NCBI RefSeq assembly: GCF_001426685.1
Contig: NZ_LMFB01000044.1
Location: forward strand, 207,410 to 271,409
Direction of reading: 5' to 3'
DNA length: 64,000 nt
Source of the DNA: Rhizobium sp. Root483D2
GTDB taxonomy: Bacteria > Pseudomonadota > Alphaproteobacteria > Rhizobiales > Rhizobiaceae
A model generated the notes under the pieces. That model ran no database searches. It was not told where the DNA came from and saw only the letters and a program-made list of their open reading frames with translations. Positions 1 to 64,000 of this stretch are shown one piece after another. The translations under genes and the position numbers were made by a program. Positions within the stretch are counted from its first letter, which is position 1. The number at the start of each line of letters is the position of its first letter.

Positions 1-470
1 ATCGCCGCCAGCATCAGCCCGTCGCCGAGCGGCGACGACGCGCCGCCTTGCATCAGGGCGAAGCCTGCCACCAGCGCGCTGCCGAGCGCCGAAAACAGCC
101 AGAATGCCGGCTTTGGCCGCTCGCCGCCGCGCAGCACGCCGAAGATCGCCGTCGAGAGCGGAAGCAGGCCGATGAAGACGATGGAATGGGCAGAGGTGAC
201 GTGCTGCAGCGCCAGCGCCGTCAACAGCGGAAAGCCCACCACCACGCCGAGCGCCACCACCACGAGTGAGACGATATCGGCGCGCGAGGGGCGCTTCTGG
301 CGGAAGGCGAGCAGCAGGCACAGCGCCAAAAGGCCGGCAATCGCTGCGCGCGCCACCGTCAGGAAGACCGGGTCGAGCTGCATGACCGCGACGCGGGTGG
401 CCGGCAGCGAGCCGCTGAAGATCACCACGCCGATCAATCCGTTGATCCATCCGCTCGCCATCCGGTCCAT
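1..470 (-). CDS. EamA/DMT-family permease, 3' part cut by window edge
   Basis: The minus strand is open from an ATG at 470 to the window edge and encodes MDRMASGWINGLIGVVIFSG and about 136 further residues, nearly all hydrophobic helices separated by short basic loops such as RQKRPSR. This is the pattern of the drug/metabolite transporter (EamA, 10 TM) superfamily in the inner membrane. About half of the usual ~290 residues are present, and the C-terminal half lies outside the window. It is divergent from a MocR-type regulator at 553, and the 82-base gap holds two inverted repeats. Such a permease/MocR pairing usually means the regulator controls the permease. The substrate cannot be told from sequence. 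Another ATG at 475 is in a different frame. Confidence 0.8.
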   Translation of the reverse strand, partial: MDRMASGWINGLIGVVIFSGSLPATRVAVMQLDPVFLTVARAAIAGLLALCLLLAFRQKRPSRADIVSLVVVALGVVVGFPLLTALALQHVTSAHSIVFIGLLPLSTAIFGVLRGGERPKPAFWLFSALGSALVAGFALMQGGASSPLGDGLMLAA

Positions 471-507
471 GTCATGCTCCTTCGTTGCACCCTTATCGGC
501 GGGAGCG

Positions 508-551
508 GCTGGCAAAACCAGCGACAATCATGTACAGTTTGGCAAAACTGT
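508..551. promoter_or_regulatory. Paired inverted repeats between permease and MocR gene
   Basis: Two inverted repeats lie back to back in the short divergent spacer. GCTGG-CAAAA-CCAGC is at 508-522. ACAGTTT-GGCA-AAACTGT is at 534-551 and ends two bases before the regulator's ATG at 553. They share the core GGCAAAAC. The second sits where an activator or auto-repressor would act on one or both genes. MocR-family proteins bind such repeated sites next to their own gene, so this is the likely operator; that assignment is inference. Confidence 0.5.
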
Positions 552-552
552 T

Positions 553-2001
553 ATGGTATCGGATCACATACAGATGCTCGACGATGTAAAGAATGGCACC
601 CGGATCGCCGCCGTCATCGCCGCGATCCGGCAGCGCATTGCCGGCCGCAGCCTGACCGCAGGCGACAAGCTGCCATCGATCCGGGCTTTGGCACGCAGCC
701 TGCAGCTGTCCACCTCCACCGTGGTCGAAGCCTATGACCGCCTGGCCGCCGAGGGCGTGATCCAGGCGCGTGCGGGCTCTGGCTTCTACGTGGCAAGCCA
801 GGCGGCACCGCTTGCCCTGTCGGAAATCGGCCCAAAGCTGGACCGGGCGGTCGATCCTTTCTGGGTCTCGCGGCAGTCGCTGGAAGCGGCGAACGCCGAT
901 CTGAAGCCTGGATGCGGCTGGCTGCCGCCCTCCTGGCTTCCGGACGACGGCATGCGCCGCGCCTTGCGGACGTTATCGCGCACCGAGGGCGCGTCGCTTG
1001 CCGACTACGGCACGCCGCTCGGCCTGCCGCCGTTGCGCCAACTTATCGCGCGCCGGATGAGCGAGCACGGCATCGACGCATCGCCGGACCAGATCATGCT
1101 GACCGAATCGGGCACGCAGGCGCTCGATCTCCTGTGCCGGTTTCTGCTCGAGCCCGGCGATACCGTTCTGGTGGACGACCCCTGCTACTTCAATTTTCAT
1201 GCGCTGCTGCGCGCACACCGCGCCCATATCGTCAGCGTTGCCTATACGCCGAGCGGCCCGGATATCGAGCAGTTCGCCAAGGTCTTGAGCGAGCACAAGC
1301 CGCGGCTCTACATCACCAATTCCGCCATCCACAACCCGACCGGGGCGGTGCTCTCCCCGGTGACGGCGCACCGGGTGCTGAAACTGGCCGAACAGGCGGG
1401 GCTGACCATCATCGAGGACGATATCTTCGCCGATTTCGAACATGCCGCTGCCCCAAGGCTTGCCGCCTTCGACGGCCTTGAGCGCGTCATCCATATCGGC
1501 AGCTTCTCCAAGACCCTGTCGGCTTCGGCGCGCTGCGGCTTCATTGCGGCCCGGCCCGACTGGATCGAGGGGCTGACCGACCTGAAGATCGCCACCACAT
1601 TCGGCGGCGGCCGTCTGACGGCTGAACTGGTGCTCAACGTGCTGCGCGACGGCAGTTACCGCAAACATATGGAAGGGCTGCGCCTGCGGCTTTCGCGCGC
1701 CATGACCGATGTCAACGCCCGGCTGAAAAACCTCGGGCTCGAATCCTGGATCGAACCGCAGGCCGGGATGTTCTTATGGGCAAGGCTGCCGGACGGGCTC
1801 GATTCGGCTGAGATCGCCCGGCAAGCGCTCATGGACAATATCGTGCTTGCCCCCGGCAACGTCTTCAGCCTGTCGCAATCGGCAGCCGGTTTCCTGCGGT
1901 TCAATGTCTCGCAATCCCAGGACAACCGCATCTTCGAGGTCCTGCGCAAGGCGATGGCCCGCAAGCCCGACATGGCCGCAGCAATACAGCGAATTGCCTA
2001 G
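553..2001 (+). CDS. MocR-type GntR/aminotransferase fusion regulator
   Basis: The 482-residue product has an N-terminal GntR winged helix (about residues 10-80, with the recognition stretch LPSIRALARSLQLSTSTVVE) joined to a class-I aminotransferase fold. The PLP lysine is in the segment HIGSFSKTLSASARCG and the substrate-side segment is NSAIHNPTGAVLSP. Such MocR proteins use PLP or an amino-compound as an effector rather than catalysing transamination. The ATG at 553 gives the normal N-terminus; the frame is open further upstream but that part has no family resemblance and overlaps the divergent gene. An ATG at 574 is an alternative. The stop overlaps the stop of the convergent GNAT gene by two bases. 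Confidence 0.85.
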   Translation: MVSDHIQMLDDVKNGTRIAAVIAAIRQRIAGRSLTAGDKLPSIRALARSLQLSTSTVVEAYDRLAAEGVIQARAGSGFYVASQAAPLALSEIGPKLDRAVDPFWVSRQSLEAANADLKPGCGWLPPSWLPDDGMRRALRTLSRTEGASLADYGTPLGLPPLRQLIARRMSEHGIDASPDQIMLTESGTQALDLLCRFLLEPGDTVLVDDPCYFNFHALLRAHRAHIVSVAYTPSGPDIEQFAKVLSEHKPRLYITNSAIHNPTGAVLSPVTAHRVLKLAEQAGLTIIEDDIFADFEHAAAPRLAAFDGLERVIHIGSFSKTLSASARCGFIAARPDWIEGLTDLKIATTFGGGRLTAELVLNVLRDGSYRKHMEGLRLRLSRAMTDVNARLKNLGLESWIEPQAGMFLWARLPDGLDSAEIARQALMDNIVLAPGNVFSLSQSAAGFLRFNVSQSQDNRIFEVLRKAMARKPDMAAAIQRIA

Positions 2002-2840
2002 CCCAGTTCGAAGGTCGTGATCCCGTATATCTGGCCAATCGGCAATTCCGGCGCCGGGCCGCGATACATCCGCGCCGTTTCAAACACGGGTTTCAGATTA
2101 TAGCGGTCGCAGAGCGCGCGGGCTGCCGCGTTCGGCTCGGGAATATCGAGAAAGACCTGGCCGCCGCCAACGCTGGTCACCAGTTTGCGGAAGATCAGGT
2201 CGGCATTCGTTTCGCTGTCGGCAAAGAGCGGCCCGACCTTGTGGCCTTCGCGGCAGGCGCGGATGGTGCCGTAGCCCAGGATTTCGGAATTGCGCAGCAG
2301 GGCGAAACTTTCGCGGCTGTCCATGGCTTTCAGCCATTCCCGCAGAAACGCGTCGCGGCGCGCCGGATTGAACCTTGCATCATAGTCGGCCAGCATCGGC
2401 ACCAGGACCGGCGAGACCGAGACCAGTTCGGTGCCGGGCGGCTCGGTGCATTGCACCTCGCCGCCATAGCGAAAATTGGCATGGGCATAGACGAAGCCGG
2501 ATTTGCGGTACGTGTCCTGCTGCGCCACCACGCCATCCAGCCCGACCGTCCGGCTGCCAGCTTCCACAAGCGCCCTTTGCCACAGCGCCAGACCGATCCC
2601 CTGCCCGCGAAAATCCGGATGAACCATGTAGAACCCGAGAAACGCATAGGTCTCGTCATAGCGCACCAGCGACAGGGCAGCCGCCATGATGCCGTCTTCC
2701 TCGGCAACCCAATAGCCGTCCGGATCCGCCGCCCAGAAGGCCGGCGCATCGTCGAGACCGGGGTTCCAGCCCTCCCTGGCCGCCCAGTCGATCAGGACAT
2801 CGAGATCGGCGCGGCTGGCTTTTCGGATGATCGGGGGCAT
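1998..2840 (-). CDS. Tandem GNAT-family N-acetyltransferase
   Basis: The 280-residue protein has an N-terminal GNAT domain with the acetyl-CoA loop in FYMVHPDFRGQGIGLALWQR (about residues 70-90) and a second, degenerate C-terminal half of the YitH/HSE1 type (ALLRNSEILGYGTIRACREG). Two-domain proteins of this kind acetylate small amines or act as amino-acid acetyltransferases; the substrate is unknown. I place the start at the ATG at 2840, which has AGGAG five bases upstream and the usual opening MPPIIRKASRADLD; a start at 2873 would add 11 residues without a ribosome-binding site. The gene converges on the MocR gene with overlapping stop codons. Confidence 0.8.
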   Translation of the reverse strand: MPPIIRKASRADLDVLIDWAAREGWNPGLDDAPAFWAADPDGYWVAEEDGIMAAALSLVRYDETYAFLGFYMVHPDFRGQGIGLALWQRALVEAGSRTVGLDGVVAQQDTYRKSGFVYAHANFRYGGEVQCTEPPGTELVSVSPVLVPMLADYDARFNPARRDAFLREWLKAMDSRESFALLRNSEILGYGTIRACREGHKVGPLFADSETNADLIFRKLVTSVGGGQVFLDIPEPNAAARALCDRYNLKPVFETARMYRGPAPELPIGQIYGITTFELG

Positions 2841-3016
2841 GGAGACTCCTGTTTGACAATGCAGACTACCCAAATAGCGCAGCTTGGCTATTGTCCACCA
2901 CCCGCAATGACGATTGTCGGCCGTTCGCCGTTGACAGCCATCGACAGCCGCTTGCCCGCAATCGACTTTCTGCTACAAAAGCCCTCCATAAAAGTCATAC
3001 AAATCGAGCGAAGCAC

Positions 3017-3943
3017 ATGAGCCCCATCCATATCTCGATCGTCGGCGTCGGCAAGATCGTCCGCGACCAGCATCTTCCTTCCATCGCCAAGAATGCGGAT
3101 TACAAGCTGATCGCCGCCGCCAGCCGTCACGGCGTCGTCGATGGCATCGACAATTTCAAGTCGATCGAGGCGATGCTGGAAGCGGTCCCGGAAATCGATG
3201 CGGTCTCGCTCTGCATGCCGCCGCAGTTCCGCTATGCCGCCGCCCGCACGGCGCTCGAAGCCGGCAAGCATGTCTTTCTGGAAAAGCCGCCGGGCGCGAC
3301 GCTGAGCGAAGTCGCAGATCTTCAGGCGCTGGCCGATCAGAAGGGCCTGTCGCTGTTTGCCAGCTGGCATTCACGCTATGCGCCTGCCGTCGAAGCGGCA
3401 AAGGCGTTCCTTGCCTCGACGACGATCAACGATGTGAAGGTGATCTGGAAGGAAGACGTGCGCCACTGGCATCCGAACCAGGACTGGATCTGGGCTGCCG
3501 GCGGCCTCGGCGTCTTCGATCCCGGCATCAATGCCCTGTCGATCGTCACGCATATCCTGCCCAACCCGCTGTTCATCACCGCAGCGACGCTGGAATTCCC
3601 GGAAAACCGCGACGCGCCGATTGCCGCCTCGATCGTGTTTACCGATGCCAACAACCTGCCTGTCTCGGCCGAATTCGACTGGCGCCAGACGGGCCACCAG
3701 AGCTGGGACATCGTCGCTGAAACCGATGCCGGCATGATGGTTCTGGCCGAAGGCGGCGCCAAGCTCTCGATCGATGGCAAGCTGGTGCATGACGAACCGG
3801 AACAGGAATACCCGGCGCTCTACGCGCGCTTTGCCGATATCATCAAGGCCAAGACATCCGACGTCGATCTGGCGCCGCTGCGGCATGTGGCAGACGCTTT
3901 CATGCTCGGACGGCGCAAGTTCGTGGATGCGTTCTTCGATTGA
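3017..3943 (+). CDS. Gfo/Idh/MocA oxidoreductase, D-galactose 1-dehydrogenase-like
   Basis: The 308-residue protein opens with a Rossmann NAD(P) fold (ISIVGVGKIVRDQHLPSIAK) and carries the family EKP motif in HVFLEKPPGATL near residue 90. A C-terminal alpha/beta substrate domain follows (residues ~120-300). The spacing of KI..DQHLP and its length near 305 residues resemble galactose 1-dehydrogenases of Pseudomonas and rhizobia, which oxidise D-galactose (or L-arabinose) to the lactone. That substrate is inferred from resemblance. The start at ATG 3017 matches the family N-terminus; the frame is open upstream to 2891 without similarity. A strong terminator follows 20 bases after the stop. Confidence 0.72.
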   Translation: MSPIHISIVGVGKIVRDQHLPSIAKNADYKLIAAASRHGVVDGIDNFKSIEAMLEAVPEIDAVSLCMPPQFRYAAARTALEAGKHVFLEKPPGATLSEVADLQALADQKGLSLFASWHSRYAPAVEAAKAFLASTTINDVKVIWKEDVRHWHPNQDWIWAAGGLGVFDPGINALSIVTHILPNPLFITAATLEFPENRDAPIAASIVFTDANNLPVSAEFDWRQTGHQSWDIVAETDAGMMVLAEGGAKLSIDGKLVHDEPEQEYPALYARFADIIKAKTSDVDLAPLRHVADAFMLGRRKFVDAFFD

Positions 3944-3962
3944 GCCTGTCGATGCGACATTG

Positions 3963-3997
3963 AAGGCCGCGCATGTTTTCGTGCGCGGCCTTTTTTT
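3963..3997 (+). terminator. Rho-independent terminator after the dehydrogenase
   Basis: An 11-bp perfect stem (AAGGCCGCGCA with TGCGCGGCCTT) closes an eight-base loop and runs straight into seven T residues. It stands 20 bases after the dehydrogenase stop at 3943. Confidence 0.9.
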
Positions 3998-4121
3998 GCC
4001 GCTTACAAATCTTGAATAAGTTTGTCGGCAAGAGCGATAATCCACTCTCCGTCATCTTCGCTTCGAATTGAACCCGACGACTCATTGCGGGTGACCGACG
4101 ACTCGACGCTTTTAGGAGGCT

Positions 4122-4571
4122 CTACGCCTTCTTCACCCAGCGCCCGTCCTGGTTCTGCTGCCAGTAGGTCAGCGCATGCCCCTCGCCCTTCAGCACCTTC
4201 CAGTGCGCCCGCGCGCCTTCCAGCTGGGCCTGGTCGTAGCCATCGAACATGAACACCACACGCTCGTAATCACCAACCGGCGGCGGCGTCGCGCCGTCGA
4301 TGATGAAGCGGACGGTGGCGTTGTTGCCGTTATCGCCGCCTGCGGTCAAAAGGATCGGCTGGTCGGCGGAAAATTCCGTGGCGTCCGTGCCGTGCGGCAG
4401 GAAACTGTCGTCGCGATAGGTCCACAGATGCGTGTCGAGCATGTCGCGGCGCTCGTCCCCCGCCGTCTGCACGGCGACGCGCCAGCCACGCTCGACACAA
4501 CGGTCGAGTAAGGGCGGCAGCGCGTCTTCGAGCTTGGATTCCGTCAGGTGGTAGAACAGGATTTCGGTCAC
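4122..4571 (-). CDS. holC: DNA polymerase III subunit chi
   Basis: The 149-residue protein matches the HolC family along its length: MTEILFYHLTES at the start, the central LLDRCVERGWRVAVQ, LWTYRDDSFLPHG, and the FMFDGYD segment, ending in WQQNQDGRWVKKA. Chi links the clamp-loader complex to single-strand-binding protein through psi and helps hand over primers. It lies 8 bases after pepA on the same strand, so the two are probably one transcript, an arrangement common in proteobacteria. A coding-like frame continues past its stop in another phase down to 4003 (see findings). Confidence 0.9.
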   Translation of the reverse strand: MTEILFYHLTESKLEDALPPLLDRCVERGWRVAVQTAGDERRDMLDTHLWTYRDDSFLPHGTDATEFSADQPILLTAGGDNGNNATVRFIIDGATPPPVGDYERVVFMFDGYDQAQLEGARAHWKVLKGEGHALTYWQQNQDGRWVKKA

Positions 4572-4579
4572 GTTGCGGG

Positions 4580-6076
4580 TCAGCCCTCGTAATTGGCGCG
4601 AACCAGCTCATCGAGCAGGCGCACGCCGAAGCCGGAGGCCCAGGACTGGTTGATCTCGTCAGTCGGCGAGCCCATCGCGGTACCGGCAATATCCAGATGC
4701 GCCCAGGGCGTGTCCTTGACGAAGCGCTTGAGGAACTGGGCTGCGGTGATCGAACCGGCATAGCGGCCGCCGGTGTTCTTCATGTCGGCAAATTTGCTGT
4801 CGATCATCTTGTCATATTCCTTGCCGAGCGGCAGGCGCCAGAGTCTTTCCTGCGTCGTCATCCCCGCCGCCGTCAGCTGGCCGGCCAGCGTGTCGTCATT
4901 GGTGAACAGGCCCGCATGATGGCTGCCGAGCGCCACCATGACGGCGCCGGTCAAGGTTGCAAGGTTGATCATGAACTGCGGCTTGAAGCGGTCGTTGCAA
5001 TACCAGAGCGCGTCGCACAGCACGAGCCGGCCCTCCGCATCGGTATTGATGATCTCGATCGTCTGGCCTGACATCGAGGTGACGATATCGCCGGGACGCT
5101 GGGCATTGCCGTCGGGCATGTTTTCCACAAGGCCGATGATCCCCACCACATTGGCCTTGGCCTTGCGGGCTGCCAGAACGTGCATCAGGCCGGTCACGGC
5201 GGCGGCACCGCCCATGTCGCCCTTCATCTCCTCCATGCCGGCGCCCGGCTTGATTGAGATGCCGCCGCTGTCGAACACCACACCCTTGCCGACGAAGGCC
5301 ACGGGCCGGTCCTTCGGCTTGCCGCCCTTCCATTGCATGATCGCCAGCCGCGGCGGCCGCACAGACCCCTGCGCCACGCCGAGCAGAGCGCCCATGCCGA
5401 GCTTCTTCATTTCCCGCTCGGTGAGGATTTCGACCTCGATGCCGAGCTTTTCCAGTTCCTTCGCCTTAGCCGCGAATTCGACGGGGCCGAGAATATTGGC
5501 CGGTTCGTTGACGAGGTCACGGGCGATGAAGACGCCTTCGGCGATCGCCTGCGAATGGGTGGCCGCCTTCTTGGCGGCGATCGCCGCGCCAGTGACGATC
5601 GTCACCTTCACCGGCTTGGGCGGGGTTTTCTGGTCGTCATCGTCCTTCTTGGTGGTCTTGTAGCTGTCGAAGCTATAGGCATTCATCTCCATGCCGAGGG
5701 CGAAATCGGCAGCTGCCTTGCCGGACACGTCCAGGCCGGGTGCATCGAGGAAAATCGCGACCTTGTCGGCGCCGCGAACCTTGGATGCCGCAGCCCCGCC
5801 GGCCTTCAGCCAGTCATGCGCCGTCAAATCAGCGGCATCGCCGATGCCGAGTACGAGAATGCGATCGACGGGTGCGCCCTGCGGCGCGACGATATCGAGA
5901 GCGCGCAGGGATTTTGCCTTGAACTTGGCGATTCGCGCGGCCTTGGCAATGATCGCCTCCGGATCGGCCTCCGCAGCGCCGGCCGCCTCTTTTCCGTCAA
6001 GAGTCTTGAGCAAGATGGCGAGGCCACCCGACAGGCGTGCTGATTTGCTGAACCCGATTTCAAATTTCAATGACAT
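4580..6076 (-). CDS. pepA: Leucyl aminopeptidase (M17)
   Basis: The 498-residue product carries the M17 signature [14 protein letters not shown] and the metal-binding stretches [17 protein letters not shown] and [11 protein letters not shown]. This family is a hexameric cytosolic di-zinc/manganese aminopeptidase that trims N-terminal residues from peptides. The N-terminal ~170 residues form the variable PepA_N domain and include a lysine/aspartate-rich patch ([11 protein letters not shown]) that looks lineage-specific. I place the start at the ATG at 6076, which has GGAG eight bases upstream and the family opening [12 protein letters not shown]; an ATG further up at 6214 would add 46 residues without similarity. 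It is followed closely by holC and is divergent from lptF. Confidence 0.93.
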
Positions 6077-6398
6077 GAAGAACTCCAGAATTGCCTTGTG
6101 CCGGCCCCAGTCTGTTACCTGCCGGTTACAGTGGCAAACATTCGCCATCTCCCGCAACCCCGGAAACAGCTTCATGCACCGTTGTTGGTTTCGATGACCT
6201 TGGCAAGGCGCCACCTTATGTTTAGATGCTGTTAACTATCATTCTTTGCCGAGCCTTAGCCCTGCCCTTTTACAATTTGGTTATCGTGGAAAATTTGCAT
6301 ACCGGTTCATTCAGCGCGATAGGGACATCCGGCACGGCGATGTCCGCACTGGCGATAGCGAACCGGACGAACGGCAGGAAGATGGTCCAGGACCCCGT
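6077..6398. other. Intergenic region between divergent pepA and lptF
   Basis: The 322 bases must hold promoters for pepA (leftward) and the lpt operon (rightward). I see no convincing sigma-70 hexamer pair. One inverted repeat, GGACATC and GATGTCC, separated by nine bases, lies at 6323-6345 in the presumed lptF leader; it could be an RNA hairpin or a protein site. No coding signal is visible: the lptF frame is open upstream to 6246, but that part has no family resemblance. Confidence 0.5.
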
Positions 6399-7574
6399 AT
6401 GAAACTGATCGAGCGCTATATCCTGAAGCGGGCAACGGGCATGTTCTTTGCCACGCTTTTGCCGCTGATGGCGATTGTCTGGACGACGCAGGCTCTGACC
6501 AGCGTCAATCTGGTCACCGATAGCGGCCAGTCGACGCTTGCGTTCATGCGCCTTGCAACGCTCATTCTGCCCTCGATCATTCCCCTCATCCTTCCCTTCG
6601 CGCTGGTGATCGGCGTGGCGCAGACGCTGACGGCGATGAATGCCGATTCGGAGCTGACCGTGCTGAATGCCGCCGGCAGCTCGCGCATGACCATCATCCG
6701 GCCGGTGATCTATCTCGGCCTTGCGCTCAGTGCCCTGTCCTTCACCGTCGATAATTTCGTCGAGCCCTATTCCCGTATGGCCGTGCGCAAGATGATCGCC
6801 ACCGCGCATGCGGACCTTCTGTCCTCGGTCGTTCAGGAAAACACCTTCCGCAAGATCGGCGACGGCCTTTATGTCCAGGTCGCCTCGCGGCGCAATGGCG
6901 GCGTCCTGCATGGGATTTTCGTCGCCGATTCGCGCGATCCCGCCTATGAGCTGGTCTATTATGCCCGCGAGGGTGCGGTCGATGACAGCGGCTCGGCGCT
7001 GGTGATGAAGGATGGCGAGGTGCATCGCAAATTGCCCAATGGCAACGTCTCGATCATCAAATTCGACAGCTATGCTTTCGACCTCACCGACATGACCAGA
7101 ATGGCCGGCCAGGCGACGATCAGAGCCAAGGACCGTGACCTGCCCTTCCTGATCAATCCCGATCCGAAGGACCCGGTTTACGAGAAAAATCCGCAGGCGT
7201 TCAGCGCCGAGCTGCATCGGCGGCTAACGGAATGGACCTATCCCCTGATCTTTGCCCTGATCGCGCTGGTCTTCAGCAGCGATGCCCGCTCGCACCGGGA
7301 AGCCCGCGTGCATCCGATGATCACGGCCCTTCTGACCTGCCTGTTCATCCGCTGGACAACCTTCTATGCGGCCAATAGCGCGGAGGAATCGCGGTTTTTC
7401 ATTCCGGTCATGTATCTGATCCCGCTCGGGACCGGCTATCTGGCAATACGCCAGCTGATGGGCAACAGGCGGCTTGAAATTCCGCTCACGCTGGAGCAGA
7501 AGGTCAAGGAGATTCTGGTTCGCCTGCGCCTGACCAAGGCCAACCCGGCATCTGAGGGAAACCAGGTGCCATGA
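6399..7574 (+). CDS. lptF: LPS export ABC transporter permease LptF
   Basis: The 391-residue protein has the YjgP/YjgQ permease plan: MKLIERYILKRATGMFFAT leading into two to three TM helices, a periplasmic beta-jellyroll-like middle (about 140-260) and three more TM helices at the end. LptF with LptG and the ATPase LptB extracts lipopolysaccharide from the inner membrane and feeds it to LptC/A/D. The ATG at 6399 has AGGA nine bases upstream and gives the family N-terminus. The stop overlaps the lptG ATG by four bases (ATGA), so translation is coupled. The LptB, LptA and LptC genes are not in this window. Confidence 0.92.
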   Translation: MKLIERYILKRATGMFFATLLPLMAIVWTTQALTSVNLVTDSGQSTLAFMRLATLILPSIIPLILPFALVIGVAQTLTAMNADSELTVLNAAGSSRMTIIRPVIYLGLALSALSFTVDNFVEPYSRMAVRKMIATAHADLLSSVVQENTFRKIGDGLYVQVASRRNGGVLHGIFVADSRDPAYELVYYAREGAVDDSGSALVMKDGEVHRKLPNGNVSIIKFDSYAFDLTDMTRMAGQATIRAKDRDLPFLINPDPKDPVYEKNPQAFSAELHRRLTEWTYPLIFALIALVFSSDARSHREARVHPMITALLTCLFIRWTTFYAANSAEESRFFIPVMYLIPLGTGYLAIRQLMGNRRLEIPLTLEQKVKEILVRLRLTKANPASEGNQVP

Positions 7575-8656
7575 TCTTCACGACGCTCGGGCGTTATTTT
7601 TTCAAGCGATACGCGATCACCACATTCTGGTTCCTCGCCGGCATCTTCGCCTTGATCTTCATCATCGATTTCAGCGAACTCTCTAACCGGATGTCGCAGC
7701 TGCCGCGCTATTCAGTTGCCGGCGCGCTGTTGATGACGACGTTCCGCATTCCAATGATTCTACAGCAGACGGTGCCGTTCGTGGCTCTGTTTGCCGGCAT
7801 GGCGTCACTGATTTCGCTCAATCGCCGCTATGAACTGGTGGTGACGCGGGCAGCCGGAATTTCCGCCTGGCAGTTTCTGCAGCCATTCGTGATCGGCGCT
7901 TTCCTGTTTGGCATCGGAACCGTGATTGCGCTCAATCCGATTGCCTCCTGGGGCACCAAGCGGGCCGAAGCGCTTGAGGCCGAATGGGGCAGCTCGTCCT
8001 CGGCCACATCGGCGATCTCCATTCCGTGGCTGCGCCAGATCTATGGAAATGACGACACGATCATCGGCGCACGCTCCGTTCAGGACGAAGGCAAGACACT
8101 GGTCAATGTGACGGTGATCCATTTCGATCCGCTTGGCACGATCGTTTTAAGACAGGACGCCCAGTCGGCAAAACTGGAAGATGGTTACTGGCTTCTTAAC
8201 ACCGTCACGGAAACCCGCAACGGCGAGCTGCCACGCCGCCTCGCTACGGTACAGTTGCCGACTCACCTGAAGCCGGAATTCGTTCAGGAAACGTTGACGA
8301 AGGCTGATTCTATTCAATTTTTCGACTTGAGGCGCAAGATCGAAGTGGCGAAGTCGTTTGGCTTTCCAACCAATGCGATGGAAACCCAATTCCACTCCAT
8401 GCTGGCGCTCCCGCTGCTTCTGGTCGCCATGACGCTGATCGCTGCAAGCGTCTCGTTAAAATTTAGCCGGTTTAACCAATCGAGACCGGTAATTCTCGGT
8501 GGAATCCTGTCGGGCTTCGTGCTTTATGTCGTCACCGTGCTTGTCAAAGCATTCGGGAGCAGCGGCATAGTGCCTCCGTTCGTTGCAGCCTGGTTGCCAG
8601 TTGTTGTAGCGATGGCGCTGGGCTCGACGATTCTATTGCATGAGGAGGATGGCTAG
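7571..8656 (+). CDS. lptG: LPS export ABC transporter permease LptG
   Basis: The 361-residue partner of LptF begins MIFTTLGRYFFKRYAITTFW and has the same six-helix/periplasmic jellyroll layout, with the last helices after MALPLLLVAM-type segments (LHSMLALPLLLVAMTL as seen near residue 275). It forms the heterodimeric membrane part of the LptB2FG pump. Its ATG overlaps the lptF stop, and its own stop TAG shares one base with the GTG start of lptD. The three genes are therefore a tight operon that places two inner-membrane parts and the outer-membrane translocon of one pathway together. Confidence 0.92.
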   Translation: MIFTTLGRYFFKRYAITTFWFLAGIFALIFIIDFSELSNRMSQLPRYSVAGALLMTTFRIPMILQQTVPFVALFAGMASLISLNRRYELVVTRAAGISAWQFLQPFVIGAFLFGIGTVIALNPIASWGTKRAEALEAEWGSSSSATSAISIPWLRQIYGNDDTIIGARSVQDEGKTLVNVTVIHFDPLGTIVLRQDAQSAKLEDGYWLLNTVTETRNGELPRRLATVQLPTHLKPEFVQETLTKADSIQFFDLRRKIEVAKSFGFPTNAMETQFHSMLALPLLLVAMTLIAASVSLKFSRFNQSRPVILGGILSGFVLYVVTVLVKAFGSSGIVPPFVAAWLPVVVAMALGSTILLHEEDG

Positions 8657-10998
8657 TGGCGGCAGGCAACCGCAAACATATCAGGCTGCTGGCGGCCATT
8701 CTGCTTTCCGGTGTCGCGCTGCAGGCGCTGACGCCGATCGCACCCGCATGGGCACAAGAGACCAATATCGATTCGTTCAATCCGACGATGCCCGAAGACG
8801 CCAAGATGCTTCTGTCGGCAAACGAGCTCGTCTATAACAGGGATGCCGAGCGCGTCATCGTGCGCGGGGCAGTCCAGATCAATTATGGCGGCTACCAGAT
8901 GGTCGCCCAGCAGGTCGAGTACAGCCAGAAAACCGGGCGCATCATTGCAACCGGCGAAATCGAGCTGATCGAGCCCGGCGGCAACCGCGTCTATGCCGAC
9001 CAGATGGACGTGACCGATGATTTCGGCAACGGCTTCATCGAGCAGCTGCGCGTCGAAACCACGGATCTGACGAAGCTTGCCGCCGTGACCGGCGAACGGC
9101 GCAATGGCGAGGAAATGATCCTCAACAATGCCGTCTACACCGCCTGCACCCCTTGCGCGACCAATCCCGACCACAAGTCGCTCTGGCACGTCAAGGCACA
9201 GCGCATCGTCCAGAACGGCAAGACCCATACGATCCGCATGGAGAACGCCAAGTTCGAGCTGTTCGGCCAACCGATCCTGTACCTGCCGGTGCTGGAGGTT
9301 CCCGACCAGACGGTGAAGCGCAAGAGCGGCTTCCTGTTTCCAAAATTTGGCTATACCCAGAAGCTCGGCGCTGGCGTCAGCGTTCCCTATTACTGGGCGA
9401 TCTCGCCGTATATGGACGCGACCGTGACGGCGACCGGGCTGACCCGCCAGGGCTTCCTGCTGCAGGGCGAATTCCGCCAGCGTTTTGCCAATGGCGAACA
9501 TATTCTCAGCATGGCCGGTATCAGCCAGCTGAACCGCAGCAGCTTCACCGGTGGCACCGTCGATGCCCAGGAAACCAATCGCGGCATGATCGGCTCGCAG
9601 GGCCGGTTTGAGATCAATCCGCGCTGGACCTTCGGCTGGGACGTTCTTGTCCAGAGCGACAACAATTTCGCCAGGACCTACGAGCTTTCGACCTTCGACG
9701 GCACGACGCTGACCAACCAGGCGTACCTCACGGGTCTCGGCAAGCGTAATTTCTTCGACGCCCGCGCCTTCTATTTCGACATCCAGGATGCCGATCCCAA
9801 CAGCATCGCCGAAAACAAGCAGGCCGTCGCCCAGGTTCTGGATTATTCCTACACCCACCCCGAACCGGTCTTCGGCGGCGAGCTGACCGCAGACATCAAC
9901 CTGACCAACATCAATCGCAACCGAGAAGATTCCTACTCCGTTGGTGCTATCGGCGACGAGGTCTACCGTTTTCGCGGTCTCGAAGGCACCTATCACCGCC
10001 TGTCGGCCGATCTGGAATGGAAGCGCAACTTCATCGTTCCCGGCGGCCTGTCGCTGACGCCGATTCTTGCGGCGCGCGGCGATCTCATCGGTTCCTCGAT
10101 GGCCAATCCGGGTCCCGATTATACCGGCAACTTCGACAGCGATGACGCGGCAACGCGCCGGATGCTGACGGCCGGTATTGATGTGCGCTATCCGATCCTT
10201 TTGACGACCGACTATAGCAGCCACATCATCGAGCCGATCGCCCAGATCTTTGCCCGTCCCGATGAGGAATATGCCGGCGGCCTGCCGAACGAGGATGCGC
10301 AGAGCTTCGTGTTCGACGCGACATCGCTGTTCGACCGTGACAAGTTCTCGGGCTTTGACCGTATCGAAGGCGGAACGCGCGCCAATCTTGGCGTTCGCTA
10401 CACCGGCGCGCTTGGCAATGGCTACGCGCTGCGCGCGATTGCCGGCCAGTCGTTCCATCTTGGCGGCTTGAATTCGTTTGCGACCGACGATCTGGTCAAG
10501 GCGGGTTCTGATTCCGGCCTTGAAACCAACCGGTCCGACTATGTCGCCATGGTCGGTATCGATGCTCCGTCCGGCATTACCGCCAGCTTCAGCAGCCGTT
10601 TCGACGAGCGCAATCTCGACATGCGCCGCGCCGATGCGTCGCTCGGCTACCAGGGCATCCTGTGGCAGACGGCCGTGACCTATACCAGCATCCAGGCGCA
10701 GCCGCTCTATGGCTCGACCAGGGACCAGGACGAATTGCAGACGGCGGCAGCTTACAAATTTGCCGATTACTGGTCCGTATTCGGCTCCGTCACCTATGAT
10801 CTGAACAGCAATGTCATCACCCGCAATGGCATCGGCATCACCTATGACGACCGCGATACGATCTTCTCGCTGGTCTACAAGGAAGAGCGCGACAGCGATC
10901 AATCCATCGCCAATGACTGGTCGATCGGCGCACGCATCAGCTTCCGGACGCTTGGCGATATCGATGTGGGCGACACGAAGTTCGACGGCCTGAACTAG
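8656..10998 (+). CDS. lptD: LPS-assembly outer-membrane protein LptD
   Basis: The 780-residue protein starts with a signal peptide ending in APAWA-QE near residue 35. An OstA/LptA-like beta-jellyroll follows (about 50-230; VIVRGAVQINYGGYQMVAQQ), then a large C-terminal beta-barrel rich in alternating aromatic/polar strands and ending in FDGLN. LptD, plugged by LptE, inserts LPS in the outer leaflet. Cysteines in TACTPC (residue ~160) lie where disulfides guide barrel assembly in the family. The start is GTG at 8656 with AGGAGG seven bases upstream, sharing a base with the lptG stop. Its antisense strand is also open for over 800 codons, a high-GC artefact. Confidence 0.93.
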   Translation: MAAGNRKHIRLLAAILLSGVALQALTPIAPAWAQETNIDSFNPTMPEDAKMLLSANELVYNRDAERVIVRGAVQINYGGYQMVAQQVEYSQKTGRIIATGEIELIEPGGNRVYADQMDVTDDFGNGFIEQLRVETTDLTKLAAVTGERRNGEEMILNNAVYTACTPCATNPDHKSLWHVKAQRIVQNGKTHTIRMENAKFELFGQPILYLPVLEVPDQTVKRKSGFLFPKFGYTQKLGAGVSVPYYWAISPYMDATVTATGLTRQGFLLQGEFRQRFANGEHILSMAGISQLNRSSFTGGTVDAQETNRGMIGSQGRFEINPRWTFGWDVLVQSDNNFARTYELSTFDGTTLTNQAYLTGLGKRNFFDARAFYFDIQDADPNSIAENKQAVAQVLDYSYTHPEPVFGGELTADINLTNINRNREDSYSVGAIGDEVYRFRGLEGTYHRLSADLEWKRNFIVPGGLSLTPILAARGDLIGSSMANPGPDYTGNFDSDDAATRRMLTAGIDVRYPILLTTDYSSHIIEPIAQIFARPDEEYAGGLPNEDAQSFVFDATSLFDRDKFSGFDRIEGGTRANLGVRYTGALGNGYALRAIAGQSFHLGGLNSFATDDLVKAGSDSGLETNRSDYVAMVGIDAPSGITASFSSRFDERNLDMRRADASLGYQGILWQTAVTYTSIQAQPLYGSTRDQDELQTAAAYKFADYWSVFGSVTYDLNSNVITRNGIGITYDDRDTIFSLVYKEERDSDQSIANDWSIGARISFRTLGDIDVGDTKFDGLN

Positions 10999-11000
10999 GA

Positions 11001-11051
11001 CGCGCCGCGGCTGTGGCGCGCCGTTTCCTCTGCGCCAAGTATGGCGCAGAG
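11001..11051 (+). terminator. Two hairpins after lptD
   Basis: Immediately after the lptD stop is CGCGCC-GCGGCTGT-GGCGCG (11001-11020) followed by a short T3. A perfect 10-bp hairpin follows, CTCTGCGCCA with TGGCGCAGAG (11028-11051) around a four-base loop. Neither has a long U-tract, so they may weaken read-through or stabilise the 3' end rather than stop transcription fully. Confidence 0.4.
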
Positions 11052-11108
11052 CCCAACAAAGGGGCGATTGACGGCCTGATTGCACTTTTTGCGGCAACCG
11101 GTGGGGTC

Positions 11109-11135
11109 TTGTCATTGTTCGGCCGCATGTATTAT
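11109..11135 (+). promoter_or_regulatory. Possible promoter for surA-pdxA-rsmA
   Basis: TTGTCA at 11109-11114 and TATTAT at 11130-11135 are separated by 15 bases, a little short for sigma-70. It is the best hexamer pair in the 233-base gap between lptD and surA. If real, surA-pdxA-rsmA can be transcribed separately from the lpt genes. Confidence 0.25.
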
Positions 11136-11231
11136 GCATCCTTGCACGCACATGCGCGCGATGACGGCGCTTGGCAAGAAGACCACGACCCCGGACACGC
11201 GATGTCCGGCGGCCACTGAAAAGGACAAAGA

Positions 11232-12176
11232 ATGGGCGGGAAGCTTTCGATCACGCGCACGGTTTCGGCAATGATCCTTGCCTGCGGCCTCGCACTCTCC
11301 TCCGCGCCGGTCACCTATGCCGCGAGCATCAAGGTCGTTGCCGTCGTCAACGGCACGCCGCTCACGTCCGGCGACGTTGCCAAGCGCGCAGCCTTCATGC
11401 GCCTGCAGCACCAGAGTGGTGGCCCGGACGCGGCCCGCCAGCAGATGATCGATGAACTCCTCAGGCGCGAGGAAATCCTGCGTTTGAACGCCTCCGTCAG
11501 TAGCACCGACGTCGAAGCCGCCGTCGGGCGCTTTGCGGCCGGCAACAAGCTCTCGGTCCAGCAGCTGTCGCAGATCCTCGATCAGGCCGGCGTCGGCATC
11601 GATCACTTCCGCAATTATGTCGCTGTGTCCATGAGCTGGCCACGGGCGGTCAACGCCCGCTTCGGCGGCGGTGGCGGTGGACGCCTGTCCAATGAGGAAC
11701 TCGTCCGGCGCATGCAGGAAAATGGCGGCCAGAAGCCGGTAACCACCGAATATTTCCTGCAGCAGGTGATCTTCGTCGTCCCCGCCTCCAAGCGCAATGC
11801 CATCATCGGCAAGCGCCAGGCCGAAGCCAATGCGTCGCGTGCGAAATATCCGGGCTGTGAGCAGGCCAAGGCCTTCGCCGCCACGATGCGCGACGTCTCG
11901 ATCCGCAGCCTCGGCCGCATGATGGTGCAGGAAATTCCGGCCGACTGGAAGCCGCTCGTCGAAAAGGCCGGCGAGAACGGCACGACCGGCACGCGCGTCA
12001 CCGAACGCGGCGTCGAATATCTCGCCATCTGCAAGAAGCGCGAAGTTTCCGACGATGCGGCGGCCGAAATCGTGTTCCGCGCCGAAGATATCGGCAAGAA
12101 GGGCGATGGCGAAGACGCCAACAGCAAGAAATATGTCGAGGAACTGCGCAAGCGCGCCCAGATCGTCCAGAAGTAA
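11232..12176 (+). CDS. surA: SurA-like periplasmic chaperone
   Basis: The 314-residue protein has a signal peptide (positively charged GKLSITRT, hydrophobic core, cleavage near TYAAS at residue ~31). A SurA N-terminal chaperone domain follows ([20 protein letters not shown], then [20 protein letters not shown]). The C-terminal half ([20 protein letters not shown]) aligns with the parvulin rotamase region, but I do not see the clear catalytic histidine pattern, so isomerase activity is doubtful. It chaperones outer-membrane proteins such as LptD, which fits its place just after lptD. AAAGGA stands upstream of the ATG. pdxA follows after 10 bases. Confidence 0.82.
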
Positions 12177-12186
12177 CACAAGCAGC

Positions 12187-13215
12187 ATGAGCCCGACGCG
12201 CGACAGGCCGCTCGCCCTGACCATGGGCGATCCCGCCGGGATTGGCCTCGACATCACCATCGACGCCTGGATCAATCGCCAGGCCTGGCAGACGCCGCCG
12301 TTCATTCTGATCGGCGACCCGTCGGCTCTCGCAGAACGCGCCCGCGCGCTTGGCCACGAGATCGCGGTTCGCGAGACCGATTGCGCTGCGGCTTGCGCCG
12401 TCTTCGACAGCGCGCTTCCGGTTTTGCCGGTGGCCTGCGCCAGCCCGGTCCATGCGGGCCTTCCGGATTCCGCCAATGCGGGCGCTATCACCGGCGCCAT
12501 CGAAACCGCCGTGCGGCTCACCATGGACGGTGCAGCCTCCGCCATCGTCACCAATCCGATCGCCAAATCCGTGCTCTACGATGCGGGCTTTCAATTTCCC
12601 GGCCATACCGAATTTCTCGCCGATCTCGGGGCGCGCCTGACCGGTAAGCCGCTCTTGCCGGTGATGATGCTGGCCGGACCGAAGCTGAAGGCCGTCCCGG
12701 TGACGATCCATATTCCGCTGAAGGATGTGCCCGACCAGTTGACCGGTGATCTCATCTACCGGACCTGCGCGATTACTGTGCGGGACCTGAAGGAGCGCTT
12801 CGGCCTTGCCTCTCCGCGTGTCGCCGTTGCCGGCCTCAATCCGCATGCTGGGGAAAACGGCGCGCTCGGTCTTGAAGACGATGCCGTCATCCGTCCCGCC
12901 ATCGAGCGGCTGAGAGCGGAAGGTGTCGATATAACCGGCCCCCTGCCCGCCGATACCATGTTTCACGACCGCGCCCGCGCCACCTATGACGTGGCGATCT
13001 GCATGTATCACGATCAGGCGCTGATCCCGGCCAAGGCGCTGGGTTTCGACGACAGCGTCAACGTGACGCTCGGCCTGCCCTTCATCCGCACCTCGCCGGA
13101 TCATGGCACCGCGTTCAGCCTGGCCGGCAAGGGCATTGCCCGCGCCGACAGCGTGCTGGCAGCCCTGCGTCTGGCGCAGGAGCTTTCCGGCAACGCTATG
13201 CGGGGGCAGACCTGA
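12187..13215 (+). CDS. pdxA: 4-hydroxythreonine-4-phosphate dehydrogenase
   Basis: The 342-residue protein begins [16 protein letters not shown] and contains [10 protein letters not shown], the metal-site region [11 protein letters not shown] and [12 protein letters not shown], all PdxA hallmarks. It oxidises 4-phosphohydroxy-L-threonine with NAD to supply the aminoacetone phosphate used by PdxJ in de novo pyridoxal 5'-phosphate synthesis in the cytosol. The ATG at 12187 gives the family start. The stop TGA overlaps the rsmA ATG (TGATG). The surA-pdxA-rsmA order is an ancient proteobacterial arrangement. Confidence 0.93.
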
Positions 13216-14042
13216 TGGCGGCGATCGACGGCCTGCCGCCGCTGCGCGACGTGATTGCCCGCCACGGCCTCGACGCGAAGAAAGCGCTTGGCCAGAACTT
13301 CCTGCTCGATCTCAACCTCACCCAGAAGATCGCCCGCACGGCCGGGCCGCTGGAGGGTGTGACGGTGATCGAGGTCGGCCCGGGTCCGGGCGGCCTCACC
13401 CGCGCCATCCTGTCGCTCGGCGCCAAGAAGGTGATTGCCATCGAGCGCGACGCCCGCTGCCTGCCCGCCCTTGCCGAGATCGCCGATTTCTACCCCGGCC
13501 GCCTCGACGTCATCGAAGGCGATGCGCTGAAGACGCCGTCCGAAGAGCTTGCCGGCGACGGCCCGGTCAAGATCATTGCCAACCTGCCCTATAATGTCGG
13601 CACCCAGCTTCTGGTCAATTGGCTTTTACCGGCGGCATGGCCGCCGTTCTACCAGTCGATGACGCTGATGTTCCAGCGCGAAGTCGGTTTGCGGATCGTT
13701 GCCAAGGCCGATGACGATCACTACGGCCGCCTCGGCGTGCTGTGCGGCTGGCGCACCCATGCACGCATGGCCTTCGACGTGCCCCCCCAGGCCTTCTCAC
13801 CACCTCCGAAGGTCACCTCCTCGGTGGTGCATCTCGAACCGATCGAAAACCCGATCCCATGCGCTGCCGCAGACCTCGAAAAAGTGACGATGGCCGCGTT
13901 CGGCCAACGCCGCAAGATGCTGCGCCAAAGCGTCAAATCCATCGGCGGCGAAGCGCTGCTCGCCAAGGCCGAGATCGACCCAAAACGCCGGGCGGAAACG
14001 CTGTCGGTGGAAGAGTTCTGCAGATTGGCGAATTGTTTATAA
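13215..14042 (+). CDS. rsmA: 16S rRNA dimethyladenosine transferase RsmA (KsgA)
   Basis: The 275-residue protein has [16 protein letters not shown] at the N-terminus, the SAM-binding glycine motif [13 protein letters not shown] and the catalytic [11 protein letters not shown] motif. It dimethylates two adjacent adenines near the 3' end of 16S rRNA during late 30S assembly. The start overlaps the pdxA stop. The last codons (GCAGATTGGCGAATT at 14020-14034) are duplicated 210 bases downstream with a palindromic repeat, although the gene itself is intact. Confidence 0.94.
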
Positions 14043-14049
14043 ACGGCGG

Positions 14050-14190
14050 TCTCCCCCCTTCTCTTCAGCGGGGAAGTGCCGAGCGCATGCGAGGCGATGA
14101 GGGGGTCTTTCCGCGAATTCTGAGAGCGCCGCCCCCTCATCCGGCCCTGCGGGCCACCTTCTCCCCGCTGGGGAGAAGAGGGAGTGCGCG
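14050..14190. repeat. Palindromic intergenic element, full copy
   Basis: The first part carries TTCAGCGGGGAAGTGCCGAG and a run rich in GAGGCGATGAGGGGG. After a short centre the complementary arm follows with CCCCCTCATCCGGCC, then the local hairpin GGCCCTGCGGGCC and the palindrome TTCTCCCCGCTGGGGAGAA. The two arms can fold on each other as a long imperfect hairpin. This composition is typical of the abundant rhizobial intergenic palindromes (RIME-like). It lies directly after rsmA. Confidence 0.7.
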
Positions 14191-14229
14191 GCAACTCCCG
14201 TCGGACGATTACTGAGGTCAGCGCCGCAA

Positions 14230-14355
14230 GCAGATTGGCGAATTTCCTTCAGCGGCAACCCCGGTCTCCCCCTTCTCCCCAGCGGGGAGAAGTGCCGAGC
14301 CTAGGCGAGGCGATGAGGGGGGCTTGCCGCGAATTCTGAGCGTGCCGCCCCCACC
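14230..14355. repeat. Duplicate of rsmA tail plus half palindromic element
   Basis: GCAGATTGGCGAATT at 14230-14244 exactly repeats the 3' end of rsmA (14020-14034). It is followed by the left half of the same element found at 14050: CTTCTCCCCAGCGGGGAGAA, TGCCGAG, GGCGAGGCGATGAGGGGG and CGCGAATTCTGAG. The offset is 210-215 bases, so this looks like a tandem duplication with small indels. The stretch between the two copies and 14402 has no gene. Confidence 0.7.
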
Positions 14356-14402
14356 AACGTGCAGTAACGGCCTTTCCTCAGACAATACACAGCCTAAAAA
14401 TA

Positions 14403-15068
14403 TCAAAGTTTCGGCGTTTCCGTCAGCAAGCCATTCACAAACTCGAACAGCCCCGGACGCCGGTCGCGGCGGAGCCGTTCGGCTTCGACGATGGCCTGGA
14501 CGGAGGCGAAGGCGCTGTCGAGGTCCTCGTTGACGACGATATAGTCATATTCCAGCCAGTGCTCGATCTCGGAGCGGGAATTGGCCAGCCGGGTGGCGAT
14601 GACCTCTTCGGTGTCTTCGGCGCGGCGGTGCAGGCGTGATTGCAGCTCCGCCATGGTCGGCGGCAGGATGAAGATCGAGACGACGTCGCCGCCCATCTTT
14701 TCCTGCAGCTGCTGGGCGCCCTGCCAGTCGATATCGAACAGCATGTCCTGTCCCTCCGACATGGCGGCCTCGACGGCATCGCGCGGCGTGCCGTAGAAAT
14801 TGCCGTGCACCTCGGCCCATTCGAGAAGCGCGTCGGTCTGGCGAAGCCCCTCGAATTCGCGGATCGACTTGAAGAAATAATGCCGCCCGTCGATCTCGCT
14901 TGGACGCCGCTTGCGCGTCGTCACGCTGACCGAGATGCTCATATGCGGATCGGACTCGAGCAGATTGCGCGCAATGGTCGATTTGCCGGCCCCCGAAGGC
15001 GAGGAGATCACCAGCATGAGACCGCGGCGCTGAATGGCTTTGGTTGAAGTTTGGCTCACGGGGCTCAT
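14403..15068 (-). CDS. gmk: Guanylate kinase
   Basis: The 221-residue enzyme has the P-loop [10 protein letters not shown] near residue 25, the GMP-binding stretch [19 protein letters not shown], and the [11 protein letters not shown] region. It phosphorylates GMP to GDP with ATP. I chose the ATG at 15068, which has GGAG five bases before it, over a GTG two codons upstream. It starts 2 bases after the yicC stop, so the two are co-transcribed and probably coupled; yicC-gmk adjacency is widespread in bacteria. Confidence 0.93.
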
Positions 15069-15070
15069 GG

Positions 15071-15958
15071 TCACTCCAGATTTTGGACCTGTTCACGGAA
15101 CTGGTCGATGACGACCTTCAGTTCGATACCCGCGGCGGTGACCGCAGCTGCATTCGACTTGGAACAGATGGTATTTGATTCGCGGTTAAATTCCTGGGAC
15201 AGGAAATCGAGTTTGCGGCCGACGGGTCCGCCTTTTTTCAAAAGGTCGCGGGCAGCCGCCACATGGGTCCGCAGCCGGTCGATCTCCTCGCGGATATCGG
15301 CCTTGGCGGCCAGCAGCGCCACCTCGGCATAGAGGCGGTCCGGATCGACCTTGGTGCCGCCGTCCATCACCAATGCGATCTGGCTGGCAAGGCGTGCGGT
15401 GATGACGGGCACGCTGCGCGACGGGTCAGCCTCGATGCCGCTGGTCAGCGTCTCGATCCTGTCGATCTGTTCCAGAAGCACCCTGTAGAGCGCCACACCC
15501 TCGCCCTCGCGCATTGCTGTCATGTCGGCAATTGCCAGCCGCAGCCCGGCAAGAATATCGCTGTCGCGCGCGGCGCGCTCGCCCTCCTGTTCCTCCGGCT
15601 CGCGAAAATCGACGATGCCGCGGATAGACAAAAGCGTGTCGAGGCGCAGTGGCGCCGCATCGATGACATCACGAAGCTGTTCGCGCAAAGACAGGACGGC
15701 CGAAAGTGCGCCCTGGTTGATGACCGGCTCGACGCTGGTTTCGCTGGCCGAAACCGTAAGGTTGACCTGCATGTTGCCGCGCGAAAAATTGTCGCCTGCA
15801 CATTTGCGCACATCCGTTTCCAGATGCTCGGTGCCGGCCGGCAGCCGCAGCCGCAGATCCAGCCCCTTGCCGTTGACCGAGCGCAGTTCCCACGCCCAGC
15901 GATAGCGCCCGCAGGTCCCCTCGCGGCGGGCAAATCCCGTCATGGATTGCAGCGGCAT
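15071..15958 (-). CDS. YicC-family endoribonuclease
   Basis: The 295-residue protein starts [14 protein letters not shown], the family hallmark, followed by [18 protein letters not shown] and a C-terminal DUF1732 domain with [39 protein letters not shown] and ending in a coiled tail. E. coli YicC is an RNA endonuclease acting on small RNAs and mRNA; the same activity is inferred here. GGGAGGA lies ten bases upstream of the ATG at 15958. The long open stretch upstream of this ATG has no resemblance to the family and overlaps mltG. gmk follows directly. Confidence 0.88.
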
Positions 15959-16115
15959 CGTCTCGTCCTCCCGCCCCGCCAGCATCCGCGCGTTAACCGG
16001 CGAAGAAGGCTTGGGAACATTGAATTGATCATGAATGTGTACGGCTCCGGTACGGTCAACCGCAAGGGTCAAGCGTACCGGAGCCGTGTCATCCACAAGC
16101 CTGATAAAGGCCAGG

Positions 16116-17294
16116 TTACTCCTGAGCCGGTGCCGTCTCCGCCGCCTTTGCGGCAGCGGCCTTTTCGGCCTCGATCTTGCGCCAGCGGCGGACATTGTTG
16201 TTGTGCTCGTCGAGCGTGGCTGCAAACACATGACCGCCCGTGCCGTCGGCGACGAAATAGAGATCCGAGGTGCGCGAGGGATTGGAAACGGCCTCGAGCG
16301 CTGCCCGGCCCGGATTGGCGATCGGCGTCGGCGGCAGGCCCCGGATCATGTAGGTATTATAGGGCGTGTCCTTCTCCAGGTCCGATTTCAGGATCGGCCG
16401 GTCGGCCGGTTTTCCATCGCCACCGAAGATGCCGTAGATGATCGTCGGATCGGACTGCAGCCGCATGCCCTTTTCCAGGCGGTTGATAAAGACCGAGGCG
16501 ACCCGCGAGCGTTCGTCGGCAATGCCGGTTTCCTTCTCGACGATCGAGGCGAGCGTGACGAATTCGTCGCGGCTGGCGATCGGCAGGTCGGGATCGCGTT
16601 TTTCCCAGATCTGATCCACCAGCTGCTTTTGCGCCGCCGCCATCTGCGCGACGATTTCAGCCCGCTTCGTGCCGCGCGAAAACTTGTAGGTATCGGGACG
16701 CAATGTGCCCTCGGCCGGCACCTGCGCCGGCAAGTCGCCCTCCAGCACCGGATCGCTGCCCAGCCGCGAAAACATCTGCTTGACGGTCAGGCCTTCCGGC
16801 AGCGACACCGAATAGAGGATGGACTTGCCCGATTTCAGGAGCTGCATGATCTCCTGCATCGAGGAACCGGCCTTGATCTCGTATTCACCAGCCTTCAGCG
16901 TATCATTGTCTTCCAGATAGGCTTCCGACATGAACCGGAAGACGCGGCCGTCGGAGACGATATTGTTGCGCTCGAGGCTGCTGGCGATCTCCTGGATGCC
17001 GGCGCCGTTGCGCACGATGAAATTGGTGTTGGCGGTCAGCGGGCCCTGGTCCTCATAGGCGGACATCGCATAATACACCGTGCCCGCTGCGGCGATCGTC
17101 AGGCAGACGATCACGGTCATCAGGAAATTCAGAAAGATAACGACCTGGCTTTTGGCCTTGCGCGAGCGCCGGGGCGGCTGCGGGACTTTTTCCGGACGAA
17201 GAGCTTCGCTCGCCGATTTCGGGATGATCGGGCCATTATTGCCCGCCTCGTTGCGGCCGAAAGGCGCTGCGTTGTTTTCGTTTGCGTCGTTCAC
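16116..17294 (-). CDS. mltG: Endolytic murein transglycosylase MltG
   Basis: The 392-residue product has a cytoplasmic tail rich in Asn and Pro, one TM helix (VVIFLNFLMTVIVCLTIAAA, about 55-80), a LysM-like subdomain (VSLPEGLTVKQMFSRLG) and the YceG catalytic domain. The catalytic Glu is in LASIVEKETGIADER and is followed by NRLEKGMRLQSDPTIIYG. It cleaves nascent glycan strands in the periplasm and sets their length. I place the start at the GTG at 17294 preceded by AGGAC; a GTG at 17327 would add 11 residues. It is transcribed in the same direction as fabF upstream, but a hairpin lies between them. Confidence 0.9.
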   Translation of the reverse strand: MNDANENNAAPFGRNEAGNNGPIIPKSASEALRPEKVPQPPRRSRKAKSQVVIFLNFLMTVIVCLTIAAAGTVYYAMSAYEDQGPLTANTNFIVRNGAGIQEIASSLERNNIVSDGRVFRFMSEAYLEDNDTLKAGEYEIKAGSSMQEIMQLLKSGKSILYSVSLPEGLTVKQMFSRLGSDPVLEGDLPAQVPAEGTLRPDTYKFSRGTKRAEIVAQMAAAQKQLVDQIWEKRDPDLPIASRDEFVTLASIVEKETGIADERSRVASVFINRLEKGMRLQSDPTIIYGIFGGDGKPADRPILKSDLEKDTPYNTYMIRGLPPTPIANPGRAALEAVSNPSRTSDLYFVADGTGGHVFAATLDEHNNNVRRWRKIEAEKAAAAKAAETAPAQE

Positions 17295-17502
17295 TGGAGT
17301 CCTGTTTCTGGAATTCGCGTCATGCACGTCTCCATCCCCGATGCGAACTCCAGAAGAGAAACAGGAATGAGAATCACCTTGTCACGATTGTAGCGAAGCT
17401 AAGCCATAGGCCTTGTGTCAGCATGGCCAAAAAGCCACGGGGCTGACGAAACCGGCTCAGTCGCAATCCTCCGTATGCCATGTTTGAACTGAGCAATGCG
17501 GC

Positions 17503-17532
17503 AAAAGCACGATAACGGGAGAATTATCGTGC
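17503..17532 (-). terminator. Terminator downstream of fabF
   Basis: On the minus strand a perfect 9-bp stem, GCACGATAA with TTATCGTGC, is followed by TTTT. It lies 67 bases beyond the fabF stop and separates the fab cluster from mltG. The rest of the 304-base gap to mltG shows no gene and presumably carries the mltG promoter. Confidence 0.6.
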
Positions 17533-17598
17533 AAACAGACGATGCCGGGCAGCGGGTACGCATCAAAACGGGCCGCCATCCGGCCACCCGTCGGCAGT

Positions 17599-18861
17599 TT
17601 AATCAGCGTAACGGCGCAGAACCAGCGAGGCATTGGTGCCGCCAAAGCCGAACGAGTTCGACACGGCGACATTGATCTCGCGCTTGCGCGCCACATGCGG
17701 GACCAGGTCGATCTTGGTTTCGACCGAGGGATTGTCGAGGTTGAGTGTCGGCGGCGCGACATTGTCGCGGATCGCCAGCGCGCAGAAGATCGCCTCGACG
17801 GCACCGGCAGCACCCAAGAGGTGGCCAATCGCCGATTTGGTGGAGGACATAGAGACCTTGGATGCGTGCTCGCCCATGACGCGCTCGACGGCGCCCAGTT
17901 CGATCGTGTCGGCCATGGTCGAGGTGCCGTGAGCGTTGACATAATCGACATCGGCAGCCGAAAGACCGGCGCGCTTCAAGGCCATCTGCATGCAGCGATA
18001 GGCACCGTCGCCATCTTCGGCCGGCGCAGTGATGTGAAAGGCGTCGCCCGACAGGCCATAGCCGACCACTTCGGCGTAGATCTTGGCGCCGCGCGCCTTG
18101 GCATGTTCGAGCTCTTCGAGCACGACGATGCCTGCGCCCTCGCCCATGACGAAGCCATCGCGGTCCTTGTCGTAGGGGCGCGAGGCCTTGGCCGGGTCGT
18201 CGTTATGCTGTGTGGACAGCGCCTTGCAGGCGGCAAAGCCAGCCAGCGCAATGCGCGAAATCGGCGATTCCGTGCCGCCGGCAACCATCACGTCGGCATC
18301 GCCCATGATAATGAACCGCGCCGCGTCGCCAATGGCGTGGGCGCCCGTGGAACAGGCGGTGACGACGGAATGATTGGGGCCGCGCAGCTTGTGGCGGATC
18401 GAGACCTGGCCGGAGGCAAGGTTGATCAGGCGGCCCGGAATGAAGAAGGGAGATACCCGGCGCGGGCCGCGGTCGCGCAGCGTGATGCCGCCTTCGACAA
18501 TGCCTTCGAGACCACCGATGCCCGAGCCGATCATCACGCCGGTGGCGATCTGGTCTTCGTCGGTTTTCGGATGCCAGCCGGCGTCGTCAAGCGCCATGTC
18601 GGCTGCGGCCATTGCATAGATGATGAAACTGTCGACCTTGCGCTGTTCCTTCAGTTCCATCCAATTGTCGGGATTGAAGGTGCCATCGGTACCATCGCCG
18701 AACGGCAGGCGGCAGGCAATCTTTGCAGGAAGGTCATCGACTTCGAATTCGGTCACCCGGCGGGCGGCATTGCCGCCGGCGATGAGCCGCGACCAGGACA
18801 CTTCGGTCCCGCAGCCCAAGGGAGATACCATGCCGGTACCGGTGATAACGACACGTCTCAT
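17599..18861 (-). CDS. fabF: 3-oxoacyl-ACP synthase II
   Basis: The 420-residue condensing enzyme shows the Cys-His-His triad: the nucleophile in VTACSTGAHAIG, the first His in NAHGTSTMADT and the second in KSAIGHLLGAAGAVE. It extends acyl-ACP with malonyl-ACP in type II fatty-acid synthesis. The ATG at 18861 gives the normal start MRRVVITGTGMVSPLG; 24 in-frame residues upstream lack similarity. It follows acpP in the same direction after a 222-base gap with two hairpins, so both joint and separate transcripts are possible. Confidence 0.95.
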   Translation of the reverse strand: MRRVVITGTGMVSPLGCGTEVSWSRLIAGGNAARRVTEFEVDDLPAKIACRLPFGDGTDGTFNPDNWMELKEQRKVDSFIIYAMAAADMALDDAGWHPKTDEDQIATGVMIGSGIGGLEGIVEGGITLRDRGPRRVSPFFIPGRLINLASGQVSIRHKLRGPNHSVVTACSTGAHAIGDAARFIIMGDADVMVAGGTESPISRIALAGFAACKALSTQHNDDPAKASRPYDKDRDGFVMGEGAGIVVLEELEHAKARGAKIYAEVVGYGLSGDAFHITAPAEDGDGAYRCMQMALKRAGLSAADVDYVNAHGTSTMADTIELGAVERVMGEHASKVSMSSTKSAIGHLLGAAGAVEAIFCALAIRDNVAPPTLNLDNPSVETKIDLVPHVARKREINVAVSNSFGFGGTNASLVLRRYAD

Positions 18862-19005
18862 GCCCGCGATCCATCCTGCCTGTTCGTTCCAGAACCGGAC
18901 CGGACCCTTACGCAAAAAACCGGATCCGTACATCCTTTTCCGTGATGCTGTACTTGCGTGATCTCAGGTACGGAAGCTCTACAAGCTTTCCTCGATCATG
19001 CTTTT

Positions 19006-19068
19006 GGCTCCCGAACGGGAGCCCGTCCCGTTGGAGGGGACGAAAGGCGGGCCGCAAGGCGCCCCGCC
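19006..19068 (-). terminator. Hairpins between acpP and fabF
   Basis: On the minus strand after acpP, the first hairpin pairs GGCGGG and CGC with GCG and CCCGCC across 19046-19068 and is followed by TTT. A second, GGCTCCCG with CGGGAGCC (19006-19023), follows and has no T-run. The first may partially terminate acpP, so that this abundant carrier is made in excess over fabF. Confidence 0.45.
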
Positions 19069-19083
19069 GGACACGGCCTGTGA

Positions 19084-19320
19084 TTAGGCCTGTGCCTTTT
19101 CGATGAACTTGACGGCGTCGCCGACCGTCAGGATCGAATCCGCTGCATCGTCGGGAATTTCGACGCCGAACTCTTCTTCGAATGCCATGACCAGTTCGAC
19201 GGTGTCGAGCGAGTCAGCGCCCAGATCGTCGATAAAGCTTGCGCCTTCCGAAACCTTTTCGGCATCGACGCCAAGATGATCAATAACAATTTTCTTTACG
19301 CGTTCTGCTACGTCGCTCAT
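19084..19320 (-). CDS. acpP: Acyl carrier protein
   Basis: This is a 78-residue acidic protein with the phosphopantetheine attachment serine in [19 protein letters not shown]. It carries the growing acyl chain for FabF, FabG and FabD encoded alongside. The ATG at 19320 gives [19 protein letters not shown], the usual rhizobial AcpP start; the frame is open ten codons further up without a better ribosome-binding site. Confidence 0.96.
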
Positions 19321-19645
19321 GTCGGATTCCTCGACCTTTGTTTTTCTCAACGATGCCGTGCTGACACCGGTACCCTATTAACGCCTGACAGATCAAGACG
19401 ATCCGTCCGGCAATTCGTTCAATCGAAAGCGGGCAATCCATGCCGGCCGAAGCCCGCATATACCACATATCCTTCGATCGACTGCGCACAGTCATGGCCC
19501 GCTTAACACGGTTTAAGTCTGCCGCAAAGTCCGAAAATCGCCGGGAATGGCTTGGTCAACATGCAATTCCCGGTATTTGACCCCCACGTTCGCGATTGAC
19601 GCAAAAACGTGGCGGCACAGGCCTTTGACGGCCTGCACGACGCGA
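19321..19645. other. Intergenic region between fabG and acpP
   Basis: The 325 bases contain no convincing open frame. On the minus strand they must hold the fabG 3' end and the acpP promoter. CCACGTT (19584-19590) and AACGTGG (19606-19612) form an imperfect hairpin just after fabG without a T-run. I could not identify a clear promoter hexamer pair. Confidence 0.4.
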
Positions 19646-20383
19646 TCAGATCATCGCCATGCCGCCGTTGACGTGGATCGTCTGTCCGGTGACGTATGCC
19701 GCCTCGTTGGAGGCCAGATAAGCGACGGCGGACGCGACTTCGCCGCCGGTTCCCATCCGCTTCATCGGGATGGCGCCCATGATGGCGTCCTTCTGCTTGT
19801 CGTTCAGCTTGCCGGTCATCGCGCTTTCGATAAAGCCCGGCGCCACGCAGTTGACCGTCACGTTGCGGGTGGCGATTTCCTGGGCGAGCGACTTGGAAAA
19901 GCCGATCATGCCGGCCTTGGCCGCACAGTAATTGGCCTGTCCCGGATTGCCGGTGACGCCGACGATCGAGGTGATGTTGATGATGCGGCCATGGCGGCGG
20001 CGCATCATCGGATGCGTCAGCTCGCGGGTCAGCCGGAAGACCGAGGTCAGGTTGACTTCCAGAACCGCGTCCCAGTCCTCGTCGCTCATGCGCACGAACA
20101 GGCCGTCCTTGGTGATCCCGGCATTGTTGACGAGGATATCGACGCCGCCGAGCTCGCTTTCGGCCTTTTCGCCGAGCGCCTTGACGGCAGCGCGGTCGGC
20201 AAGGTTTGCCGGGAACAGATGGACGCGCTCACCGAGCGAATTGGCCAGCTCCTCCAGCTTTTCGACGCGCGTGCCGTGCAGGCCGACAATCGCGCCCTGG
20301 GCATGCAGGATGCGGGCAATCTCTTCGCCAATGCCGCCGGATGCACCGGTAACGAGGGCCTTGCGGCCAGAAAGATCGAACAT
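19646..20383 (-). CDS. fabG: 3-oxoacyl-ACP reductase
   Basis: The 245-residue short-chain dehydrogenase has GASGGIGEEIAR for NADPH binding, NNAG in LVNNAGITKDG and the Ser-Tyr-Lys triad in TSIVGVTGNPGQANYCAAKAG. It reduces 3-oxoacyl-ACP after condensation. AGAGGAAA lies ten bases upstream of the ATG at 20383, which gives the normal start MFDLSGRKALVTG. It lies between fabD (upstream) and acpP (downstream) in the standard order; the gap to fabD is filled by heptamer repeats. Confidence 0.94.
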   Translation of the reverse strand: MFDLSGRKALVTGASGGIGEEIARILHAQGAIVGLHGTRVEKLEELANSLGERVHLFPANLADRAAVKALGEKAESELGGVDILVNNAGITKDGLFVRMSDEDWDAVLEVNLTSVFRLTRELTHPMMRRRHGRIINITSIVGVTGNPGQANYCAAKAGMIGFSKSLAQEIATRNVTVNCVAPGFIESAMTGKLNDKQKDAIMGAIPMKRMGTGGEVASAVAYLASNEAAYVTGQTIHVNGGMAMI

Positions 20384-20418
20384 GGTTGTTTTTCCTCTTT
20401 TTACAGCGAATGGGGCGG

Positions 20419-20548
20419 TAGCGAATAGCGAATAGCGAATAGTAAGTAGCCAGTAGTTGTTAGTGAATAGGACGAGCATTTTGCGGCAGCGCTTTACTAT
20501 TCGCTACTGACTAACTCCTACTTACTACTGACTAATTCCTACTCACTA
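20419..20548. repeat. Phased heptamer arrays (TAGNNNN), inverted pair
   Basis: From 20419 to 20470 the plus strand reads TAG every seven bases (TAGCGAA three times, then TAGTAAG, TAGCCAG, TAGTTGT, TAGTGAA, TAG). From 20493 to 20548 the complement does the same in the opposite orientation, with CTA every seven bases for eight units. A 22-base unique centre separates the arms. In the right arm a 21-bp (three-heptad) unit is repeated at 20505 and 20526 with two differences, and a third degenerate copy runs into the fabD stop codon. Confidence 0.8.
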
Positions 20549-20560
20549 CTCACTCATTTC

Positions 20561-21505
20561 TCACCCCAGCAAAATCTGAATCGCCGCATCAATATCGGCG
20601 GGGGAATTGATGGCGATGCCGGTGACTGTCTTGTCGATGCGGCGGGCGAGGCCGGTCAGGACCTTGCCGGAGCCGATCTCGTAGAGCGTCGTCACGCCGT
20701 TGGCGGCAAACCATTCGACGGTTTCGCGCCAGCGGACCTGACCGGTGACCTGCTCGACCAGAAGTGTGGCGATCTCGCCGGCATCGGTGACGGGGGCTGC
20801 GCGCACATTGGCAATCAGCGGCACGGCCGGATCGTGCTTTGCAACAGTTGCCAGCGCTTCACGCATCGCATCGGCGGCCGGGGCCATCAGGCTGGAATGG
20901 AAGGGGGCGGAGACCGGAAGAAGAATGGCGCGCTTGGCGCCCTTCTCTGTTGCAAGCGCCGCGGCCTTTTCGACGGCTGCCTTTTCGCCTGAGATCACCA
21001 GCTGGCCACCGCCATTGTCATTGGCGATCTGGCAGGAGCCGAGCGCCTGGGCTTGAATGCACACGGCATCCACATCCGAATGCTCCAGCCCGATGATCGC
21101 CGCCATCGCGCCTTTACCAACGGGAACGGCCGCCTGCATGGCATTGCCGCGAATGCGCAGGAGCCGCGCGGTATCGGCGAGCGAAAACGTTCCGGCAGCG
21201 CACAGGGCCGAATATTCGCCGAGCGAATGGCCGGCGACATAGGAGACCTTGGATTTCAGGTCGAGCCCCTTGGATTCCAGAACCCGAAGGGCCGCGATCG
21301 ACACCGCCATCAGCGCCGGCTGGGCGTTCGCCGTCAGCGTCAGCGTTTCTTCCGGGCCGTTCCACATGATATCGGAGAGCTTTTCGCCTAGCGCCTCGTC
21401 CACTTCGGCAAAGACGGCGGCCGCCTGCGGAAAGGCATCTGCCAGGTCCTTGCCCATGCCGAGCGCCTGGCTGCCCTGTCCTGGAAATGTGAATGCGATT
21501 GCCAT
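20561..21505 (-). CDS. fabD: Malonyl-CoA:ACP transacylase
   Basis: The 314-residue enzyme begins MAIAFTFPGQGSQALGMGKD and has the nucleophile serine in VAGHSLGEYSALCAAG and the catalytic histidine in PVSAPFHSSLMAPAADAM. It loads malonyl groups onto AcpP. Either the ATG at 21505 or one six codons upstream (21523) could be the start; the former gives the family N-terminus. It is the first gene of the minus-strand fab cluster, and the heptamer arrays separate it from fabG. Confidence 0.94.
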   Translation of the reverse strand: MAIAFTFPGQGSQALGMGKDLADAFPQAAAVFAEVDEALGEKLSDIMWNGPEETLTLTANAQPALMAVSIAALRVLESKGLDLKSKVSYVAGHSLGEYSALCAAGTFSLADTARLLRIRGNAMQAAVPVGKGAMAAIIGLEHSDVDAVCIQAQALGSCQIANDNGGGQLVISGEKAAVEKAAALATEKGAKRAILLPVSAPFHSSLMAPAADAMREALATVAKHDPAVPLIANVRAAPVTDAGEIATLLVEQVTGQVRWRETVEWFAANGVTTLYEIGSGKVLTGLARRIDKTVTGIAINSPADIDAAIQILLG

Positions 21506-21735
21506 GAGGTGTATCCCCGTCATACGCGCTTGTGCCGCGCCGTTTCATTCCAACCCATTGCCGGCAAACATAAGGCAGGCCGCAGGTTTTTCCTCTCCAT
21601 TCACATTCCTGGGCCGCAAGTCAAGCTTTTGAGGCCTAAAGCGCCTGCCTGTGCACGGCAACCGCTTTTCTCTTGCGCTGCAGCAAACAGGCTCTACATT
21701 CGCCGCCGGACACGTTTTAAGGCATGTTGAGCATC

Positions 21736-22779
21736 ATGAAATACAAGACACTCGGCCGTACCGGCATCAAGGTTTCAGAAATCTGCCTGGGCACCATGAC
21801 CTGGGGCACGCAGAACAGCGAAGCGGAAGCGCATGAGCAGATGGATTATGCCGTCGGCGAAGGCGTCAATTTCTTCGACACCGCCGAACTCTATCCCGTT
21901 ACACCCGCCGGTCCCGAAACGCGGGGGCTGACCGAGGATTATATCGGCACCTGGCTGAAGGCGTCCGGCAAGCGCAACGAGATCGTCGTCGCCACCAAGG
22001 TCGCCGGTCCCGGCCGCCCCTATATCCGCAATGGCACGCCGGCCGGTCCAAAGACCATGCGCGAGGCGCTGGAGATCAGCCTGAAGCGCCTGCAGACCGA
22101 TCATGTCGATCTCTACCAGATGCACTGGCCCAACCGTGGCCATTACCATTTCCGCCAGTGCTGGACCTACGATCCCTCACGGCAGGACACGTCCGCCGTG
22201 ATCGAGGACCTGCATGCGATCCTCGAAACGCTCGGCGCCTTCGTGAAGGAAGGCAAGGTCCGCGCCGTCGGCCTCTCCAACGATACCGCCTGGGGCACGA
22301 TGAGGATGCTGGCGCTGGCCGAAAAACACGGCCTGCCGCGTATTGCCTCGCTGCAGAACGAATATAATTTCCTCTACCGCGCCTTCGACCTCGACCTTGC
22401 CGAAGTCAGCCATCATGAAAATGTCGGCCTGCTCGCCTATTCGCCGCTCGCTGCGGGCCTTGTCTCCGGCAAGTATCTGAACGGCGCCAAGCCGGACGGC
22501 TCGCGCCTGTCGATCAACGGCGATCTCGGCGGCCGCTACACCGAATATCAGGAACCGGCTGTCCAGGCCTATGCAGACCTTGCCCGCAGCCACGGTCTCG
22601 ACCTCGCCCAGATGCAGCTCGCCTTCAGCCTCACCCGCCCCTTCATGACCTCCGTCATCATCGGCGCTACCAGCATGGACCAGCTGAAAACCAATCTGGC
22701 GTCCAAGGACGTGACGCTCCCGGCGGAAGTCTTGAAGGGTATTGCCAAGCTGCACAAGAAATATCCGGCGCCGATTTGA
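21736..22779 (+). CDS. Tas-like aldo/keto reductase
   Basis: The 347-residue protein is very similar in layout to E. coli Tas: KYKTLGRTGIKVSEICLGTM, WGTQNSEAEAHEQMDYAV, the catalytic Asp/Tyr segment FFDTAELYPVTPAGPET, VATKVAGPGRP (Lys), and the His in LYQMHWPNRGH. It ends in GATSMDQLKTNLAS, the NADPH-binding tail. Such enzymes reduce carbonyls with NADPH in the cytosol; the physiological substrate is unknown. The ATG at 21736 matches the family start; another ATG at 21724 has AAGG directly before it. It stands alone and is divergent from fabD. Confidence 0.85.
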   Translation: MKYKTLGRTGIKVSEICLGTMTWGTQNSEAEAHEQMDYAVGEGVNFFDTAELYPVTPAGPETRGLTEDYIGTWLKASGKRNEIVVATKVAGPGRPYIRNGTPAGPKTMREALEISLKRLQTDHVDLYQMHWPNRGHYHFRQCWTYDPSRQDTSAVIEDLHAILETLGAFVKEGKVRAVGLSNDTAWGTMRMLALAEKHGLPRIASLQNEYNFLYRAFDLDLAEVSHHENVGLLAYSPLAAGLVSGKYLNGAKPDGSRLSINGDLGGRYTEYQEPAVQAYADLARSHGLDLAQMQLAFSLTRPFMTSVIIGATSMDQLKTNLASKDVTLPAEVLKGIAKLHKKYPAPI

Positions 22780-22890
22780 GCGGGTCGAACGGATAAGCGA
22801 GGCCCGATCTGAATGGTTAGAAAACCCGGATGGCCTCGCGCAATCTTGGCGGCCGCGATAAAATCATCAGGGGTATATAACAAACCTTCA

Positions 22891-23946
22891 TCAGGCCACG
22901 CTTGCAACCCTGACGGGCTCTGCGGATAGGCCCAAGTTGTGTTTGCCCTTCGCCTTCACGGCATACAGAGCCCTGTCTGCTTCGGCAAAAATATCTTTGG
23001 CGGCCATGCCCGGCAGGATCATCGCGGCGCCGACGGAGGCGCTGACTTTGAGCTTGTCGGGATAAGAGCCGACCCACCATTCCAGCTTGCCCGCGACGCG
23101 CCGGGCAGCGGCGTCGAGGCTTTCCCGCGATTCGCAATCGAGGATGATGGCAAACTCGTCGCCGCCTAGGCGGGCAATTGCCGACGCATCGGGGGTTGCC
23201 TCGCAAATCCGCCGGCCGGCGTCCCTTAAACATTCGTCCCCGGCCTGGTGTCCCAACCGGTCGTTGACGGCCTTGAAACTATCGAGATCGATGAGCAGAA
23301 GCGCTTTTTGAACCGTCGCACTGGCGGTCACGGCCTCGTCGAACGCGGTGTCAAACTTTGTCCGCGATGCCAGTCCCGTCACGGGATCGGTCTCAGCCAG
23401 ACGGCGAATCTGTTCAAAAAGGGTCTTTTCGGCCGTAATATCCTGTTTCATGCCGAATATCCGCACCGGCTGACCGTCATGACGCTCGACGATCGCGGTA
23501 ATCCTTATCCATTTAAGGTTGCCCTTGGCGGTCACGATCTGGGCGTCGAGCGTGAACCCGTCGCCATCCCGGATCGCGGCACTGCGAACCTCGGTCAGTT
23601 TCCGGCGGGATTCCGGCATGTAGAGCGCAACGGTCGCCTCCCGTACCAGCGCCGATCGCGGCTCCAGCTCAAACAGTTCATAGACCGTATCGGTCCATGT
23701 CAGTGTTTCGTCCGGCAGGGTGCATTCCCAGATCCCGACGCGGGCCGCCTTGAACGATTTGTCAAACAGGTTCTGCAGCCGGTGAAACTGCTCGGAATTC
23801 TCACTTGCATGCAAAACCGGCCCGCCGCCATCCGCCTTCGCTGCTCCAAACTGGCTTTCGCAACTGGATTGCACACTGCTCGGCATAAGAAATTCCCACA
23901 TCTCGATGTCATATCGACGCCCTAGCATGCAGCGAAAAAGTTTCAT
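22891..23946 (-). CDS. PAS-GGDEF diguanylate cyclase
   Basis: The 351-residue soluble protein has a PAS domain with PAC tail (about 55-180; ARVGIWECTLPDETLTWTDT and MKQDITAEK) and a GGDEF domain (about 190-345). The active-site motif is intact (RLGGDEFAIIL), preceded by DPVTGLASRTKFD. It should make cyclic di-GMP in response to a ligand or cofactor bound by PAS. The four residues at the usual I-site position before GGDEF are PDAS, not RxxD, so product inhibition is probably absent. There is no TM segment. Several in-frame ATGs exist; one 20 codons in has GGGA upstream and may be the true start. Confidence 0.87.
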   Translation of the reverse strand: MKLFRCMLGRRYDIEMWEFLMPSSVQSSCESQFGAAKADGGGPVLHASENSEQFHRLQNLFDKSFKAARVGIWECTLPDETLTWTDTVYELFELEPRSALVREATVALYMPESRRKLTEVRSAAIRDGDGFTLDAQIVTAKGNLKWIRITAIVERHDGQPVRIFGMKQDITAEKTLFEQIRRLAETDPVTGLASRTKFDTAFDEAVTASATVQKALLLIDLDSFKAVNDRLGHQAGDECLRDAGRRICEATPDASAIARLGGDEFAIILDCESRESLDAAARRVAGKLEWWVGSYPDKLKVSASVGAAMILPGMAAKDIFAEADRALYAVKAKGKHNLGLSAEPVRVASVA

Positions 23947-24103
23947 TTCGGTTGCAATGGAAGACGGTTCGAAAACTGGTAAAAACTTGGTTTGGAAAGT
24001 GAAGAGGCCGACGTTTTACCTCACCCTTGAAGGCGTAGGTCGCGGCGCAGTGGCGGGTGGGGGTGACCGACCGCGCACATCATGATCAATGGCATATGCG
24101 GCG

Positions 24104-24250
24104 GATCACCCCACCCCGGAGCTTTGCTCCGACCCTCCCCCTCAAGGGGAGGGTAACAGCGGACGCCAAAGCCCTCTCTCCCCCTTCGCGGGGGAGAAAG
24201 CAAAATCAAGATCTTAGCGCAGCTAAGCCTTAGATTTTGCAAGAGAGGGG
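24104..24250. repeat. Composite palindromic elements before rpsF
   Basis: The stretch is a chain of local palindromes: GGAGCTTTGCTCC, then CCCTCCCCCTCAAGGGG with AGGG, then CTCCCCCTTCGCGGGGGAG, then a long imperfect palindrome at 24200-24240 (GCAAAATC, CTTAGC-GCA-GCTAAG, GATTTTGC). The CCCCCTCAAGGGG core also occurs twice in the element at 52446-52586, so this is a half copy of that family joined to a second element. No reading frame here looks coding. Confidence 0.65.
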
Positions 24251-24316
24251 GTCCCTGCGGCCAACTTCATAAATTCGCGCACTCCCGCCAGCGCCCCCCA
24301 AAACGGCCCCCACCCC

Positions 24317-24344
24317 TTGCTTCCCGCCCAAAAATGCGTATAAG
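24317..24344 (+). promoter_or_regulatory. Predicted promoter of the rpsF operon
   Basis: TTGCTT at 24317-24322 and TATAAG at 24339-24344 are separated by 16 bases, the best sigma-70 match in the region. It would start transcription near 24351 and give a leader of about 215 bases before rpsF. Confidence 0.5.
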
Positions 24345-24350
24345 CGCGCT

Positions 24351-24565
24351 GTTCGCAACACCCGGTCTTCTGGCTGGTGGCTGAACGGAGGGCCGGTTTC
24401 CTTAAGAGACCTGTCAGGACCTAAAGGGGTCCAGCCTCCCGTGTCTCCGCTCTCGACCGTCTCGAAACAACACTTTCTTGCCGGCTGCATGCAGCCACTG
24501 GAACAGTCGTTGAGGCTTAGCCGCTGGGGTCCGGGTGACGATTAACGCAAGAAAGGCAAAGCCTC
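24351..24565 (+). promoter_or_regulatory. Structured 5' leader of rpsF
   Basis: The leader contains a hairpin GGACC-TAAAG-GGGTCC near 24418 and a perfect 14-base palindrome GGCTGCATGCAGCC at 24483-24496, followed by GTCCGGGTGACG shortly before the start codon. In several bacteria the S6:S18 complex binds the rpsF leader and represses it; a similar autogenous site here is plausible but not demonstrated. Confidence 0.35.
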
Positions 24566-25015
24566 ATGGCTCTTTATGAACATGTATTCCTTGCCCGGCA
24601 GGATATTTCCGCACAGCAGGTCGACGCTCTCGTCGAACAGTACAAGGGTGTACTGGAAGCTAATGGCGGAAAAGTCGGGCGCGTCGAAAACTGGGGCCTC
24701 AAGTCCCTGACCTACCGCATCGCCAAGAACCGCAAGGCTCACTACGTTCTGATGGACATCGATGCTCCGGCACCGGCCGTTCATGAGATCGAGCGCCAGA
24801 TGCGCATCAACGAAGACATCCTTCGTTACATGACCATCGCTGTTGAAAAGCATGAAGACGGCCCGTCCGCCATGATGCAGAAGCGCGACCGCGACGACCG
24901 TCCGCGCCGTGACGGCGACCGTCCTGACCGTGGTGGCTTCGGCGACCGTGGTCCGCGTCCGGACCGTGGTGATCGTGAAGACCGGCCGCGCCGTCCGCGC
25001 GAAGACCGGGCATAA
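24566..25015 (+). CDS. rpsF: 30S ribosomal protein S6
   Basis: The 149-residue protein has the S6 ferredoxin-like core ([40 protein letters not shown]) to about residue 100. A charged tail of about 45 residues follows, built from Arg/Asp/Gly repeats ([18 protein letters not shown]). The tail is longer than the E. coli one, which is modified by glutamate addition. S6 binds S18 on the 30S platform, and rpsR follows after 12 bases. AAGAAAGGCAAAGCCTC precedes the ATG. Confidence 0.96.
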
Positions 25016-25027
25016 GGAGAAAAGATT

Positions 25028-25276
25028 ATGGCTGATACATTGTCCGCTCCGGCACGCCGCCCGTTCCATCGCCGCCGCAAGACCTGCCCCTTCTCCGGTG
25101 CAAACGCTCCGAAGATCGACTACAAGGACATCCGTCTCCTGCAGCGCTACATTTCCGAGCGCGGCAAGATCGTTCCGTCGCGTATCACGGCAGTTTCCCA
25201 GAAGAAGCAGCGCGAACTGGCCCAGGCCATCAAGCGCGCCCGCTTCCTCGGCCTCCTGCCTTACGTCATGTCCTAA
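25028..25276 (+). CDS. rpsR: 30S ribosomal protein S18
   Basis: The 82-residue basic protein has [16 protein letters not shown] at the N-terminus, the conserved [19 protein letters not shown] and a C-terminus [11 protein letters not shown]. It binds 16S rRNA with S6. AAGGAGAAAAGATT precedes the ATG. It is the second gene of the rpsF operon. Confidence 0.97.
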
Positions 25277-25285
25277 TGCATGTCC

Positions 25286-25406
25286 CCTTGGAGCCCCGCT
25301 CCAAGGAAAGGCATAGGCAATCTGGAATTCATGACTCTCCGTTGGGTTTCTGACTCGACGGAAACTGACTCGAGGTGAGGCGAACAGCCGGTGGCATCGC
25401 CTCACC
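25286..25406 (+). terminator. Two hairpins between rpsR and the DUF2232 gene
   Basis: A perfect 9-bp hairpin, CCTTGGAGC-CCC-GCTCCAAGG, is at 25286-25306. A perfect 10-bp stem, GGTGAGGCGA with TCGCCTCACC (25374-25406), is followed by pyrimidine-rich TTCTCCCTTCC. They may reduce read-through from the ribosomal genes into the membrane-protein gene. The rest of the 252-base gap has no visible feature. Confidence 0.4.
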
Positions 25407-25528
25407 TTCTCCCTTCCGCGTTGGGCGCGGATCGGAAACGCCGGCGCATCCAGCGCTAAAACCCATGTTGGGGCTCAGTTCCTGATTCAGGAAACGCCTC
25501 TAACTGCTTGATAGCAGGACAGCGAACC

Positions 25529-26506
25529 GTGAAGACATTGAACCAGACATCGCTGTTAACCGGCGCTTTTGCCGGCGTGACCGCCGCCTTGCTTTCGCTT
25601 GGCGCGAACACGCAGTCGTCGCTGGCGATCGTTCTCTATGCCGCATCTGCGCTGCCGATCCTGATTGCCGGGCTTGGCTGGGGCAATGCCGCAGCCATCA
25701 CCGCCGTTATCGTTGCGGGCCTTACCGGCACCGTGCTCGTCTCTCCCTATTTTGCCCTTCTGATCGCCGTCATCACGCTGATCCCGGCCGCGTGGCTCAG
25801 CCATCTTGCCAATCTGGCGCGCCCCGCGTCCGAGCTTGGCGGCCCGGATGGCGCGCTGGCCTGGTATCCGCTCTCGGATATCCTTACCCATCTCGCTTTG
25901 CTGGTCACGCTCGGCATGCTGATCGTCGGCGTCATCATCGGTTATGACGGCGCGATGTCCGACCGGATGATCGACATCGTTATGGAAGCGCTGAAAGCGC
26001 AGGAACCCGGCTACAATCCGGATGCCGCCGCCATCGCCCAGATCAAGTCGATCTTCGCCATCGCCCTGCCGATGATCCAGGGTGCGGTCTGGGTGCTGAT
26101 GCTGTTTGCGGCCTATTACATCGCCACCCGCATCGTCCAGACATCCGGCAAGAGCCTGCGTCCGCGCGAGGACATGCCCTCGACGCTGCGCATGCACCGC
26201 TTCTCGATCTTCGCCTTTCTCGGCGGCCTGCTGCTTGCCTTCATGGGCGGCCTTCTGGCGACCATCGGCGCGCTCGTCTGCGGCACGTTCGGCGCGGGCT
26301 TCCTGCTTGCCGGCTTTGCCGTCTTTCATTTTCGCACACGCGGCAAGTCCTGGCGGCTTCCGGTGCTGTGGCTTGGCTATCTGTCGGTGCTGATCTTCAC
26401 GATCCCGGCATTCTTCTTTCTCCTGTCGGGTCTGATGGACACGCGGCGCGCCATCGCGCTGTCACCGGCGGGGAAAACCACTGAGACTGACACAAAAGAC
26501 CTCTAA
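25529..26506 (+). CDS. DUF2232 membrane protein
   Basis: The 325-residue protein has about eight hydrophobic helices (for example [52 protein letters not shown]) and resembles the DUF2232 family, found beside rpsR and rplI in alphaproteobacteria. The function is unknown; some relatives are compared with substrate-binding parts of ECF transporters. The start is most likely GTG at 25529 (MKTLNQTS), with AGGA upstream; a TTG at 25508 is possible. It is in line with rpsF, rpsR and rplI. Confidence 0.8.
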
Positions 26507-26531
26507 AACAGACAAACGAAAGGACACTATC

Positions 26532-27107
26532 ATGCAAGTCATTCTTCTCGAACGCGTTGCCAAGCTCGGCCAGATGGGCGAAACCGTCAAGGTTCGCGAC
26601 GGCTTCGCCCGTAACTACCTGCTCCCGCTCGGCAAGGCGCTGCGCGCCAACGAAGCCAACAAGAAGCGTTTCGAAGCCGAGCGTTCGACGCTTGAAGCCC
26701 GTAACCTCGAGCGCAAGTCCGAAGCACAGGCCGTTGCCGAAACGCTGGGCGGCAAGTCCTTCATCGTCGTGCGTTCGGCCGGCGAAACCGGTCAGCTCTA
26801 CGGTTCGGTTGCTGCCCGCGACATCGTCGACGTTCTGGCCGCCGAAGGCTTCAACATCGGCCGCAACCAGGTCGATCTCAACAACCCGATCAAGACCATC
26901 GGCCTGCACGACGTTGTCCTGCACCTTCATTCCGAAGTCGAAATCAAGGTTCAGATGAACGTTGCCCGTTCGGCTGAAGAAGCAGAACGCCAGCAGAAGG
27001 GCGAAAGCCTGACATCGGCCGACGCCATCTACGGCGTTGACGAAGACGCCCTGAAGCCGGAAGACTTCTTCAACCCGGAAGCCGAATTCGACGGCGAAGA
27101 CGAGTAA
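26532..27107 (+). CDS. rplI: 50S ribosomal protein L9
   Basis: The 191-residue protein starts [20 protein letters not shown] and carries the L9 signature [16 protein letters not shown], a long connecting helix ([20 protein letters not shown]) and the C-terminal domain. An acidic tail of about 40 residues ([20 protein letters not shown]) extends beyond the E. coli length of 149, as usual in rhizobia. L9 binds domain V of 23S rRNA and limits frameshifting. GAAAGGACACTATC precedes the ATG. A strong terminator follows. Confidence 0.96.
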
Positions 27108-27158
27108 TCGTCACAGCAGCGGGCACCCCAGTGGTGCCCGGCCTGACAAGGCATAACG

Positions 27159-27191
27159 AAAGGCCCGCGATCGATTTTTCGCGGGCCTTTT
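27159..27191 (+). terminator. Terminator of the rpsF-rplI operon
   Basis: An 11-bp perfect stem, AAAGGCCCGCG with CGCGGGCCTTT, around a ten-base loop ends in T4. A second hairpin (GGGCACC with GGTGCCC) lies just upstream at 27121-27138. It stops the rplI transcript before the convergent efflux operon. Confidence 0.85.
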
Positions 27192-27232
27192 GCATTTCAA
27201 GAGATGCGGGAACAGAGCTTCCTACGGACGCC

Positions 27233-28288
27233 CTAATTGACGGCCTGCGGTTCGGCGGCCTTGTCGATGTGCACCTCCACAGACATGCCGGGAACCAGGG
27301 CGTCTGCCAGCGGCTGGGCGGGATCGATCGAGACGCGGACGCCGACCCGCTGGGCGACCTTGGTGAAATTGCCGGTGGCATTGTCGGCGCGGATGACGCT
27401 GAACTCGGAACCGGCGGCTGGCGAGAACCGCTCGACATGCCCCTTCAACCGCGCCTTGTTCAGCGCATCGACATTGAAGACGACCGGCTGACCGATCTTC
27501 ATGCCGTCCAGCTGGGTTTCCTTGAAATTGGCGATGATCCAGACATCCTTGGGAACGATCGCCATCAGCTGCGTGCCCGCCGTCACATATTGGCCAAGCC
27601 GCGCGCCGACCTCGCCGAGCCGGCCGTCCTGCGGCGCCGTGATCGTGGTGTTGTCGAGATCGATCTGCGCCAGCTGAACGGCGGCTTCGGCGCTGCGGAC
27701 CGCAGCCTCCAGCCCGGCCCGCGAGCCGATCGTGGTGGCAAGGTTCTGGCGGGAGACCTCGATGGCCGCCGTCGCCTGATCGACGCCTGCCCGTCCCTGC
27801 TCCAGCGTTGCCCGGGCGGTATCGAGATCGACCGATGTGGCAATACCTTTTTCAGAGAGGGGCTTGATGCGGTCCCAGGCCTGCTGCGCCCGTGTCAGCG
27901 TGGCGACGGCGCTGTCGCGCTGGGCTTCGCTGGCTGCAATGCTCGCTTTTGCCGAGAGCTCCTGCTGATAGGAATTGGACAGCGACGCCTTTTGCGTATC
28001 CAGTGTGCCCTTGGCCTGCGCCAGTTTCTGGGCATAGATCCGGTCGTCTATCTTCAGGAGAACCTGGCCTGCCCTCACCGCCTCGTAATCCTGGACCGGC
28101 ACTGCCGCGACATAGCCCGACAGCTGCGGGCTGACGACCGTCACATAGCCGCGCACATAGGCATTGTCGGTCATCTCGACCGTGGTGGCGAAGGGCGGCA
28201 GGCGCCAGGCGTAGAGGACCAGGAGCACGCCGGCGAGGCCTGCCAGCAGCGTCAAAAGGGTCGTGGGGGAACGGAATGTCTTCAGCAT
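27233..28288 (-). CDS. HlyD/EmrA-type membrane fusion protein
   Basis: The 351-residue protein has a short cytoplasmic start, one TM helix (LLTLLAGLAGVLLVLYAW), a biotinyl-lipoyl half motif (VRAGQVLLKIDDRIYAQKL), a long alpha-hairpin coiled coil (about 85-190) and the second lipoyl/beta-barrel half (ITAPQDGRLGEVGARLGQYV). It is the periplasmic adaptor joining the MFS pump encoded just upstream to an outer-membrane channel (a TolC-like protein, not in the window). The gap to the pump gene is 18 bases. The exported compound is unknown. Confidence 0.88.
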   Translation of the reverse strand: MLKTFRSPTTLLTLLAGLAGVLLVLYAWRLPPFATTVEMTDNAYVRGYVTVVSPQLSGYVAAVPVQDYEAVRAGQVLLKIDDRIYAQKLAQAKGTLDTQKASLSNSYQQELSAKASIAASEAQRDSAVATLTRAQQAWDRIKPLSEKGIATSVDLDTARATLEQGRAGVDQATAAIEVSRQNLATTIGSRAGLEAAVRSAEAAVQLAQIDLDNTTITAPQDGRLGEVGARLGQYVTAGTQLMAIVPKDVWIIANFKETQLDGMKIGQPVVFNVDALNKARLKGHVERFSPAAGSEFSVIRADNATGNFTKVAQRVGVRVSIDPAQPLADALVPGMSVEVHIDKAAEPQAVN

Positions 28289-28306
28289 GGATGAACTCTG
28301 GACGTA

Positions 28307-29977
28307 TCAGGACGGGGTGGCAACCGCAGGTGCGGCTGCCGTGTGCGGAACGAACCGGCGCCAAGTGAGATGTCCGAGCAGAAGGACAAGGCCAATGGCG
28401 GAGGCGACGGAAATGACGAGGAAGGCGTCGTTATAAGCTAGAACATTGGCTTCGCGCGTCACCTGCTGGCCCAGCAATTGCAAACCTTCGGCATTCAACA
28501 GCGACTTGTCGGTAATGACTTTGCCATAAGAACCAGAGAGTTGCGACACGCGTTGGGCAACGAAGGGATTGGTCAAAAGGATGTGTTCGACCAGGACATT
28601 GGAATGGAATTTCTCCCTCAGCGTGACGAACGTCCCAAGCGCTGCCTGCGCGACCAGTGCGCCGATGCTCTGGGTAAACAGGAAAATCACCAGAAAATTC
28701 ACAAGGAACGGCGCGCCCTTGGCAAGCGCCGTGGCAAATCCCTTGGACATGACCGGCGGCAGGAACATGGCCGCGCCCGCCGCCACCATCGCCTGGCTCA
28801 GATACATCTGCTCCGGCCGGGTCAGGCTGGTCGATTGGCTATCGAGAAAAGCGCCGCAGGCAATCAGCACCAGAGCCAGCACATGCGCGGTTTCGACATA
28901 GCGCGTCAGCATGAGAACCGTGCAGACCAGGCCTCCGGCAATCGAGGCGAGCAGGATGATCGTATACATGGTCTGCGTCTGGTCATTGATGAGGCCAAGC
29001 TGCATGTAGAAATTCGCAGCCGTCGTGGTCTGCTCCGAGCTCACCACCCGGAACAACAGCAGGATGCCGGCCATGTGCATGTTTTCTCTTGAAAACACCC
29101 AGCGCAAATCGATCAGCGGCATTTTGCGCGGCAGCTCGAGAGCGACCATCAGCGTCAGGGCCGCAATGGAGCCAGCCAGGAGCACGCCGAGCCACGGCAC
29201 TTCGAACCACCAGTAGAGCCGTCCCAGCGTCAGGAAGACGGCAAGGCAGCCGAAGCCGATGGCCAGGAGGAGGTAGCTCAAGATATCCATCTTCTGGATG
29301 ACATTGGCCCGCGGCGGCGGCGTCAGCGGCAGGAGGTAGACGACCGGCAGCGCCATCAGCGCCAGTCCCATCTCGAACGTATAGAGCGCATGCCAGCCGC
29401 CGAGATCCATCAGCGGCGGCGAAATGATGCGGGCGATGGGTGCCGACAGCGTCGTGTTCATCAGGGCAAGGCTCAAGCCCACCGACAGCTTGCGGGCGGC
29501 TGGAAACGCTTCGAGCATGTAGAGAAAGCCGAGTGTCGATAAAGGTGCGGCCGCCATGCCGCTCAGAAACCGCACGACCGTTGCCGAATGCAGATCGGAG
29601 ACGAAGATATTGAGAACGGAGGCTAGCACGAAGCAGACAATGCTGAGTTCGGCAAACCGGCGAAGACCATATTGCATGCGGATCTTGAACAGTGCGATCG
29701 ACATCGACGCATAGGGGGCGATATAGGCGGCCGAAAGCCAGGCGATTTCCGAGGTCGTTGCCGAGAGCGAGCCCTGAAGCTGGTAGATATTGGCGTTGAG
29801 CAGGTTCATGCCCAAGCCTTGCGTCAGAAACAGAAGCAGCGACGATGCCATGTAGATGGCGGCCCTTGCCGGGCTCATCGGCTCAGGCGGTGGCTGAATG
29901 GGCTGTGTTGGCGCGGCGAGCGGGTTTTCGGGCGCGATGCGGTTGCCGTTCGCGCTGTCTTCGGTCACCGTGCTCAT
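28307..29977 (-). CDS. DHA2-family MFS efflux pump (EmrB-like)
   Basis: The 556-residue protein has about 14 TM helices, a proline-rich cytoplasmic N-terminus (PTQPIQPPPEP) and the helix-1/2 segment LFLTQGLGMNLLNANIYQLQ followed by SEIAWLSAAYIAPYAS, as in EmrB/QacA pumps. It is a proton-driven exporter of hydrophobic compounds that works with the adaptor encoded after it. The gene is 6 bases after marR, so the three form one operon under MarR control. Confidence 0.87.
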   Translation of the reverse strand: MSTVTEDSANGNRIAPENPLAAPTQPIQPPPEPMSPARAAIYMASSLLLFLTQGLGMNLLNANIYQLQGSLSATTSEIAWLSAAYIAPYASMSIALFKIRMQYGLRRFAELSIVCFVLASVLNIFVSDLHSATVVRFLSGMAAAPLSTLGFLYMLEAFPAARKLSVGLSLALMNTTLSAPIARIISPPLMDLGGWHALYTFEMGLALMALPVVYLLPLTPPPRANVIQKMDILSYLLLAIGFGCLAVFLTLGRLYWWFEVPWLGVLLAGSIAALTLMVALELPRKMPLIDLRWVFSRENMHMAGILLLFRVVSSEQTTTAANFYMQLGLINDQTQTMYTIILLASIAGGLVCTVLMLTRYVETAHVLALVLIACGAFLDSQSTSLTRPEQMYLSQAMVAAGAAMFLPPVMSKGFATALAKGAPFLVNFLVIFLFTQSIGALVAQAALGTFVTLREKFHSNVLVEHILLTNPFVAQRVSQLSGSYGKVITDKSLLNAEGLQLLGQQVTREANVLAYNDAFLVISVASAIGLVLLLGHLTWRRFVPHTAAAPAVATPS

Positions 29978-29983
29978 CTCCGC

Positions 29984-30427
29984 TCAATCCCTGCCGATGG
30001 AGACGAGATTGCCGGCCATCAGACTGACGACCTGCAGGGCAATGGCCTTGTCCTTGTTATCGACGCCACCCAGGACCTGCTCGCGGATTTCGCAGGCCAG
30101 CTTGTCGATTTCACCGGCGATATTGCGGCCACGGGCGGTCATGTGGATCTGTTTGGCGCGGCGGTCGCTGGCTTCGACCCGGCGTTCGATGAAGCCCTGT
30201 TTCTCCATACCGTCGAGCAGGCGCACGATCGTTGGCGTTTCGATCCCGAGTTCGTCGGCCAGTTCGCGCTGGTTGAGGCCGTCGCGCTTGGACAGGGCAA
30301 ACAGCGCTCTGGCCCGCGATAGTGTTAGCCCCCGCGCCTTGACCCGCGCATCAAACAGCGCCCGCAGCTTGCGGTTCACCGAAGCCAGCGCATCGAAGAG
30401 TTCGCGATTAACGGCAGAGTTGGGCAT
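29984..30427 (-). CDS. MarR-family transcriptional repressor
   Basis: The 147-residue protein has the MarR winged helix: LTLSRARALFALSKRDGLNQ, recognition helix LADELGIETPTIVRLLDGME, and the wing segment GFIERRVEASDRRAKQIHMT with the conserved DxR pattern. It likely represses its own operon with the EmrAB-type pump and releases DNA on binding a phenolic or drug-like ligand. AAAGG precedes the ATG. A 27-base imperfect palindrome lies directly upstream (30441-30467). Confidence 0.9.
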   Translation of the reverse strand: MPNSAVNRELFDALASVNRKLRALFDARVKARGLTLSRARALFALSKRDGLNQRELADELGIETPTIVRLLDGMEKQGFIERRVEASDRRAKQIHMTARGRNIAGEIDKLACEIREQVLGGVDNKDKAIALQVVSLMAGNLVSIGRD

Positions 30428-30440
30428 TTCATACCTTTTT

Positions 30441-30467
30441 CATATTAGTAGTATGCTATCTATTATG
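30441..30467. promoter_or_regulatory. Candidate MarR operator
   Basis: CATATTAGTAG (30441-30451) and CTATCTATTATG (30456-30467) form an imperfect inverted repeat around TATG, 14 bases upstream of the marR start. It is AT-rich in a GC-rich genome and sits over the expected promoter. Its position and symmetry fit autoregulation by the MarR protein. Confidence 0.5.
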
Positions 30468-30774
30468 GTCCTACTTAGTTCAACGCCGCACGCTTTTCAA
30501 GTCACGCGATAGATAGAGGCCAAAACCTCTGCGCATAGCAGCCAGTCGCGATAGAATGGACACAGGCGCCGATTCGGCTGAAATCCGGTCAACAGGAAAT
30601 GCCGGTATCGGCAGTTTTTCCGCATTCGGCCATCAGGGCCTGTGAACAACGGTGACGGCTTGCCGCCGCATCCAATGTGGCGGCCACTGTTGCAGCCAGG
30701 TCATTGACGCACAGTGACGGGACACGCAAACCGGTAGCACACCAGAGAATGACGACAGACAGAGACGGGACGCC
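30468..30774. other. Intergenic region between marR and dnaB
   Basis: These 307 bases separate the divergent marR operon and dnaB. I see TTGACG near 30703 as a possible -35 element but no matching -10, and no coding signal. It should contain the dnaB promoter and part of the marR promoter. Confidence 0.35.
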
Positions 30775-32277
30775 ATGAACGAGATCGCGCGCAGACTTGC
30801 ACCCATCGCCAAGGATCAGGCCGAAGCACAGTATCGCGAGGCGCCGAACAACCTTGAGGCGGAACAGGCCCTGCTGGGGGCTATCCTCGTCAACAATGAT
30901 GCTTTTTACCGCGTCTCCGACTTCCTGAAGCCGGTTCATCTCAACGAACCCTTGCACCGCAAGATTTTCGAGGTCGCCGGCGACATCATCCGCATGGGCA
31001 AGACCGCCAATCCGGTGACGATCAAAACCTTCCTGAAGGCCGACGAGAAGGTCGGCGACATGACGGTCGCGCAATATCTTGCCCGCCTCGCCTCCGAAGC
31101 CGTCTCGATCATCAATGCCGAAGACTACGGCCGCGCGATCTACGACCTGGCGCTGCGCCGCTCGCTGATCACCATCGGCGAGGACATGGTCAATATCGCC
31201 TATGACGCGCCGCTCGACATGCCGCCGCAAAGCCAGATCGAAGATGCCGAACGCCGCCTGTTCGAACTGGCCGAAACCGGCCGCTACGACGGCGGCTTCC
31301 AGGCCTTCAACGATGCCGTCGCCTTGGCGATCGACATGGCCGGACAGGCCTTCGAGCGCGACGGCCATCTGTCCGGCATTTCCAGCGGCATCCAGTCGCT
31401 CGATGCCCGCATGGGCGGCTTGCAGCGCTCCGACTTGATCGTTCTGGCCGGACGCCCGGGCATGGGCAAGACCTCGCTTGCCACCAACATCGCCTGGAAC
31501 GTTGCGCATGCCTACGAGCCGGAGGTTCAGGCGGACGGATCGTTCAAGGCGAGGAACGGCGGCGTCGTCGGCTTCTACTCGCTGGAAATGTCCTCCGAGC
31601 AGCTGGCCACGCGTATCATTTCCGAGCAGACCGACGTGTCCTCGTCGAAGATCCGGCGCGGTGATATTTCCGAAGCCGAATTCGAAAAGCTGGTCGGTTT
31701 TTCGCAGACCATGCAGAAGACGCCGCTTTATATCGACCAGACCGGCGGTATCTCGATCGCCCAGCTTTCTGCCCGCGCCCGCCGCCTGAAGCGCCAGCGC
31801 GGACTTGATTGCCTGGTGGTGGACTATATCCAGCTGATGACCGGCTCGGGCAAATCGAGCGACAACCGCGTGCAGGAAATCACCCAGATCACCACCGGCC
31901 TGAAGGCGCTGGGCAAGGAACTGAACGTGCCGATCATCGCGCTGTCGCAGCTGTCGCGACAGGTGGAAAGCCGCGAAGACAAGCGCCCGCAGCTCTCCGA
32001 CCTTCGCGAATCCGGCTCGATCGAGCAGGACGCCGACGTCGTGCTCTTCGTGTTCCGCGAGGAATATTACGTGAAGAACATGGAGCCGCGCGACGAGTTC
32101 GACCCGAAATACGAAGAGTGGAAGCAGAAGTTCGAGGCGGTGAAGGGCACCGCCGACGTGATTATCGCCAAGCAGCGCCACGGGCCGACAGGCACGGTGA
32201 AGCTCGCCTTCCAGTCGGAATTTACCCGCTTCACCGATCTGGCCGACCCGTCGTTCACGCAATACGAAGAGCATTGA
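30775..32277 (+). CDS. dnaB: Replicative DNA helicase DnaB
   Basis: The 500-residue helicase has the N-terminal collar domain (NNLEAEQALLGAILVNNDAF), a linker helix and the RecA-like ATPase domain. Walker A is in LAGRPGMGKTSLATN, Walker B in CLVVDYIQLMTGSG, and the arginine-finger region in SDLRESGSIEQDADVVLFVF. It unwinds DNA 5' to 3' at the replication fork as a hexamer. No intein is present. The ATG at 30775 is preceded by GGGACGCC. Confidence 0.96.
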   Translation: MNEIARRLAPIAKDQAEAQYREAPNNLEAEQALLGAILVNNDAFYRVSDFLKPVHLNEPLHRKIFEVAGDIIRMGKTANPVTIKTFLKADEKVGDMTVAQYLARLASEAVSIINAEDYGRAIYDLALRRSLITIGEDMVNIAYDAPLDMPPQSQIEDAERRLFELAETGRYDGGFQAFNDAVALAIDMAGQAFERDGHLSGISSGIQSLDARMGGLQRSDLIVLAGRPGMGKTSLATNIAWNVAHAYEPEVQADGSFKARNGGVVGFYSLEMSSEQLATRIISEQTDVSSSKIRRGDISEAEFEKLVGFSQTMQKTPLYIDQTGGISIAQLSARARRLKRQRGLDCLVVDYIQLMTGSGKSSDNRVQEITQITTGLKALGKELNVPIIALSQLSRQVESREDKRPQLSDLRESGSIEQDADVVLFVFREEYYVKNMEPRDEFDPKYEEWKQKFEAVKGTADVIIAKQRHGPTGTVKLAFQSEFTRFTDLADPSFTQYEEH

Positions 32278-32371
32278 TCTCTCGAAAAATGGTGCCGGAC
32301 GACGCCACAGCCTGTGGCCGTGTTGCAAATCTTCAGGCTTGCCGTTAAGCGAAGGGAAAATTAGCAAAGCC

Positions 32372-32392
32372 ATCGCGGCATTTTGCCGCGAT
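32372..32392 (+). promoter_or_regulatory. Hairpin upstream of the TerC-like gene
   Basis: ATCGCGGCA-TTT-TGCCGCGAT is a perfect 9-bp stem with a three-base loop, 30 bases before the ATG at 32422. There is no T-run after it, so it is not a classical terminator of dnaB; it may be a leader structure. It does not match the yybP-ykoY manganese riboswitch that controls some TerC genes. Confidence 0.4.
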
Positions 32393-32421
32393 CGCCGTCA
32401 TCAGCTTGGGGAAATCTGTTC

Positions 32422-33066
32422 ATGGAAGCTTTTATCGCGCTGCTGCAGGTGCTTGCGATCGATCTCGTTCTGGCCGGCGACAATGCCATCGTCATCGGTC
32501 TTGCCGCAGCCGGGCTTCCCAAGGAACAGCGCGGCAAGGCGATCCTGATCGGCATCGCGGCTGCCACCGTGCTGCGCATCATCTTCGCCCTGCTCGCCAC
32601 CCAGCTCCTGCAGATTCTCGGCCTTCTTCTGGTCGGTGGCATTCTCCTGCTCTGGGTCTGCTGGAAGATGTGGCGCGAGCTGCGCACCGCAGCCCAGGAA
32701 GAAAATGCCGGGCTGGAATCGCTGACCGGCGAAGACGTCAACAAGGACGGCACGGTTGGCAGCGGCGCGCCCCGCAAGACGCTGAAACAGGCAGCCCTTC
32801 AGATCGTCATCGCCGACGTCTCCATGTCGCTCGACAACGTGCTGGCCGTTGCCGGTGCGGCGCGCGAACACCCCAATATCCTCATCCTTGGCCTTGCGGT
32901 CTCCGTGGCGCTGATGGGCATTGCCGCCTCCTACATCGCCAAGCTGCTGCACCGGTTCCCCTGGGTTTCCTATCTCGGCCTGGCGATCATTCTCTTCGTC
33001 GCGCTGAAGATGATCTACGAAGGCTTCGTGGAAGTCGAACCGCTGATCACATCGTCGCTGATGTAA
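32422..33066 (+). CDS. TerC-family membrane protein (YjbE type)
   Basis: The 214-residue protein has seven hydrophobic helices and the TerC acidic membrane motifs LAIDLVLAGDNAIVIGLAA (helix 1) and IVIADVSMSLDNVLAVAGA (helix 5). Family members move metal ions, chiefly Mn2+, out of the cytosol or help metallate exported proteins; the ion here is inferred. GGGGA lies nine bases before the ATG at 32422. An acidic loop (EDVNKDGTVG) between helices 3 and 5 could bind cations. It is flanked by dnaB and alr. Confidence 0.85.
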   Translation: MEAFIALLQVLAIDLVLAGDNAIVIGLAAAGLPKEQRGKAILIGIAAATVLRIIFALLATQLLQILGLLLVGGILLLWVCWKMWRELRTAAQEENAGLESLTGEDVNKDGTVGSGAPRKTLKQAALQIVIADVSMSLDNVLAVAGAAREHPNILILGLAVSVALMGIAASYIAKLLHRFPWVSYLGLAIILFVALKMIYEGFVEVEPLITSSLM

Positions 33067-33197
33067 ACCGGTTTCGGGCACAGAGACGGCGGACCATTCC
33101 GCCGGAAATTTCAATCCGCGATCGCTATCAAAGCGGTCGCGGATTGATCAAATCAAGGCGATTGCAGCCGCCGCCGCTTGGCTGTATTTCTCTCGCC

Positions 33198-34358
33198 ATG
33201 GCCGATTTGCACACTCCCCCTTTCACCGATCCCGCCTTTGAGGCTGCCTCCAACCGCGTGACCATCGACCTTTGTGCGCTTGCCGATAACTGGCGCCATA
33301 TGGATAGACTGTCGGGCAAGGCGCGGGCGGCGGCGGTGCTGAAAGCCAATGCCTATGGCATCGGCATCGAACCGGCCGCCCGCACGCTCTACGCCGCCGG
33401 TGCGCGGGATTTTTTCGTTGCCAGCGTCGAGGAAGGCGTTGCCCTCCGCCCAATCGTGCCGGATGGCCGCATCCATATTCTGGCCGGCATGTGGGCGGGC
33501 AACGAGCAGCTGTTCTTCGACAACGACCTCGTGCCGATCATCAATTCGCAAGAACAGCTCGCCTTCTTCATGTCGGCTTTGTCGCAGCATGGCGACCACC
33601 CATGCGTCCTGCATGTCGATACCGGCATGAACCGGCTGGGGCTGACGCTGGACGAGGCCTTAACACTTGCCGGCGATCCCGTCCGGCCCGCGAGCTTCTC
33701 GCCCATTCTGGTGATGAGCCATCTGGCCTGCGCCGACGATCAGGCGCATCCGCTGAACCGCCGCCAGCTTGAATCATTCCGGACGGTTACGGCTGCTTTC
33801 GAAGGCATCGAATCAAGTCTCGCCAATTCTGCCGGTATTCATCTCGGCTCCGATTTTCATTTCGGCATGACCCGGCCGGGGATCGCCACCTATGGCGGCG
33901 AAGCCGTCAACGGCGTAGCCAACCCGATGAAGCCTGTGGTCATGGCTGAGGCGCGCATCCTGCAGATCCGGCGCGTGCGCACCGGCGAGACGGCAAGCTA
34001 TGGCGGCTCGGCCCAGTTTTCCCGCGATAGCCGGGTGGCGATCGTCGCCATCGGTTATGCCGACGGTTATCACCGCTCGGTCTCCGGCGGCGGCGTCACC
34101 CTGCGCCAAGCGACCCCGTCCGGTGCCTACGGTTTCCTGCATGGCCGGCAAGTGCCGCATCTTGGCCGCGTCACCATGGATCTCAGCCTGTTCGACGTCA
34201 CCGATTTCGCCGACAATGCCGTTCGGCCCGGCGACTATATCGAATTGTTCGGAAACAATGTCGCGATCGACGACGTTGCCCGCGCCGGTGGCACGATCGG
34301 CTATGAGATGCTGACCAGCCTTGGGGCGCGGTATGAGCGGGCCTATATCGAGGCCTGA
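33198..34358 (+). CDS. alr: Alanine racemase
   Basis: The 386-residue enzyme has the PLP lysine in AVLKANAYGIG (residue ~50), the glycine-rich phosphate site in HFGMTRPGIATYGGE and the C-terminal catalytic tyrosine region GTIGYEMLTSLGARYER. It interconverts L- and D-alanine for peptidoglycan. The ATG at 33198 opens MADLHTPPFTDPAFE; the very long open frame upstream overlaps terC and is not coding. It is in the conserved dnaB-alr-radA order. Confidence 0.92.
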   Translation: MADLHTPPFTDPAFEAASNRVTIDLCALADNWRHMDRLSGKARAAAVLKANAYGIGIEPAARTLYAAGARDFFVASVEEGVALRPIVPDGRIHILAGMWAGNEQLFFDNDLVPIINSQEQLAFFMSALSQHGDHPCVLHVDTGMNRLGLTLDEALTLAGDPVRPASFSPILVMSHLACADDQAHPLNRRQLESFRTVTAAFEGIESSLANSAGIHLGSDFHFGMTRPGIATYGGEAVNGVANPMKPVVMAEARILQIRRVRTGETASYGGSAQFSRDSRVAIVAIGYADGYHRSVSGGGVTLRQATPSGAYGFLHGRQVPHLGRVTMDLSLFDVTDFADNAVRPGDYIELFGNNVAIDDVARAGGTIGYEMLTSLGARYERAYIEA

Positions 34359-34430
34359 CAGCTTTTCAGACCGAAAACATTGGAATCGTGACGACGATCA
34401 TGTAGACTGGAACAAAAGGAGATCATCGCG

Positions 34431-34684
34431 ATGAATATCCGATTGAATGATGACGATCATGCGTTCATCGATGAGGAAGTTCGCGCCGGCGTCTATAGGG
34501 ATGCAGACGAGGCTGTGCGGCCTGACAGGCGTTTCGCGTGACTTTAATTCCCGGCCTGCGGGCCTTCTCCTATCGGGACCGCTGCATCGACTTACCTGTG
34601 GACAATTCCACGATGACAGTCCTGCGCATCCTCCATGGCCGCTAGGACATCACCTCCAAAGACTTCCCCGAAAGCGAAATTTGA
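34431..34684 (+). pseudogene. Decayed parDE-type toxin-antitoxin locus
   Basis: A ParD-like start with a strong ribosome-binding site (AAAAGGAG) encodes MNIRLNDDDHAFIDEEVRAG and then VYRDADEAV, but runs into a stop after 36 residues (34541). The next 46 codons in another frame (34547-34684) read as the C-terminal third of a ParE toxin: PGLRAFSYRDRCIDLPVDNS, LRILHGR, a stop codon, then DITSKDFPES. Family members read HGRQDI here, so TAG probably replaced CAG. An internal deletion removed the antitoxin C-terminus and toxin N-terminus. The last stop TGA overlaps the radA ATG. Confidence 0.75.
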
Positions 34685-36087
34685 TGGCGAAAGCCCGGAC
34701 ACAATTCATCTGCCAGAACTGCGGAACCGTTCACGCCCGGTGGGTGGGGAAATGCGAAGGCTGCAACCAGTGGAACACGATCGTCGAGGAAGACCCGATG
34801 GGGGGCATCGGCGGCGGCCCCGGCCGCACGCCGAAGAAGGGCCGGCCAGTGGCGCTGACGACGCTGTCGGGCGAGATCGAGGATGCGCCGCGCATCATGA
34901 CCGGTATTTCCGAGCTTGACCGGGCCACCGGCGGCGGCTTCGTGCGCGGCTCGGCCGTGCTGATCGGCGGCGATCCCGGCATCGGCAAATCGACGGTGCT
35001 GATGCAGGCCGCCGCCGCGCTGTCGCGCCAAGGGCACCGGATCATCTATGTCTCGGGCGAAGAGGCGGTGGCGCAGGTGCGTCTGCGGGCGCAGCGGCTG
35101 GGGGCTGCCGATACCGAGGTGCTTCTGGCCGCCGAAACCAATGTCGAGGACATTCTGGCGACGCTTGGCGAAGGCCGGCGGCCGGATCTTGCCATCATCG
35201 ATTCCATTCAGACGCTGTGGAGCGATACCGCCGATTCGGCGCCCGGCACGGTGACGCAGGTGCGCACAGGCGTTCAGGCGATGATCCGCTTTGCCAAGCA
35301 GACCGGCGCGGCGATCGTGCTGGTCGGCCATGTCACCAAGGAAGGCCAGATCGCCGGCCCTCGCGTCGTTGAGCATATGGTCGATGCGGTGCTCTATTTC
35401 GAAGGCGACCGCGGCCATCACTACCGTATCCTGCGCACCGTCAAGAACCGCTTCGGCCCGACCGACGAGATCGGCGTGTTCGAAATGTCCGACAAGGGCC
35501 TGCGCGAGGTCACCAACCCGTCGGAACTGTTTCTAGGCGAGCGCAATTCAAAATCGCCGGGGGCCGCCGTCTTTGCCGGCATGGAGGGAACGCGCCCCGT
35601 GCTGGTGGAAGTCCAAGCGCTGGTCGCCCCGACATCGCTCGGCACGCCGCGCCGTGCCGTCGTCGGCTGGGATTCGGCCCGGCTGTCGATGATCCTTGCC
35701 GTGCTTGAGGCCCATTGCGGCGTCCGGCTCGGGCAGCATGACGTTTATCTCAATATTGCCGGCGGATACCGTATTTCCGAGCCTGCAGCCGATCTTGCTG
35801 TGGCTTCCGCGCTGGTTTCCTCGCTTGCCGGTCTTGCCCTTCCCTCCGATTGCGTCTATTTCGGCGAAGTCAGTCTGTCCGGGGCCATCCGGCCGGTCGC
35901 GCACACCGCCCAGCGCCTTAAAGAAGCCGAAAAACTCGGCTTTTCACAGGCCGTCCTGCCTGCCGCTTCCGCCGACCTGCCCAAAGGCAGCGGCATGAGC
36001 TGGGCGGAGATGGAAAGCCTGCCGGATCTGGTGGCGCGCATTGCCGGCTCGAAGGGAGCCCTGAAGCAGGCCGACAATGATGATTGA
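34684..36087 (+). CDS. radA: DNA repair protein RadA
   Basis: The 467-residue protein has the N-terminal zinc finger CQNCGTVHARWVGKCEGC, a RecA-like ATPase with Walker A GGDPGIGKSTVLMQ, the RadA KNRFG motif in TVKNRFGPTDEIGVFE and a C-terminal Lon-protease-like domain (AVVGWDSARLSMILAVLEAH; VSLSGAIRPVAH). It promotes branch migration in recombination repair. The ATG at 34684 gives the family N-terminus; it has only a weak ribosome-binding site (AAAGCGAAA) and overlaps the stop of the toxin remnant, suggesting that decay of the neighbour altered its leader. Confidence 0.93.
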   Translation: MAKARTQFICQNCGTVHARWVGKCEGCNQWNTIVEEDPMGGIGGGPGRTPKKGRPVALTTLSGEIEDAPRIMTGISELDRATGGGFVRGSAVLIGGDPGIGKSTVLMQAAAALSRQGHRIIYVSGEEAVAQVRLRAQRLGAADTEVLLAAETNVEDILATLGEGRRPDLAIIDSIQTLWSDTADSAPGTVTQVRTGVQAMIRFAKQTGAAIVLVGHVTKEGQIAGPRVVEHMVDAVLYFEGDRGHHYRILRTVKNRFGPTDEIGVFEMSDKGLREVTNPSELFLGERNSKSPGAAVFAGMEGTRPVLVEVQALVAPTSLGTPRRAVVGWDSARLSMILAVLEAHCGVRLGQHDVYLNIAGGYRISEPAADLAVASALVSSLAGLALPSDCVYFGEVSLSGAIRPVAHTAQRLKEAEKLGFSQAVLPAASADLPKGSGMSWAEMESLPDLVARIAGSKGALKQADNDD

Positions 36088-36231
36088 GGAATTTGCCGTT
36101 TAAAAAATGGTGAATTCCGGTGAAAACAGTGTTCAATCATGGACCATCGAAAGACGCCTGCCGCGTCATCATATATGGTTCGCGGACAATCAGCGTGGGG
36201 CCGTCTCAAGGCGGTTTCGGAGTAGGACAAT

Positions 36232-36846
36232 ATGCCCATTACAATTCTCGACGGTATCGTTCTCGGCGTCGCGCTTTTCTCGGCCATCCTGGCCATGGTT
36301 CGCGGCTTTTCCCGGGAAGTTCTGTCGGTCGCAAGCTGGCTCGGCGCGGCCGCTGCCGCCTATTTCCTCTACCCGTACCTGTTGCCCTACGCAAAGAACT
36401 ACACCAGCAGCGACACGGTCGCGATGATCGGCTCGGCCGGCGTCGTCTTCCTGATTGCGCTGATCATCGTCTCCTTCATCACCATGCGGATCGCCGATTT
36501 CATCATCGACAGCCGCATCGGTGCGCTCGACCGCACGCTCGGCTTCCTGTTCGGGGCCGCCCGCGGCGTCCTGCTCGTTGTCGTCGCCATGCTGTTCTTC
36601 AACTGGCTGGTTGCGCCGCAGCAGCAGCCGGTTTGGGTCACAACCGCCAAATCAAAGCCGCTGCTCGACAATCTCGGCGGCAAGCTGATCGCACTCCTGC
36701 CTGAAAATGCCGATGCGACGATCCTCGACCGCCTGCGCGGCAAGGACACGACGGGCGAAGGCGAGAACGAAGGCACCGGTGGCACGACCACCCAGCCGCC
36801 GGCCGAAGAAACGCCTGCCACCAACGGTGCAGCGACCAACGGCTAA
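36232..36846 (+). CDS. cvpA: CvpA family protein
   Basis: The 204-residue inner-membrane protein has four TM helices (ITILDGIVLGVALFSAIL, WLGAAAAAYFLYPYLLPY, IGSAGVVFLIALIIVSFITM, LGFLFGAARGVLLVVVAMLF) followed by a cytosolic or periplasmic tail of low complexity (EGENEGTGGTTTQPPAEETP). CvpA was named for colicin V export in E. coli and supports envelope integrity; it commonly precedes purF, as here. AGTAGGACAAT precedes the ATG. A terminator follows. Confidence 0.88.
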   Translation: MPITILDGIVLGVALFSAILAMVRGFSREVLSVASWLGAAAAAYFLYPYLLPYAKNYTSSDTVAMIGSAGVVFLIALIIVSFITMRIADFIIDSRIGALDRTLGFLFGAARGVLLVVVAMLFFNWLVAPQQQPVWVTTAKSKPLLDNLGGKLIALLPENADATILDRLRGKDTTGEGENEGTGGTTTQPPAEETPATNGAATNG

Positions 36847-36862
36847 GGCCGAACGATAGAAT

Positions 36863-36895
36863 GAGGGCCCGCTTTTGCGGGCTCTGTCCATTTTT
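36863..36895 (+). terminator. Probable terminator after cvpA
   Basis: GAGGGCCCGC-TTTT-GCGGGCTC pairs as a GCCCGC/GCGGGC stem with a small bulge, and T5 follows seven bases later. It lies 17 bases after the cvpA stop and separates cvpA from purF. Confidence 0.6.
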
Positions 36896-36948
36896 GCAAC
36901 GATGATATGTGAAACCCTCAGGCCTTACCGGCTTGAAGGCTCACTGAA

Positions 36949-36980
36949 TAATTCTTAAATCCGACCCGATTCAAGAATTA
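36949..36980. promoter_or_regulatory. AT-rich inverted repeat upstream of purF
   Basis: TAATTCTTAAATC (36949-36961) and GATTCAAGAATTA (36968-36980) pair at 12 of 13 positions around CGACCC. It lies 90 bases before the purF start. Its AT content is unlike the surroundings. It could be a repressor site or a leader hairpin of purF. Confidence 0.45.
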
Positions 36981-37070
36981 TGCCGGATGAAGTAAGCCTG
37001 CAGCGCCGTTGCAGAGACCCAAGACCATATGCCAAACGCGTTCCAGCCGTTAACACAAAGGCCAACAGCG

Positions 37071-38561
37071 ATGACCCATTTGCGAGCAGCAGAAATTCAC
37101 GATGAAATGGACGGCGATACGCTGCATGAGGAATGCGGTGTCTTCGGCATTCTGGGACATCCCGATGCGGCAACGCTGACGGCGCTCGGCCTGCACGCCC
37201 TGCAGCATCGCGGCCAAGAAGCGGCGGGTATCGTCACCTTCGACGGCAAGCAGTTCCACACCGAAAAGCGCATGGGCCTCGTCGGCGACCATTATACCGA
37301 TCCGGCGATCCTCGCAAAGCTGCCTGGCACCATTTCGATCGGCCACACGCGCTATTCGACAACCGGCGAAGTGGCGCTGCGCAACGTCCAGCCGCTATTT
37401 GCCGAACTCGAAGTCGGCGGTATCGCCATTGCCCATAACGGCAACTTCACCAACGGCCTGACGCTGCGCCGCCAGATCATCGCCACCGGCGCCATCTGTC
37501 AGTCAACCTCGGATACCGAAGTCGTCCTCCACCTCATCGCCCGCTCGCGCCATACCTCGACGGCCGACCGTTTCATCGATGCCATCCGGCAGATGGAAGG
37601 CGGCTATTCGATGGTCGCCATGACCCGCACCAAGCTGATCGCCGCGCGCGACCCCACCGGCATCCGGCCGCTGGTCATGGGCGAACTCGACGGCAAGCCG
37701 ATCTTCTGCTCGGAAACCTGCGCACTCGACATTATCGGCGCGAAATATATCCGCGACGTGGAAAATGGCGAAGTGATCATCTGCGAGATCCAGGCCGACG
37801 GCTCGATCCAGATCGATGCGCGCAAGCCCGTCAATCCGCAGGCCGAGCGTCTCTGCCTGTTCGAATACGTCTATTTCGCCCGCCCCGATTCGGTGGTCGG
37901 CGGCCGCAACGTCTATACCGCGCGCAAGAACATGGGCATCAACCTGGCAAAGGAATCCCCCGTGGATGCCGATGTGGTCGTTCCCGTTCCGGACGGTGGT
38001 ACACCGGCTGCGATCGGTTATGCCCAGGCGAGCGGCATTCCCTTCGAACTCGGCATCATCCGCAACCATTATGTCGGGCGCACCTTCATCGAGCCGACGC
38101 AGTCGATCCGCGCCTTTGGCGTCAAGCTGAAACATTCGGCCAACCGGGCGATGATCGAAGGCAAGCGCGTCGTGCTGGTCGATGATTCCATCGTGCGCGG
38201 CACGACATCGCTGAAGATCGTGCAGATGATCCGCGATGCCGGCGCAACCGAGGTTCACATCCGCGTAGCCAGCCCGATGATCTTCTATCCAGACTTCTAC
38301 GGCATCGACACGCCGAACGCCGACAAGCTGCTCGCCAATCAATATACCGACATCCAGGCGATGGCGAAATTCATCGGTGCCGATTCGCTGGAATTCCTGA
38401 CGATTGACGGGCTCTACCGCGCTGTCGGCGGCGAGGCCCGCAACAATGCCCGTCCGCAGTTCACCGACCACTATTTCACCGGCGACTATCCGACACGGCT
38501 TCTCGACAAGAACGGCGATACGACGAGCCCGAAACTGTCGATGCTTGCCAGCAACGGCTGA
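37071..38561 (+). CDS. purF: Amidophosphoribosyltransferase
   Basis: The 496-residue enzyme has a class-II glutamine amidotransferase domain whose catalytic cysteine follows a short propeptide (GDTLHEECGVFGILGH), with LHALQHRGQEAAGI and GHTRYSTTG. The PRPP-binding phosphoribosyltransferase domain contains RVVLVDDSIVRGTTS. It catalyses the first committed step of purine synthesis. I chose ATG 37071, with AAAGG eleven bases upstream; an ATG at 37029 would lengthen the propeptide. The propeptide of about 20 residues is of the Bacillus-like processed type. Confidence 0.95.
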   Translation: MTHLRAAEIHDEMDGDTLHEECGVFGILGHPDAATLTALGLHALQHRGQEAAGIVTFDGKQFHTEKRMGLVGDHYTDPAILAKLPGTISIGHTRYSTTGEVALRNVQPLFAELEVGGIAIAHNGNFTNGLTLRRQIIATGAICQSTSDTEVVLHLIARSRHTSTADRFIDAIRQMEGGYSMVAMTRTKLIAARDPTGIRPLVMGELDGKPIFCSETCALDIIGAKYIRDVENGEVIICEIQADGSIQIDARKPVNPQAERLCLFEYVYFARPDSVVGGRNVYTARKNMGINLAKESPVDADVVVPVPDGGTPAAIGYAQASGIPFELGIIRNHYVGRTFIEPTQSIRAFGVKLKHSANRAMIEGKRVVLVDDSIVRGTTSLKIVQMIRDAGATEVHIRVASPMIFYPDFYGIDTPNADKLLANQYTDIQAMAKFIGADSLEFLTIDGLYRAVGGEARNNARPQFTDHYFTGDYPTRLLDKNGDTTSPKLSMLASNG

Positions 38562-38569
38562 TCCACAGT

Positions 38570-38594
38570 CCTCAGGCCCGGCACGGGCTTGAGG
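38570..38594 (+). terminator. Hairpin after purF
   Basis: CCTCAGGCCCG-GCA-CGGGCTTGAGG is an 11-bp stem with one G-T pair, starting 8 bases after the purF stop. No T-run follows, so read-through into the SDR gene is likely. Confidence 0.4.
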
Positions 38595-38694
38595 AGCAGC
38601 ACTTGCCGGTCGAAACCCAAAGTTCCCGGCTTGCGCCGGAACCCGGACGTGTGGCACAGCAAGCCCGCATCAATGAATTCGGAGCCACCCAGAC

Positions 38695-39435
38695 ATGATC
38701 GATCTCAAGGGCCGCATAGCACTGGTCACCGGCGCATCGCGCGGCATCGGCTATTTCACAGCGCTTGAACTGGCCAAGGCCGGCGCACAGGTGATTGCCT
38801 GTGCCCGCACGGTCGGCGGGCTGGAAGACCTTGACGATGCGATCAAGTCGGCGGGCGGACTGCCGGCGACGCTGGTTCCCTTCGACCTTGCAGACATGGC
38901 GGCGATCGACAAGCTCGGCGGCGCCATCAACGAGCGCTGGGGCAAGCTCGACATTCTCGTCGCCAATGCCGGCGTGCTCGGCGTCATCTCGCCGGTCGGC
39001 CATGTCGAGGCCAAGGTGTTCGAAAAGGTGATGACCGTCAACGTCACCGCCACCTGGCGGCTGATCCGCTCCGTCGATCCGCTGCTGCAGCAATCCGATG
39101 CCGGCCGCGCGCTGATCCTGTCCTCAAGCGCTGCACACAAATGCAAGCCGTTCTGGGGCCCCTACTCCGCCTCCAAGGCAGCCGTCGAGGCGCTGGCCCG
39201 CACCTGGGCCGGCGAAACGCAGCGCCTGCCCTTGCGCATCCTCTCGGTCGATCCGGGCGCCACCCGCACCGCCATGCGCGCCCAGGCCATTCCGGGCGAA
39301 GACCCATCGACCGTGCCGCACCCGTCCGAAGTCGCCGCAAAGCTCCTGCCGCTGGTAGGCCCAGGCCAGACCGAAACCGGTAAACTCTTCATCGTCCGCG
39401 AAAACCGCATCGTCGATTACCGCCTGCCGGATTGA
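38695..39435 (+). CDS. SDR-family oxidoreductase
   Basis: The 246-residue classical short-chain dehydrogenase has the cofactor motif VTGASRGIGYFTALE, the NAG motif in LVANAGVLGVISP and the Ser-Tyr-Lys site in LSSSAAHKCKPFWGPYSASKA. The Arg in CARTVGG after strand 2 suggests NADP(H). The substrate is unknown. It follows purF in the same direction, an order often kept in Rhizobiaceae, and ends at a bidirectional terminator. Confidence 0.88.
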   Translation: MIDLKGRIALVTGASRGIGYFTALELAKAGAQVIACARTVGGLEDLDDAIKSAGGLPATLVPFDLADMAAIDKLGGAINERWGKLDILVANAGVLGVISPVGHVEAKVFEKVMTVNVTATWRLIRSVDPLLQQSDAGRALILSSSAAHKCKPFWGPYSASKAAVEALARTWAGETQRLPLRILSVDPGATRTAMRAQAIPGEDPSTVPHPSEVAAKLLPLVGPGQTETGKLFIVRENRIVDYRLPD

Positions 39436-39468
39436 TTGCACCTGGGCGCATCAACACGTCACAGACAG

Positions 39469-39509
39469 AAAAAAGAGCCGTCGCGATGGTGTCGCGGCGG
39501 CTCTTTTTT
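39469..39509. terminator. Bidirectional terminator between SDR gene and pssA
   Basis: AAAAAAGAGCCG and TCGCG pair with CGCGG and CGGCTCTTTTTT, with A6 on one side and T6 on the other. It terminates transcripts from both converging genes. Confidence 0.88.
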
Positions 39510-39532
39510 GCTGGGTGATCGACTGTCCAAAC

Positions 39533-40393
39533 TCACATCTTATCGACCGGTAGACCGTCTTCGCCCGGTGAGGCGTGGTCGTCGGGATGGCCTGGCCATT
39601 GGCTGCCATATTTGCGGTGCCAGGCGCGGGCGCCGAAGGGGAGTGTCAGGAGGTAGCCGACGGCGGTGATCGCCATGGTTTCCCAGGTAAAGCTCATCAG
39701 CGTCGCCACATAGAGGACGACGAAGAGGATGACGGGCAGGACCAGATCGCGGCGGACGCGGTTTTCCGATTTGCCGGACCAGACCGGCAGGCGGCTGACG
39801 AGCAGGAACGCGATCAGCACCGTATAGGCCGAGGCGATCAGCCCCATGACATGGCCGGGCTGAACGCCGAGAAGGCCGAGATAAACAGGCAGAAGCACCA
39901 GCATGGCACCGGCAGGCGCCGGGACCCCGACAAAATATTCCGATTGCCACTTGGCCTTGATATCCCGCTCGGCCATCACGTTGAAGCGCGCCAGGCGAAG
40001 ACCGGCGGCGATGACGTAGATCAGAGCGGCAATCCAGCCGATCGAGCGTGCCTCATCCAGCACATAGGCAAACAGGACGAGCGCCGGTGCGACGCCGAAA
40101 TTGACGATATCGGCGAGCGAATCCATCTGCACGCCGAATTTCGACGTGGCCTTCAGGAGGCGGGCGACACGCCCATCGATTCCATCGAGGAAGGCTGCGA
40201 CCAGCACCATGGCGACGGCAAGCTCGAAACGGCCCTCAAACGCCAGGCGAACGCCCGAAAGCCCGGCGCAGATGGCCAGAACCGTGATCAGGTTGGGCAC
40301 GAGCAGCCGCAGCGGAATTTCCCGCAGGCGCGGGCCGCGCGCACCATCATCGTTGGGGCCATGCGGGTCAAAAGGCGGAAAGGGCGTTTCCAT
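39533..40393 (-). CDS. pssA: CDP-diacylglycerol-serine O-phosphatidyltransferase
   Basis: The 286-residue membrane protein has the CDP-alcohol phosphotransferase motif in LDGIDGRVARLLKATSKFGVQMDS (key residues D-G and D with the downstream G and D), read in two parts as DGIDGRVARLLK and FGVQMDSLAD, and about eight hydrophobic helices. It makes phosphatidylserine, which Psd (encoded immediately upstream) decarboxylates to phosphatidylethanolamine. I chose ATG 40393 with CAGGAG seven bases upstream; ATG 40426 overlaps the psd stop (TGATG) and would add 11 residues. Confidence 0.9.
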   Translation of the reverse strand: METPFPPFDPHGPNDDGARGPRLREIPLRLLVPNLITVLAICAGLSGVRLAFEGRFELAVAMVLVAAFLDGIDGRVARLLKATSKFGVQMDSLADIVNFGVAPALVLFAYVLDEARSIGWIAALIYVIAAGLRLARFNVMAERDIKAKWQSEYFVGVPAPAGAMLVLLPVYLGLLGVQPGHVMGLIASAYTVLIAFLLVSRLPVWSGKSENRVRRDLVLPVILFVVLYVATLMSFTWETMAITAVGYLLTLPFGARAWHRKYGSQWPGHPDDHASPGEDGLPVDKM

Positions 40394-40425
40394 GATCTGC
40401 TCCTGTTTCGCTTTTCGTTCGTCCA

Positions 40426-41124
40426 TCAACCGCGCCGGCTGATGACAGGTCCCTTGGCGGAGCCGAATTCCGCCAGAACGGTTTCGCCGGCAATGGCCGT
40501 CTGGCCAAGGCTGACGCGGGGTTCGGCGCCTTCAGGCAGGAAGACGTCCAGGCGCGAGCCGAATCGGATGAGGCCAAAGCGCTCGCCGGCCTGAAGCGTG
40601 TCGTTGGGGACGGACCAGCAGATGATGCGGCGGGCAACCAGCCCGGCAATCTGGACGACGCCGATTTCGCCATGGCCGGTTTCGATGACCAGGCCGTTGC
40701 GTTCGTTTTCGTGGCTTGCCTTGTCCAGTTCGGCATTGACGAACTTGCCGGCACGGTAGGCGATCCGGCGGATGGTGCCGCGCACCGGCGCACGGTTCAC
40801 ATGGCAATTGAACACGTTCATGAACACGGTGATGCGCAGCATCGGTACGGTGCCCAGCCCCAGCTCTTCCGGCGGCGTCATCATCGCGATCGATGAGACG
40901 CGGCCATCGGCCGGGCTGATGACGAGGTCATCGTCCAGCGGCGTCATGCGTTCGGGATCGCGGAAGAAATAGGCGCACCAGGCCGTCAGGATGAAGCCGA
41001 TCCACATCAACGGCTCCCACAGAAAGCCGAGAACCAGCGAAACAACGAAGAAACCGGCGATGAAGGGATATCCTTCCTTATGCACCGGAACCAGCGTGTT
41101 GCGCACCGTATTGATCAAGCTCAT
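40426..41124 (-). CDS. psd: Phosphatidylserine decarboxylase (short, A-type)
   Basis: The 232-residue protein is the short Psd form found in rhizobia. It has two hydrophobic N-terminal segments ([16 protein letters not shown]), [28 protein letters not shown] and the self-cleavage Gly-Ser in [15 protein letters not shown], which yields the pyruvoyl group. It converts phosphatidylserine to phosphatidylethanolamine at the inner membrane. pssA follows directly, and the two are translationally close, so one operon makes the whole branch. Confidence 0.92.
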
Positions 41125-41184
41125 CTTATGGCATCTCCAAATTTTCGGTCCGGCAAGGACGTACAGGGAAAAGTGGGCGGTTGG

Positions 41185-41219
41185 TAGTCGTTAGTGGGCA
41201 GTGAGCGGAGAGAAGTGAG
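41185..41219. repeat. Degenerate heptamer run upstream of psd
   Basis: Five consecutive seven-base units (TAGTCGT, TAGTGGG, CAGTGAG, CGGAGAG, AAGTGAG) lie between the ABC transporter gene and psd. The pattern matches the TAGTGAG-like heptamers of the array at 20419-20548 but is shorter and more decayed. Confidence 0.5.
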
Positions 41220-41275
41220 AACTTCCTGGAAAATCGCTTCCGTCTTCACCAATCACTCCCCCCTCCTCGCTCGCC

Positions 41276-43162
41276 TCACACCGCCGCCGGGCCGCGAACG
41301 ACCACGCCGAGATCGTCGCTTTCGCGCACCTTCTTCAGCGTTTCCTCGGCCTGCGTGGCTTCGCGCTGGCGGTTCCACATGGAGGCGTAGAGGCCGTTGC
41401 GGTCAATCAGCTCTCCGTGCGTGCCGCGCTCGGCAATGCCGCCGTCCTTCAGGACGATGATCTCGTCGGCATGGATAACGGTGGACAGCCGGTGGGCGAT
41501 GACGAGCGTCGTGCGGTTTTGCGAGACGATGTCGAGTGCGGTCTGGATTTCCTGCTCGGTGCGGGTATCGAGCGCCGATGTCGCCTCGTCGAGAATGAGG
41601 ATCGGCGGGCTTTTCAAAACGGTGCGGGCGATCGCCACGCGCTGTTTCTCGCCGCCTGACAGCTTGAGGCCGCGCTCACCGACCATCGCGCCATAGCCTT
41701 CCGGCAGGCTCTTGATGAAGCCGCCGATCTGGGCAATGTCGGCTGCGGCCTCGACCTCGGCCTGCGAGGCGGAGGTGCGGCCGTAGCGGATGTTATAGGC
41801 GATGGTGTCGTTGAACAGGACCGTATCCTGCGGCACCATGCCGATGACGGCGCGCAGACTCTTCTGCTTTACGTCGCGCACATCCTGGCCATCGATGGTG
41901 ATGGCACCTTCCTGCACATCGTAGAAGCGGTAGAGCAGCCGGGAGAGCGTCGATTTGCCGGCACCGGAGGGGCCGACGACCGCAACCGTCTTTCCGGCCG
42001 GCACCTCGAACGAGATGCCCTTGAGGATCGGCCGGGCCGGGTCATAGGCGAAATGCACGTCCTTGAAGGCGATGGCGCCCTTGTCGATCGCCAGTTCCAC
42101 CGCATCCGGGCTATCGACGACTTCGGCCTGGACTTCGAGCAGGTCGAACATCTGCTCGATATCGGTCAGGCCCTGGCGGATTTCGCGGTAGACGAAGCCG
42201 ATGAAATTGAGCGGGATGGAGAGCTGCATCAGCATGGCGTTGATGAAGACGAAATCGCCGAGCGACTGTTCGCCGCGCTGCACCGCCAGCGCCGACATCA
42301 CCATCATCACAGCCGTACCGGCACCGAAAATCACCGCCTGGCCGAAGTTCAGCCAGCCGAGCGAGGTCCAGACCTGGGTGGCCGAGCGCTCGTAACGCTC
42401 CATCGACTGATCGAAGCGCTGGGCTTCCATCTGCTCGTTGCCGAAATATTTCACCGTCTCGAAGTTCAACAGCGAATCGATCGCCTTGGTATTGGCATCG
42501 GTATCGCTGTCGTTCATCGAGCGGCGGATCGAGATGCGCCAGTCACTCGCCTTGATGGTGAACCAGATATAGACGGCAACGGTGACGGCGGTGACCAAAA
42601 GATAGCTGAAGCCATAACCCCACCAGAAGATTATCGCCGTCATCAGAAACTCGATGAGGGTCGGCACCGTGTTCAAAATGGTGAAGCGGACAATCGTCTC
42701 GATGCCCTTGGTGCCGCGCTCGATGATGCGCGACAGGCCGCCGGTGCGGCGCTCAAGATGGAAGCGCAGCGACAGCTGGTGCATGTGGACGAAGGTGCGA
42801 TAGGCCAGCTGGCGCACCGCATGCTGGCCGACGCTGGCAAACAGCGCATCGCGCAGCTGGTTGAGCCCCGCCTGCAGCAGCCGGGCGAGATTATAGGCGA
42901 GCACCAGCATGACGGCGCCAGTAAAGACGACGGGCAGGATGCCGGTGACGTCGGTCTTGCCATTCAGCGCATCCGTCGCCCATTTGAAGAAATAGGGCAC
43001 GAGCAGGAGCACGACCTTGGCGATCAGCAGGATGACCGTTGCCCAGACCACGCGCATCTTCAGGTCGGCGCGGCCGCTCGGCCACATATAGGGCCAGAGA
43101 TTGATGATCGTCTGCAGCGGATTGCCTGAATCCGCCGATACCGTCTTCTTCTGCGCTGCCAC
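41276..43162 (-). CDS. Atm1/HMT-type ABC exporter (fused permease-ATPase)
   Basis: The 628-residue protein joins a six-TM exporter domain (about 30-330; RTGGLSRIIERGTKGIETI is the intracellular coupling region conserved in Atm1-type proteins) to an ATPase with Walker [21 protein letters not shown], signature KLSGGEKQRVAIARTVL and Walker B ILILDEATSALD. Bacterial Atm1 homologues export glutathione or metal-thiol conjugates and help in metal detoxification; this role is inferred. The start is GTG at 43162 with a weak GCGGA upstream. It is a homodimer-forming half transporter standing alone. Confidence 0.88.
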   Translation of the reverse strand: MAAQKKTVSADSGNPLQTIINLWPYMWPSGRADLKMRVVWATVILLIAKVVLLLVPYFFKWATDALNGKTDVTGILPVVFTGAVMLVLAYNLARLLQAGLNQLRDALFASVGQHAVRQLAYRTFVHMHQLSLRFHLERRTGGLSRIIERGTKGIETIVRFTILNTVPTLIEFLMTAIIFWWGYGFSYLLVTAVTVAVYIWFTIKASDWRISIRRSMNDSDTDANTKAIDSLLNFETVKYFGNEQMEAQRFDQSMERYERSATQVWTSLGWLNFGQAVIFGAGTAVMMVMSALAVQRGEQSLGDFVFINAMLMQLSIPLNFIGFVYREIRQGLTDIEQMFDLLEVQAEVVDSPDAVELAIDKGAIAFKDVHFAYDPARPILKGISFEVPAGKTVAVVGPSGAGKSTLSRLLYRFYDVQEGAITIDGQDVRDVKQKSLRAVIGMVPQDTVLFNDTIAYNIRYGRTSASQAEVEAAADIAQIGGFIKSLPEGYGAMVGERGLKLSGGEKQRVAIARTVLKSPPILILDEATSALDTRTEQEIQTALDIVSQNRTTLVIAHRLSTVIHADEIIVLKDGGIAERGTHGELIDRNGLYASMWNRQREATQAEETLKKVRESDDLGVVVRGPAAV

Positions 43163-43277
43163 GTCGTGTCCGCCTTCATTTCCCGGCCGCCGGTCTGCGG
43201 CAGCCGTCCTTGCGCGCCTTGAATGTCATGGGGATGACGACATCGACGAAGGCGCCGCAAGCGCAATTTTCCAATGG

Positions 43278-43306
43278 AAAGCGGCGCCTTTGTGAGGCGC
43301 CGCTTT
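43278..43306 (-). terminator. Hairpin terminator after the LysM gene
   Basis: A perfect 12-bp stem, AAAGCGGCGCCT with AGGCGCCGCTTT, around a five-base loop lies 57 bases beyond the LysM gene stop on the minus strand. The T-run is only three long, so termination may be partial. Confidence 0.55.
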
Positions 43307-43362
43307 GTGTTTCAGATAGGACTCATTTTCGGCAACTGCAATGGAGCAGCAGCAAAAAGCGA

Positions 43363-45378
43363 TCAGGGCAGATGCTTCACATGCTTGCGGTGCATCTCTT
43401 CCGATTCGGCTTCCGACATCGCCTTGTCCGGCACGCCGAAGACCTGGCCGGGCAGGATCCGGTCGGGATCGGTGATCTGATCCTCATTGGCCAGGTAGAT
43501 CGTCGTGTAGCGCACGCCAGCACCATACAGACGGCGCGAGATCTGCCAGAGCGTATCGCCACGGCGGATGATGACCGAGGTCTTGCTCTGCTGCAACGGC
43601 GCCTGCTGCACGGTTTCAGGCTCGGCTGCCGGCTGGCCGGCGGTCCCAGCGCCCGCCGCTGGAGCCGCGTTGTCCGTTGCGGGTGCCGTCGCAGCAGCGC
43701 CTGCATCCGTGGACGGCGCGGTTGTCTGTGCGGCAGGCTGCTGGGCGGTTTCGACCGGTGCCGGCTGGGTCGCGTCACCTGCAGGCTTTGCAACATCTGC
43801 AGGCTTGGCAACATCGCCGCCTGCTGCCGGTGCCGTCTCTGCAACAGCATCCTTTGCCGGTGCCGGCGTTACGGCCTGGCTTGCAACCGCATCGTTGCCG
43901 GTACCATCCGTGCGCGGCATCAGCGCCGAGCCGACCGCAGCCTCGATCTTGCCAAGCGCTGCCGATACGCTGGCCGCATCCTTCGGAAGGGCCTTCAGCA
44001 TGGTCAGCGCATTGGTCGCAGACTTGGCTGTCTTGGCTGCCATTTCCTTGACATTGGCATCCAGATTGTCGGCAACCTTGAAATCGGCGAGCGACTTCAG
44101 GGCAATTTCGGTGGAGGAACGTGCCGCCGCCAGTTCTTCGGCCGTCGGCACCTTGCCATTGGCAAACAGGCCCTTGAGCAGGCTCAGCGCCTTGGTCGCC
44201 TCCAGCCGCAGACCATCGAAACTGCCGCCATCGAACGGCACGACGGAGCCTTGGGCATTGCCCTGCGCCACGGCTGCCACCTGATCGCCTTCCGGACGAT
44301 CGAACGGCACGGCGGCGCGCAGCTCGACCTTGCTGCCATCAGCGCTCATCATGTCGGCGCGGATCGTGTGATTGCCAACCGGCAGATCGAGCGTGCCATC
44401 GACGACGAAGCGGCCCTGCTCGTCGGTCTCGGTTTCCCCCACCAGCTTGTCATCGGCATAGATGCGCACCAGCGCACCGGCCTTGGCATTGCCGGCCACG
44501 AAAATCTTCTTGCCTTCGATCTCGACGGCGGAAACCGCGACGGCCGGTGTCTCGCCGGTTGCCGCGACGGCCGCCGCATCGCCAGCCGCATCGCCAGTCA
44601 ATAGGGTCTGCGTGGGCGTGGCGAGCTGTGCAGGCTTGGCAATACCGGTTGCCGCCGTTGCCGGTGCCGGCTCGGCCTTGGCTACCTCGCCAGAGGTTGC
44701 TTCCGTCCCGGCGGACTTTGCGGCCGCAGCGCTGCCGTCAGCCTCGGGCTTGGTGATGATGCGGCTTGCCTCGCCGGGCTTGGCCACCATGGCCAGCAAT
44801 TCGCCGGCCTTGTCCTTCGGGATCGAAACGGTCGCGACCTCTTCGGAGGATTTTGTCACGCCATTTTCGCCGGTGCTGCGCAGCGTCAGCTGATAGTCAC
44901 CGGCCGGCAGCGGCTTGTCGAAGATCGCGGCAAAATCACCGGTGGCACCGGCATCTGCCGTTCCGACCACCGTCTCGCCATTGACGATCTCAACCTTGCT
45001 ATTGGGCTCTGCCCGCCCGGCAATCACGGTGGAGCCGTCCGGCTCGACACGCAGGACGTCGAAGCCCGGTACCGTCAGTGCGACAGCTGGATCCGTCCCG
45101 TTTGTCCCGGCAGGTGCTGTCCCGGTTGCCGGAGCATTCGCCGTTTCGCCGCCAGCCGTCGGGCGCGCGCCCTTGGCGTCTGCCGTTGCGGCATCCGCAG
45201 GCGAGGCTGGCTTTGCACCCGGCTCGTTCGCCGTCACTCCGGCCGCATCATTGGCAGGCGCTTGCGCCGTGACCTTGTCCTTTCCGCCGTTGATATTGGG
45301 CATGACAAAGAAAATCATCAGCAGCGACGCAATTGCCAGGACGATAAGGGCCACCCAGCCGGCCTTGTTCTTCATCAT
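43363..45378 (-). CDS. LysM-domain cell-envelope protein with Ig-like repeats
   Basis: The 671-residue protein starts with one TM anchor (AGWVALIVLAIASLLMIFFV). A long Ala/Pro/Thr-rich region follows with two Ig/Big-like modules (VLRVEPDGSTVIAGRAEPNS and EIEGKKIFVAGNAKAGALVR), a helical part and a second Ala/Pro-rich linker. It ends in a LysM domain (IIRRGDTLWQISRRLYGAG, then YLANEDQITDPDRILPGQVF). LysM binds peptidoglycan, so the protein probably spans the periplasm from inner membrane to cell wall. Its length and low complexity are above average. GGAG precedes the ATG at 45378. Confidence 0.85.
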   Translation of the reverse strand: MMKNKAGWVALIVLAIASLLMIFFVMPNINGGKDKVTAQAPANDAAGVTANEPGAKPASPADAATADAKGARPTAGGETANAPATGTAPAGTNGTDPAVALTVPGFDVLRVEPDGSTVIAGRAEPNSKVEIVNGETVVGTADAGATGDFAAIFDKPLPAGDYQLTLRSTGENGVTKSSEEVATVSIPKDKAGELLAMVAKPGEASRIITKPEADGSAAAAKSAGTEATSGEVAKAEPAPATAATGIAKPAQLATPTQTLLTGDAAGDAAAVAATGETPAVAVSAVEIEGKKIFVAGNAKAGALVRIYADDKLVGETETDEQGRFVVDGTLDLPVGNHTIRADMMSADGSKVELRAAVPFDRPEGDQVAAVAQGNAQGSVVPFDGGSFDGLRLEATKALSLLKGLFANGKVPTAEELAAARSSTEIALKSLADFKVADNLDANVKEMAAKTAKSATNALTMLKALPKDAASVSAALGKIEAAVGSALMPRTDGTGNDAVASQAVTPAPAKDAVAETAPAAGGDVAKPADVAKPAGDATQPAPVETAQQPAAQTTAPSTDAGAAATAPATDNAAPAAGAGTAGQPAAEPETVQQAPLQQSKTSVIIRRGDTLWQISRRLYGAGVRYTTIYLANEDQITDPDRILPGQVFGVPDKAMSEAESEEMHRKHVKHLP

Positions 45379-45636
45379 GCACATCTCCAAATGACCCGGA
45401 ACCATCAGCGCCCGCCATGGGCGCAGAGGGACAGCTTTTTCCAAGCCTTATGCCCGTAGCTTTCCGCCTGTTCTTGCTGGACGGAATCAGCCTGTCCATA
45501 ACGTCAGATCATGCTTAAAAATTGCTAACGATTCCCGAGGTTTTCCACAAGCATCACCGCATGTTCAGACCGCCGGAAAGCCCTGTTTCCCGTCATTTTT
45601 CTTGACGCATGCAGCCCCGCGATGTCTCTTTATGCC

Positions 45637-46257
45637 ATGAGTGAGCAAAATACCCCGATTCGATCCATTTGTGTCTATTGCGGCTCCCAGCCGGGGCGCG
45701 ATCCGTCCTTCATGGAAGCCGGCCGGATTCTTGGCAAATCCATCGCCGAAAATCATCTTCGCCTCGTCTATGGCGGCGGCACGAAAGGCATCATGGGCGC
45801 CGTCGCCAGTGGCGTTCTCTCGCATGGCGGCCGTGTTACCGGCATTATACCAGAATTCCTGATGGATATGGAGGCCACCCGTCATTCGCTGGGACAGCTC
45901 AGCGAACTGATCGTCACACCCGACATGCATGAGCGCAAGCACAAGATGTTCGAGCGCTCGGATGCCTTCGTCACCCTGCCGGGCGGCATTGGCACGCTGG
46001 AGGAAATCGTCGAGGTGATGACCTGGGCGCAGCTCGGCCGCCACCGCAAGCCGATCGTGCTGGTCAACATCAACGGTTTCTGGGATCCGCTGATGAAGCT
46101 CATCCACCACATGGCCGACAGCGGCTTCATCCACACCGCCCATCTCGTCCAGCCGCTGGTCATCGATAAAGCCGAGGAAGTCGTGCCGGCACTTTTGGCC
46201 CATTGGGCAAGCCAGGTCGACCGCGACGGCGACGACGGGATCATCGCTAAGCTGTGA
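45637..46257 (+). CDS. LOG-family protein (TIGR00730 Rossmann fold)
   Basis: The 206-residue protein has SICVYCGSQPG, LVYGGGTKGIMGAVA and the family motif LPGGIGTLEEIVEV. LOG proteins are cytokinin riboside 5'-monophosphate phosphoribohydrolases in plants and some bacteria, and nucleotide 5'-monophosphate nucleosidases in others. In a plant-associated rhizobium, cytokinin activation is possible but cannot be told from sequence. The ATG at 45637 fits the family; an ATG at 45622 is also possible and neither has a clear ribosome-binding site. Confidence 0.88.
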   Translation: MSEQNTPIRSICVYCGSQPGRDPSFMEAGRILGKSIAENHLRLVYGGGTKGIMGAVASGVLSHGGRVTGIIPEFLMDMEATRHSLGQLSELIVTPDMHERKHKMFERSDAFVTLPGGIGTLEEIVEVMTWAQLGRHRKPIVLVNINGFWDPLMKLIHHMADSGFIHTAHLVQPLVIDKAEEVVPALLAHWASQVDRDGDDGIIAKL

Positions 46258-46370
46258 TGCATTCGGCCCGGACGGCATATGGTATGCTCTTCGGGCCGGT
46301 TTCTGCAGAGTTGATCGCTTGGACGCAGCGTTGTATTCTACCGGCGATAGTGAGCCGGGACCATCATTCC

Positions 46371-46607
46371 ATGAGCGACAAGAACGTCATTTCCGAGGAC
46401 CTCAGCCGCCGCATCGACAAGCTGGCAGCCCGCTCTGCCCTGACGCGCCAGCAGATCATCGAGGATGCCTTGTCGCATGGCCGCTCTCTTGCCTGGCAGG
46501 AAAAGTGGATCGAGGGCGTGCAGGACGGCATCGAGGATGCTGACCGCGGTAACTTTGCCAGCGCCGAAGACATCGCCGCCGTTCTCAACAGATACGACGC
46601 CACGTAA
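46371..46607 (+). CDS. Ribbon-helix-helix antitoxin (toxin partner broken)
   Basis: The 78-residue protein has an N-terminal RHH/CopG-like stretch (ISEDLSRRIDKLAARSALTR, then QQIIEDALSHGRSLAWQEKW) and an acidic C-terminal tail, as in antitoxins that pair with ParE toxins. The start is the ATG at 46371. A toxin gene begins 6 bases after the stop but carries a frameshift and a nonsense mutation (46614-46900). The antitoxin frame is intact and may still act as an autoregulator or protect against related toxins. Confidence 0.75.
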   Translation: MSDKNVISEDLSRRIDKLAARSALTRQQIIEDALSHGRSLAWQEKWIEGVQDGIEDADRGNFASAEDIAAVLNRYDAT

Positions 46608-46613
46608 ACGGCG

Positions 46614-46900
46614 GTGCGGATCGTATGGACGAAACGCTACCTGCTGGAGCTGGCCCGCATCGGTGATACATCGCGATGCATAACCCACGAGCTGCCAATC
46701 GCATCGTCAACGACATCCACTCCAAAACGCATGGCCTGCTCTCCAACAATCCATTCCTCGGCCGCCGGGGGGAGATCGTGGGCACACGCGAACTTGTCAT
46801 CCCCGGCACGCCGTACATTGTTGCTTAACGGGTTGAAGACACACACATCGCAATTCTCTTCGTCCAGCACGGCGCGCGGGAATGGCCGGAGGACGCATAA
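46614..46900 (+). pseudogene. ParE/RelE-type toxin with frameshift and nonsense mutation
   Basis: The first frame reads VRIVWTKRYLLELARIGD, then breaks near 46668 where one T is missing. In the next frame MHNPRAANRIVNDIHSKTHG and LLSNNPFLGRRGEIVGTREL continue to VIPGTPYIVA, followed by TAA where the family has tyrosine (AYRV). Beyond the stop the same frame continues RVEDTHIAILFVQHGAREWP, ending at TAA 46898-46900. Restoring one base and one codon would give a full-length ParE toxin of about 95 residues. The antitoxin gene upstream is intact. Confidence 0.85.
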
Positions 46901-46920
46901 GCAGCGCGATCCGTGGTTCG

Positions 46921-47859
46921 CTACTCGGCCGGATTTGGCACGTTTGCCCGGCGGGCGCGGCTTTCCATGATCATCGATGTCGAATAGACGGCCAGCGCCG
47001 CCCAGATCAGGATGAAAGCGATCAGCTTCGATGTGCCGAAGGGCTCGTGGAACACGAAGACGGCGATGATGAAGATCATGGTCGGGGCGATATACTGCAT
47101 GATGCCGATGGTGGAGAGCCTCAGCAGCTTGGCGCCATTGGCATAGATCATCAGCGGCACCGCCGTCACGACGCCGCAGGCCAGAAGCCAGCCGACATCG
47201 GCCCAGCCGGTATCGGTGAAATGTCCCTGACCGGTGAATTCCAGATAGGCGATATAGCAAAGAGCGGGGATGCTGAGCAGCAGCACTTCCAGAAAGAAAC
47301 CCTGGTTGGGGCCGACGGGCAGCGTCTTGCGGAAGAAGGCATACAAGCCCCAGGATAGCGCCAAACTAATGGAAACCCACGGCAGGCCGCCCGCGTCAAA
47401 TGCAAGGACGACGACGGCGATGGCGGCGAGAACGATGGCGACGATCTGCGCCGGATTAAGCTTTTCCTTCAACAGGACCGCGCCGAGGAAAATCGAGAAT
47501 AGCGGATTGATGTAATAGCCGAGAGCCGTTTCCAGCGCCCGCCCTGCCCCGATCGCCCAGACATAGATGCCCCAGTTGATGGTGACCAGGATCGCCGTCA
47601 GCATCGCCATCTTCAGCATGCGCGGGGTGCGCAGCGCCACCCTGATATCATCGGTGCGGCCAAGCAGGATAAGCACGGCGCCAGCCAGCGGCACGGACCA
47701 GACGATCCGGTGGGCGACGACCTCGGATGCCGGAATATGCGCGACGGCCTTCATGAAGAACGGCAAGACACCCCAGAGCAGATAGGCAGTCAGCGCAAAG
47801 GCAAACCCGCGCGGGGAATCGCCATTGTGCACCGCTGGTGTTTGTTTCGCGTCAGACAT
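46921..47859 (-). CDS. rarD: RarD-type EamA permease
   Basis: The 312-residue inner-membrane protein has ten TM helices in two EamA halves and the RarD features GFAFALTAYLLWGVLPFFMK, VVAHRIVWSVPLAG and LETALGYYINPLFSIFLGAV. RarD is named for chloramphenicol sensitivity in Pseudomonas; the substrate is unknown. It is divergent from cpdB and converges on the broken toxin gene. Confidence 0.88.
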   Translation of the reverse strand: MSDAKQTPAVHNGDSPRGFAFALTAYLLWGVLPFFMKAVAHIPASEVVAHRIVWSVPLAGAVLILLGRTDDIRVALRTPRMLKMAMLTAILVTINWGIYVWAIGAGRALETALGYYINPLFSIFLGAVLLKEKLNPAQIVAIVLAAIAVVVLAFDAGGLPWVSISLALSWGLYAFFRKTLPVGPNQGFFLEVLLLSIPALCYIAYLEFTGQGHFTDTGWADVGWLLACGVVTAVPLMIYANGAKLLRLSTIGIMQYIAPTMIFIIAVFVFHEPFGTSKLIAFILIWAALAVYSTSMIMESRARRANVPNPAE

Positions 47860-47971
47860 GGCGTTTCATCCCGGTACGGCCGCCCAATGGCAGCTCTCAG
47901 TCGTTGTGGCCGTCGTACTCCAAAGACCATTGATCAACCAATTCATTTCCGTGAACCTTAATACAGCAAAG

Positions 47972-47989
47972 CTGACAAAGCGTTGTCAG
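47972..47989. promoter_or_regulatory. Inverted repeat in the cpdB upstream region
   Basis: CTGACA-AAGCGT-TGTCAG is a perfect 6-bp inverted repeat about 110 bases before cpdB. It resembles half-sites of the PhoB box (TGTCA) but in inverted rather than direct order, so a Pho role is uncertain. Confidence 0.3.
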
Positions 47990-48100
47990 GAGATCGTGAC
48001 GGAACCTTGCGGGATACGCCAGATTTTACGGGGTGCATTCCACGGTGTGGCGCTCTACGGTCCCGCAGGCAATATCCGGTCAGACGAAGGAACTTCAAAG

Positions 48101-50086
48101 ATGTCATCCATCCCTGCGCTCCATCCGATCACACGCCGCTCGCTTCTCAGCGGTGCCGCAGCCACCTCTGCCCTCATCCTGCTGCACCCCTTTGCTGCGC
48201 GCGCGGCCGCCAATCAGGCGCATCTGCGCATCATGGAAACCACCGATATCCACGTCCATGTCTTTCCCTACGACTATTACGGCGACAAGCCGAACGACAC
48301 GCTGGGCCTTGCCCGCACCGCCTCGATCATCGACGCGATCCGCGCCGAGGCTGGCAATTCCTTCCTCGTCGATAATGGCGATTTCCTGCAGGGCAACCCG
48401 ATGGGCGACTACATGGCCTATCAGCACGGCATGAAGGAAGGCGATCTCCATCCGGTCATCAAGGCGATGAATGTGCTCGGCTACGAGGCGGGAACGCTGG
48501 GCAATCACGAGTTCAACTATGGCCTCGACTATATGTTTAAGGTTCTGGGCGGGGCCAATTTCCCGTATGTCTGCGCCAACCTGACGAAGGGCCAGCTTGC
48601 CGCCAATCCGAAGGACGACGACCTGTTCTTCAAGCCCTACACGATCGTCGAAAAAACCATTACCGATGGCGCCGGCGCCGCAAGCGAGCTGAAGATCGGC
48701 ATTATCGGCTTCGTGCCACCGCAAATCATGCTGTGGGATATCAAAAATCTCGAAGGCAAGGCACAGACCCGCGATATCGTTGAGGCCGCCAGGGCCTGGG
48801 TGCCCGTCATGAAGGAGCAAGGCGCCGATCTCATCATCGCGCTTTCGCATTCCGGCATCGATGGTTCGGGCCAGAGCGCCCGGATGGAGAATGCCTCGCT
48901 TTATCTGGCCGGCGTCGAGGGTATCGATGCGGTCTTTACCGGCCACCAGCACCTCGTCTTTCCTGGGCCGAAAAGCTTTGACGGCATCGAAGGGGTCGAT
49001 CCCGTCAAGGGGACGCTGCTTGGCAAACCGGCCGTGATGGCCGGCTTCTGGGGTTCGCATCTCGGCCTCATCGACCTGCTTTTGGAAAAGGACGGAAACC
49101 GCTGGAGGATCGCCGATTTCACCACCGAGGCGCGGCCGATCTATCACCGCGAGGACAAGAAGGTGATTGCCGACGTGCCCGACCGCGCCGATATCCTCGC
49201 GGCCGCGAGCGCCGAGCATGAGGCGACATTGGCCTATGTCCGCACGCCCGTCGGCAAGACCACGGCCCCGCTCTATTCCTATTTCGCGCTGGTGGCCGAC
49301 GATCCCTCCGTGCAGATCGTCTCCAATGCCCAGACCTGGTACATCAAGGACATGCTGAAAGACACGGAATACAAGGATCTGCCGGTGCTTTCGGCAGCGG
49401 CCCCCTTCAAGGCGGGCGGACGCGGCGGCGCCGATTATTATACCGATGTGCCCGCCGGCGATATCGCCATCAAGAACGTCGCCGATCTCTACCTCTATCC
49501 CAATACTGTGCAGGCCGTGGTCATTACCGGGGCGCAGGTGAAGAACTGGCTGGAAATGTCGGCCGGCATGTTCAACACTGTCGCCTCCGGCGAAAAGGAC
49601 GTGGCGCTCCTCAATACCAGCTTCCCCTCTTACAATTTCGATATCATCGACGGCGTCACCTACCAGATCGACCTGTCGCAACCGCCCAAATATGACGGTG
49701 ACGGCAGGGCCGTGAACCCGGATTCAAACCGGATCCGGAACCTCTCGTTCGAGGGTAAGCCGATCGACCCAACACGCAAATTCGTTGTCGCCTCCAACAA
49801 TTATCGCGCCGGCGGTGGTGGCAAATTCCCGGAGATCGCCGCCGACAAGGTGGTGTTCGCCGCCCCCGACACCAACCGCGACGTGATCGTCCGCTACATC
49901 ATCGCCGAAGGCACGATCAACCCGTCCGCCGACGGCAACTGGAGCTTTGCGCCGGTAAAGGGCGCTACGGCAGTGTTCGAGAGTGGTCCGAAGGCGCGCG
50001 GGCTGATCGGGGATGTGAAGGGCGCAAAGATCGAGGATGCGGGCGACGGCGCCGACGGGTTCGCGAAGTTTCGGTTGGTGTTGTGA
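48101..50086 (+). CDS. cpdB: 2',3'-cyclic-nucleotide 2'-phosphodiesterase/3'-nucleotidase
   Basis: The 661-residue protein opens with a Tat-type signal (ITRRSLLSGAAATSALILL, cleavage near ARA-AA). A metallophosphatase domain follows with ETTDIHVHVFPYDYYGD, VDNGDFLQGN, GNHEFNYGLDY and FTGHQHLVFPG, then a 5'-nucleotidase C-terminal domain (ADLYLYPNTVQAVVITGAQV; YQIDLSQPPKYDGDG). It hydrolyses cyclic nucleotides in the periplasm to recover phosphate and nucleosides. The ATG at 48101 starts just before the signal; the open frame upstream overlaps the divergent rarD. It stands alone. Confidence 0.92.
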   Translation: MSSIPALHPITRRSLLSGAAATSALILLHPFAARAAANQAHLRIMETTDIHVHVFPYDYYGDKPNDTLGLARTASIIDAIRAEAGNSFLVDNGDFLQGNPMGDYMAYQHGMKEGDLHPVIKAMNVLGYEAGTLGNHEFNYGLDYMFKVLGGANFPYVCANLTKGQLAANPKDDDLFFKPYTIVEKTITDGAGAASELKIGIIGFVPPQIMLWDIKNLEGKAQTRDIVEAARAWVPVMKEQGADLIIALSHSGIDGSGQSARMENASLYLAGVEGIDAVFTGHQHLVFPGPKSFDGIEGVDPVKGTLLGKPAVMAGFWGSHLGLIDLLLEKDGNRWRIADFTTEARPIYHREDKKVIADVPDRADILAAASAEHEATLAYVRTPVGKTTAPLYSYFALVADDPSVQIVSNAQTWYIKDMLKDTEYKDLPVLSAAAPFKAGGRGGADYYTDVPAGDIAIKNVADLYLYPNTVQAVVITGAQVKNWLEMSAGMFNTVASGEKDVALLNTSFPSYNFDIIDGVTYQIDLSQPPKYDGDGRAVNPDSNRIRNLSFEGKPIDPTRKFVVASNNYRAGGGGKFPEIAADKVVFAAPDTNRDVIVRYIIAEGTINPSADGNWSFAPVKGATAVFESGPKARGLIGDVKGAKIEDAGDGADGFAKFRLVL

Positions 50087-50194
50087 GGTGAGATGACGTC
50101 CTCGCTCAGGATCGACTTCGCTTGTCTTGAGAAGAGCGCTGCGTAGGATTAAATCGTGCGTTATGATAGGCTGCAGAAAATGCGGAGATGATCC

Positions 50195-50482
50195 ATGCGA
50201 ACAACACAATCTCTCAGTATCACCCTGCCGCTCGAAATGGCCAAAATGGTGAAAGACAAGGTCGCGTCCGGTGAATATGCCACCGAGAGCGAGGTCATTC
50301 GAGACGGCCTTCGAAGTTTGGCAGCCAGAGATGCCGCGATCGAGAAATGGCTGCGTGAAGACGTCGTGCCTATCGCGCAGCAGATAAAGAGCGATCCTGG
50401 CAGCGCCTTATCGCCGCAAGACGCCTGGAAGCGGTTACAGGCACATATGGATTCCCCCAGAAAGGGAACCCGCTTGCCGTGA
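50195..50482 (+). CDS. parD: ParD-family antitoxin
   Basis: The 95-residue protein has an RHH domain (LSITLPLEMAKMVKDKVASG, ESEVIRDGLRSLAARDAAIE) and a flexible C-terminal toxin-binding part. It pairs with the toxin gene that begins at its last codons (GTGA overlap at 50479-50482). It should bind the promoter upstream as autoregulator. Its spacing from cpdB is 108 bases. Confidence 0.88.
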   Translation: MRTTQSLSITLPLEMAKMVKDKVASGEYATESEVIRDGLRSLAARDAAIEKWLREDVVPIAQQIKSDPGSALSPQDAWKRLQAHMDSPRKGTRLP

Positions 50483-50778
50483 ACTATGCGGTCTCCTTCG
50501 CCCCGACTGCGACAGCTGATCTCGAAGAAGTCTTCGATTACATTGCAGGGAATTCAGGCGAGCAAATTGCGCGCAACTACGTGGCTGAGATCTACCGGTA
50601 TTGCCTCGGCCTCGACACTTTTCCGCATCGTGGCACGGGCCGGGACGATCTTTTGCCCGGCCTGCGTCTCGTCGGTTTCAAACATCAAGCAACGATTGCT
50701 TTTCTCATTGAAGATACAAATGTGTTCATCATCCGCGTCTTTTACGGAGGGCGCGACATTCGATTCTCAGACGAATAA
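50479..50778 (+). CDS. parE: ParE-family toxin
   Basis: The 99-residue protein is an intact ParE/RelE-fold toxin: YAVSFAPTATADLEEVFDYI, ARNYVAEIYRYCLGLDTFPH, GRDDLLPGLRLVGFKHQATI and the C-terminal IIRVFYGGRDIRF. ParE proteins typically inhibit DNA gyrase. The GTG start overlaps the antitoxin stop by four bases, the normal coupling. It is the only full-length ParE of the three parDE-like loci in the window. Confidence 0.88.
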   Translation: MNYAVSFAPTATADLEEVFDYIAGNSGEQIARNYVAEIYRYCLGLDTFPHRGTGRDDLLPGLRLVGFKHQATIAFLIEDTNVFIIRVFYGGRDIRFSDE

Positions 50779-50787
50779 AAACGCTCC

Positions 50788-52401
50788 CTACTCTGCCGCC
50801 GCCAGCCCCGCCTGATCGCGGTTCTTCAACAGCTTGAACACGATCGAATCCATCAGCGCCTGGAAAGACGCGTCGATAATGTTGTCGGAAACGCCTACCG
50901 TCCACCAGCGGGCGCCGGTGCCATCGACGGATTCGATGAGGACGCGGGTGATGGCCTCGGTGCCGCCGTTGAGGATACGGACCTTGTAGTCCACCAGTTC
51001 GAGATCCTCGATCTCCGACTGGTATTTGCCGAGATCCTTGCGCAGCGCAAGATCCAGTGCGTTGACGGGGCCGTGGCCCTCGGCGACAGACATGGTGGCC
51101 TCACCATCGACCGAGACCTTGACCACCGCTTCCGAGACGGTCTTCAGGTTGCCATTGGCATCGAAGCGCCGTTCGACCATGACGCGAAAGCTTTCGACAT
51201 GGAAGAAATCCGGCACCGAGCCGAGGATTCGCTGGGCCAGGATGGCAAAGCTCGCGTCGGCGCCCTCATAGGCATAGCCGGTCGCCTCGTTTTCCTTGAC
51301 GATGGAAATCAGCCGGTCGAGCTTCGGGTCGTCCTTGGAGACGGTGATGCCGCGGCGTTTCAGCGCGTTGATGAAATTGGCCTTGCCGCCCTGGTCGGAC
51401 ACCATGACCTTGCGCAGGTTGCCGACGCTTTCGGGCGTCACGTGCTCATAGGTGCGCGGGTCTTTCAACAAAGCTGAGGCGTGGATGCCGGCCTTGGTGG
51501 CAAAGGCAGACGCGCCGACATAGGGCATCTGGTGATCCGGCGAACGGTTGAGAAGCTCGTCGAAGGAATGCGACAGTTGGGTCAGTTCCTGCAGCCGGTC
51601 GGCATCGATCGCCGTTTCGAAACGGCTGGTATAGGCTTCCTTCAGCGCCAGGGTCGGGATCAGCGTCACCAGATTGGCATTGCCGCAACGCTCGCCAATG
51701 CCGTTCAGCGTGCCCTGGATTTGGCGCACGCCTGCCTCGACGGCGGCCAGCGAATTGGCGACCGCCTGGCCCGTGTCGTTATGCGCATGGATGCCGAGAT
51801 GGGCGCCGGGCACGCCATGGGCAATGACGGCCGTGACGATTTCGCGGATTTCCGGCGGCTGGGTGCCGCCATTGGTATCGCACAGAACGATCCAGCGGGC
51901 GCCGGCATCATAGGCGGTTTTGGCGCAGGCCAGCGCATAGGGCGGATTGGCCTTGTAGCCGTCGAAGAAATGCTCGCAGTCGATCATCGCTTCCTTGCCG
52001 GAGGCAATGACAGCCTCGACCGAGGACTGGATCGATTCGAGATTTTCCGCGTTGGTGCAGCCAAGTGCGACGCGGACGTGATAGTCCCAGCTCTTGGCGA
52101 CAAGACAGATCGCATCGCTCTGCGCCTGCAAAAGGCTTGTCAGCCCTGGATCGTTGGAGGCGGACACGCCGGCGCGCTTGGTCATGCCGAAGGCGACGAA
52201 ACGGGCTTTCTTCGTGCGCTTTTTGCTGAAGAATTCGGTATCGGTCGGATTGGCACCGGGATAGCCGCCTTCGACATAATCCATGCCGAAATCATCCAGC
52301 ATCGCCGCAATCGCGATCTTGTCCTCGACGGAAAAATCAATGCCCGGCGTCTGCTGGCCATCGCGCAGCGTGGTGTCGAAGAGGTGGATGCGTTCTCTCA
52401 T
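50788..52401 (-). CDS. cimA: (R)-citramalate synthase CimA
   Basis: The 537-residue enzyme has the DRE-TIM metallolyase start HLFDTTLRDGQQTPGIDFSV, the HxH metal motif in LGIHAHNDTGQAVANSLAAV and a C-terminal LeuA-type allosteric domain (about 390-530). CimA joins acetyl-CoA and pyruvate in the citramalate route to isoleucine, as in rhizobia that have more than one 2-isopropylmalate synthase-like enzyme. The specificity is inferred from GYPGANPTDTEFF and overall length. GGGAG lies nine bases before the ATG. It is convergent with parE. Confidence 0.87.
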   Translation of the reverse strand: MRERIHLFDTTLRDGQQTPGIDFSVEDKIAIAAMLDDFGMDYVEGGYPGANPTDTEFFSKKRTKKARFVAFGMTKRAGVSASNDPGLTSLLQAQSDAICLVAKSWDYHVRVALGCTNAENLESIQSSVEAVIASGKEAMIDCEHFFDGYKANPPYALACAKTAYDAGARWIVLCDTNGGTQPPEIREIVTAVIAHGVPGAHLGIHAHNDTGQAVANSLAAVEAGVRQIQGTLNGIGERCGNANLVTLIPTLALKEAYTSRFETAIDADRLQELTQLSHSFDELLNRSPDHQMPYVGASAFATKAGIHASALLKDPRTYEHVTPESVGNLRKVMVSDQGGKANFINALKRRGITVSKDDPKLDRLISIVKENEATGYAYEGADASFAILAQRILGSVPDFFHVESFRVMVERRFDANGNLKTVSEAVVKVSVDGEATMSVAEGHGPVNALDLALRKDLGKYQSEIEDLELVDYKVRILNGGTEAITRVLIESVDGTGARWWTVGVSDNIIDASFQALMDSIVFKLLKNRDQAGLAAAE

Positions 52402-52445
52402 TGCAGCATCTCCCTCAAAGGAGCGCTCTGAGTTTGCCGCAACAT

Positions 52446-52586
52446 ACCCCCCTCTGCCGGCGACGCCGGCATCTCCCCCTCAAGGGGGGAGATCGGCCGC
52501 ACGCTTTGCGCCTCTCCAACGGAAACGAGGGAAAAGGATAATCTCCCCCCTTGAGGGGGAGATGTCACGACGTGACAGAGGGGGGT
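52446..52586. repeat. Composite palindromic element between pip and cimA
   Basis: The left arm (ACCCCCCTCTG, hairpin GCCGGCGACGCCGGC, ATCTCCCCCTCAAGGGG with GGAGAT) and the right arm (ATCTCCCCCCTTGAGGGGG with AGAT, hairpin GTCACGACGTGAC, CAGAGGGGGGT) are inverted copies of each other, except that each has its own central hairpin. The arms are about 46 bases and flank a 47-base centre. The whole can fold into a long cruciform-like hairpin. It fills almost all of the gap and has no gene. Confidence 0.75.
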
Positions 52587-52618
52587 AAGCCGCAGCACAC
52601 TCAAATCCATCATGTCGA

Positions 52619-54084
<1,466 letters not shown>

Positions 54085-54085
54085 G

Positions 54086-54580
54086 TCAGTCCTCCGATGG
54101 CCAATGTTGCGTATCGTAGTCGGGATGCTGCCGGTTGGATTCCAGAATGGCAATATGCCGCTCCGCGCTCGCACCGCTGCCGTCATCCGTTTCTGTGCCC
54201 GGCAATCCCGAAAGGTGCGAAAACCACGGCATGCGCGATTCGACGCCGGATTGGGTCAGTGGTCGTACATCATAGGGATCATCGAGCGAGCCCAGCACGA
54301 TATTGATGAAATCGGCTTCCGGCACATCGTAAAACAGCGGTGTGCCGCACAGAAAACAGAAACCACGCCGCACCAGATGCGACGAGCGGAACCAGCCCGG
54401 CGCGCCACGGGTGATGGAGAAGCTGACGCGCGGCACATTGGCGAGTGGCATGAAGTAGTTGCCGGATGCCTTCTGGCACATGCGGCAGTGACAGAGATGC
54501 GGATCTCCAAGCGTTCCCTGCGCCCGGTAACGCACCGCGCCGCACTGGCAGCCGCCGGTATAGATGCGGCCGATGCTCAT
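54086..54580 (-). CDS. GFA-family zinc protein, copy 2
   Basis: The 164-residue middle paralogue has GGCQCGAVRY, CHCRMCQKAS and CFLCGTPLFY, plus an insertion with GTETDDGSGASAERHI near the C-terminus that the others lack. Its start codon overlaps the stop of copy 3 by four bases, so translation is coupled. The C-terminal motif HPDYDTQHWP is shared by all three copies and may be a lineage signature. Confidence 0.87.
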   Translation of the reverse strand: MSIGRIYTGGCQCGAVRYRAQGTLGDPHLCHCRMCQKASGNYFMPLANVPRVSFSITRGAPGWFRSSHLVRRGFCFLCGTPLFYDVPEADFINIVLGSLDDPYDVRPLTQSGVESRMPWFSHLSGLPGTETDDGSGASAERHIAILESNRQHPDYDTQHWPSED

Positions 54581-55059
54581 TTTTGCTCTCCCGGCGGCCA
54601 TGTTTCCGTATCGTGGTCGGGATGCTGATAGGAGACGAGATCGGCGAGGAACGATGTGGCATCCTGATCGGCCATAGTGTCTTCGCCCGGCAGTTGCGGG
54701 ATGTGGTCGGCATAGGGCAGCTTGGCCTCGATGCCCCACTGAATCACCGGCACGATACCTTCCGGCCTGTCGAAGGCGGCGATGGTCAGCGCCACGCCAT
54801 CCGGCGCTTCATAGGTGAGCGGCGTGCCGCAATCGCTGCAAAAGCCGCGTGATGCAGCATTGGAAGACTGGAAGCGTTTGGGTTCGCCGCGTGTCCAGGA
54901 CAGCTTTGCCTGGCGGACGGAAACCAGCGGCAGATAGAAATTCCCCGCAGCCTTCTGGCACATCCGGCAATGGCAGACGGAAGCGTCGCCAAGCTCACCC
55001 TCGACGCGGAAGCGCACGGCGCCGCATTGGCAGCCGCCGGTATGGACGGGACCGGTCAT
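54577..55059 (-). CDS. GFA-family zinc protein, copy 3
   Basis: The 160-residue paralogue has GGCQCGAVRF, CHCRMCQKAA and CSDCGTPLTY. It is first of the three in the transcript and starts inside the last codon of vapC (ATGA overlap at 55056-55059) with GGAGGAGC upstream. The three copies differ in sequence by far more than a recent duplication, so they probably have separate roles. Confidence 0.87.
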   Translation of the reverse strand: MTGPVHTGGCQCGAVRFRVEGELGDASVCHCRMCQKAAGNFYLPLVSVRQAKLSWTRGEPKRFQSSNAASRGFCSDCGTPLTYEAPDGVALTIAAFDRPEGIVPVIQWGIEAKLPYADHIPQLPGEDTMADQDATSFLADLVSYQHPDHDTETWPPGEQK

Positions 55060-55478
55060 GGATGCTCCTCCGCCGCCAGCCAGTTTTCGATGGTCAAACC
55101 CTCGACCCGCGAAAATTCACGGGTGTTATCGGTCACCAAAACGAGTTCCAGCGCACGGGCATGGGCTGCAATCAGCATATCCATCGGGCCAATAAGATTG
55201 CCGCTGCGACTGAGCTGATCGCGAATTTCCGCGTAATGTACGGCAGCGGCCGCTTCATAGGCGATGATGTCCAACCGTTCCAGCGTGCTTTCCACCAACG
55301 ACGACAACCGTTCCGATCCTCGCTTGACTGCGCCATACCGCAGCTCTGACGCCACGAGCGCGCTGACACACAACGTGTCACTTCCAACGTCTCTGACACG
55401 GCTCACCACTGCGCCTTCGGGAACGCGGATCATGTGCGACACGATATTGGTATCCAGCATGTAGCGCCACGTGCTCAC
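55056..55478 (-). CDS. vapC: VapC PIN-domain toxin
   Basis: The 140-residue protein has the PIN acidic residues in YMLDTNIVSHM, SALVASELRYGAVKR, GPMDMLIAAHARAL and LVTDNTREFSRVEG. VapC toxins cut RNA, often initiator tRNA. Its GTG start overlaps the vapB stop by four bases, and its own stop overlaps the start of the GFA genes. All metal ligands appear intact. Confidence 0.9.
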   Translation of the reverse strand: MSTWRYMLDTNIVSHMIRVPEGAVVSRVRDVGSDTLCVSALVASELRYGAVKRGSERLSSLVESTLERLDIIAYEAAAAVHYAEIRDQLSRSGNLIGPMDMLIAAHARALELVLVTDNTREFSRVEGLTIENWLAAEEHP

Positions 55479-55729
55479 AGCTCGACGTCCTCAACCGGCA
55501 ACTGCCCGTCATCGACATCCGGAAACTCTTCATCCCAGGGTTCTATCGTGGCCAGCCATTCCAGCAAGCCGCTCTTCTTTTTCGGCTCGATGATCAAGCG
55601 GTCGCCTTCCTTGCGCATGATCGCCTCGTTTCCCGGCAGTTCGAATTCCACGGGAATGCGGACGGCCTGGTTACGGCCGTTGCGAAAGAGTTTGACCTCG
55701 CGTCCCTCATCCACATGGATCACAGTCAT
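55475..55729 (-). CDS. vapB: VapB AbrB-type antitoxin
   Basis: The 84-residue protein has a SpoVT-AbrB/MazE swapped-hairpin DNA-binding domain (REVKLFRNGRNQAVRIPVEF) and an acidic C-terminus that neutralises VapC (PWDEEFPDVDDGQLPVEDVE). AGGAGCCTGTC precedes the ATG at 55729. The frame is open ten codons upstream, with an ATG at 55759 lacking a good ribosome-binding site. The pair lies between cysS and the GFA genes. Confidence 0.9.
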   Translation of the reverse strand: MTVIHVDEGREVKLFRNGRNQAVRIPVEFELPGNEAIMRKEGDRLIIEPKKKSGLLEWLATIEPWDEEFPDVDDGQLPVEDVEL

Positions 55730-55785
55730 GACAGGCTCCTTCAGCATAGGCCTCAGCATATGCCTTGATTGTCAGCAACACAAGG

Positions 55786-57177
55786 TCAGCGCTTGACCTC
55801 CCACGCCGTGACCCGTTCTCCCGTTTGAGCATCCTTGCCGTCCTTGAGCTGGATGCCCTTGGCGGCGAGATCGTCGCGGATTTTGTCGGCTTCGGCGAAG
55901 TTCTTGGCCTTCAGCATTTCAAGCCGCATGGCCACCAGCGCGTCAACGGCCGATGCTACCGCGCCATCAACTTCCGTCTCCTGCGGCAAAACACCAAGCA
56001 AAGCCGCACTTGCGGCGAAAACCGGCAGCACGGACGGGTCGGCATTGGCGGCGGAAGCCAGTGCATGCAGGGCCTGCACCGCTGCGACCGTGTTGATATC
56101 ATCGGCCAGGGCGGTGAGCACGGACGCATCCGGGGCGGCATCGCCGGGCTTTCCCGCAGGCCACTTGGCCAGCAGGCGCTCGGCCTCCTCCAGCCGCTTC
56201 ATCGAAAAATCGATCGGTTCGCGATAATGCGTCATCAGCATGGCCAGGCGCAGCACTTCGCCCGGCCATTTGCGGCCGCCAAAATTCTCCGTGTGCAGCA
56301 GGTCATGGATGGTGACGAAATTGCCGTCCGATTTCGACATCTTGCGGCCTTCGACCTGCACGAAGCCGTTGTGCATCCAGACATTGGCCATCACTTGGGT
56401 GCCATGGGCGCAACGCGACTGGGCGATCTCGTTTTCGTGGTGCGGGAAGATCAGGTCCAGCCCGCCGCCATGGATATCGAAGGTTTCGCCGAGATAGCGC
56501 TGGCTCATCGCCGAGCATTCGATATGCCAGCCCGGACGCCCCCTGCCCCATGGGCTTTCCCAGCCGGGCTCATTGTCGGACGAGAGTTTCCACAGCACGA
56601 AATCCTGCGGGTTCTTCTTGTGCGCATCGACGGCGATGCGGGCGCCGGCCTGCTGTTCTTCGAGATTGCGCTTCGACAATTGCCCATAGTCCGCCATCGA
56701 GCGGGTATCGAACAGCACGTCGTCACCCGCCGCATAGGCATGGCCTTTGGCAATCAGCGCCTCGATGATCTCGATCATCTGGGCAATATTGTCGGTGGCG
56801 CGCGGCTGCACGTCCGGCTCCAGCGTGCCGAGAGCCTTGGCATCGTCCAGAAACTGCGTTTCGGTCTTTTCGGTCACCGCCCGGATGGCGTCGTTCAGCG
56901 GCAGGTTGGGGAAATCCCGCAGCGCCCGCGCATTGATCTTGTCGTCGACGTCGGTGATGTTGCGGGCATAGGTCACATGGCTTGCGCCATAGACATGGCG
57001 CAGCAGCCGGTAGAGCACATCAAAGACGATGACCGGGCGGGCATTGCCGATATGGGCGAAGTCATAGACCGTCGGGCCGCACACATACATGCGGACATTG
57101 CCGGGATCGATCGGCGCAAAGACCGCCTTCTCCCGCGTCAGCGTGTTGTACAATTTCAATTCCGGCAGTCCGTCCAT
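55786..57177 (-). CDS. cysS: Cysteinyl-tRNA synthetase
   Basis: The 463-residue class I synthetase has the HIGH equivalent in [16 protein letters not shown], zinc ligands (the Cys in MYVCGPTV and the Cys/His region of [10 protein letters not shown]) and KMSKS in [14 protein letters not shown]. It charges tRNA-Cys. GGGGAG lies seven bases before the ATG at 57177. No fusion or truncation is seen. Confidence 0.95.
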
Positions 57178-57590
57178 TCCAATCTCCCCTTCCGCATAGG
57201 ACCGAATCACGCAGGCGCCCGGCTGGACCATCGCGTTGTCATCTTGATTTTTGGGAGACGAAAACGGCCAGGCCAGCGTTGGGGCTAGCGAATAATAATC
57301 CGGCAGATAATGCAGATAACCGTTTTCATGGGGTGCTTTATCGCGCTTCGATCGGTTCCGGTCAAGAGGTCAGCCGCGCTCCAGCATCTTATAGTCTGAT
57401 AGTGGATAGTTCGTCATTGTTTTGTCATGATTGAGCTTATCTGGAGACGCCGGATGTCCGGGGATACAGGGCTTTGAGCACTTGCACATTAAAGCCTGTT
57501 TCCTGGGGCACAATAAGGAACGCCGTTCTGATGCAAACCACTTGGAACGAAGCGTAACCGCTTAGGGAAAGCATCTGAGGAGACTTTGAA
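57178..57590. other. Intergenic region upstream of cysS
   Basis: These 413 bases lie between the divergent cysS and the small gene at 57591 and contain their promoters. GGAAC occurs near 57510 and 57541, but no CGTT is at EcfG spacing. I recognise no tRNA or structured RNA here. Confidence 0.35.
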
Positions 57591-57728
57591 ATGCCTGCTA
57601 CAAAAACCGAAGGGAACAGTCCGCGAGCGGCGGCCAATCTCGTCGAGCAATACCGTCCGCTCGGCCTCAAGGCCGTGCTTGCCGCCGCGCTGCAGATCAA
57701 GCCGAAGCCGGTGAAAAAGCCAGCCTGA
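57591..57728 (+). CDS. Small conserved-looking protein, 45 aa
   Basis: A 46-codon frame with a strong ribosome-binding site (TGAGGAGACTTTGAAATG) encodes MPATKTEGNSPRAAANLVEQ, then YRPLGLKAVLAAALQIKPKP and VKKPA. It is basic, with an amphipathic middle (LKAVLAAALQI). It ends 4 bases before the convergent SRAP gene. It looks like the many small rhizobial proteins of unknown function; the strong ribosome-binding site and codon use argue that it is translated. Confidence 0.6.
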   Translation: MPATKTEGNSPRAAANLVEQYRPLGLKAVLAAALQIKPKPVKKPA

Positions 57729-57732
57729 TCGC

Positions 57733-58512
57733 TCAAAATAGCGAAAGCTGCGGATCTGCAGGCGGGTCTTTCGGCTTTGCGGCGGACGGCTTTGCTTGGG
57801 GCCGTTCAGCCACATGCACCGGCGTCTGAAGATCAGCGCCGGTATTAGCCACTTTGTTGACCCGGTCCGACACGGGGATGACGTCGAAATAATCGTCATC
57901 GGCCGGCGACAGCAAATCAGCGACATCGCGCGGTTCCTGCGTCCTGCAATCAAGCCAGCGGGCAAAATCCTCCGGCTTGATCACCACCGGCATGCGGTCG
58001 TGCACATCGCCAATTCTCGCATTGGCATGTGTCGTCAGGATGGCGCCGGTATCGACTTCAGATCCGTCCGGCGAAGACCAGGTCTCCATCAGCCCGGCAA
58101 AGGCGACGATGCCGCCGTTTCTCGGTTTGATCCAATAGGCCTGCGACGCCTCTTTGCTGTCCTTCGAATGCCGGTGCCACTCATAGAAGCCCGAGGCCGG
58201 GATCAACACCCGCCGGTGACGCATGGCCGCCTTGAACGAGGCCTTTTCAGCCGCCGTTTCAGCGCGTGCATTGATCAGAAGCGGAAAATCACGCGGATCC
58301 TTGACCCAGGACGGCGTCAGCCCCCAGCGCACCAGAAGCGCACGGCGATCCGGCAAATTACTGCCCGGCCTTTGGCGCTCGCCGGACATGACGACAAGGA
58401 TCGGCTGCGTCGGCGCAATATTGTAGCGCGCCGGAAAATCTTCTTTTTCAAGAATTGCGAACCGTTCCCCGACCTGTTCCGGTGCCGCCGTCAGCGCAAA
58501 TCGACCGCACAT
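57733..58512 (-). CDS. SRAP-domain protein (HMCES/YedK type)
   Basis: The 259-residue protein begins MCGRFALTAAPEQV; removal of Met exposes the Cys2 that forms a covalent link to abasic sites in single-stranded DNA. It also has PARYNIAPTQPILVV, WGLTPSWVKD, INARAETA and the conserved FYEWHR. It protects abasic sites at replication forks, and SOS-linked members are common. The C-terminal 50 residues are Lys/Pro/Ala-rich. It starts one base after the AbiEii-type gene's stop, so it is cotranscribed with that pair. Confidence 0.9.
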   Translation of the reverse strand: MCGRFALTAAPEQVGERFAILEKEDFPARYNIAPTQPILVVMSGERQRPGSNLPDRRALLVRWGLTPSWVKDPRDFPLLINARAETAAEKASFKAAMRHRRVLIPASGFYEWHRHSKDSKEASQAYWIKPRNGGIVAFAGLMETWSSPDGSEVDTGAILTTHANARIGDVHDRMPVVIKPEDFARWLDCRTQEPRDVADLLSPADDDYFDVIPVSDRVNKVANTGADLQTPVHVAERPQAKPSAAKPKDPPADPQLSLF

Positions 58513-58513
58513 C

Positions 58514-59200
58514 TCAGGTCCCCATCCCGGCTAAAAGGCTTTTACCGGCAATTTCCACATCAGGAATTGTTTTTACGGCGCTTGCCGCATTGACAAGCAC
58601 GAGCCGTTCCTGTCGCGATAGCTGATGAAGGTCACCACCCTCAAAATAGGTCATCGCCTTCAAGCTTTCACTCGGCTGGAACGATAACCCGTAGAGAGCC
58701 CTCGCGCCACCAAGCGCATGTGCCAAATCCTCGCCTGCGGTGATCAGGGCAGCGATATCCCGATAGTCCTTCGTTTCAATACGCTGAAGCAGGACTTTCA
58801 CCTTGGTCGCGAATAGATCAAGGATCGATGCAACAGCCAGGACGCCGTCCTCTGTGAATTGCGGAATGTCCAGTCTGCCTGTCCGAACAGGGCCAAAGAA
58901 GGATATTTTTACAGGTGCCTCTGCCTGGCCCGATACAGATGCAAGCACCGTGAGCGCATTTGGTTCATGCTGAACGACGGTGGCTGTCCTCAGAAACGGC
59001 ATAGCGTCATAAAGTGCGTCAAAATCCAGCGTCTTCTCTATGAAGAAGTCAAAATCGATGGATTGCCGGTGTCCAAGACGCAGCGCAATTGCCGTTCCGC
59101 CGTAGAGGACAAAACCCAGCTTTGCCGCAGGCCGAAGCAGCGGCCAGATGGACTGCTGCTCAAAAGGCAATGTCTCCAGATGAGGAATGAGAGCAGTCAC
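58514..59200 (-). CDS. AbiEii-type nucleotidyltransferase toxin
   Basis: The 228-residue protein has a nucleotidyltransferase fold: GFVLYGGTAIALRLGHRQSI followed by DFDFFIEK gives the G-G and D-x-D residues, and KVKVLLQRIETKDYRDIAAL carries the second basic/acidic part. It belongs to the DUF1814/AbiEii group, whose members can add nucleotides to tRNA as toxins. It starts at GTG 59200, overlapping the upstream gene by four bases, with GGAG before it. A longer in-frame stretch upstream has no resemblance and overlaps the partner. Confidence 0.82.
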   Translation of the reverse strand: MTALIPHLETLPFEQQSIWPLLRPAAKLGFVLYGGTAIALRLGHRQSIDFDFFIEKTLDFDALYDAMPFLRTATVVQHEPNALTVLASVSGQAEAPVKISFFGPVRTGRLDIPQFTEDGVLAVASILDLFATKVKVLLQRIETKDYRDIAALITAGEDLAHALGGARALYGLSFQPSESLKAMTYFEGGDLHQLSRQERLVLVNAASAVKTIPDVEIAGKSLLAGMGT

Positions 59201-59505
59201 ACAAATCTCCGCGAGGGCAGTGGCGGCACCTGGTCGATATCGGCAATACCGAGCCGGTAATGCCAATAGGTCCAGGAACGCGGCGTGAATTGTCCGATCT
59301 CGGCCCGGTTCAGAACCTCGACCAGCATATCGTTTCCGGCCAAGGCTTCGAGACGCTGGATGTCTTCGAAATCTCCGATGTTCATGACCTGCGCGATGAC
59401 GCGCTCCGGCTGATCCGCCGCATCGCTTGGGGATTTCCACCAGATGTATTTTTGGGCGAGGAGCATAAGGCCCTCCCGATCTATCCTGCGTGCCGTCATA
59501 TCCAT
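59197..59505 (-). CDS. DUF6922-like putative antitoxin
   Basis: The 102-residue protein (RIDREGLMLLAQKYIWWKSP; RVIAQVMNIGDFEDIQRLEA; WTYWHYRLGIADIDQVPPLP) matches a small family that regularly precedes AbiEii-type genes. The family name is given from memory and should be checked. It is the likely antitoxin; there is no clear DNA-binding motif. The start at 59505 is uncertain, and an ATG at 59466 has GGAGG five bases upstream but would remove the conserved front. Confidence 0.65.
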   Translation of the reverse strand: MDMTARRIDREGLMLLAQKYIWWKSPSDAADQPERVIAQVMNIGDFEDIQRLEALAGNDMLVEVLNRAEIGQFTPRSWTYWHYRLGIADIDQVPPLPSRRFV

Positions 59506-59579
59506 GCTCTTGCTTCGCTGGCTCTGATTGTATTTGGTTGATCAGCCGGAATATATACCAGCATATAGGAATTGCTTCG

Positions 59580-60017
59580 ATGAAAGACGACATGAGCCCG
59601 GCCGCTCCCCAACTTGCCTCATCCGCCATCCTCGAACGGGACGGACGCTATCTGCTGGTGCGCCGCGCCAATCCGCCTTCGGCCGACATGTATGCCTTTC
59701 CCGGCGGCCGTGCCGAGGCTGGCGAGACACCGGCACAGACGGCCGTGCGCGAGTTTCAGGAAGAGACCGGCATTTTGCCGCGCAATCCGCTGCTATTTCA
59801 GACCTACGACCTGCCCGCCAACATATCCGACGGGGCGGGTGCACGGCATTTCTTTCTTTCGGTGTTCAGGGTCGAGGCCGATGCCTTGTCGGTTGCGATC
59901 GCCGCCGACGATGCGGCCGATATCGGCTGGTATACGGCCGATGAGATCTTTGGCCTGCCAATCCCCGACAGCGTCCGGGAATGCGTGGAAAAACTCGAAG
60001 CCCTGCGCCAGCCATAA
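59580..60017 (+). CDS. NUDIX hydrolase
   Basis: The 145-residue protein has a complete Nudix box (GGRAEAGETPAQTAVREFQE followed by ETGI), matching GX5EX7REUXEEXGU. It probably cleaves a nucleoside diphosphate derivative, perhaps with a cleaning role; the substrate is unknown. The ATG at 59580 begins MKDDMSPAAPQLASSAILER; the frame upstream overlaps the divergent partner gene. Confidence 0.88.
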   Translation: MKDDMSPAAPQLASSAILERDGRYLLVRRANPPSADMYAFPGGRAEAGETPAQTAVREFQEETGILPRNPLLFQTYDLPANISDGAGARHFFLSVFRVEADALSVAIAADDAADIGWYTADEIFGLPIPDSVRECVEKLEALRQP

Positions 60018-60071
60018 CAGCCGCGCCAAAATCCGCTTGCCCTTGGGCGTGATTCGGGGCTTGAAAGGACC

Positions 60072-60494
60072 ATGATCCGTTTTCAAGCCGCACGATCGTA
60101 TCTTCTCCTGGCTTTTGCCTGTTTGCCGCTTATTGCGCAGGCGCAGACCGTTGCGCCATCGGAGACGCCTGCTACCGCCACCGAGAAGCCCGCACCCTAT
60201 GATGCGCGCCTGTTGCGCCTGTCGGAAATCCTTGGTTCCGTTCACTATTTGCGCACGCTCTGCAAGGATCCGGCCGCCGATGGCTGGCGGCAATCGATGC
60301 AGGAATTGCTCGACAAGGAGGCCAAGGGCGAAGCCGGGCGGCGGGCACGCATGACCGCTGCGTTCAACCGCGGCTACCGCACATTTGCCTCGGTTTACAC
60401 GGCCTGCACGCCGCCGGCCGTCGTTGCCGACGAGCGATACCGTGCCGAAGGAGCAACACTTGCGTCAGAAATAACCGCCCGCTTTGGAAATTAA
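60072..60494 (+). CDS. TIGR02301/DUF2385 secreted protein
   Basis: The 140-residue protein has a signal peptide (LLLAFACLPLIAQAQT, cleavage near AQA-QT) and the family core PYDARLLRLSEILGSVHYLR, with two cysteines in RTLCKD and YTACTPP that could form a disulfide. The family is restricted to alphaproteobacteria and has no known function. It lies 54 bases after the NUDIX gene. Confidence 0.82.
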   Translation: MIRFQAARSYLLLAFACLPLIAQAQTVAPSETPATATEKPAPYDARLLRLSEILGSVHYLRTLCKDPAADGWRQSMQELLDKEAKGEAGRRARMTAAFNRGYRTFASVYTACTPPAVVADERYRAEGATLASEITARFGN

Positions 60495-60620
60495 CGATAA
60501 ATTAACCTCTTTCTTCAGGAGCCCGTGTCGTTTTGGGAAAAGGCTGCTAAGGTTGTTAAGAGAGTGGTAAGAAGTGGCATCTCCCTTGAGTCTGGTGTCA
60601 AGTAAAGAGCGTGAAACGGC

Positions 60621-60890
60621 ATGGAACGAATGATGGAACCCAGTCTGAATGACATCGACGACATGATTGTTCATGAGAAGATGCAGGCAGCCCTGGAACA
60701 CCAGAATGAGGCCTGGGCGGATGGCATGGCAGACGGTATCGAACCTGAAATCATTGCCGATGCTGCCATTGCGCTTGCCATGCGTGAAACGATCCGCCTT
60801 CATGGCGAAGACGGGGCCGAGGCCATGCTGAATTCGCTTCGCGAGCGCATGCTGGCCGGTGAATTCTCGCCGGAACGCACCCTGCAGTAA
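60621..60890 (+). CDS. Hypothetical protein, 89 aa
   Basis: The small acidic protein (MERMMEPSLNDIDDMIVHEK; QAALEHQNEAWADGMADGIE; PEIIADAAIALAMRETIRLH) is predicted to be helical with no signal peptide. It is followed after 12 bases by a secreted protein gene. Function is unknown. AAAGAGCG stands before the ATG; a start at 60633 is also possible. Confidence 0.65.
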   Translation: MERMMEPSLNDIDDMIVHEKMQAALEHQNEAWADGMADGIEPEIIADAAIALAMRETIRLHGEDGAEAMLNSLRERMLAGEFSPERTLQ

Positions 60891-60902
60891 TTCGAGGCCA
60901 TC

Positions 60903-61652
60903 ATGGAACGTCAGATATCAGCATGCCGGATGCGTGCGGTTCGCCTTTCCGCGTTGTTGCTCGCCAGCCTTTTTTCCTTCTCCCTGCTCACGCCGCCTGC
61001 CGCTTTTGCGCTGAGCGAATTGAAGCAGATCCCCGGCGAAGTCAGCCAGGACCAAAAGGCCAAGGACGTTCCGGCCGAAGAAAAGCCTGCCGAAAAAGTG
61101 CCGATGCAGATCCCGATGCCGGATCCGCTGGTCAACAAGCCCGCACGCACGGTCAAGGATGACACCGTCGACGATCAGCCTCCTGCCGGCCCTGTCGAAG
61201 TTTTGTCGGACGTTTCGAAAATCCCCCCCGCCGTCGCCCGGATGCGCGAACTGATCGTGGAAGCTGCCGCCTCCGGCGATATCGAGCGCCTGCGCCCCCT
61301 GCTCGGCAAAGGCCCGACCCAGACCCAGGTCGGCGAGATCGATGCCGATCCCATTGAGACGCTGAAGGGCCTGTCCGGCGATCCGCAGGGTATCGAGATC
61401 CTGGCGATCCTGCTTGACGTGCTCTCGACCGGCTTCGTGCTCACGGAAAAGGGCACGCCCGACGAAGCCTATGTCTGGCCCTATTTTACCGAAAAGCCGC
61501 TGGCATCGCTGACGCCGCCTGAAAAGGTCGATCTGTTCCGGCTGGTGACAGCAGGCGATTTTGCCGAGATGGAAGAAGGCGGCAACTATAATTTCTACCG
61601 CGTCGGCATCACACCCGACGGACAGTGGAAATTTTTTGTCGCCGGCGACTGA
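60903..61652 (+). CDS. Conserved secreted protein of unknown function, 249 aa
   Basis: The protein has a signal peptide (LSALLLASLFSFSLLTPPAA, cleavage near AFA-LS), then a Lys/Pro/Glu-rich linker (QDQKAKDVPAEEKPAEKVPM) and a folded C-terminal part (MRELIVEAAASGDIERLRPL, GIEILAILLDVLSTGFVLTE, NYNFYRVGITPDGQWKFFVA). The last segment resembles NTF2- or calycin-like folds, but I cannot assign it. It is cotranscribed with the 89-residue protein. Confidence 0.65.
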   Translation: MERQISACRMRAVRLSALLLASLFSFSLLTPPAAFALSELKQIPGEVSQDQKAKDVPAEEKPAEKVPMQIPMPDPLVNKPARTVKDDTVDDQPPAGPVEVLSDVSKIPPAVARMRELIVEAAASGDIERLRPLLGKGPTQTQVGEIDADPIETLKGLSGDPQGIEILAILLDVLSTGFVLTEKGTPDEAYVWPYFTEKPLASLTPPEKVDLFRLVTAGDFAEMEEGGNYNFYRVGITPDGQWKFFVAGD

Positions 61653-61725
61653 CGTCTCACGCAAAGCGCTTGCCGCGACGCTTGCGAAATCCTACCTGTT
61701 TGACCTGATGAACAGGACAAATGCC

Positions 61726-62565
61726 ATGCAGCCCGCCACCCTTCAAGATCGTGCCGTGATTACCGTGTCGGGACAGGACGCGCAGGACTTCCTGCAGGCG
61801 CTGATCACGACCGATCTCGACCTTCTCGAGGATGCCGAAGCCAGGCCGGGCGCGCTCCTGACCCCGCAGGGCAAGATCCTCTTCGATTTCATGGTCACGC
61901 GCGACGGCACAACAATCCGCCTGGAAACCGGCACCGAGCAGGCCGAGGCGCTGTTGAAGCGGCTGACCATGTACAAGCTGCGCGCGCCCATTTCGCTGGC
62001 GCTTACCAATCCCGCCGATGTGACCATCCGCTTCGATGCGACCCCCGGCGCTTACGCCGATGCGCGCTTTGCCAAGGCCGGACAGGCCGTCTACCGCGTC
62101 TATGGACCGGCTGGAGACACCTCGGGCGCCGGCGATTACGACCGCCTGCGCATCTCGAACGGCATTGCGGTGTCGGGTGCCGACTATGCGCTGCAGGACG
62201 CGTTTCCGCATGACGTGCTGATGGACAAGAACGGCGCGCTGTCGTTCAAGAAAGGCTGCTATGTTGGCCAGGAAGTTGTGTCGCGCATGCAGCACCGGGG
62301 CACCGCGCGCCGCCGTGTCGTGATCGTCGCGGCGGAAACGGCACTGCCGGAAACCGGCACCCCGCTCACCGCCAAGGGCCGCTCGATCGGCGTGCTTGGC
62401 AGCGTTATCGGCGGCTCGGGTTTGGCGATCGTGCGCATCGACAAGGCTGGCGAAGCCATCGCCTCGGGCGAGCCGATCCTTGCCGGCGATGTCGCGGTAA
62501 CGCTCACCCTGCCCGCCTGGACCGGGCTCGATTTCCCGACCGAGGCCGATGAGGCCACCGCCTGA
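61726..62565 (+). CDS. ygfZ: YgfZ/GcvT-like folate-binding Fe-S protein
   Basis: The 279-residue protein has the YgfZ signature KKGCYVGQEVVSRMQHRGTA near residue 180 and a GcvT-like fold. YgfZ/IBA57 uses tetrahydrofolate in assembly or repair of some Fe-S proteins. The ATG at 61726 has AGGACA nine bases upstream; an ATG at 61708 is possible. The stop overlaps the next ATG (TGATG). Confidence 0.87.
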   Translation: MQPATLQDRAVITVSGQDAQDFLQALITTDLDLLEDAEARPGALLTPQGKILFDFMVTRDGTTIRLETGTEQAEALLKRLTMYKLRAPISLALTNPADVTIRFDATPGAYADARFAKAGQAVYRVYGPAGDTSGAGDYDRLRISNGIAVSGADYALQDAFPHDVLMDKNGALSFKKGCYVGQEVVSRMQHRGTARRRVVIVAAETALPETGTPLTAKGRSIGVLGSVIGGSGLAIVRIDKAGEAIASGEPILAGDVAVTLTLPAWTGLDFPTEADEATA

Positions 62566-63170
62566 TGTCTGCCCGGGCCTGGCAGCGCATGCTTTCCGGA
62601 CGGCGGCTCGATCTGCTTGATCCCTCGCCGCTCGATGTCGAACTGTCCGATATTGCCCATGGGCTGGCCCGCGTTGCGCGCTGGAACGGCCAGACGAATG
62701 GCAACCATGCGTTTTCCGTTGCCCAGCATAGCCTCGTTGTCGAAGAAATCTTCCGCCGCCAGTTTCCCTGCACGGCCGACGACTGCCAGATGGCGCTGCT
62801 GCACGATGCCCCGGAATATGTGATCGGCGACATGATCTCGCCGTTCAAGGCGGTGGTCGGTGGCGGCTACAAGGTCGTCGAAAAACGGCTGGAAGGCGCG
62901 ATCCACCTGCGTTTCGGGCTTCCCGCTACAACGCCTGCCGAGCTGAAGACCCGGATCAAGAAGGCCGACCAGATCGCCGCCTATTTCGAGGCGACCGTTC
63001 TGGCCGGGTTTTCGCTGAGCGAAGCCCGCAAATTCTTCGGCCAGCCGCGCGGCATTACCCGCGAGATGATCCTGATCGATCCGCTTCCGGCCCTTGAGGC
63101 GCAAAAGCTGTTTGCCGAACGGTTCGACGCCATCGAGGCGGAACGGTCGGCTTTGCGGGCGGTGCCGTGA
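62565..63170 (+). CDS. HD-domain hydrolase (YfbR-like)
   Basis: The 201-residue protein carries the HD metal ligands in HAFSVAQHSLVVEEIF and LLHDAPEYVIGD, with a downstream Asp in RIKKADQIAAYFE. YfbR-type HD proteins are 5'-deoxynucleotidases; this is the closest match but not certain. It is translationally coupled to ygfZ. Confidence 0.82.
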   Translation: MSARAWQRMLSGRRLDLLDPSPLDVELSDIAHGLARVARWNGQTNGNHAFSVAQHSLVVEEIFRRQFPCTADDCQMALLHDAPEYVIGDMISPFKAVVGGGYKVVEKRLEGAIHLRFGLPATTPAELKTRIKKADQIAAYFEATVLAGFSLSEARKFFGQPRGITREMILIDPLPALEAQKLFAERFDAIEAERSALRAVP

Positions 63171-63171
63171 G

Positions 63172-63711
63172 ATGCCGGTGATCGTCGTCTCGCCCCTGTC
63201 GCGTATCGCCGAGATGGCCGTGCGTCACCGCGCCTGCGAAATGATCAGCCTGATGGCGAAGGAGCAGAGCTTCCATCGCCCGGCGGTGATTGCGGCCAGC
63301 CGTCATCTGCTTTTGGGCATGAACGATATTACCTTTGCCGGAAATGCCGCGTTGGTGGCGCCGGGCGAAGAGCATGTGCTGGAGATCATCGACTTTGCCA
63401 GGCAATGGGACCGGTCGGCGCCGCTGCTGATCCATTGCTGGATGGGGATTTCGCGCTCGCCAGCGGCAGCCGTCATTGCTGCGCTCGCGGTCGCGCCCGA
63501 TCAGGACGAGACGGAGCTTGCGCTGCGCCTGCGCGCCGCCTCTGCCTATGTCACGCCCAATTCCCGGCTGATCGAGATTGGCGACCGGTTGCTGTCGCGC
63601 AATGGCCGGCTGGTGGCTGCGATCAAGGCGATCGGCCGTGGGGCCGATACGGATGGCAATGTGCCCTTCATCTTTTCCCCCGTGCCGGAGCCCGCCGTTC
63701 ATGCCGGCTGA
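63172..63711 (+). CDS. CX5R tyrosine-phosphatase-like protein
   Basis: The 179-residue protein has the phosphatase loop LIHCWMGISRSPAAA (HCX5R with Cys and Arg), of the dual-specificity type. The usual WPD-loop aspartate is not obvious but may lie in DFARQWDRSAP. It starts at ATG 63172, one base after the HD gene stop, and may act on proteins or on phosphorylated small molecules. Confidence 0.72.
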   Translation: MPVIVVSPLSRIAEMAVRHRACEMISLMAKEQSFHRPAVIAASRHLLLGMNDITFAGNAALVAPGEEHVLEIIDFARQWDRSAPLLIHCWMGISRSPAAAVIAALAVAPDQDETELALRLRAASAYVTPNSRLIEIGDRLLSRNGRLVAAIKAIGRGADTDGNVPFIFSPVPEPAVHAG

Positions 63712-64000
63712 GCGGACCGCCGCCGTCGAGATCGGCCTTAATGCGGCGATCGTCGCCGTCACCAGCCGTTCGCCGCGCATTCTCGCCGTCAGCGACGAGC
63801 ATGGAAACAGCCGCGACGGCCTGCCCTTCGGTCCGTTCGATCCCGCCCGTCATCGGACGTTCGAAACCAGTCTGCGCGACAGCGTCGAACAGCAGACGGC
63901 GCTCGACCTTGGTTATATCGAACAGCTCTATACATTCGGCGACCAGGGCCGCCACCGCATGGCCGGCGACAGCAGCACCCATATGGTGTCGGTCGGCTAT
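63701..64000 (+). CDS. NUDIX-like protein (NadQ-type NAD regulator?), 5' part
   Basis: The first 100 codons (MPAERTAAVEIGLNAAIVAV; RDGLPFGPFDPARHRTFETS; YIEQLYTFGDQGRHRMAGDS) fit a NUDIX-fold N-terminal domain of the alphaproteobacterial NAD regulators (NadQ/COG4111). The C-terminal winged helix, which would decide this, is beyond the window. The ATG at 63701 overlaps the phosphatase gene by 11 bases. Confidence 0.5.
   Translation, partial: MPAERTAAVEIGLNAAIVAVTSRSPRILAVSDEHGNSRDGLPFGPFDPARHRTFETSLRDSVEQQTALDLGYIEQLYTFGDQGRHRMAGDSSTHMVSVGY

Follow-up and report, generated by a model that had tools for sequence, protein, structure and literature searches.

How does the spacer between two bacterial genes come to be filled with two facing arrays of seven-base units, and does such an array stand alone or belong to a wider kind of element? 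The question is raised by a locus of Rhizobium sp. Root483D2, lying in a stretch of 64,000 nucleotides that was analysed as a whole (the window), where units beginning with TAG run inward from both sides between two genes that a first-pass annotation had called fabD and fabG. Both names fit the Pfam matches of the predicted products, and the parts of the locus are as follows.

19646..20383, minus strand: fabG, Pfam short-chain dehydrogenase/reductase PF13561, start codon 20381-20383
20384..20560 (177 bp), minus strand: fabD-fabG spacer, from the fabD stop to the fabG ATG, mostly filled by the element
20419-20470, plus strand: left arm, 7 complete TAGNNNN heptads and a final TAG (8 in-phase TAGs)
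20471-20496, no strand: centre or loop, 26 bases between the arms
20497-20548, minus strand: right arm, 7 complete TAGNNNN heptads and a final TAG (8 in-phase TAGs)
to 20559, minus strand: extension of the right arm, in which the 21-bp tandem repeat continues in degenerate form
20561..21523, minus strand: fabD, Pfam acyl transferase domain PF00698, with its stop codon (20561-20563) one base from the right arm

The first-pass annotation had counted seven units on one side and eight on the other around a centre of 22 bases; the inverted arrangement stands, while the counts shift a little, to eight in-phase TAGs in each arm and a centre of 26 bases. As it had also stated, TAG is constant and the other four bases vary: TAG is found in 14/14 complete units, positions 4, 5 and 7 are variable, and only base 6 is mostly A (12/14). 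The tandem repeat of 21 bp, or three heptads, that it saw in the right arm covers 20497-20554 with 2.8 copies and 83% matches, and three copies can be placed in register over 20497-20559, so that the repeat comes very near the fabD stop codon but ends one base short of it instead of entering it. For the minus strand of the array, which corresponds to a transcript running from fabD to fabG, the folding energy is -72.7 kcal/mol (z -6.2); for the plus strand it is -59.5 kcal/mol (z -3.8). The Rfam search returned a pair of matches, with E values no higher than 1, which score far under the gathering score and lie outside the array.

Is such a pattern more than chance? A pattern of five in-phase TAGs occurs eight times in the window, every time inside the fabD-fabG array, and not once in 100 dinucleotide shuffles, so that the period is not at the chance level that the first-pass annotation had considered. 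In the whole genome of 6.04 Mb (G000), the same pattern gives 40 overlapping matches at five loci, namely fabD-fabG and four others, while a reversed control pattern gives none, and at all five loci the arms lie on opposite strands and face inward. Inverted arrays are present in 14/26 genomes of the genus when searched by an inverted pattern, and in 25/397 genomes of the order when six in-phase TAGs on one arm are required; thus the further loci that the first-pass annotation expected do exist. The commonest heptads are TAGCGAA, TAGTGAR, TAGGCAG and TAGGGAR, and four of the 25 array genomes of the order carry quite different ones, TAGGAGG, TAGCTGA (twice) and TAGAGCC. As a separate observation, the long TAGCTGA arrays belong to two genomes of one other genus (G109 and G222) that have no match to the protein family described below and are also matched by the reversed control pattern; they are probably a different repeat family.

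To see where these arrays sit, 42 loci whose arms enclose no gene were read in their context, a sample drawn from array-rich genomes in which four sites are entered from both G000 and a second genome of the same species, G009. Thirty-seven of them are two-armed, all facing inward, and five are one-armed. The neighbouring genes are convergent in 24 cases, codirectional in 16, divergent in none and unclear in two, against a background of 8 convergent, 40 codirectional and 9 divergent among 57 adjacent gene pairs in the window, and in 53/64 cases a gene ends within 17 bp. Such a preference for gene 3' ends is what would be expected if the arrays were hairpins selected at gene ends as bidirectional terminators or mRNA stabilisers, with heptads as mere building blocks, and hairpins of cyanobacterial heptamer repeats have indeed been suggested to stabilise transcripts (PMC2670836). 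However, by eye neither arm at fabD-fabG is followed by a stretch of T residues. The length of this spacer falls in two classes among the 26 genomes of the genus, 79-218 bp in 14 and 24-46 bp in 12, and if spacers over 70 bp are counted as filled, the presence of the element requires at least nine gains or losses on the 26-genome tree, no fewer than shuffled labels do (mean 8.9), which argues against strong selection on the fabD-fabG element. Together with the strand tests given below, these results make selected gene-end hairpins a quite improbable explanation.

What else, then, could be held in common by these loci? In three genomes of the order (G161, G130 and G254), the arms lie about 380 bp apart and enclose an ORF of the family of 23S rRNA intervening-sequence proteins (IVP). 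The ORF of G161, of 122 aa, has a sole Pfam match, PF05635 (23S_rRNA_IVP), with E 4.6e-38. When the family was searched in the 397 genomes of the order, it was present in 43, in 40 of them above the curated cut-off, and the distribution follows that of the arrays: 19/25 array genomes carry IVP against 24/372 others (Fisher 8e-16), and in the genus 7/14 array genomes against 0/12 without arrays (p 0.006), numbers in which related genomes are not independent. It is to be noted that some array matches in the order are the IVP arms themselves (G130, G161, G254 and G256), and that all four genomes also have matches elsewhere. Among 30 of the IVP loci in the order, a strict finder that asks for three or more TAG units per arm places arms on both sides in 17, on one side in 6 and on neither in 7, and several of those that are armless by this finder show other heptads by eye. 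Arrays without a gene also occur in genomes without IVP, in 6/25 of the order and 7/14 of the genus; four of the six IVP-less array genomes of the order are those with other heptads, and perhaps are unrelated.

The arms around IVP genes and the free arrays also use a common vocabulary, since the likeness of heptad types between them is 0.573 within a genome and 0.481 between genomes (p 0.0004; 17 genomes used of 18 listed, one having too few heptads, and here, too, related genomes are not independent). The element of the window has two of the features by which we define an IVP-associated heptad hairpin: a pair of inward arrays with period 7 whose inward reading is rich in purines, and an IVP gene in the same genome, which in G000 lies at C44:80316-80630 between nuoC and nuoD. 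The protein of this gene also matches the bAvd-like model of Pfam weakly (E 1.7e-5, under the cut-off), and the IVP family is described as resembling the Avd protein of diversity-generating retroelements (PMC10053308). Its nearest solved relative is 2gsc, XCC0516, which fits the S23p structure from Xanthomonas campestris named in PMC4990558. The dN/dS ratio of IVP genes is 0.06-0.16 in the 6/21 pairs with finite dS, several or most of which are near saturation, and 0.13 in the least saturated pair (dS 0.44); these ratios indicate that the protein is maintained under purifying selection. The first-pass reading of the array is thus partly supported, and what it missed is the link to a hairpin family some of whose members carry an IVP gene. 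Apart from this, one genome (G256, L150) has two more heptad arrays facing each other at 2356-2492, about 460 bp away from those on either side of its IVP gene.

All seven IVP genes of the genus are found between nuoC and nuoD, within heptad arms, and this site tells how a hairpin can lose its gene. The nuoC-nuoD spacer is 53-63 bp in 18/26 genomes, holds an IVP element in seven and is 112 bp in one, G005 (L264), where both arms and the first IVP codons are kept and the remainder of the gene up to the 3' arm is deleted. G007, the sister of G005 on the tree, retains an intact IVP gene, and G005 thus shows one route to a gene-less hairpin; on the tree of 26 genomes, the states of this site need five changes. 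Can the fabD-fabG element be seen as a product of the same route? When 25 centres including that of fabD-fabG were compared with IVP, three exceeded the 95th percentile of shuffled sequences (24.3), and the best score was 28.2 against a shuffled maximum of 30.2. The fabD-fabG centre as an IVP remnant was dropped as a candidate, nothing being clearly above the shuffles; with no remnant standing out in the centres, the descent of the fabD-fabG copy from an IVP element is a putative one. Its 26-base centre recurs in G009 with two differences, and similar centres are found in several other species.

Does the association hold outside the Rhizobiales? A scan for IVP loci in named records yielded at least 561 confirmed loci, of which the best 80 were studied; by record titles, 52 of these are alphaproteobacterial, 14 cyanobacterial and 14 from others, including Acidobacteria, Planctomycetes and Chloroflexota records. 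Over the 160 flanks of these best 80 of at least 561 loci, self-similarity is 0.66 at lag 7 and 0.57 at lag 14, against 0.40 and 0.39 in controls; lag 8 is slightly raised (0.44 against 0.38), and other lags from 3 to 15 stay within about 0.02 of control. If the 95th percentile of 1539 control windows (0.536) is taken as the threshold, both flanks are of period 7 at 59 of the best 80 loci, one at 12 and neither at 9 (63, 10 and 7 when ties are counted). Both flanks are positive at 39/52 alphaproteobacterial, 11/14 cyanobacterial and 9/14 other loci, and neither at 7, 1 and 1, respectively. At the raw 99th percentile (0.808), the numbers for the best 80 become 15 with both, 23 with one and 42 with neither, a percentile that is inflated by those control windows in which another array is present; with controls purged of such loci (99th percentile 0.571), they are 56, 13 and 11. 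The flank statistic is threshold-dependent, which counts against the reading that we favour.

The two flanks of a locus are also inverted copies of each other: among the best 80 of at least 561 loci, the upstream flank aligned to the reverse-complemented downstream flank of the same locus scores 20.2 on average, against 11.3 for other loci, 7.7 for random sequence and 7.9 in the direct orientation. Where both flanks are positive in the best 80, the 5' arm is mostly purine at 59/59 loci and the 3' arm mostly pyrimidine at 58/59. In-phase TAG pairs face inward at 48/80 of these loci and outward at 2/80. Outside the alphaproteobacteria, the heptads of the best 80 are often GGGAGTC, GGTGTAG, GGCGAGC and similar, and of the 14 loci from groups other than alphaproteobacteria and cyanobacteria, 11 lack an in-phase pair of inward TAGs; TAG is not a general defining feature, and what is common is period 7, the inverted layout and the purine-rich inward reading. 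One candidate function was rejected on this ground: a TAG in every seven bases does stop all three frames, yet 32/80 of these best loci of at least 561 are without an in-phase inward TAG pair, and therefore a stop cassette cannot be the general function.

As to the host genes of the best 80, both neighbours are co-oriented with IVP at 51/52 alphaproteobacterial loci, one being not callable, and 17/21 callable non-alphaproteobacterial loci are codirectional with IVP, seven more being not callable; for the latter group, orientation was taken from ORF length in low-G+C loci and from a codon model in G+C-rich ones, with 1/10 training genes (fabG) one base out of frame. The closest match to the IVP of G000 among the best 80 of at least 561 is from Rhizobium leguminosarum (76%), and the nearest nuoD genes among them are in a Rhizobiales and a Shinella record. 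A nuoD motif was also seen in 28/52 alphaproteobacterial loci of the best 80, each of about 4 kb, and nuoC-nuoD is a recurrent site.

If the hairpins were selected as RNA, G-U pairs would be expected to favour the sense strand. No such bias was found, either in the folds of fabD-fabG, where the sense strand folds better than the antisense in only 6/14 genomes, or at the 59 both-flank-positive loci among the best 80 of at least 561, where G-U pairs are alike on the two strands (572/5572 and 570/5562); the sense strand is more stable at 40/59 of the same loci (p 0.007). RNA-level selection through strand-biased G-U pairing was thus rejected as a candidate, and the lack of a sense-strand surplus counts further against selected gene-end hairpins. 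These strand comparisons do not speak for a role as RNA, and the DNA form may matter more than the RNA.

How do the arrays change with time? G000 and G009 are classed as one species, and between them the elements at fabD-fabG and at two further sites (C41-44k and C41-69k) differ by whole heptads in the comparison of unit number between strains that the first-pass annotation had suggested. It is easy to postulate that short inverted repeats at gene ends just grow by replication slips in steps of seven and that IVP has nothing to do with the gene-less arrays. Whole-heptad changes of unit number and the arrays in genomes without IVP agree with such neutral slippage, and it has been proposed that heptamer repeats in general reflect a stretch of 7 nt contacted by the polymerase (PMC4679880). 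It leaves unexplained, however, why IVP genes are flanked by inverted period-7 arrays in several phyla, far above control windows, why the arms face inward both there and at 37/37 two-armed gene-less loci, and why IVP is associated with arrays at the genome level and the two kinds of arms use common heptads. We consider slippage alone unlikely for these reasons.

Changes of another kind are seen at three further sites of the same two genomes. At C16 and C31, neither the centre nor the arms are the same in G000 and G009, the alignments being 96% and 95% identical overall, and at nuoC-nuoD the two genomes have different IVP genes, with 59% amino-acid identity; the alignments of these three replaced sites are 92-96% identical overall. 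C16 had been taken up as a candidate for an empty site within the species, and was rejected when G009 was found to hold a different element there. Orthologous empty sites do exist for elements when the genus is compared, and none of the sites looks like a clean insertion with a duplicated target. Dispersed intergenic hairpins, several per genome, with orthologous empty sites would also be expected of REP or REPIN-like sequences mobilised by a RAYT-type transposase, but the units here are 7 bp long, arrayed in tandem and variable in number, as opposed to fixed palindromes, and the gene inside some copies is PF05635, so that we give this explanation hardly any credence. As an extreme of size, G009 carries at C1:2430400-2435400 (L115), 2416-2712, a very large array with 7 in-phase TAGs on the plus strand followed by 12 and 20 on the minus strand, the two minus-strand blocks being separated by a short break; the G000 ortholog has 7 and 17.

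The same kind of array is found in 23S rRNA. The 23S gene of G000 has an insert in which TAGGAATTAGGCAGTAGGCAGTAG faces CTATTGGCTAAGGCCTACTGGCTATTGCC, both of TAG heptads, at a position that we take to be helix 9. In G009, three 23S genes were found (L297, L304 and L307), all with the same heptad pair at the same place, again of TAG heptads but of other types than in G000, which looks like concerted replacement in rRNA inside one species. The start of 23S could be located in 8/26 genomes of the genus; the heptad insert is in two of the eight, both of this species, and the other six have inserts or short loops with no heptads. By a strict pattern, a heptad insert in 23S was found in 1/397 genomes of the order, again this species, a count in which many genomes may lack an assembled 23S. 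The heptad rRNA copy is thus a local event of this species, and yet it places an array of this type where intervening sequences are classically found. In alphaproteobacterial 23S rRNA, processing that depends on RNase III is ascribed to cuts in the helix-9 insert (PMC6121014, citing Evguenieva-Hackenberg and Klug 2000).

Which known systems are these arrays to be compared with? Intervening sequences of 23S rRNA, such as those of Coxiella and Leptospira and the helix-9 inserts of alphaproteobacteria, have an inverted-repeat stem around a sense ORF of PF05635 type or around a short loop. In PMC4990558, the ORF in rRNA intervening sequences is described as lying in the sense direction, and the Coxiella element as containing an S23p ORF, as being excised by RNase III and as having two or three tandem heptameric repeats (GACAGAT) before the ORF, in a number that depends on the strain; among the published cases compared here, these GACAGAT units are the nearest to ours. 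The element of the window has long-stem terminal inverted repeats as intervening sequences do. It differs in that it lies in a spacer of protein genes, fabD-fabG, instead of 23S rRNA, and has no S23p/IVP ORF in its 26-base centre, although the same genome does have an array in its 23S gene and an IVP ORF at nuoC-nuoD.

Cyanobacterial STRRs are repeats usually of 7 bp and capable of forming hairpins, for example between hupS and hupL (PMC2670836), and the comparison with them made by the first-pass annotation for a non-random inverted array is a just one. The array of the window likewise consists of tandem degenerate heptanucleotides in a spacer, is hairpin-capable, and has its counterpart in the 11/14 cyanobacterial IVP loci with period-7 flanks on both sides among the best 80 of at least 561; it has other heptads and belongs to another phylum than filamentous cyanobacteria. 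To our knowledge, STRRs are restricted to cyanobacteria. No link of STRRs to IVP was found in open-licence PMC papers. The P6b stem of the Nostoc tRNA-Leu intron is also made of degenerate heptads (Class I TDNGATT, Class II NNTGAGT), its length shifts by whole repeats, and one class repeatedly supplants the other; it lies inside a group I intron, and the excerpted text mentions no IVP gene (PMC4476775). In Xanthomonas and Nostoc, GGGAATC and GGGGA(C/T)T are dispersed G-rich heptamers over-represented in non-coding DNA, with inverted pairs commoner in Xanthomonas than in Nostoc, but they are presented as G-quadruplex repeats (PMC4692102), and neither 'four helix bundle' nor 'PF05635' occurs in the text of that paper. 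The TAACTGA repeats of Beggiatoaceae are intergenic heptamers in many copies; they differ in being direct repeats mostly upstream of start codons, with one indirect repeat in 169 sets (PMC4679880). Heptamer repeats were thus already known, separately, from cyanobacteria, Xanthomonas, Beggiatoaceae, the Nostoc tRNA-Leu intron and the Coxiella rRNA element. In open-licence PMC papers, no statement was found that IVP genes are generally linked to heptad arrays in inverted layout, and no named rhizobial family surfaced, as the first-pass annotation had supposed.

From all these, we consider, with a probability of roughly 0.6, that the fabD-fabG array belongs, as a member without a gene, to a dispersed family of heptad-armed hairpins related to rRNA intervening sequences, and that, probably, RNase III cuts the hairpin and IVP helps to maintain or move it. 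The fuller members carry the PF05635 gene (IVP/S23p) in the loop, in the sense of the adjoining host genes, and the known rRNA intervening sequences look like a similar element in another host transcript. At fabD-fabG, the element would be co-transcribed with the two genes and form its long imperfect stem, and RNase III may cut this stem to part the fabD and fabG messages, as with rRNA intervening sequences. Slippage probably lengthens and shortens the arms by whole heptads, recombination through common heptads probably swaps elements at one site, and IVP probably binds the heptad arms and so may aid the persistence or spread of both coding and gene-less copies. It might even be possible, as a tentative extension that we hold at somewhat less than even odds, that heptad hairpins with or without IVP form one bacteria-wide class of mobile elements inside host transcripts. 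IVP, as a relative of Avd, would then work in trans upon the arms; the intervening sequences of rRNA, the STRRs of cyanobacteria and the arrays of rhizobia would be local variants of the class, and gene-less copies such as that at fabD-fabG its miniature derivatives. The link of facing arrays between two fatty-acid genes to scattered hairpins, whose fuller members carry a small gene known chiefly from rRNA insertions, suggests that a little-noticed kind of bacterial genetic element has been overlooked so far.

The origin of rRNA intervening sequences and the role of S23p/IVP are open questions, as put in PMC4990558, and the arrays offer a candidate IVP substrate with a simple repeating motif. 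They also supply, within one species, naturally occurring alleles that differ by presence, absence or replacement of an element, gene-less copies for tests in trans, and one explanation for the heptamer repeats that have been reported separately in several phyla.

A minor observation concerns the fabG start. An in-frame ATG at 20479, inside the array, lengthens the fabG frame by 32 aa through the array (20384-20479, minus strand), and automatic annotation might pick it. The ATG at 20381-20383 is preceded by the ribosome-binding-like AAGAGGAAA and is the likely start, and that at 20479 is probably not a real one.
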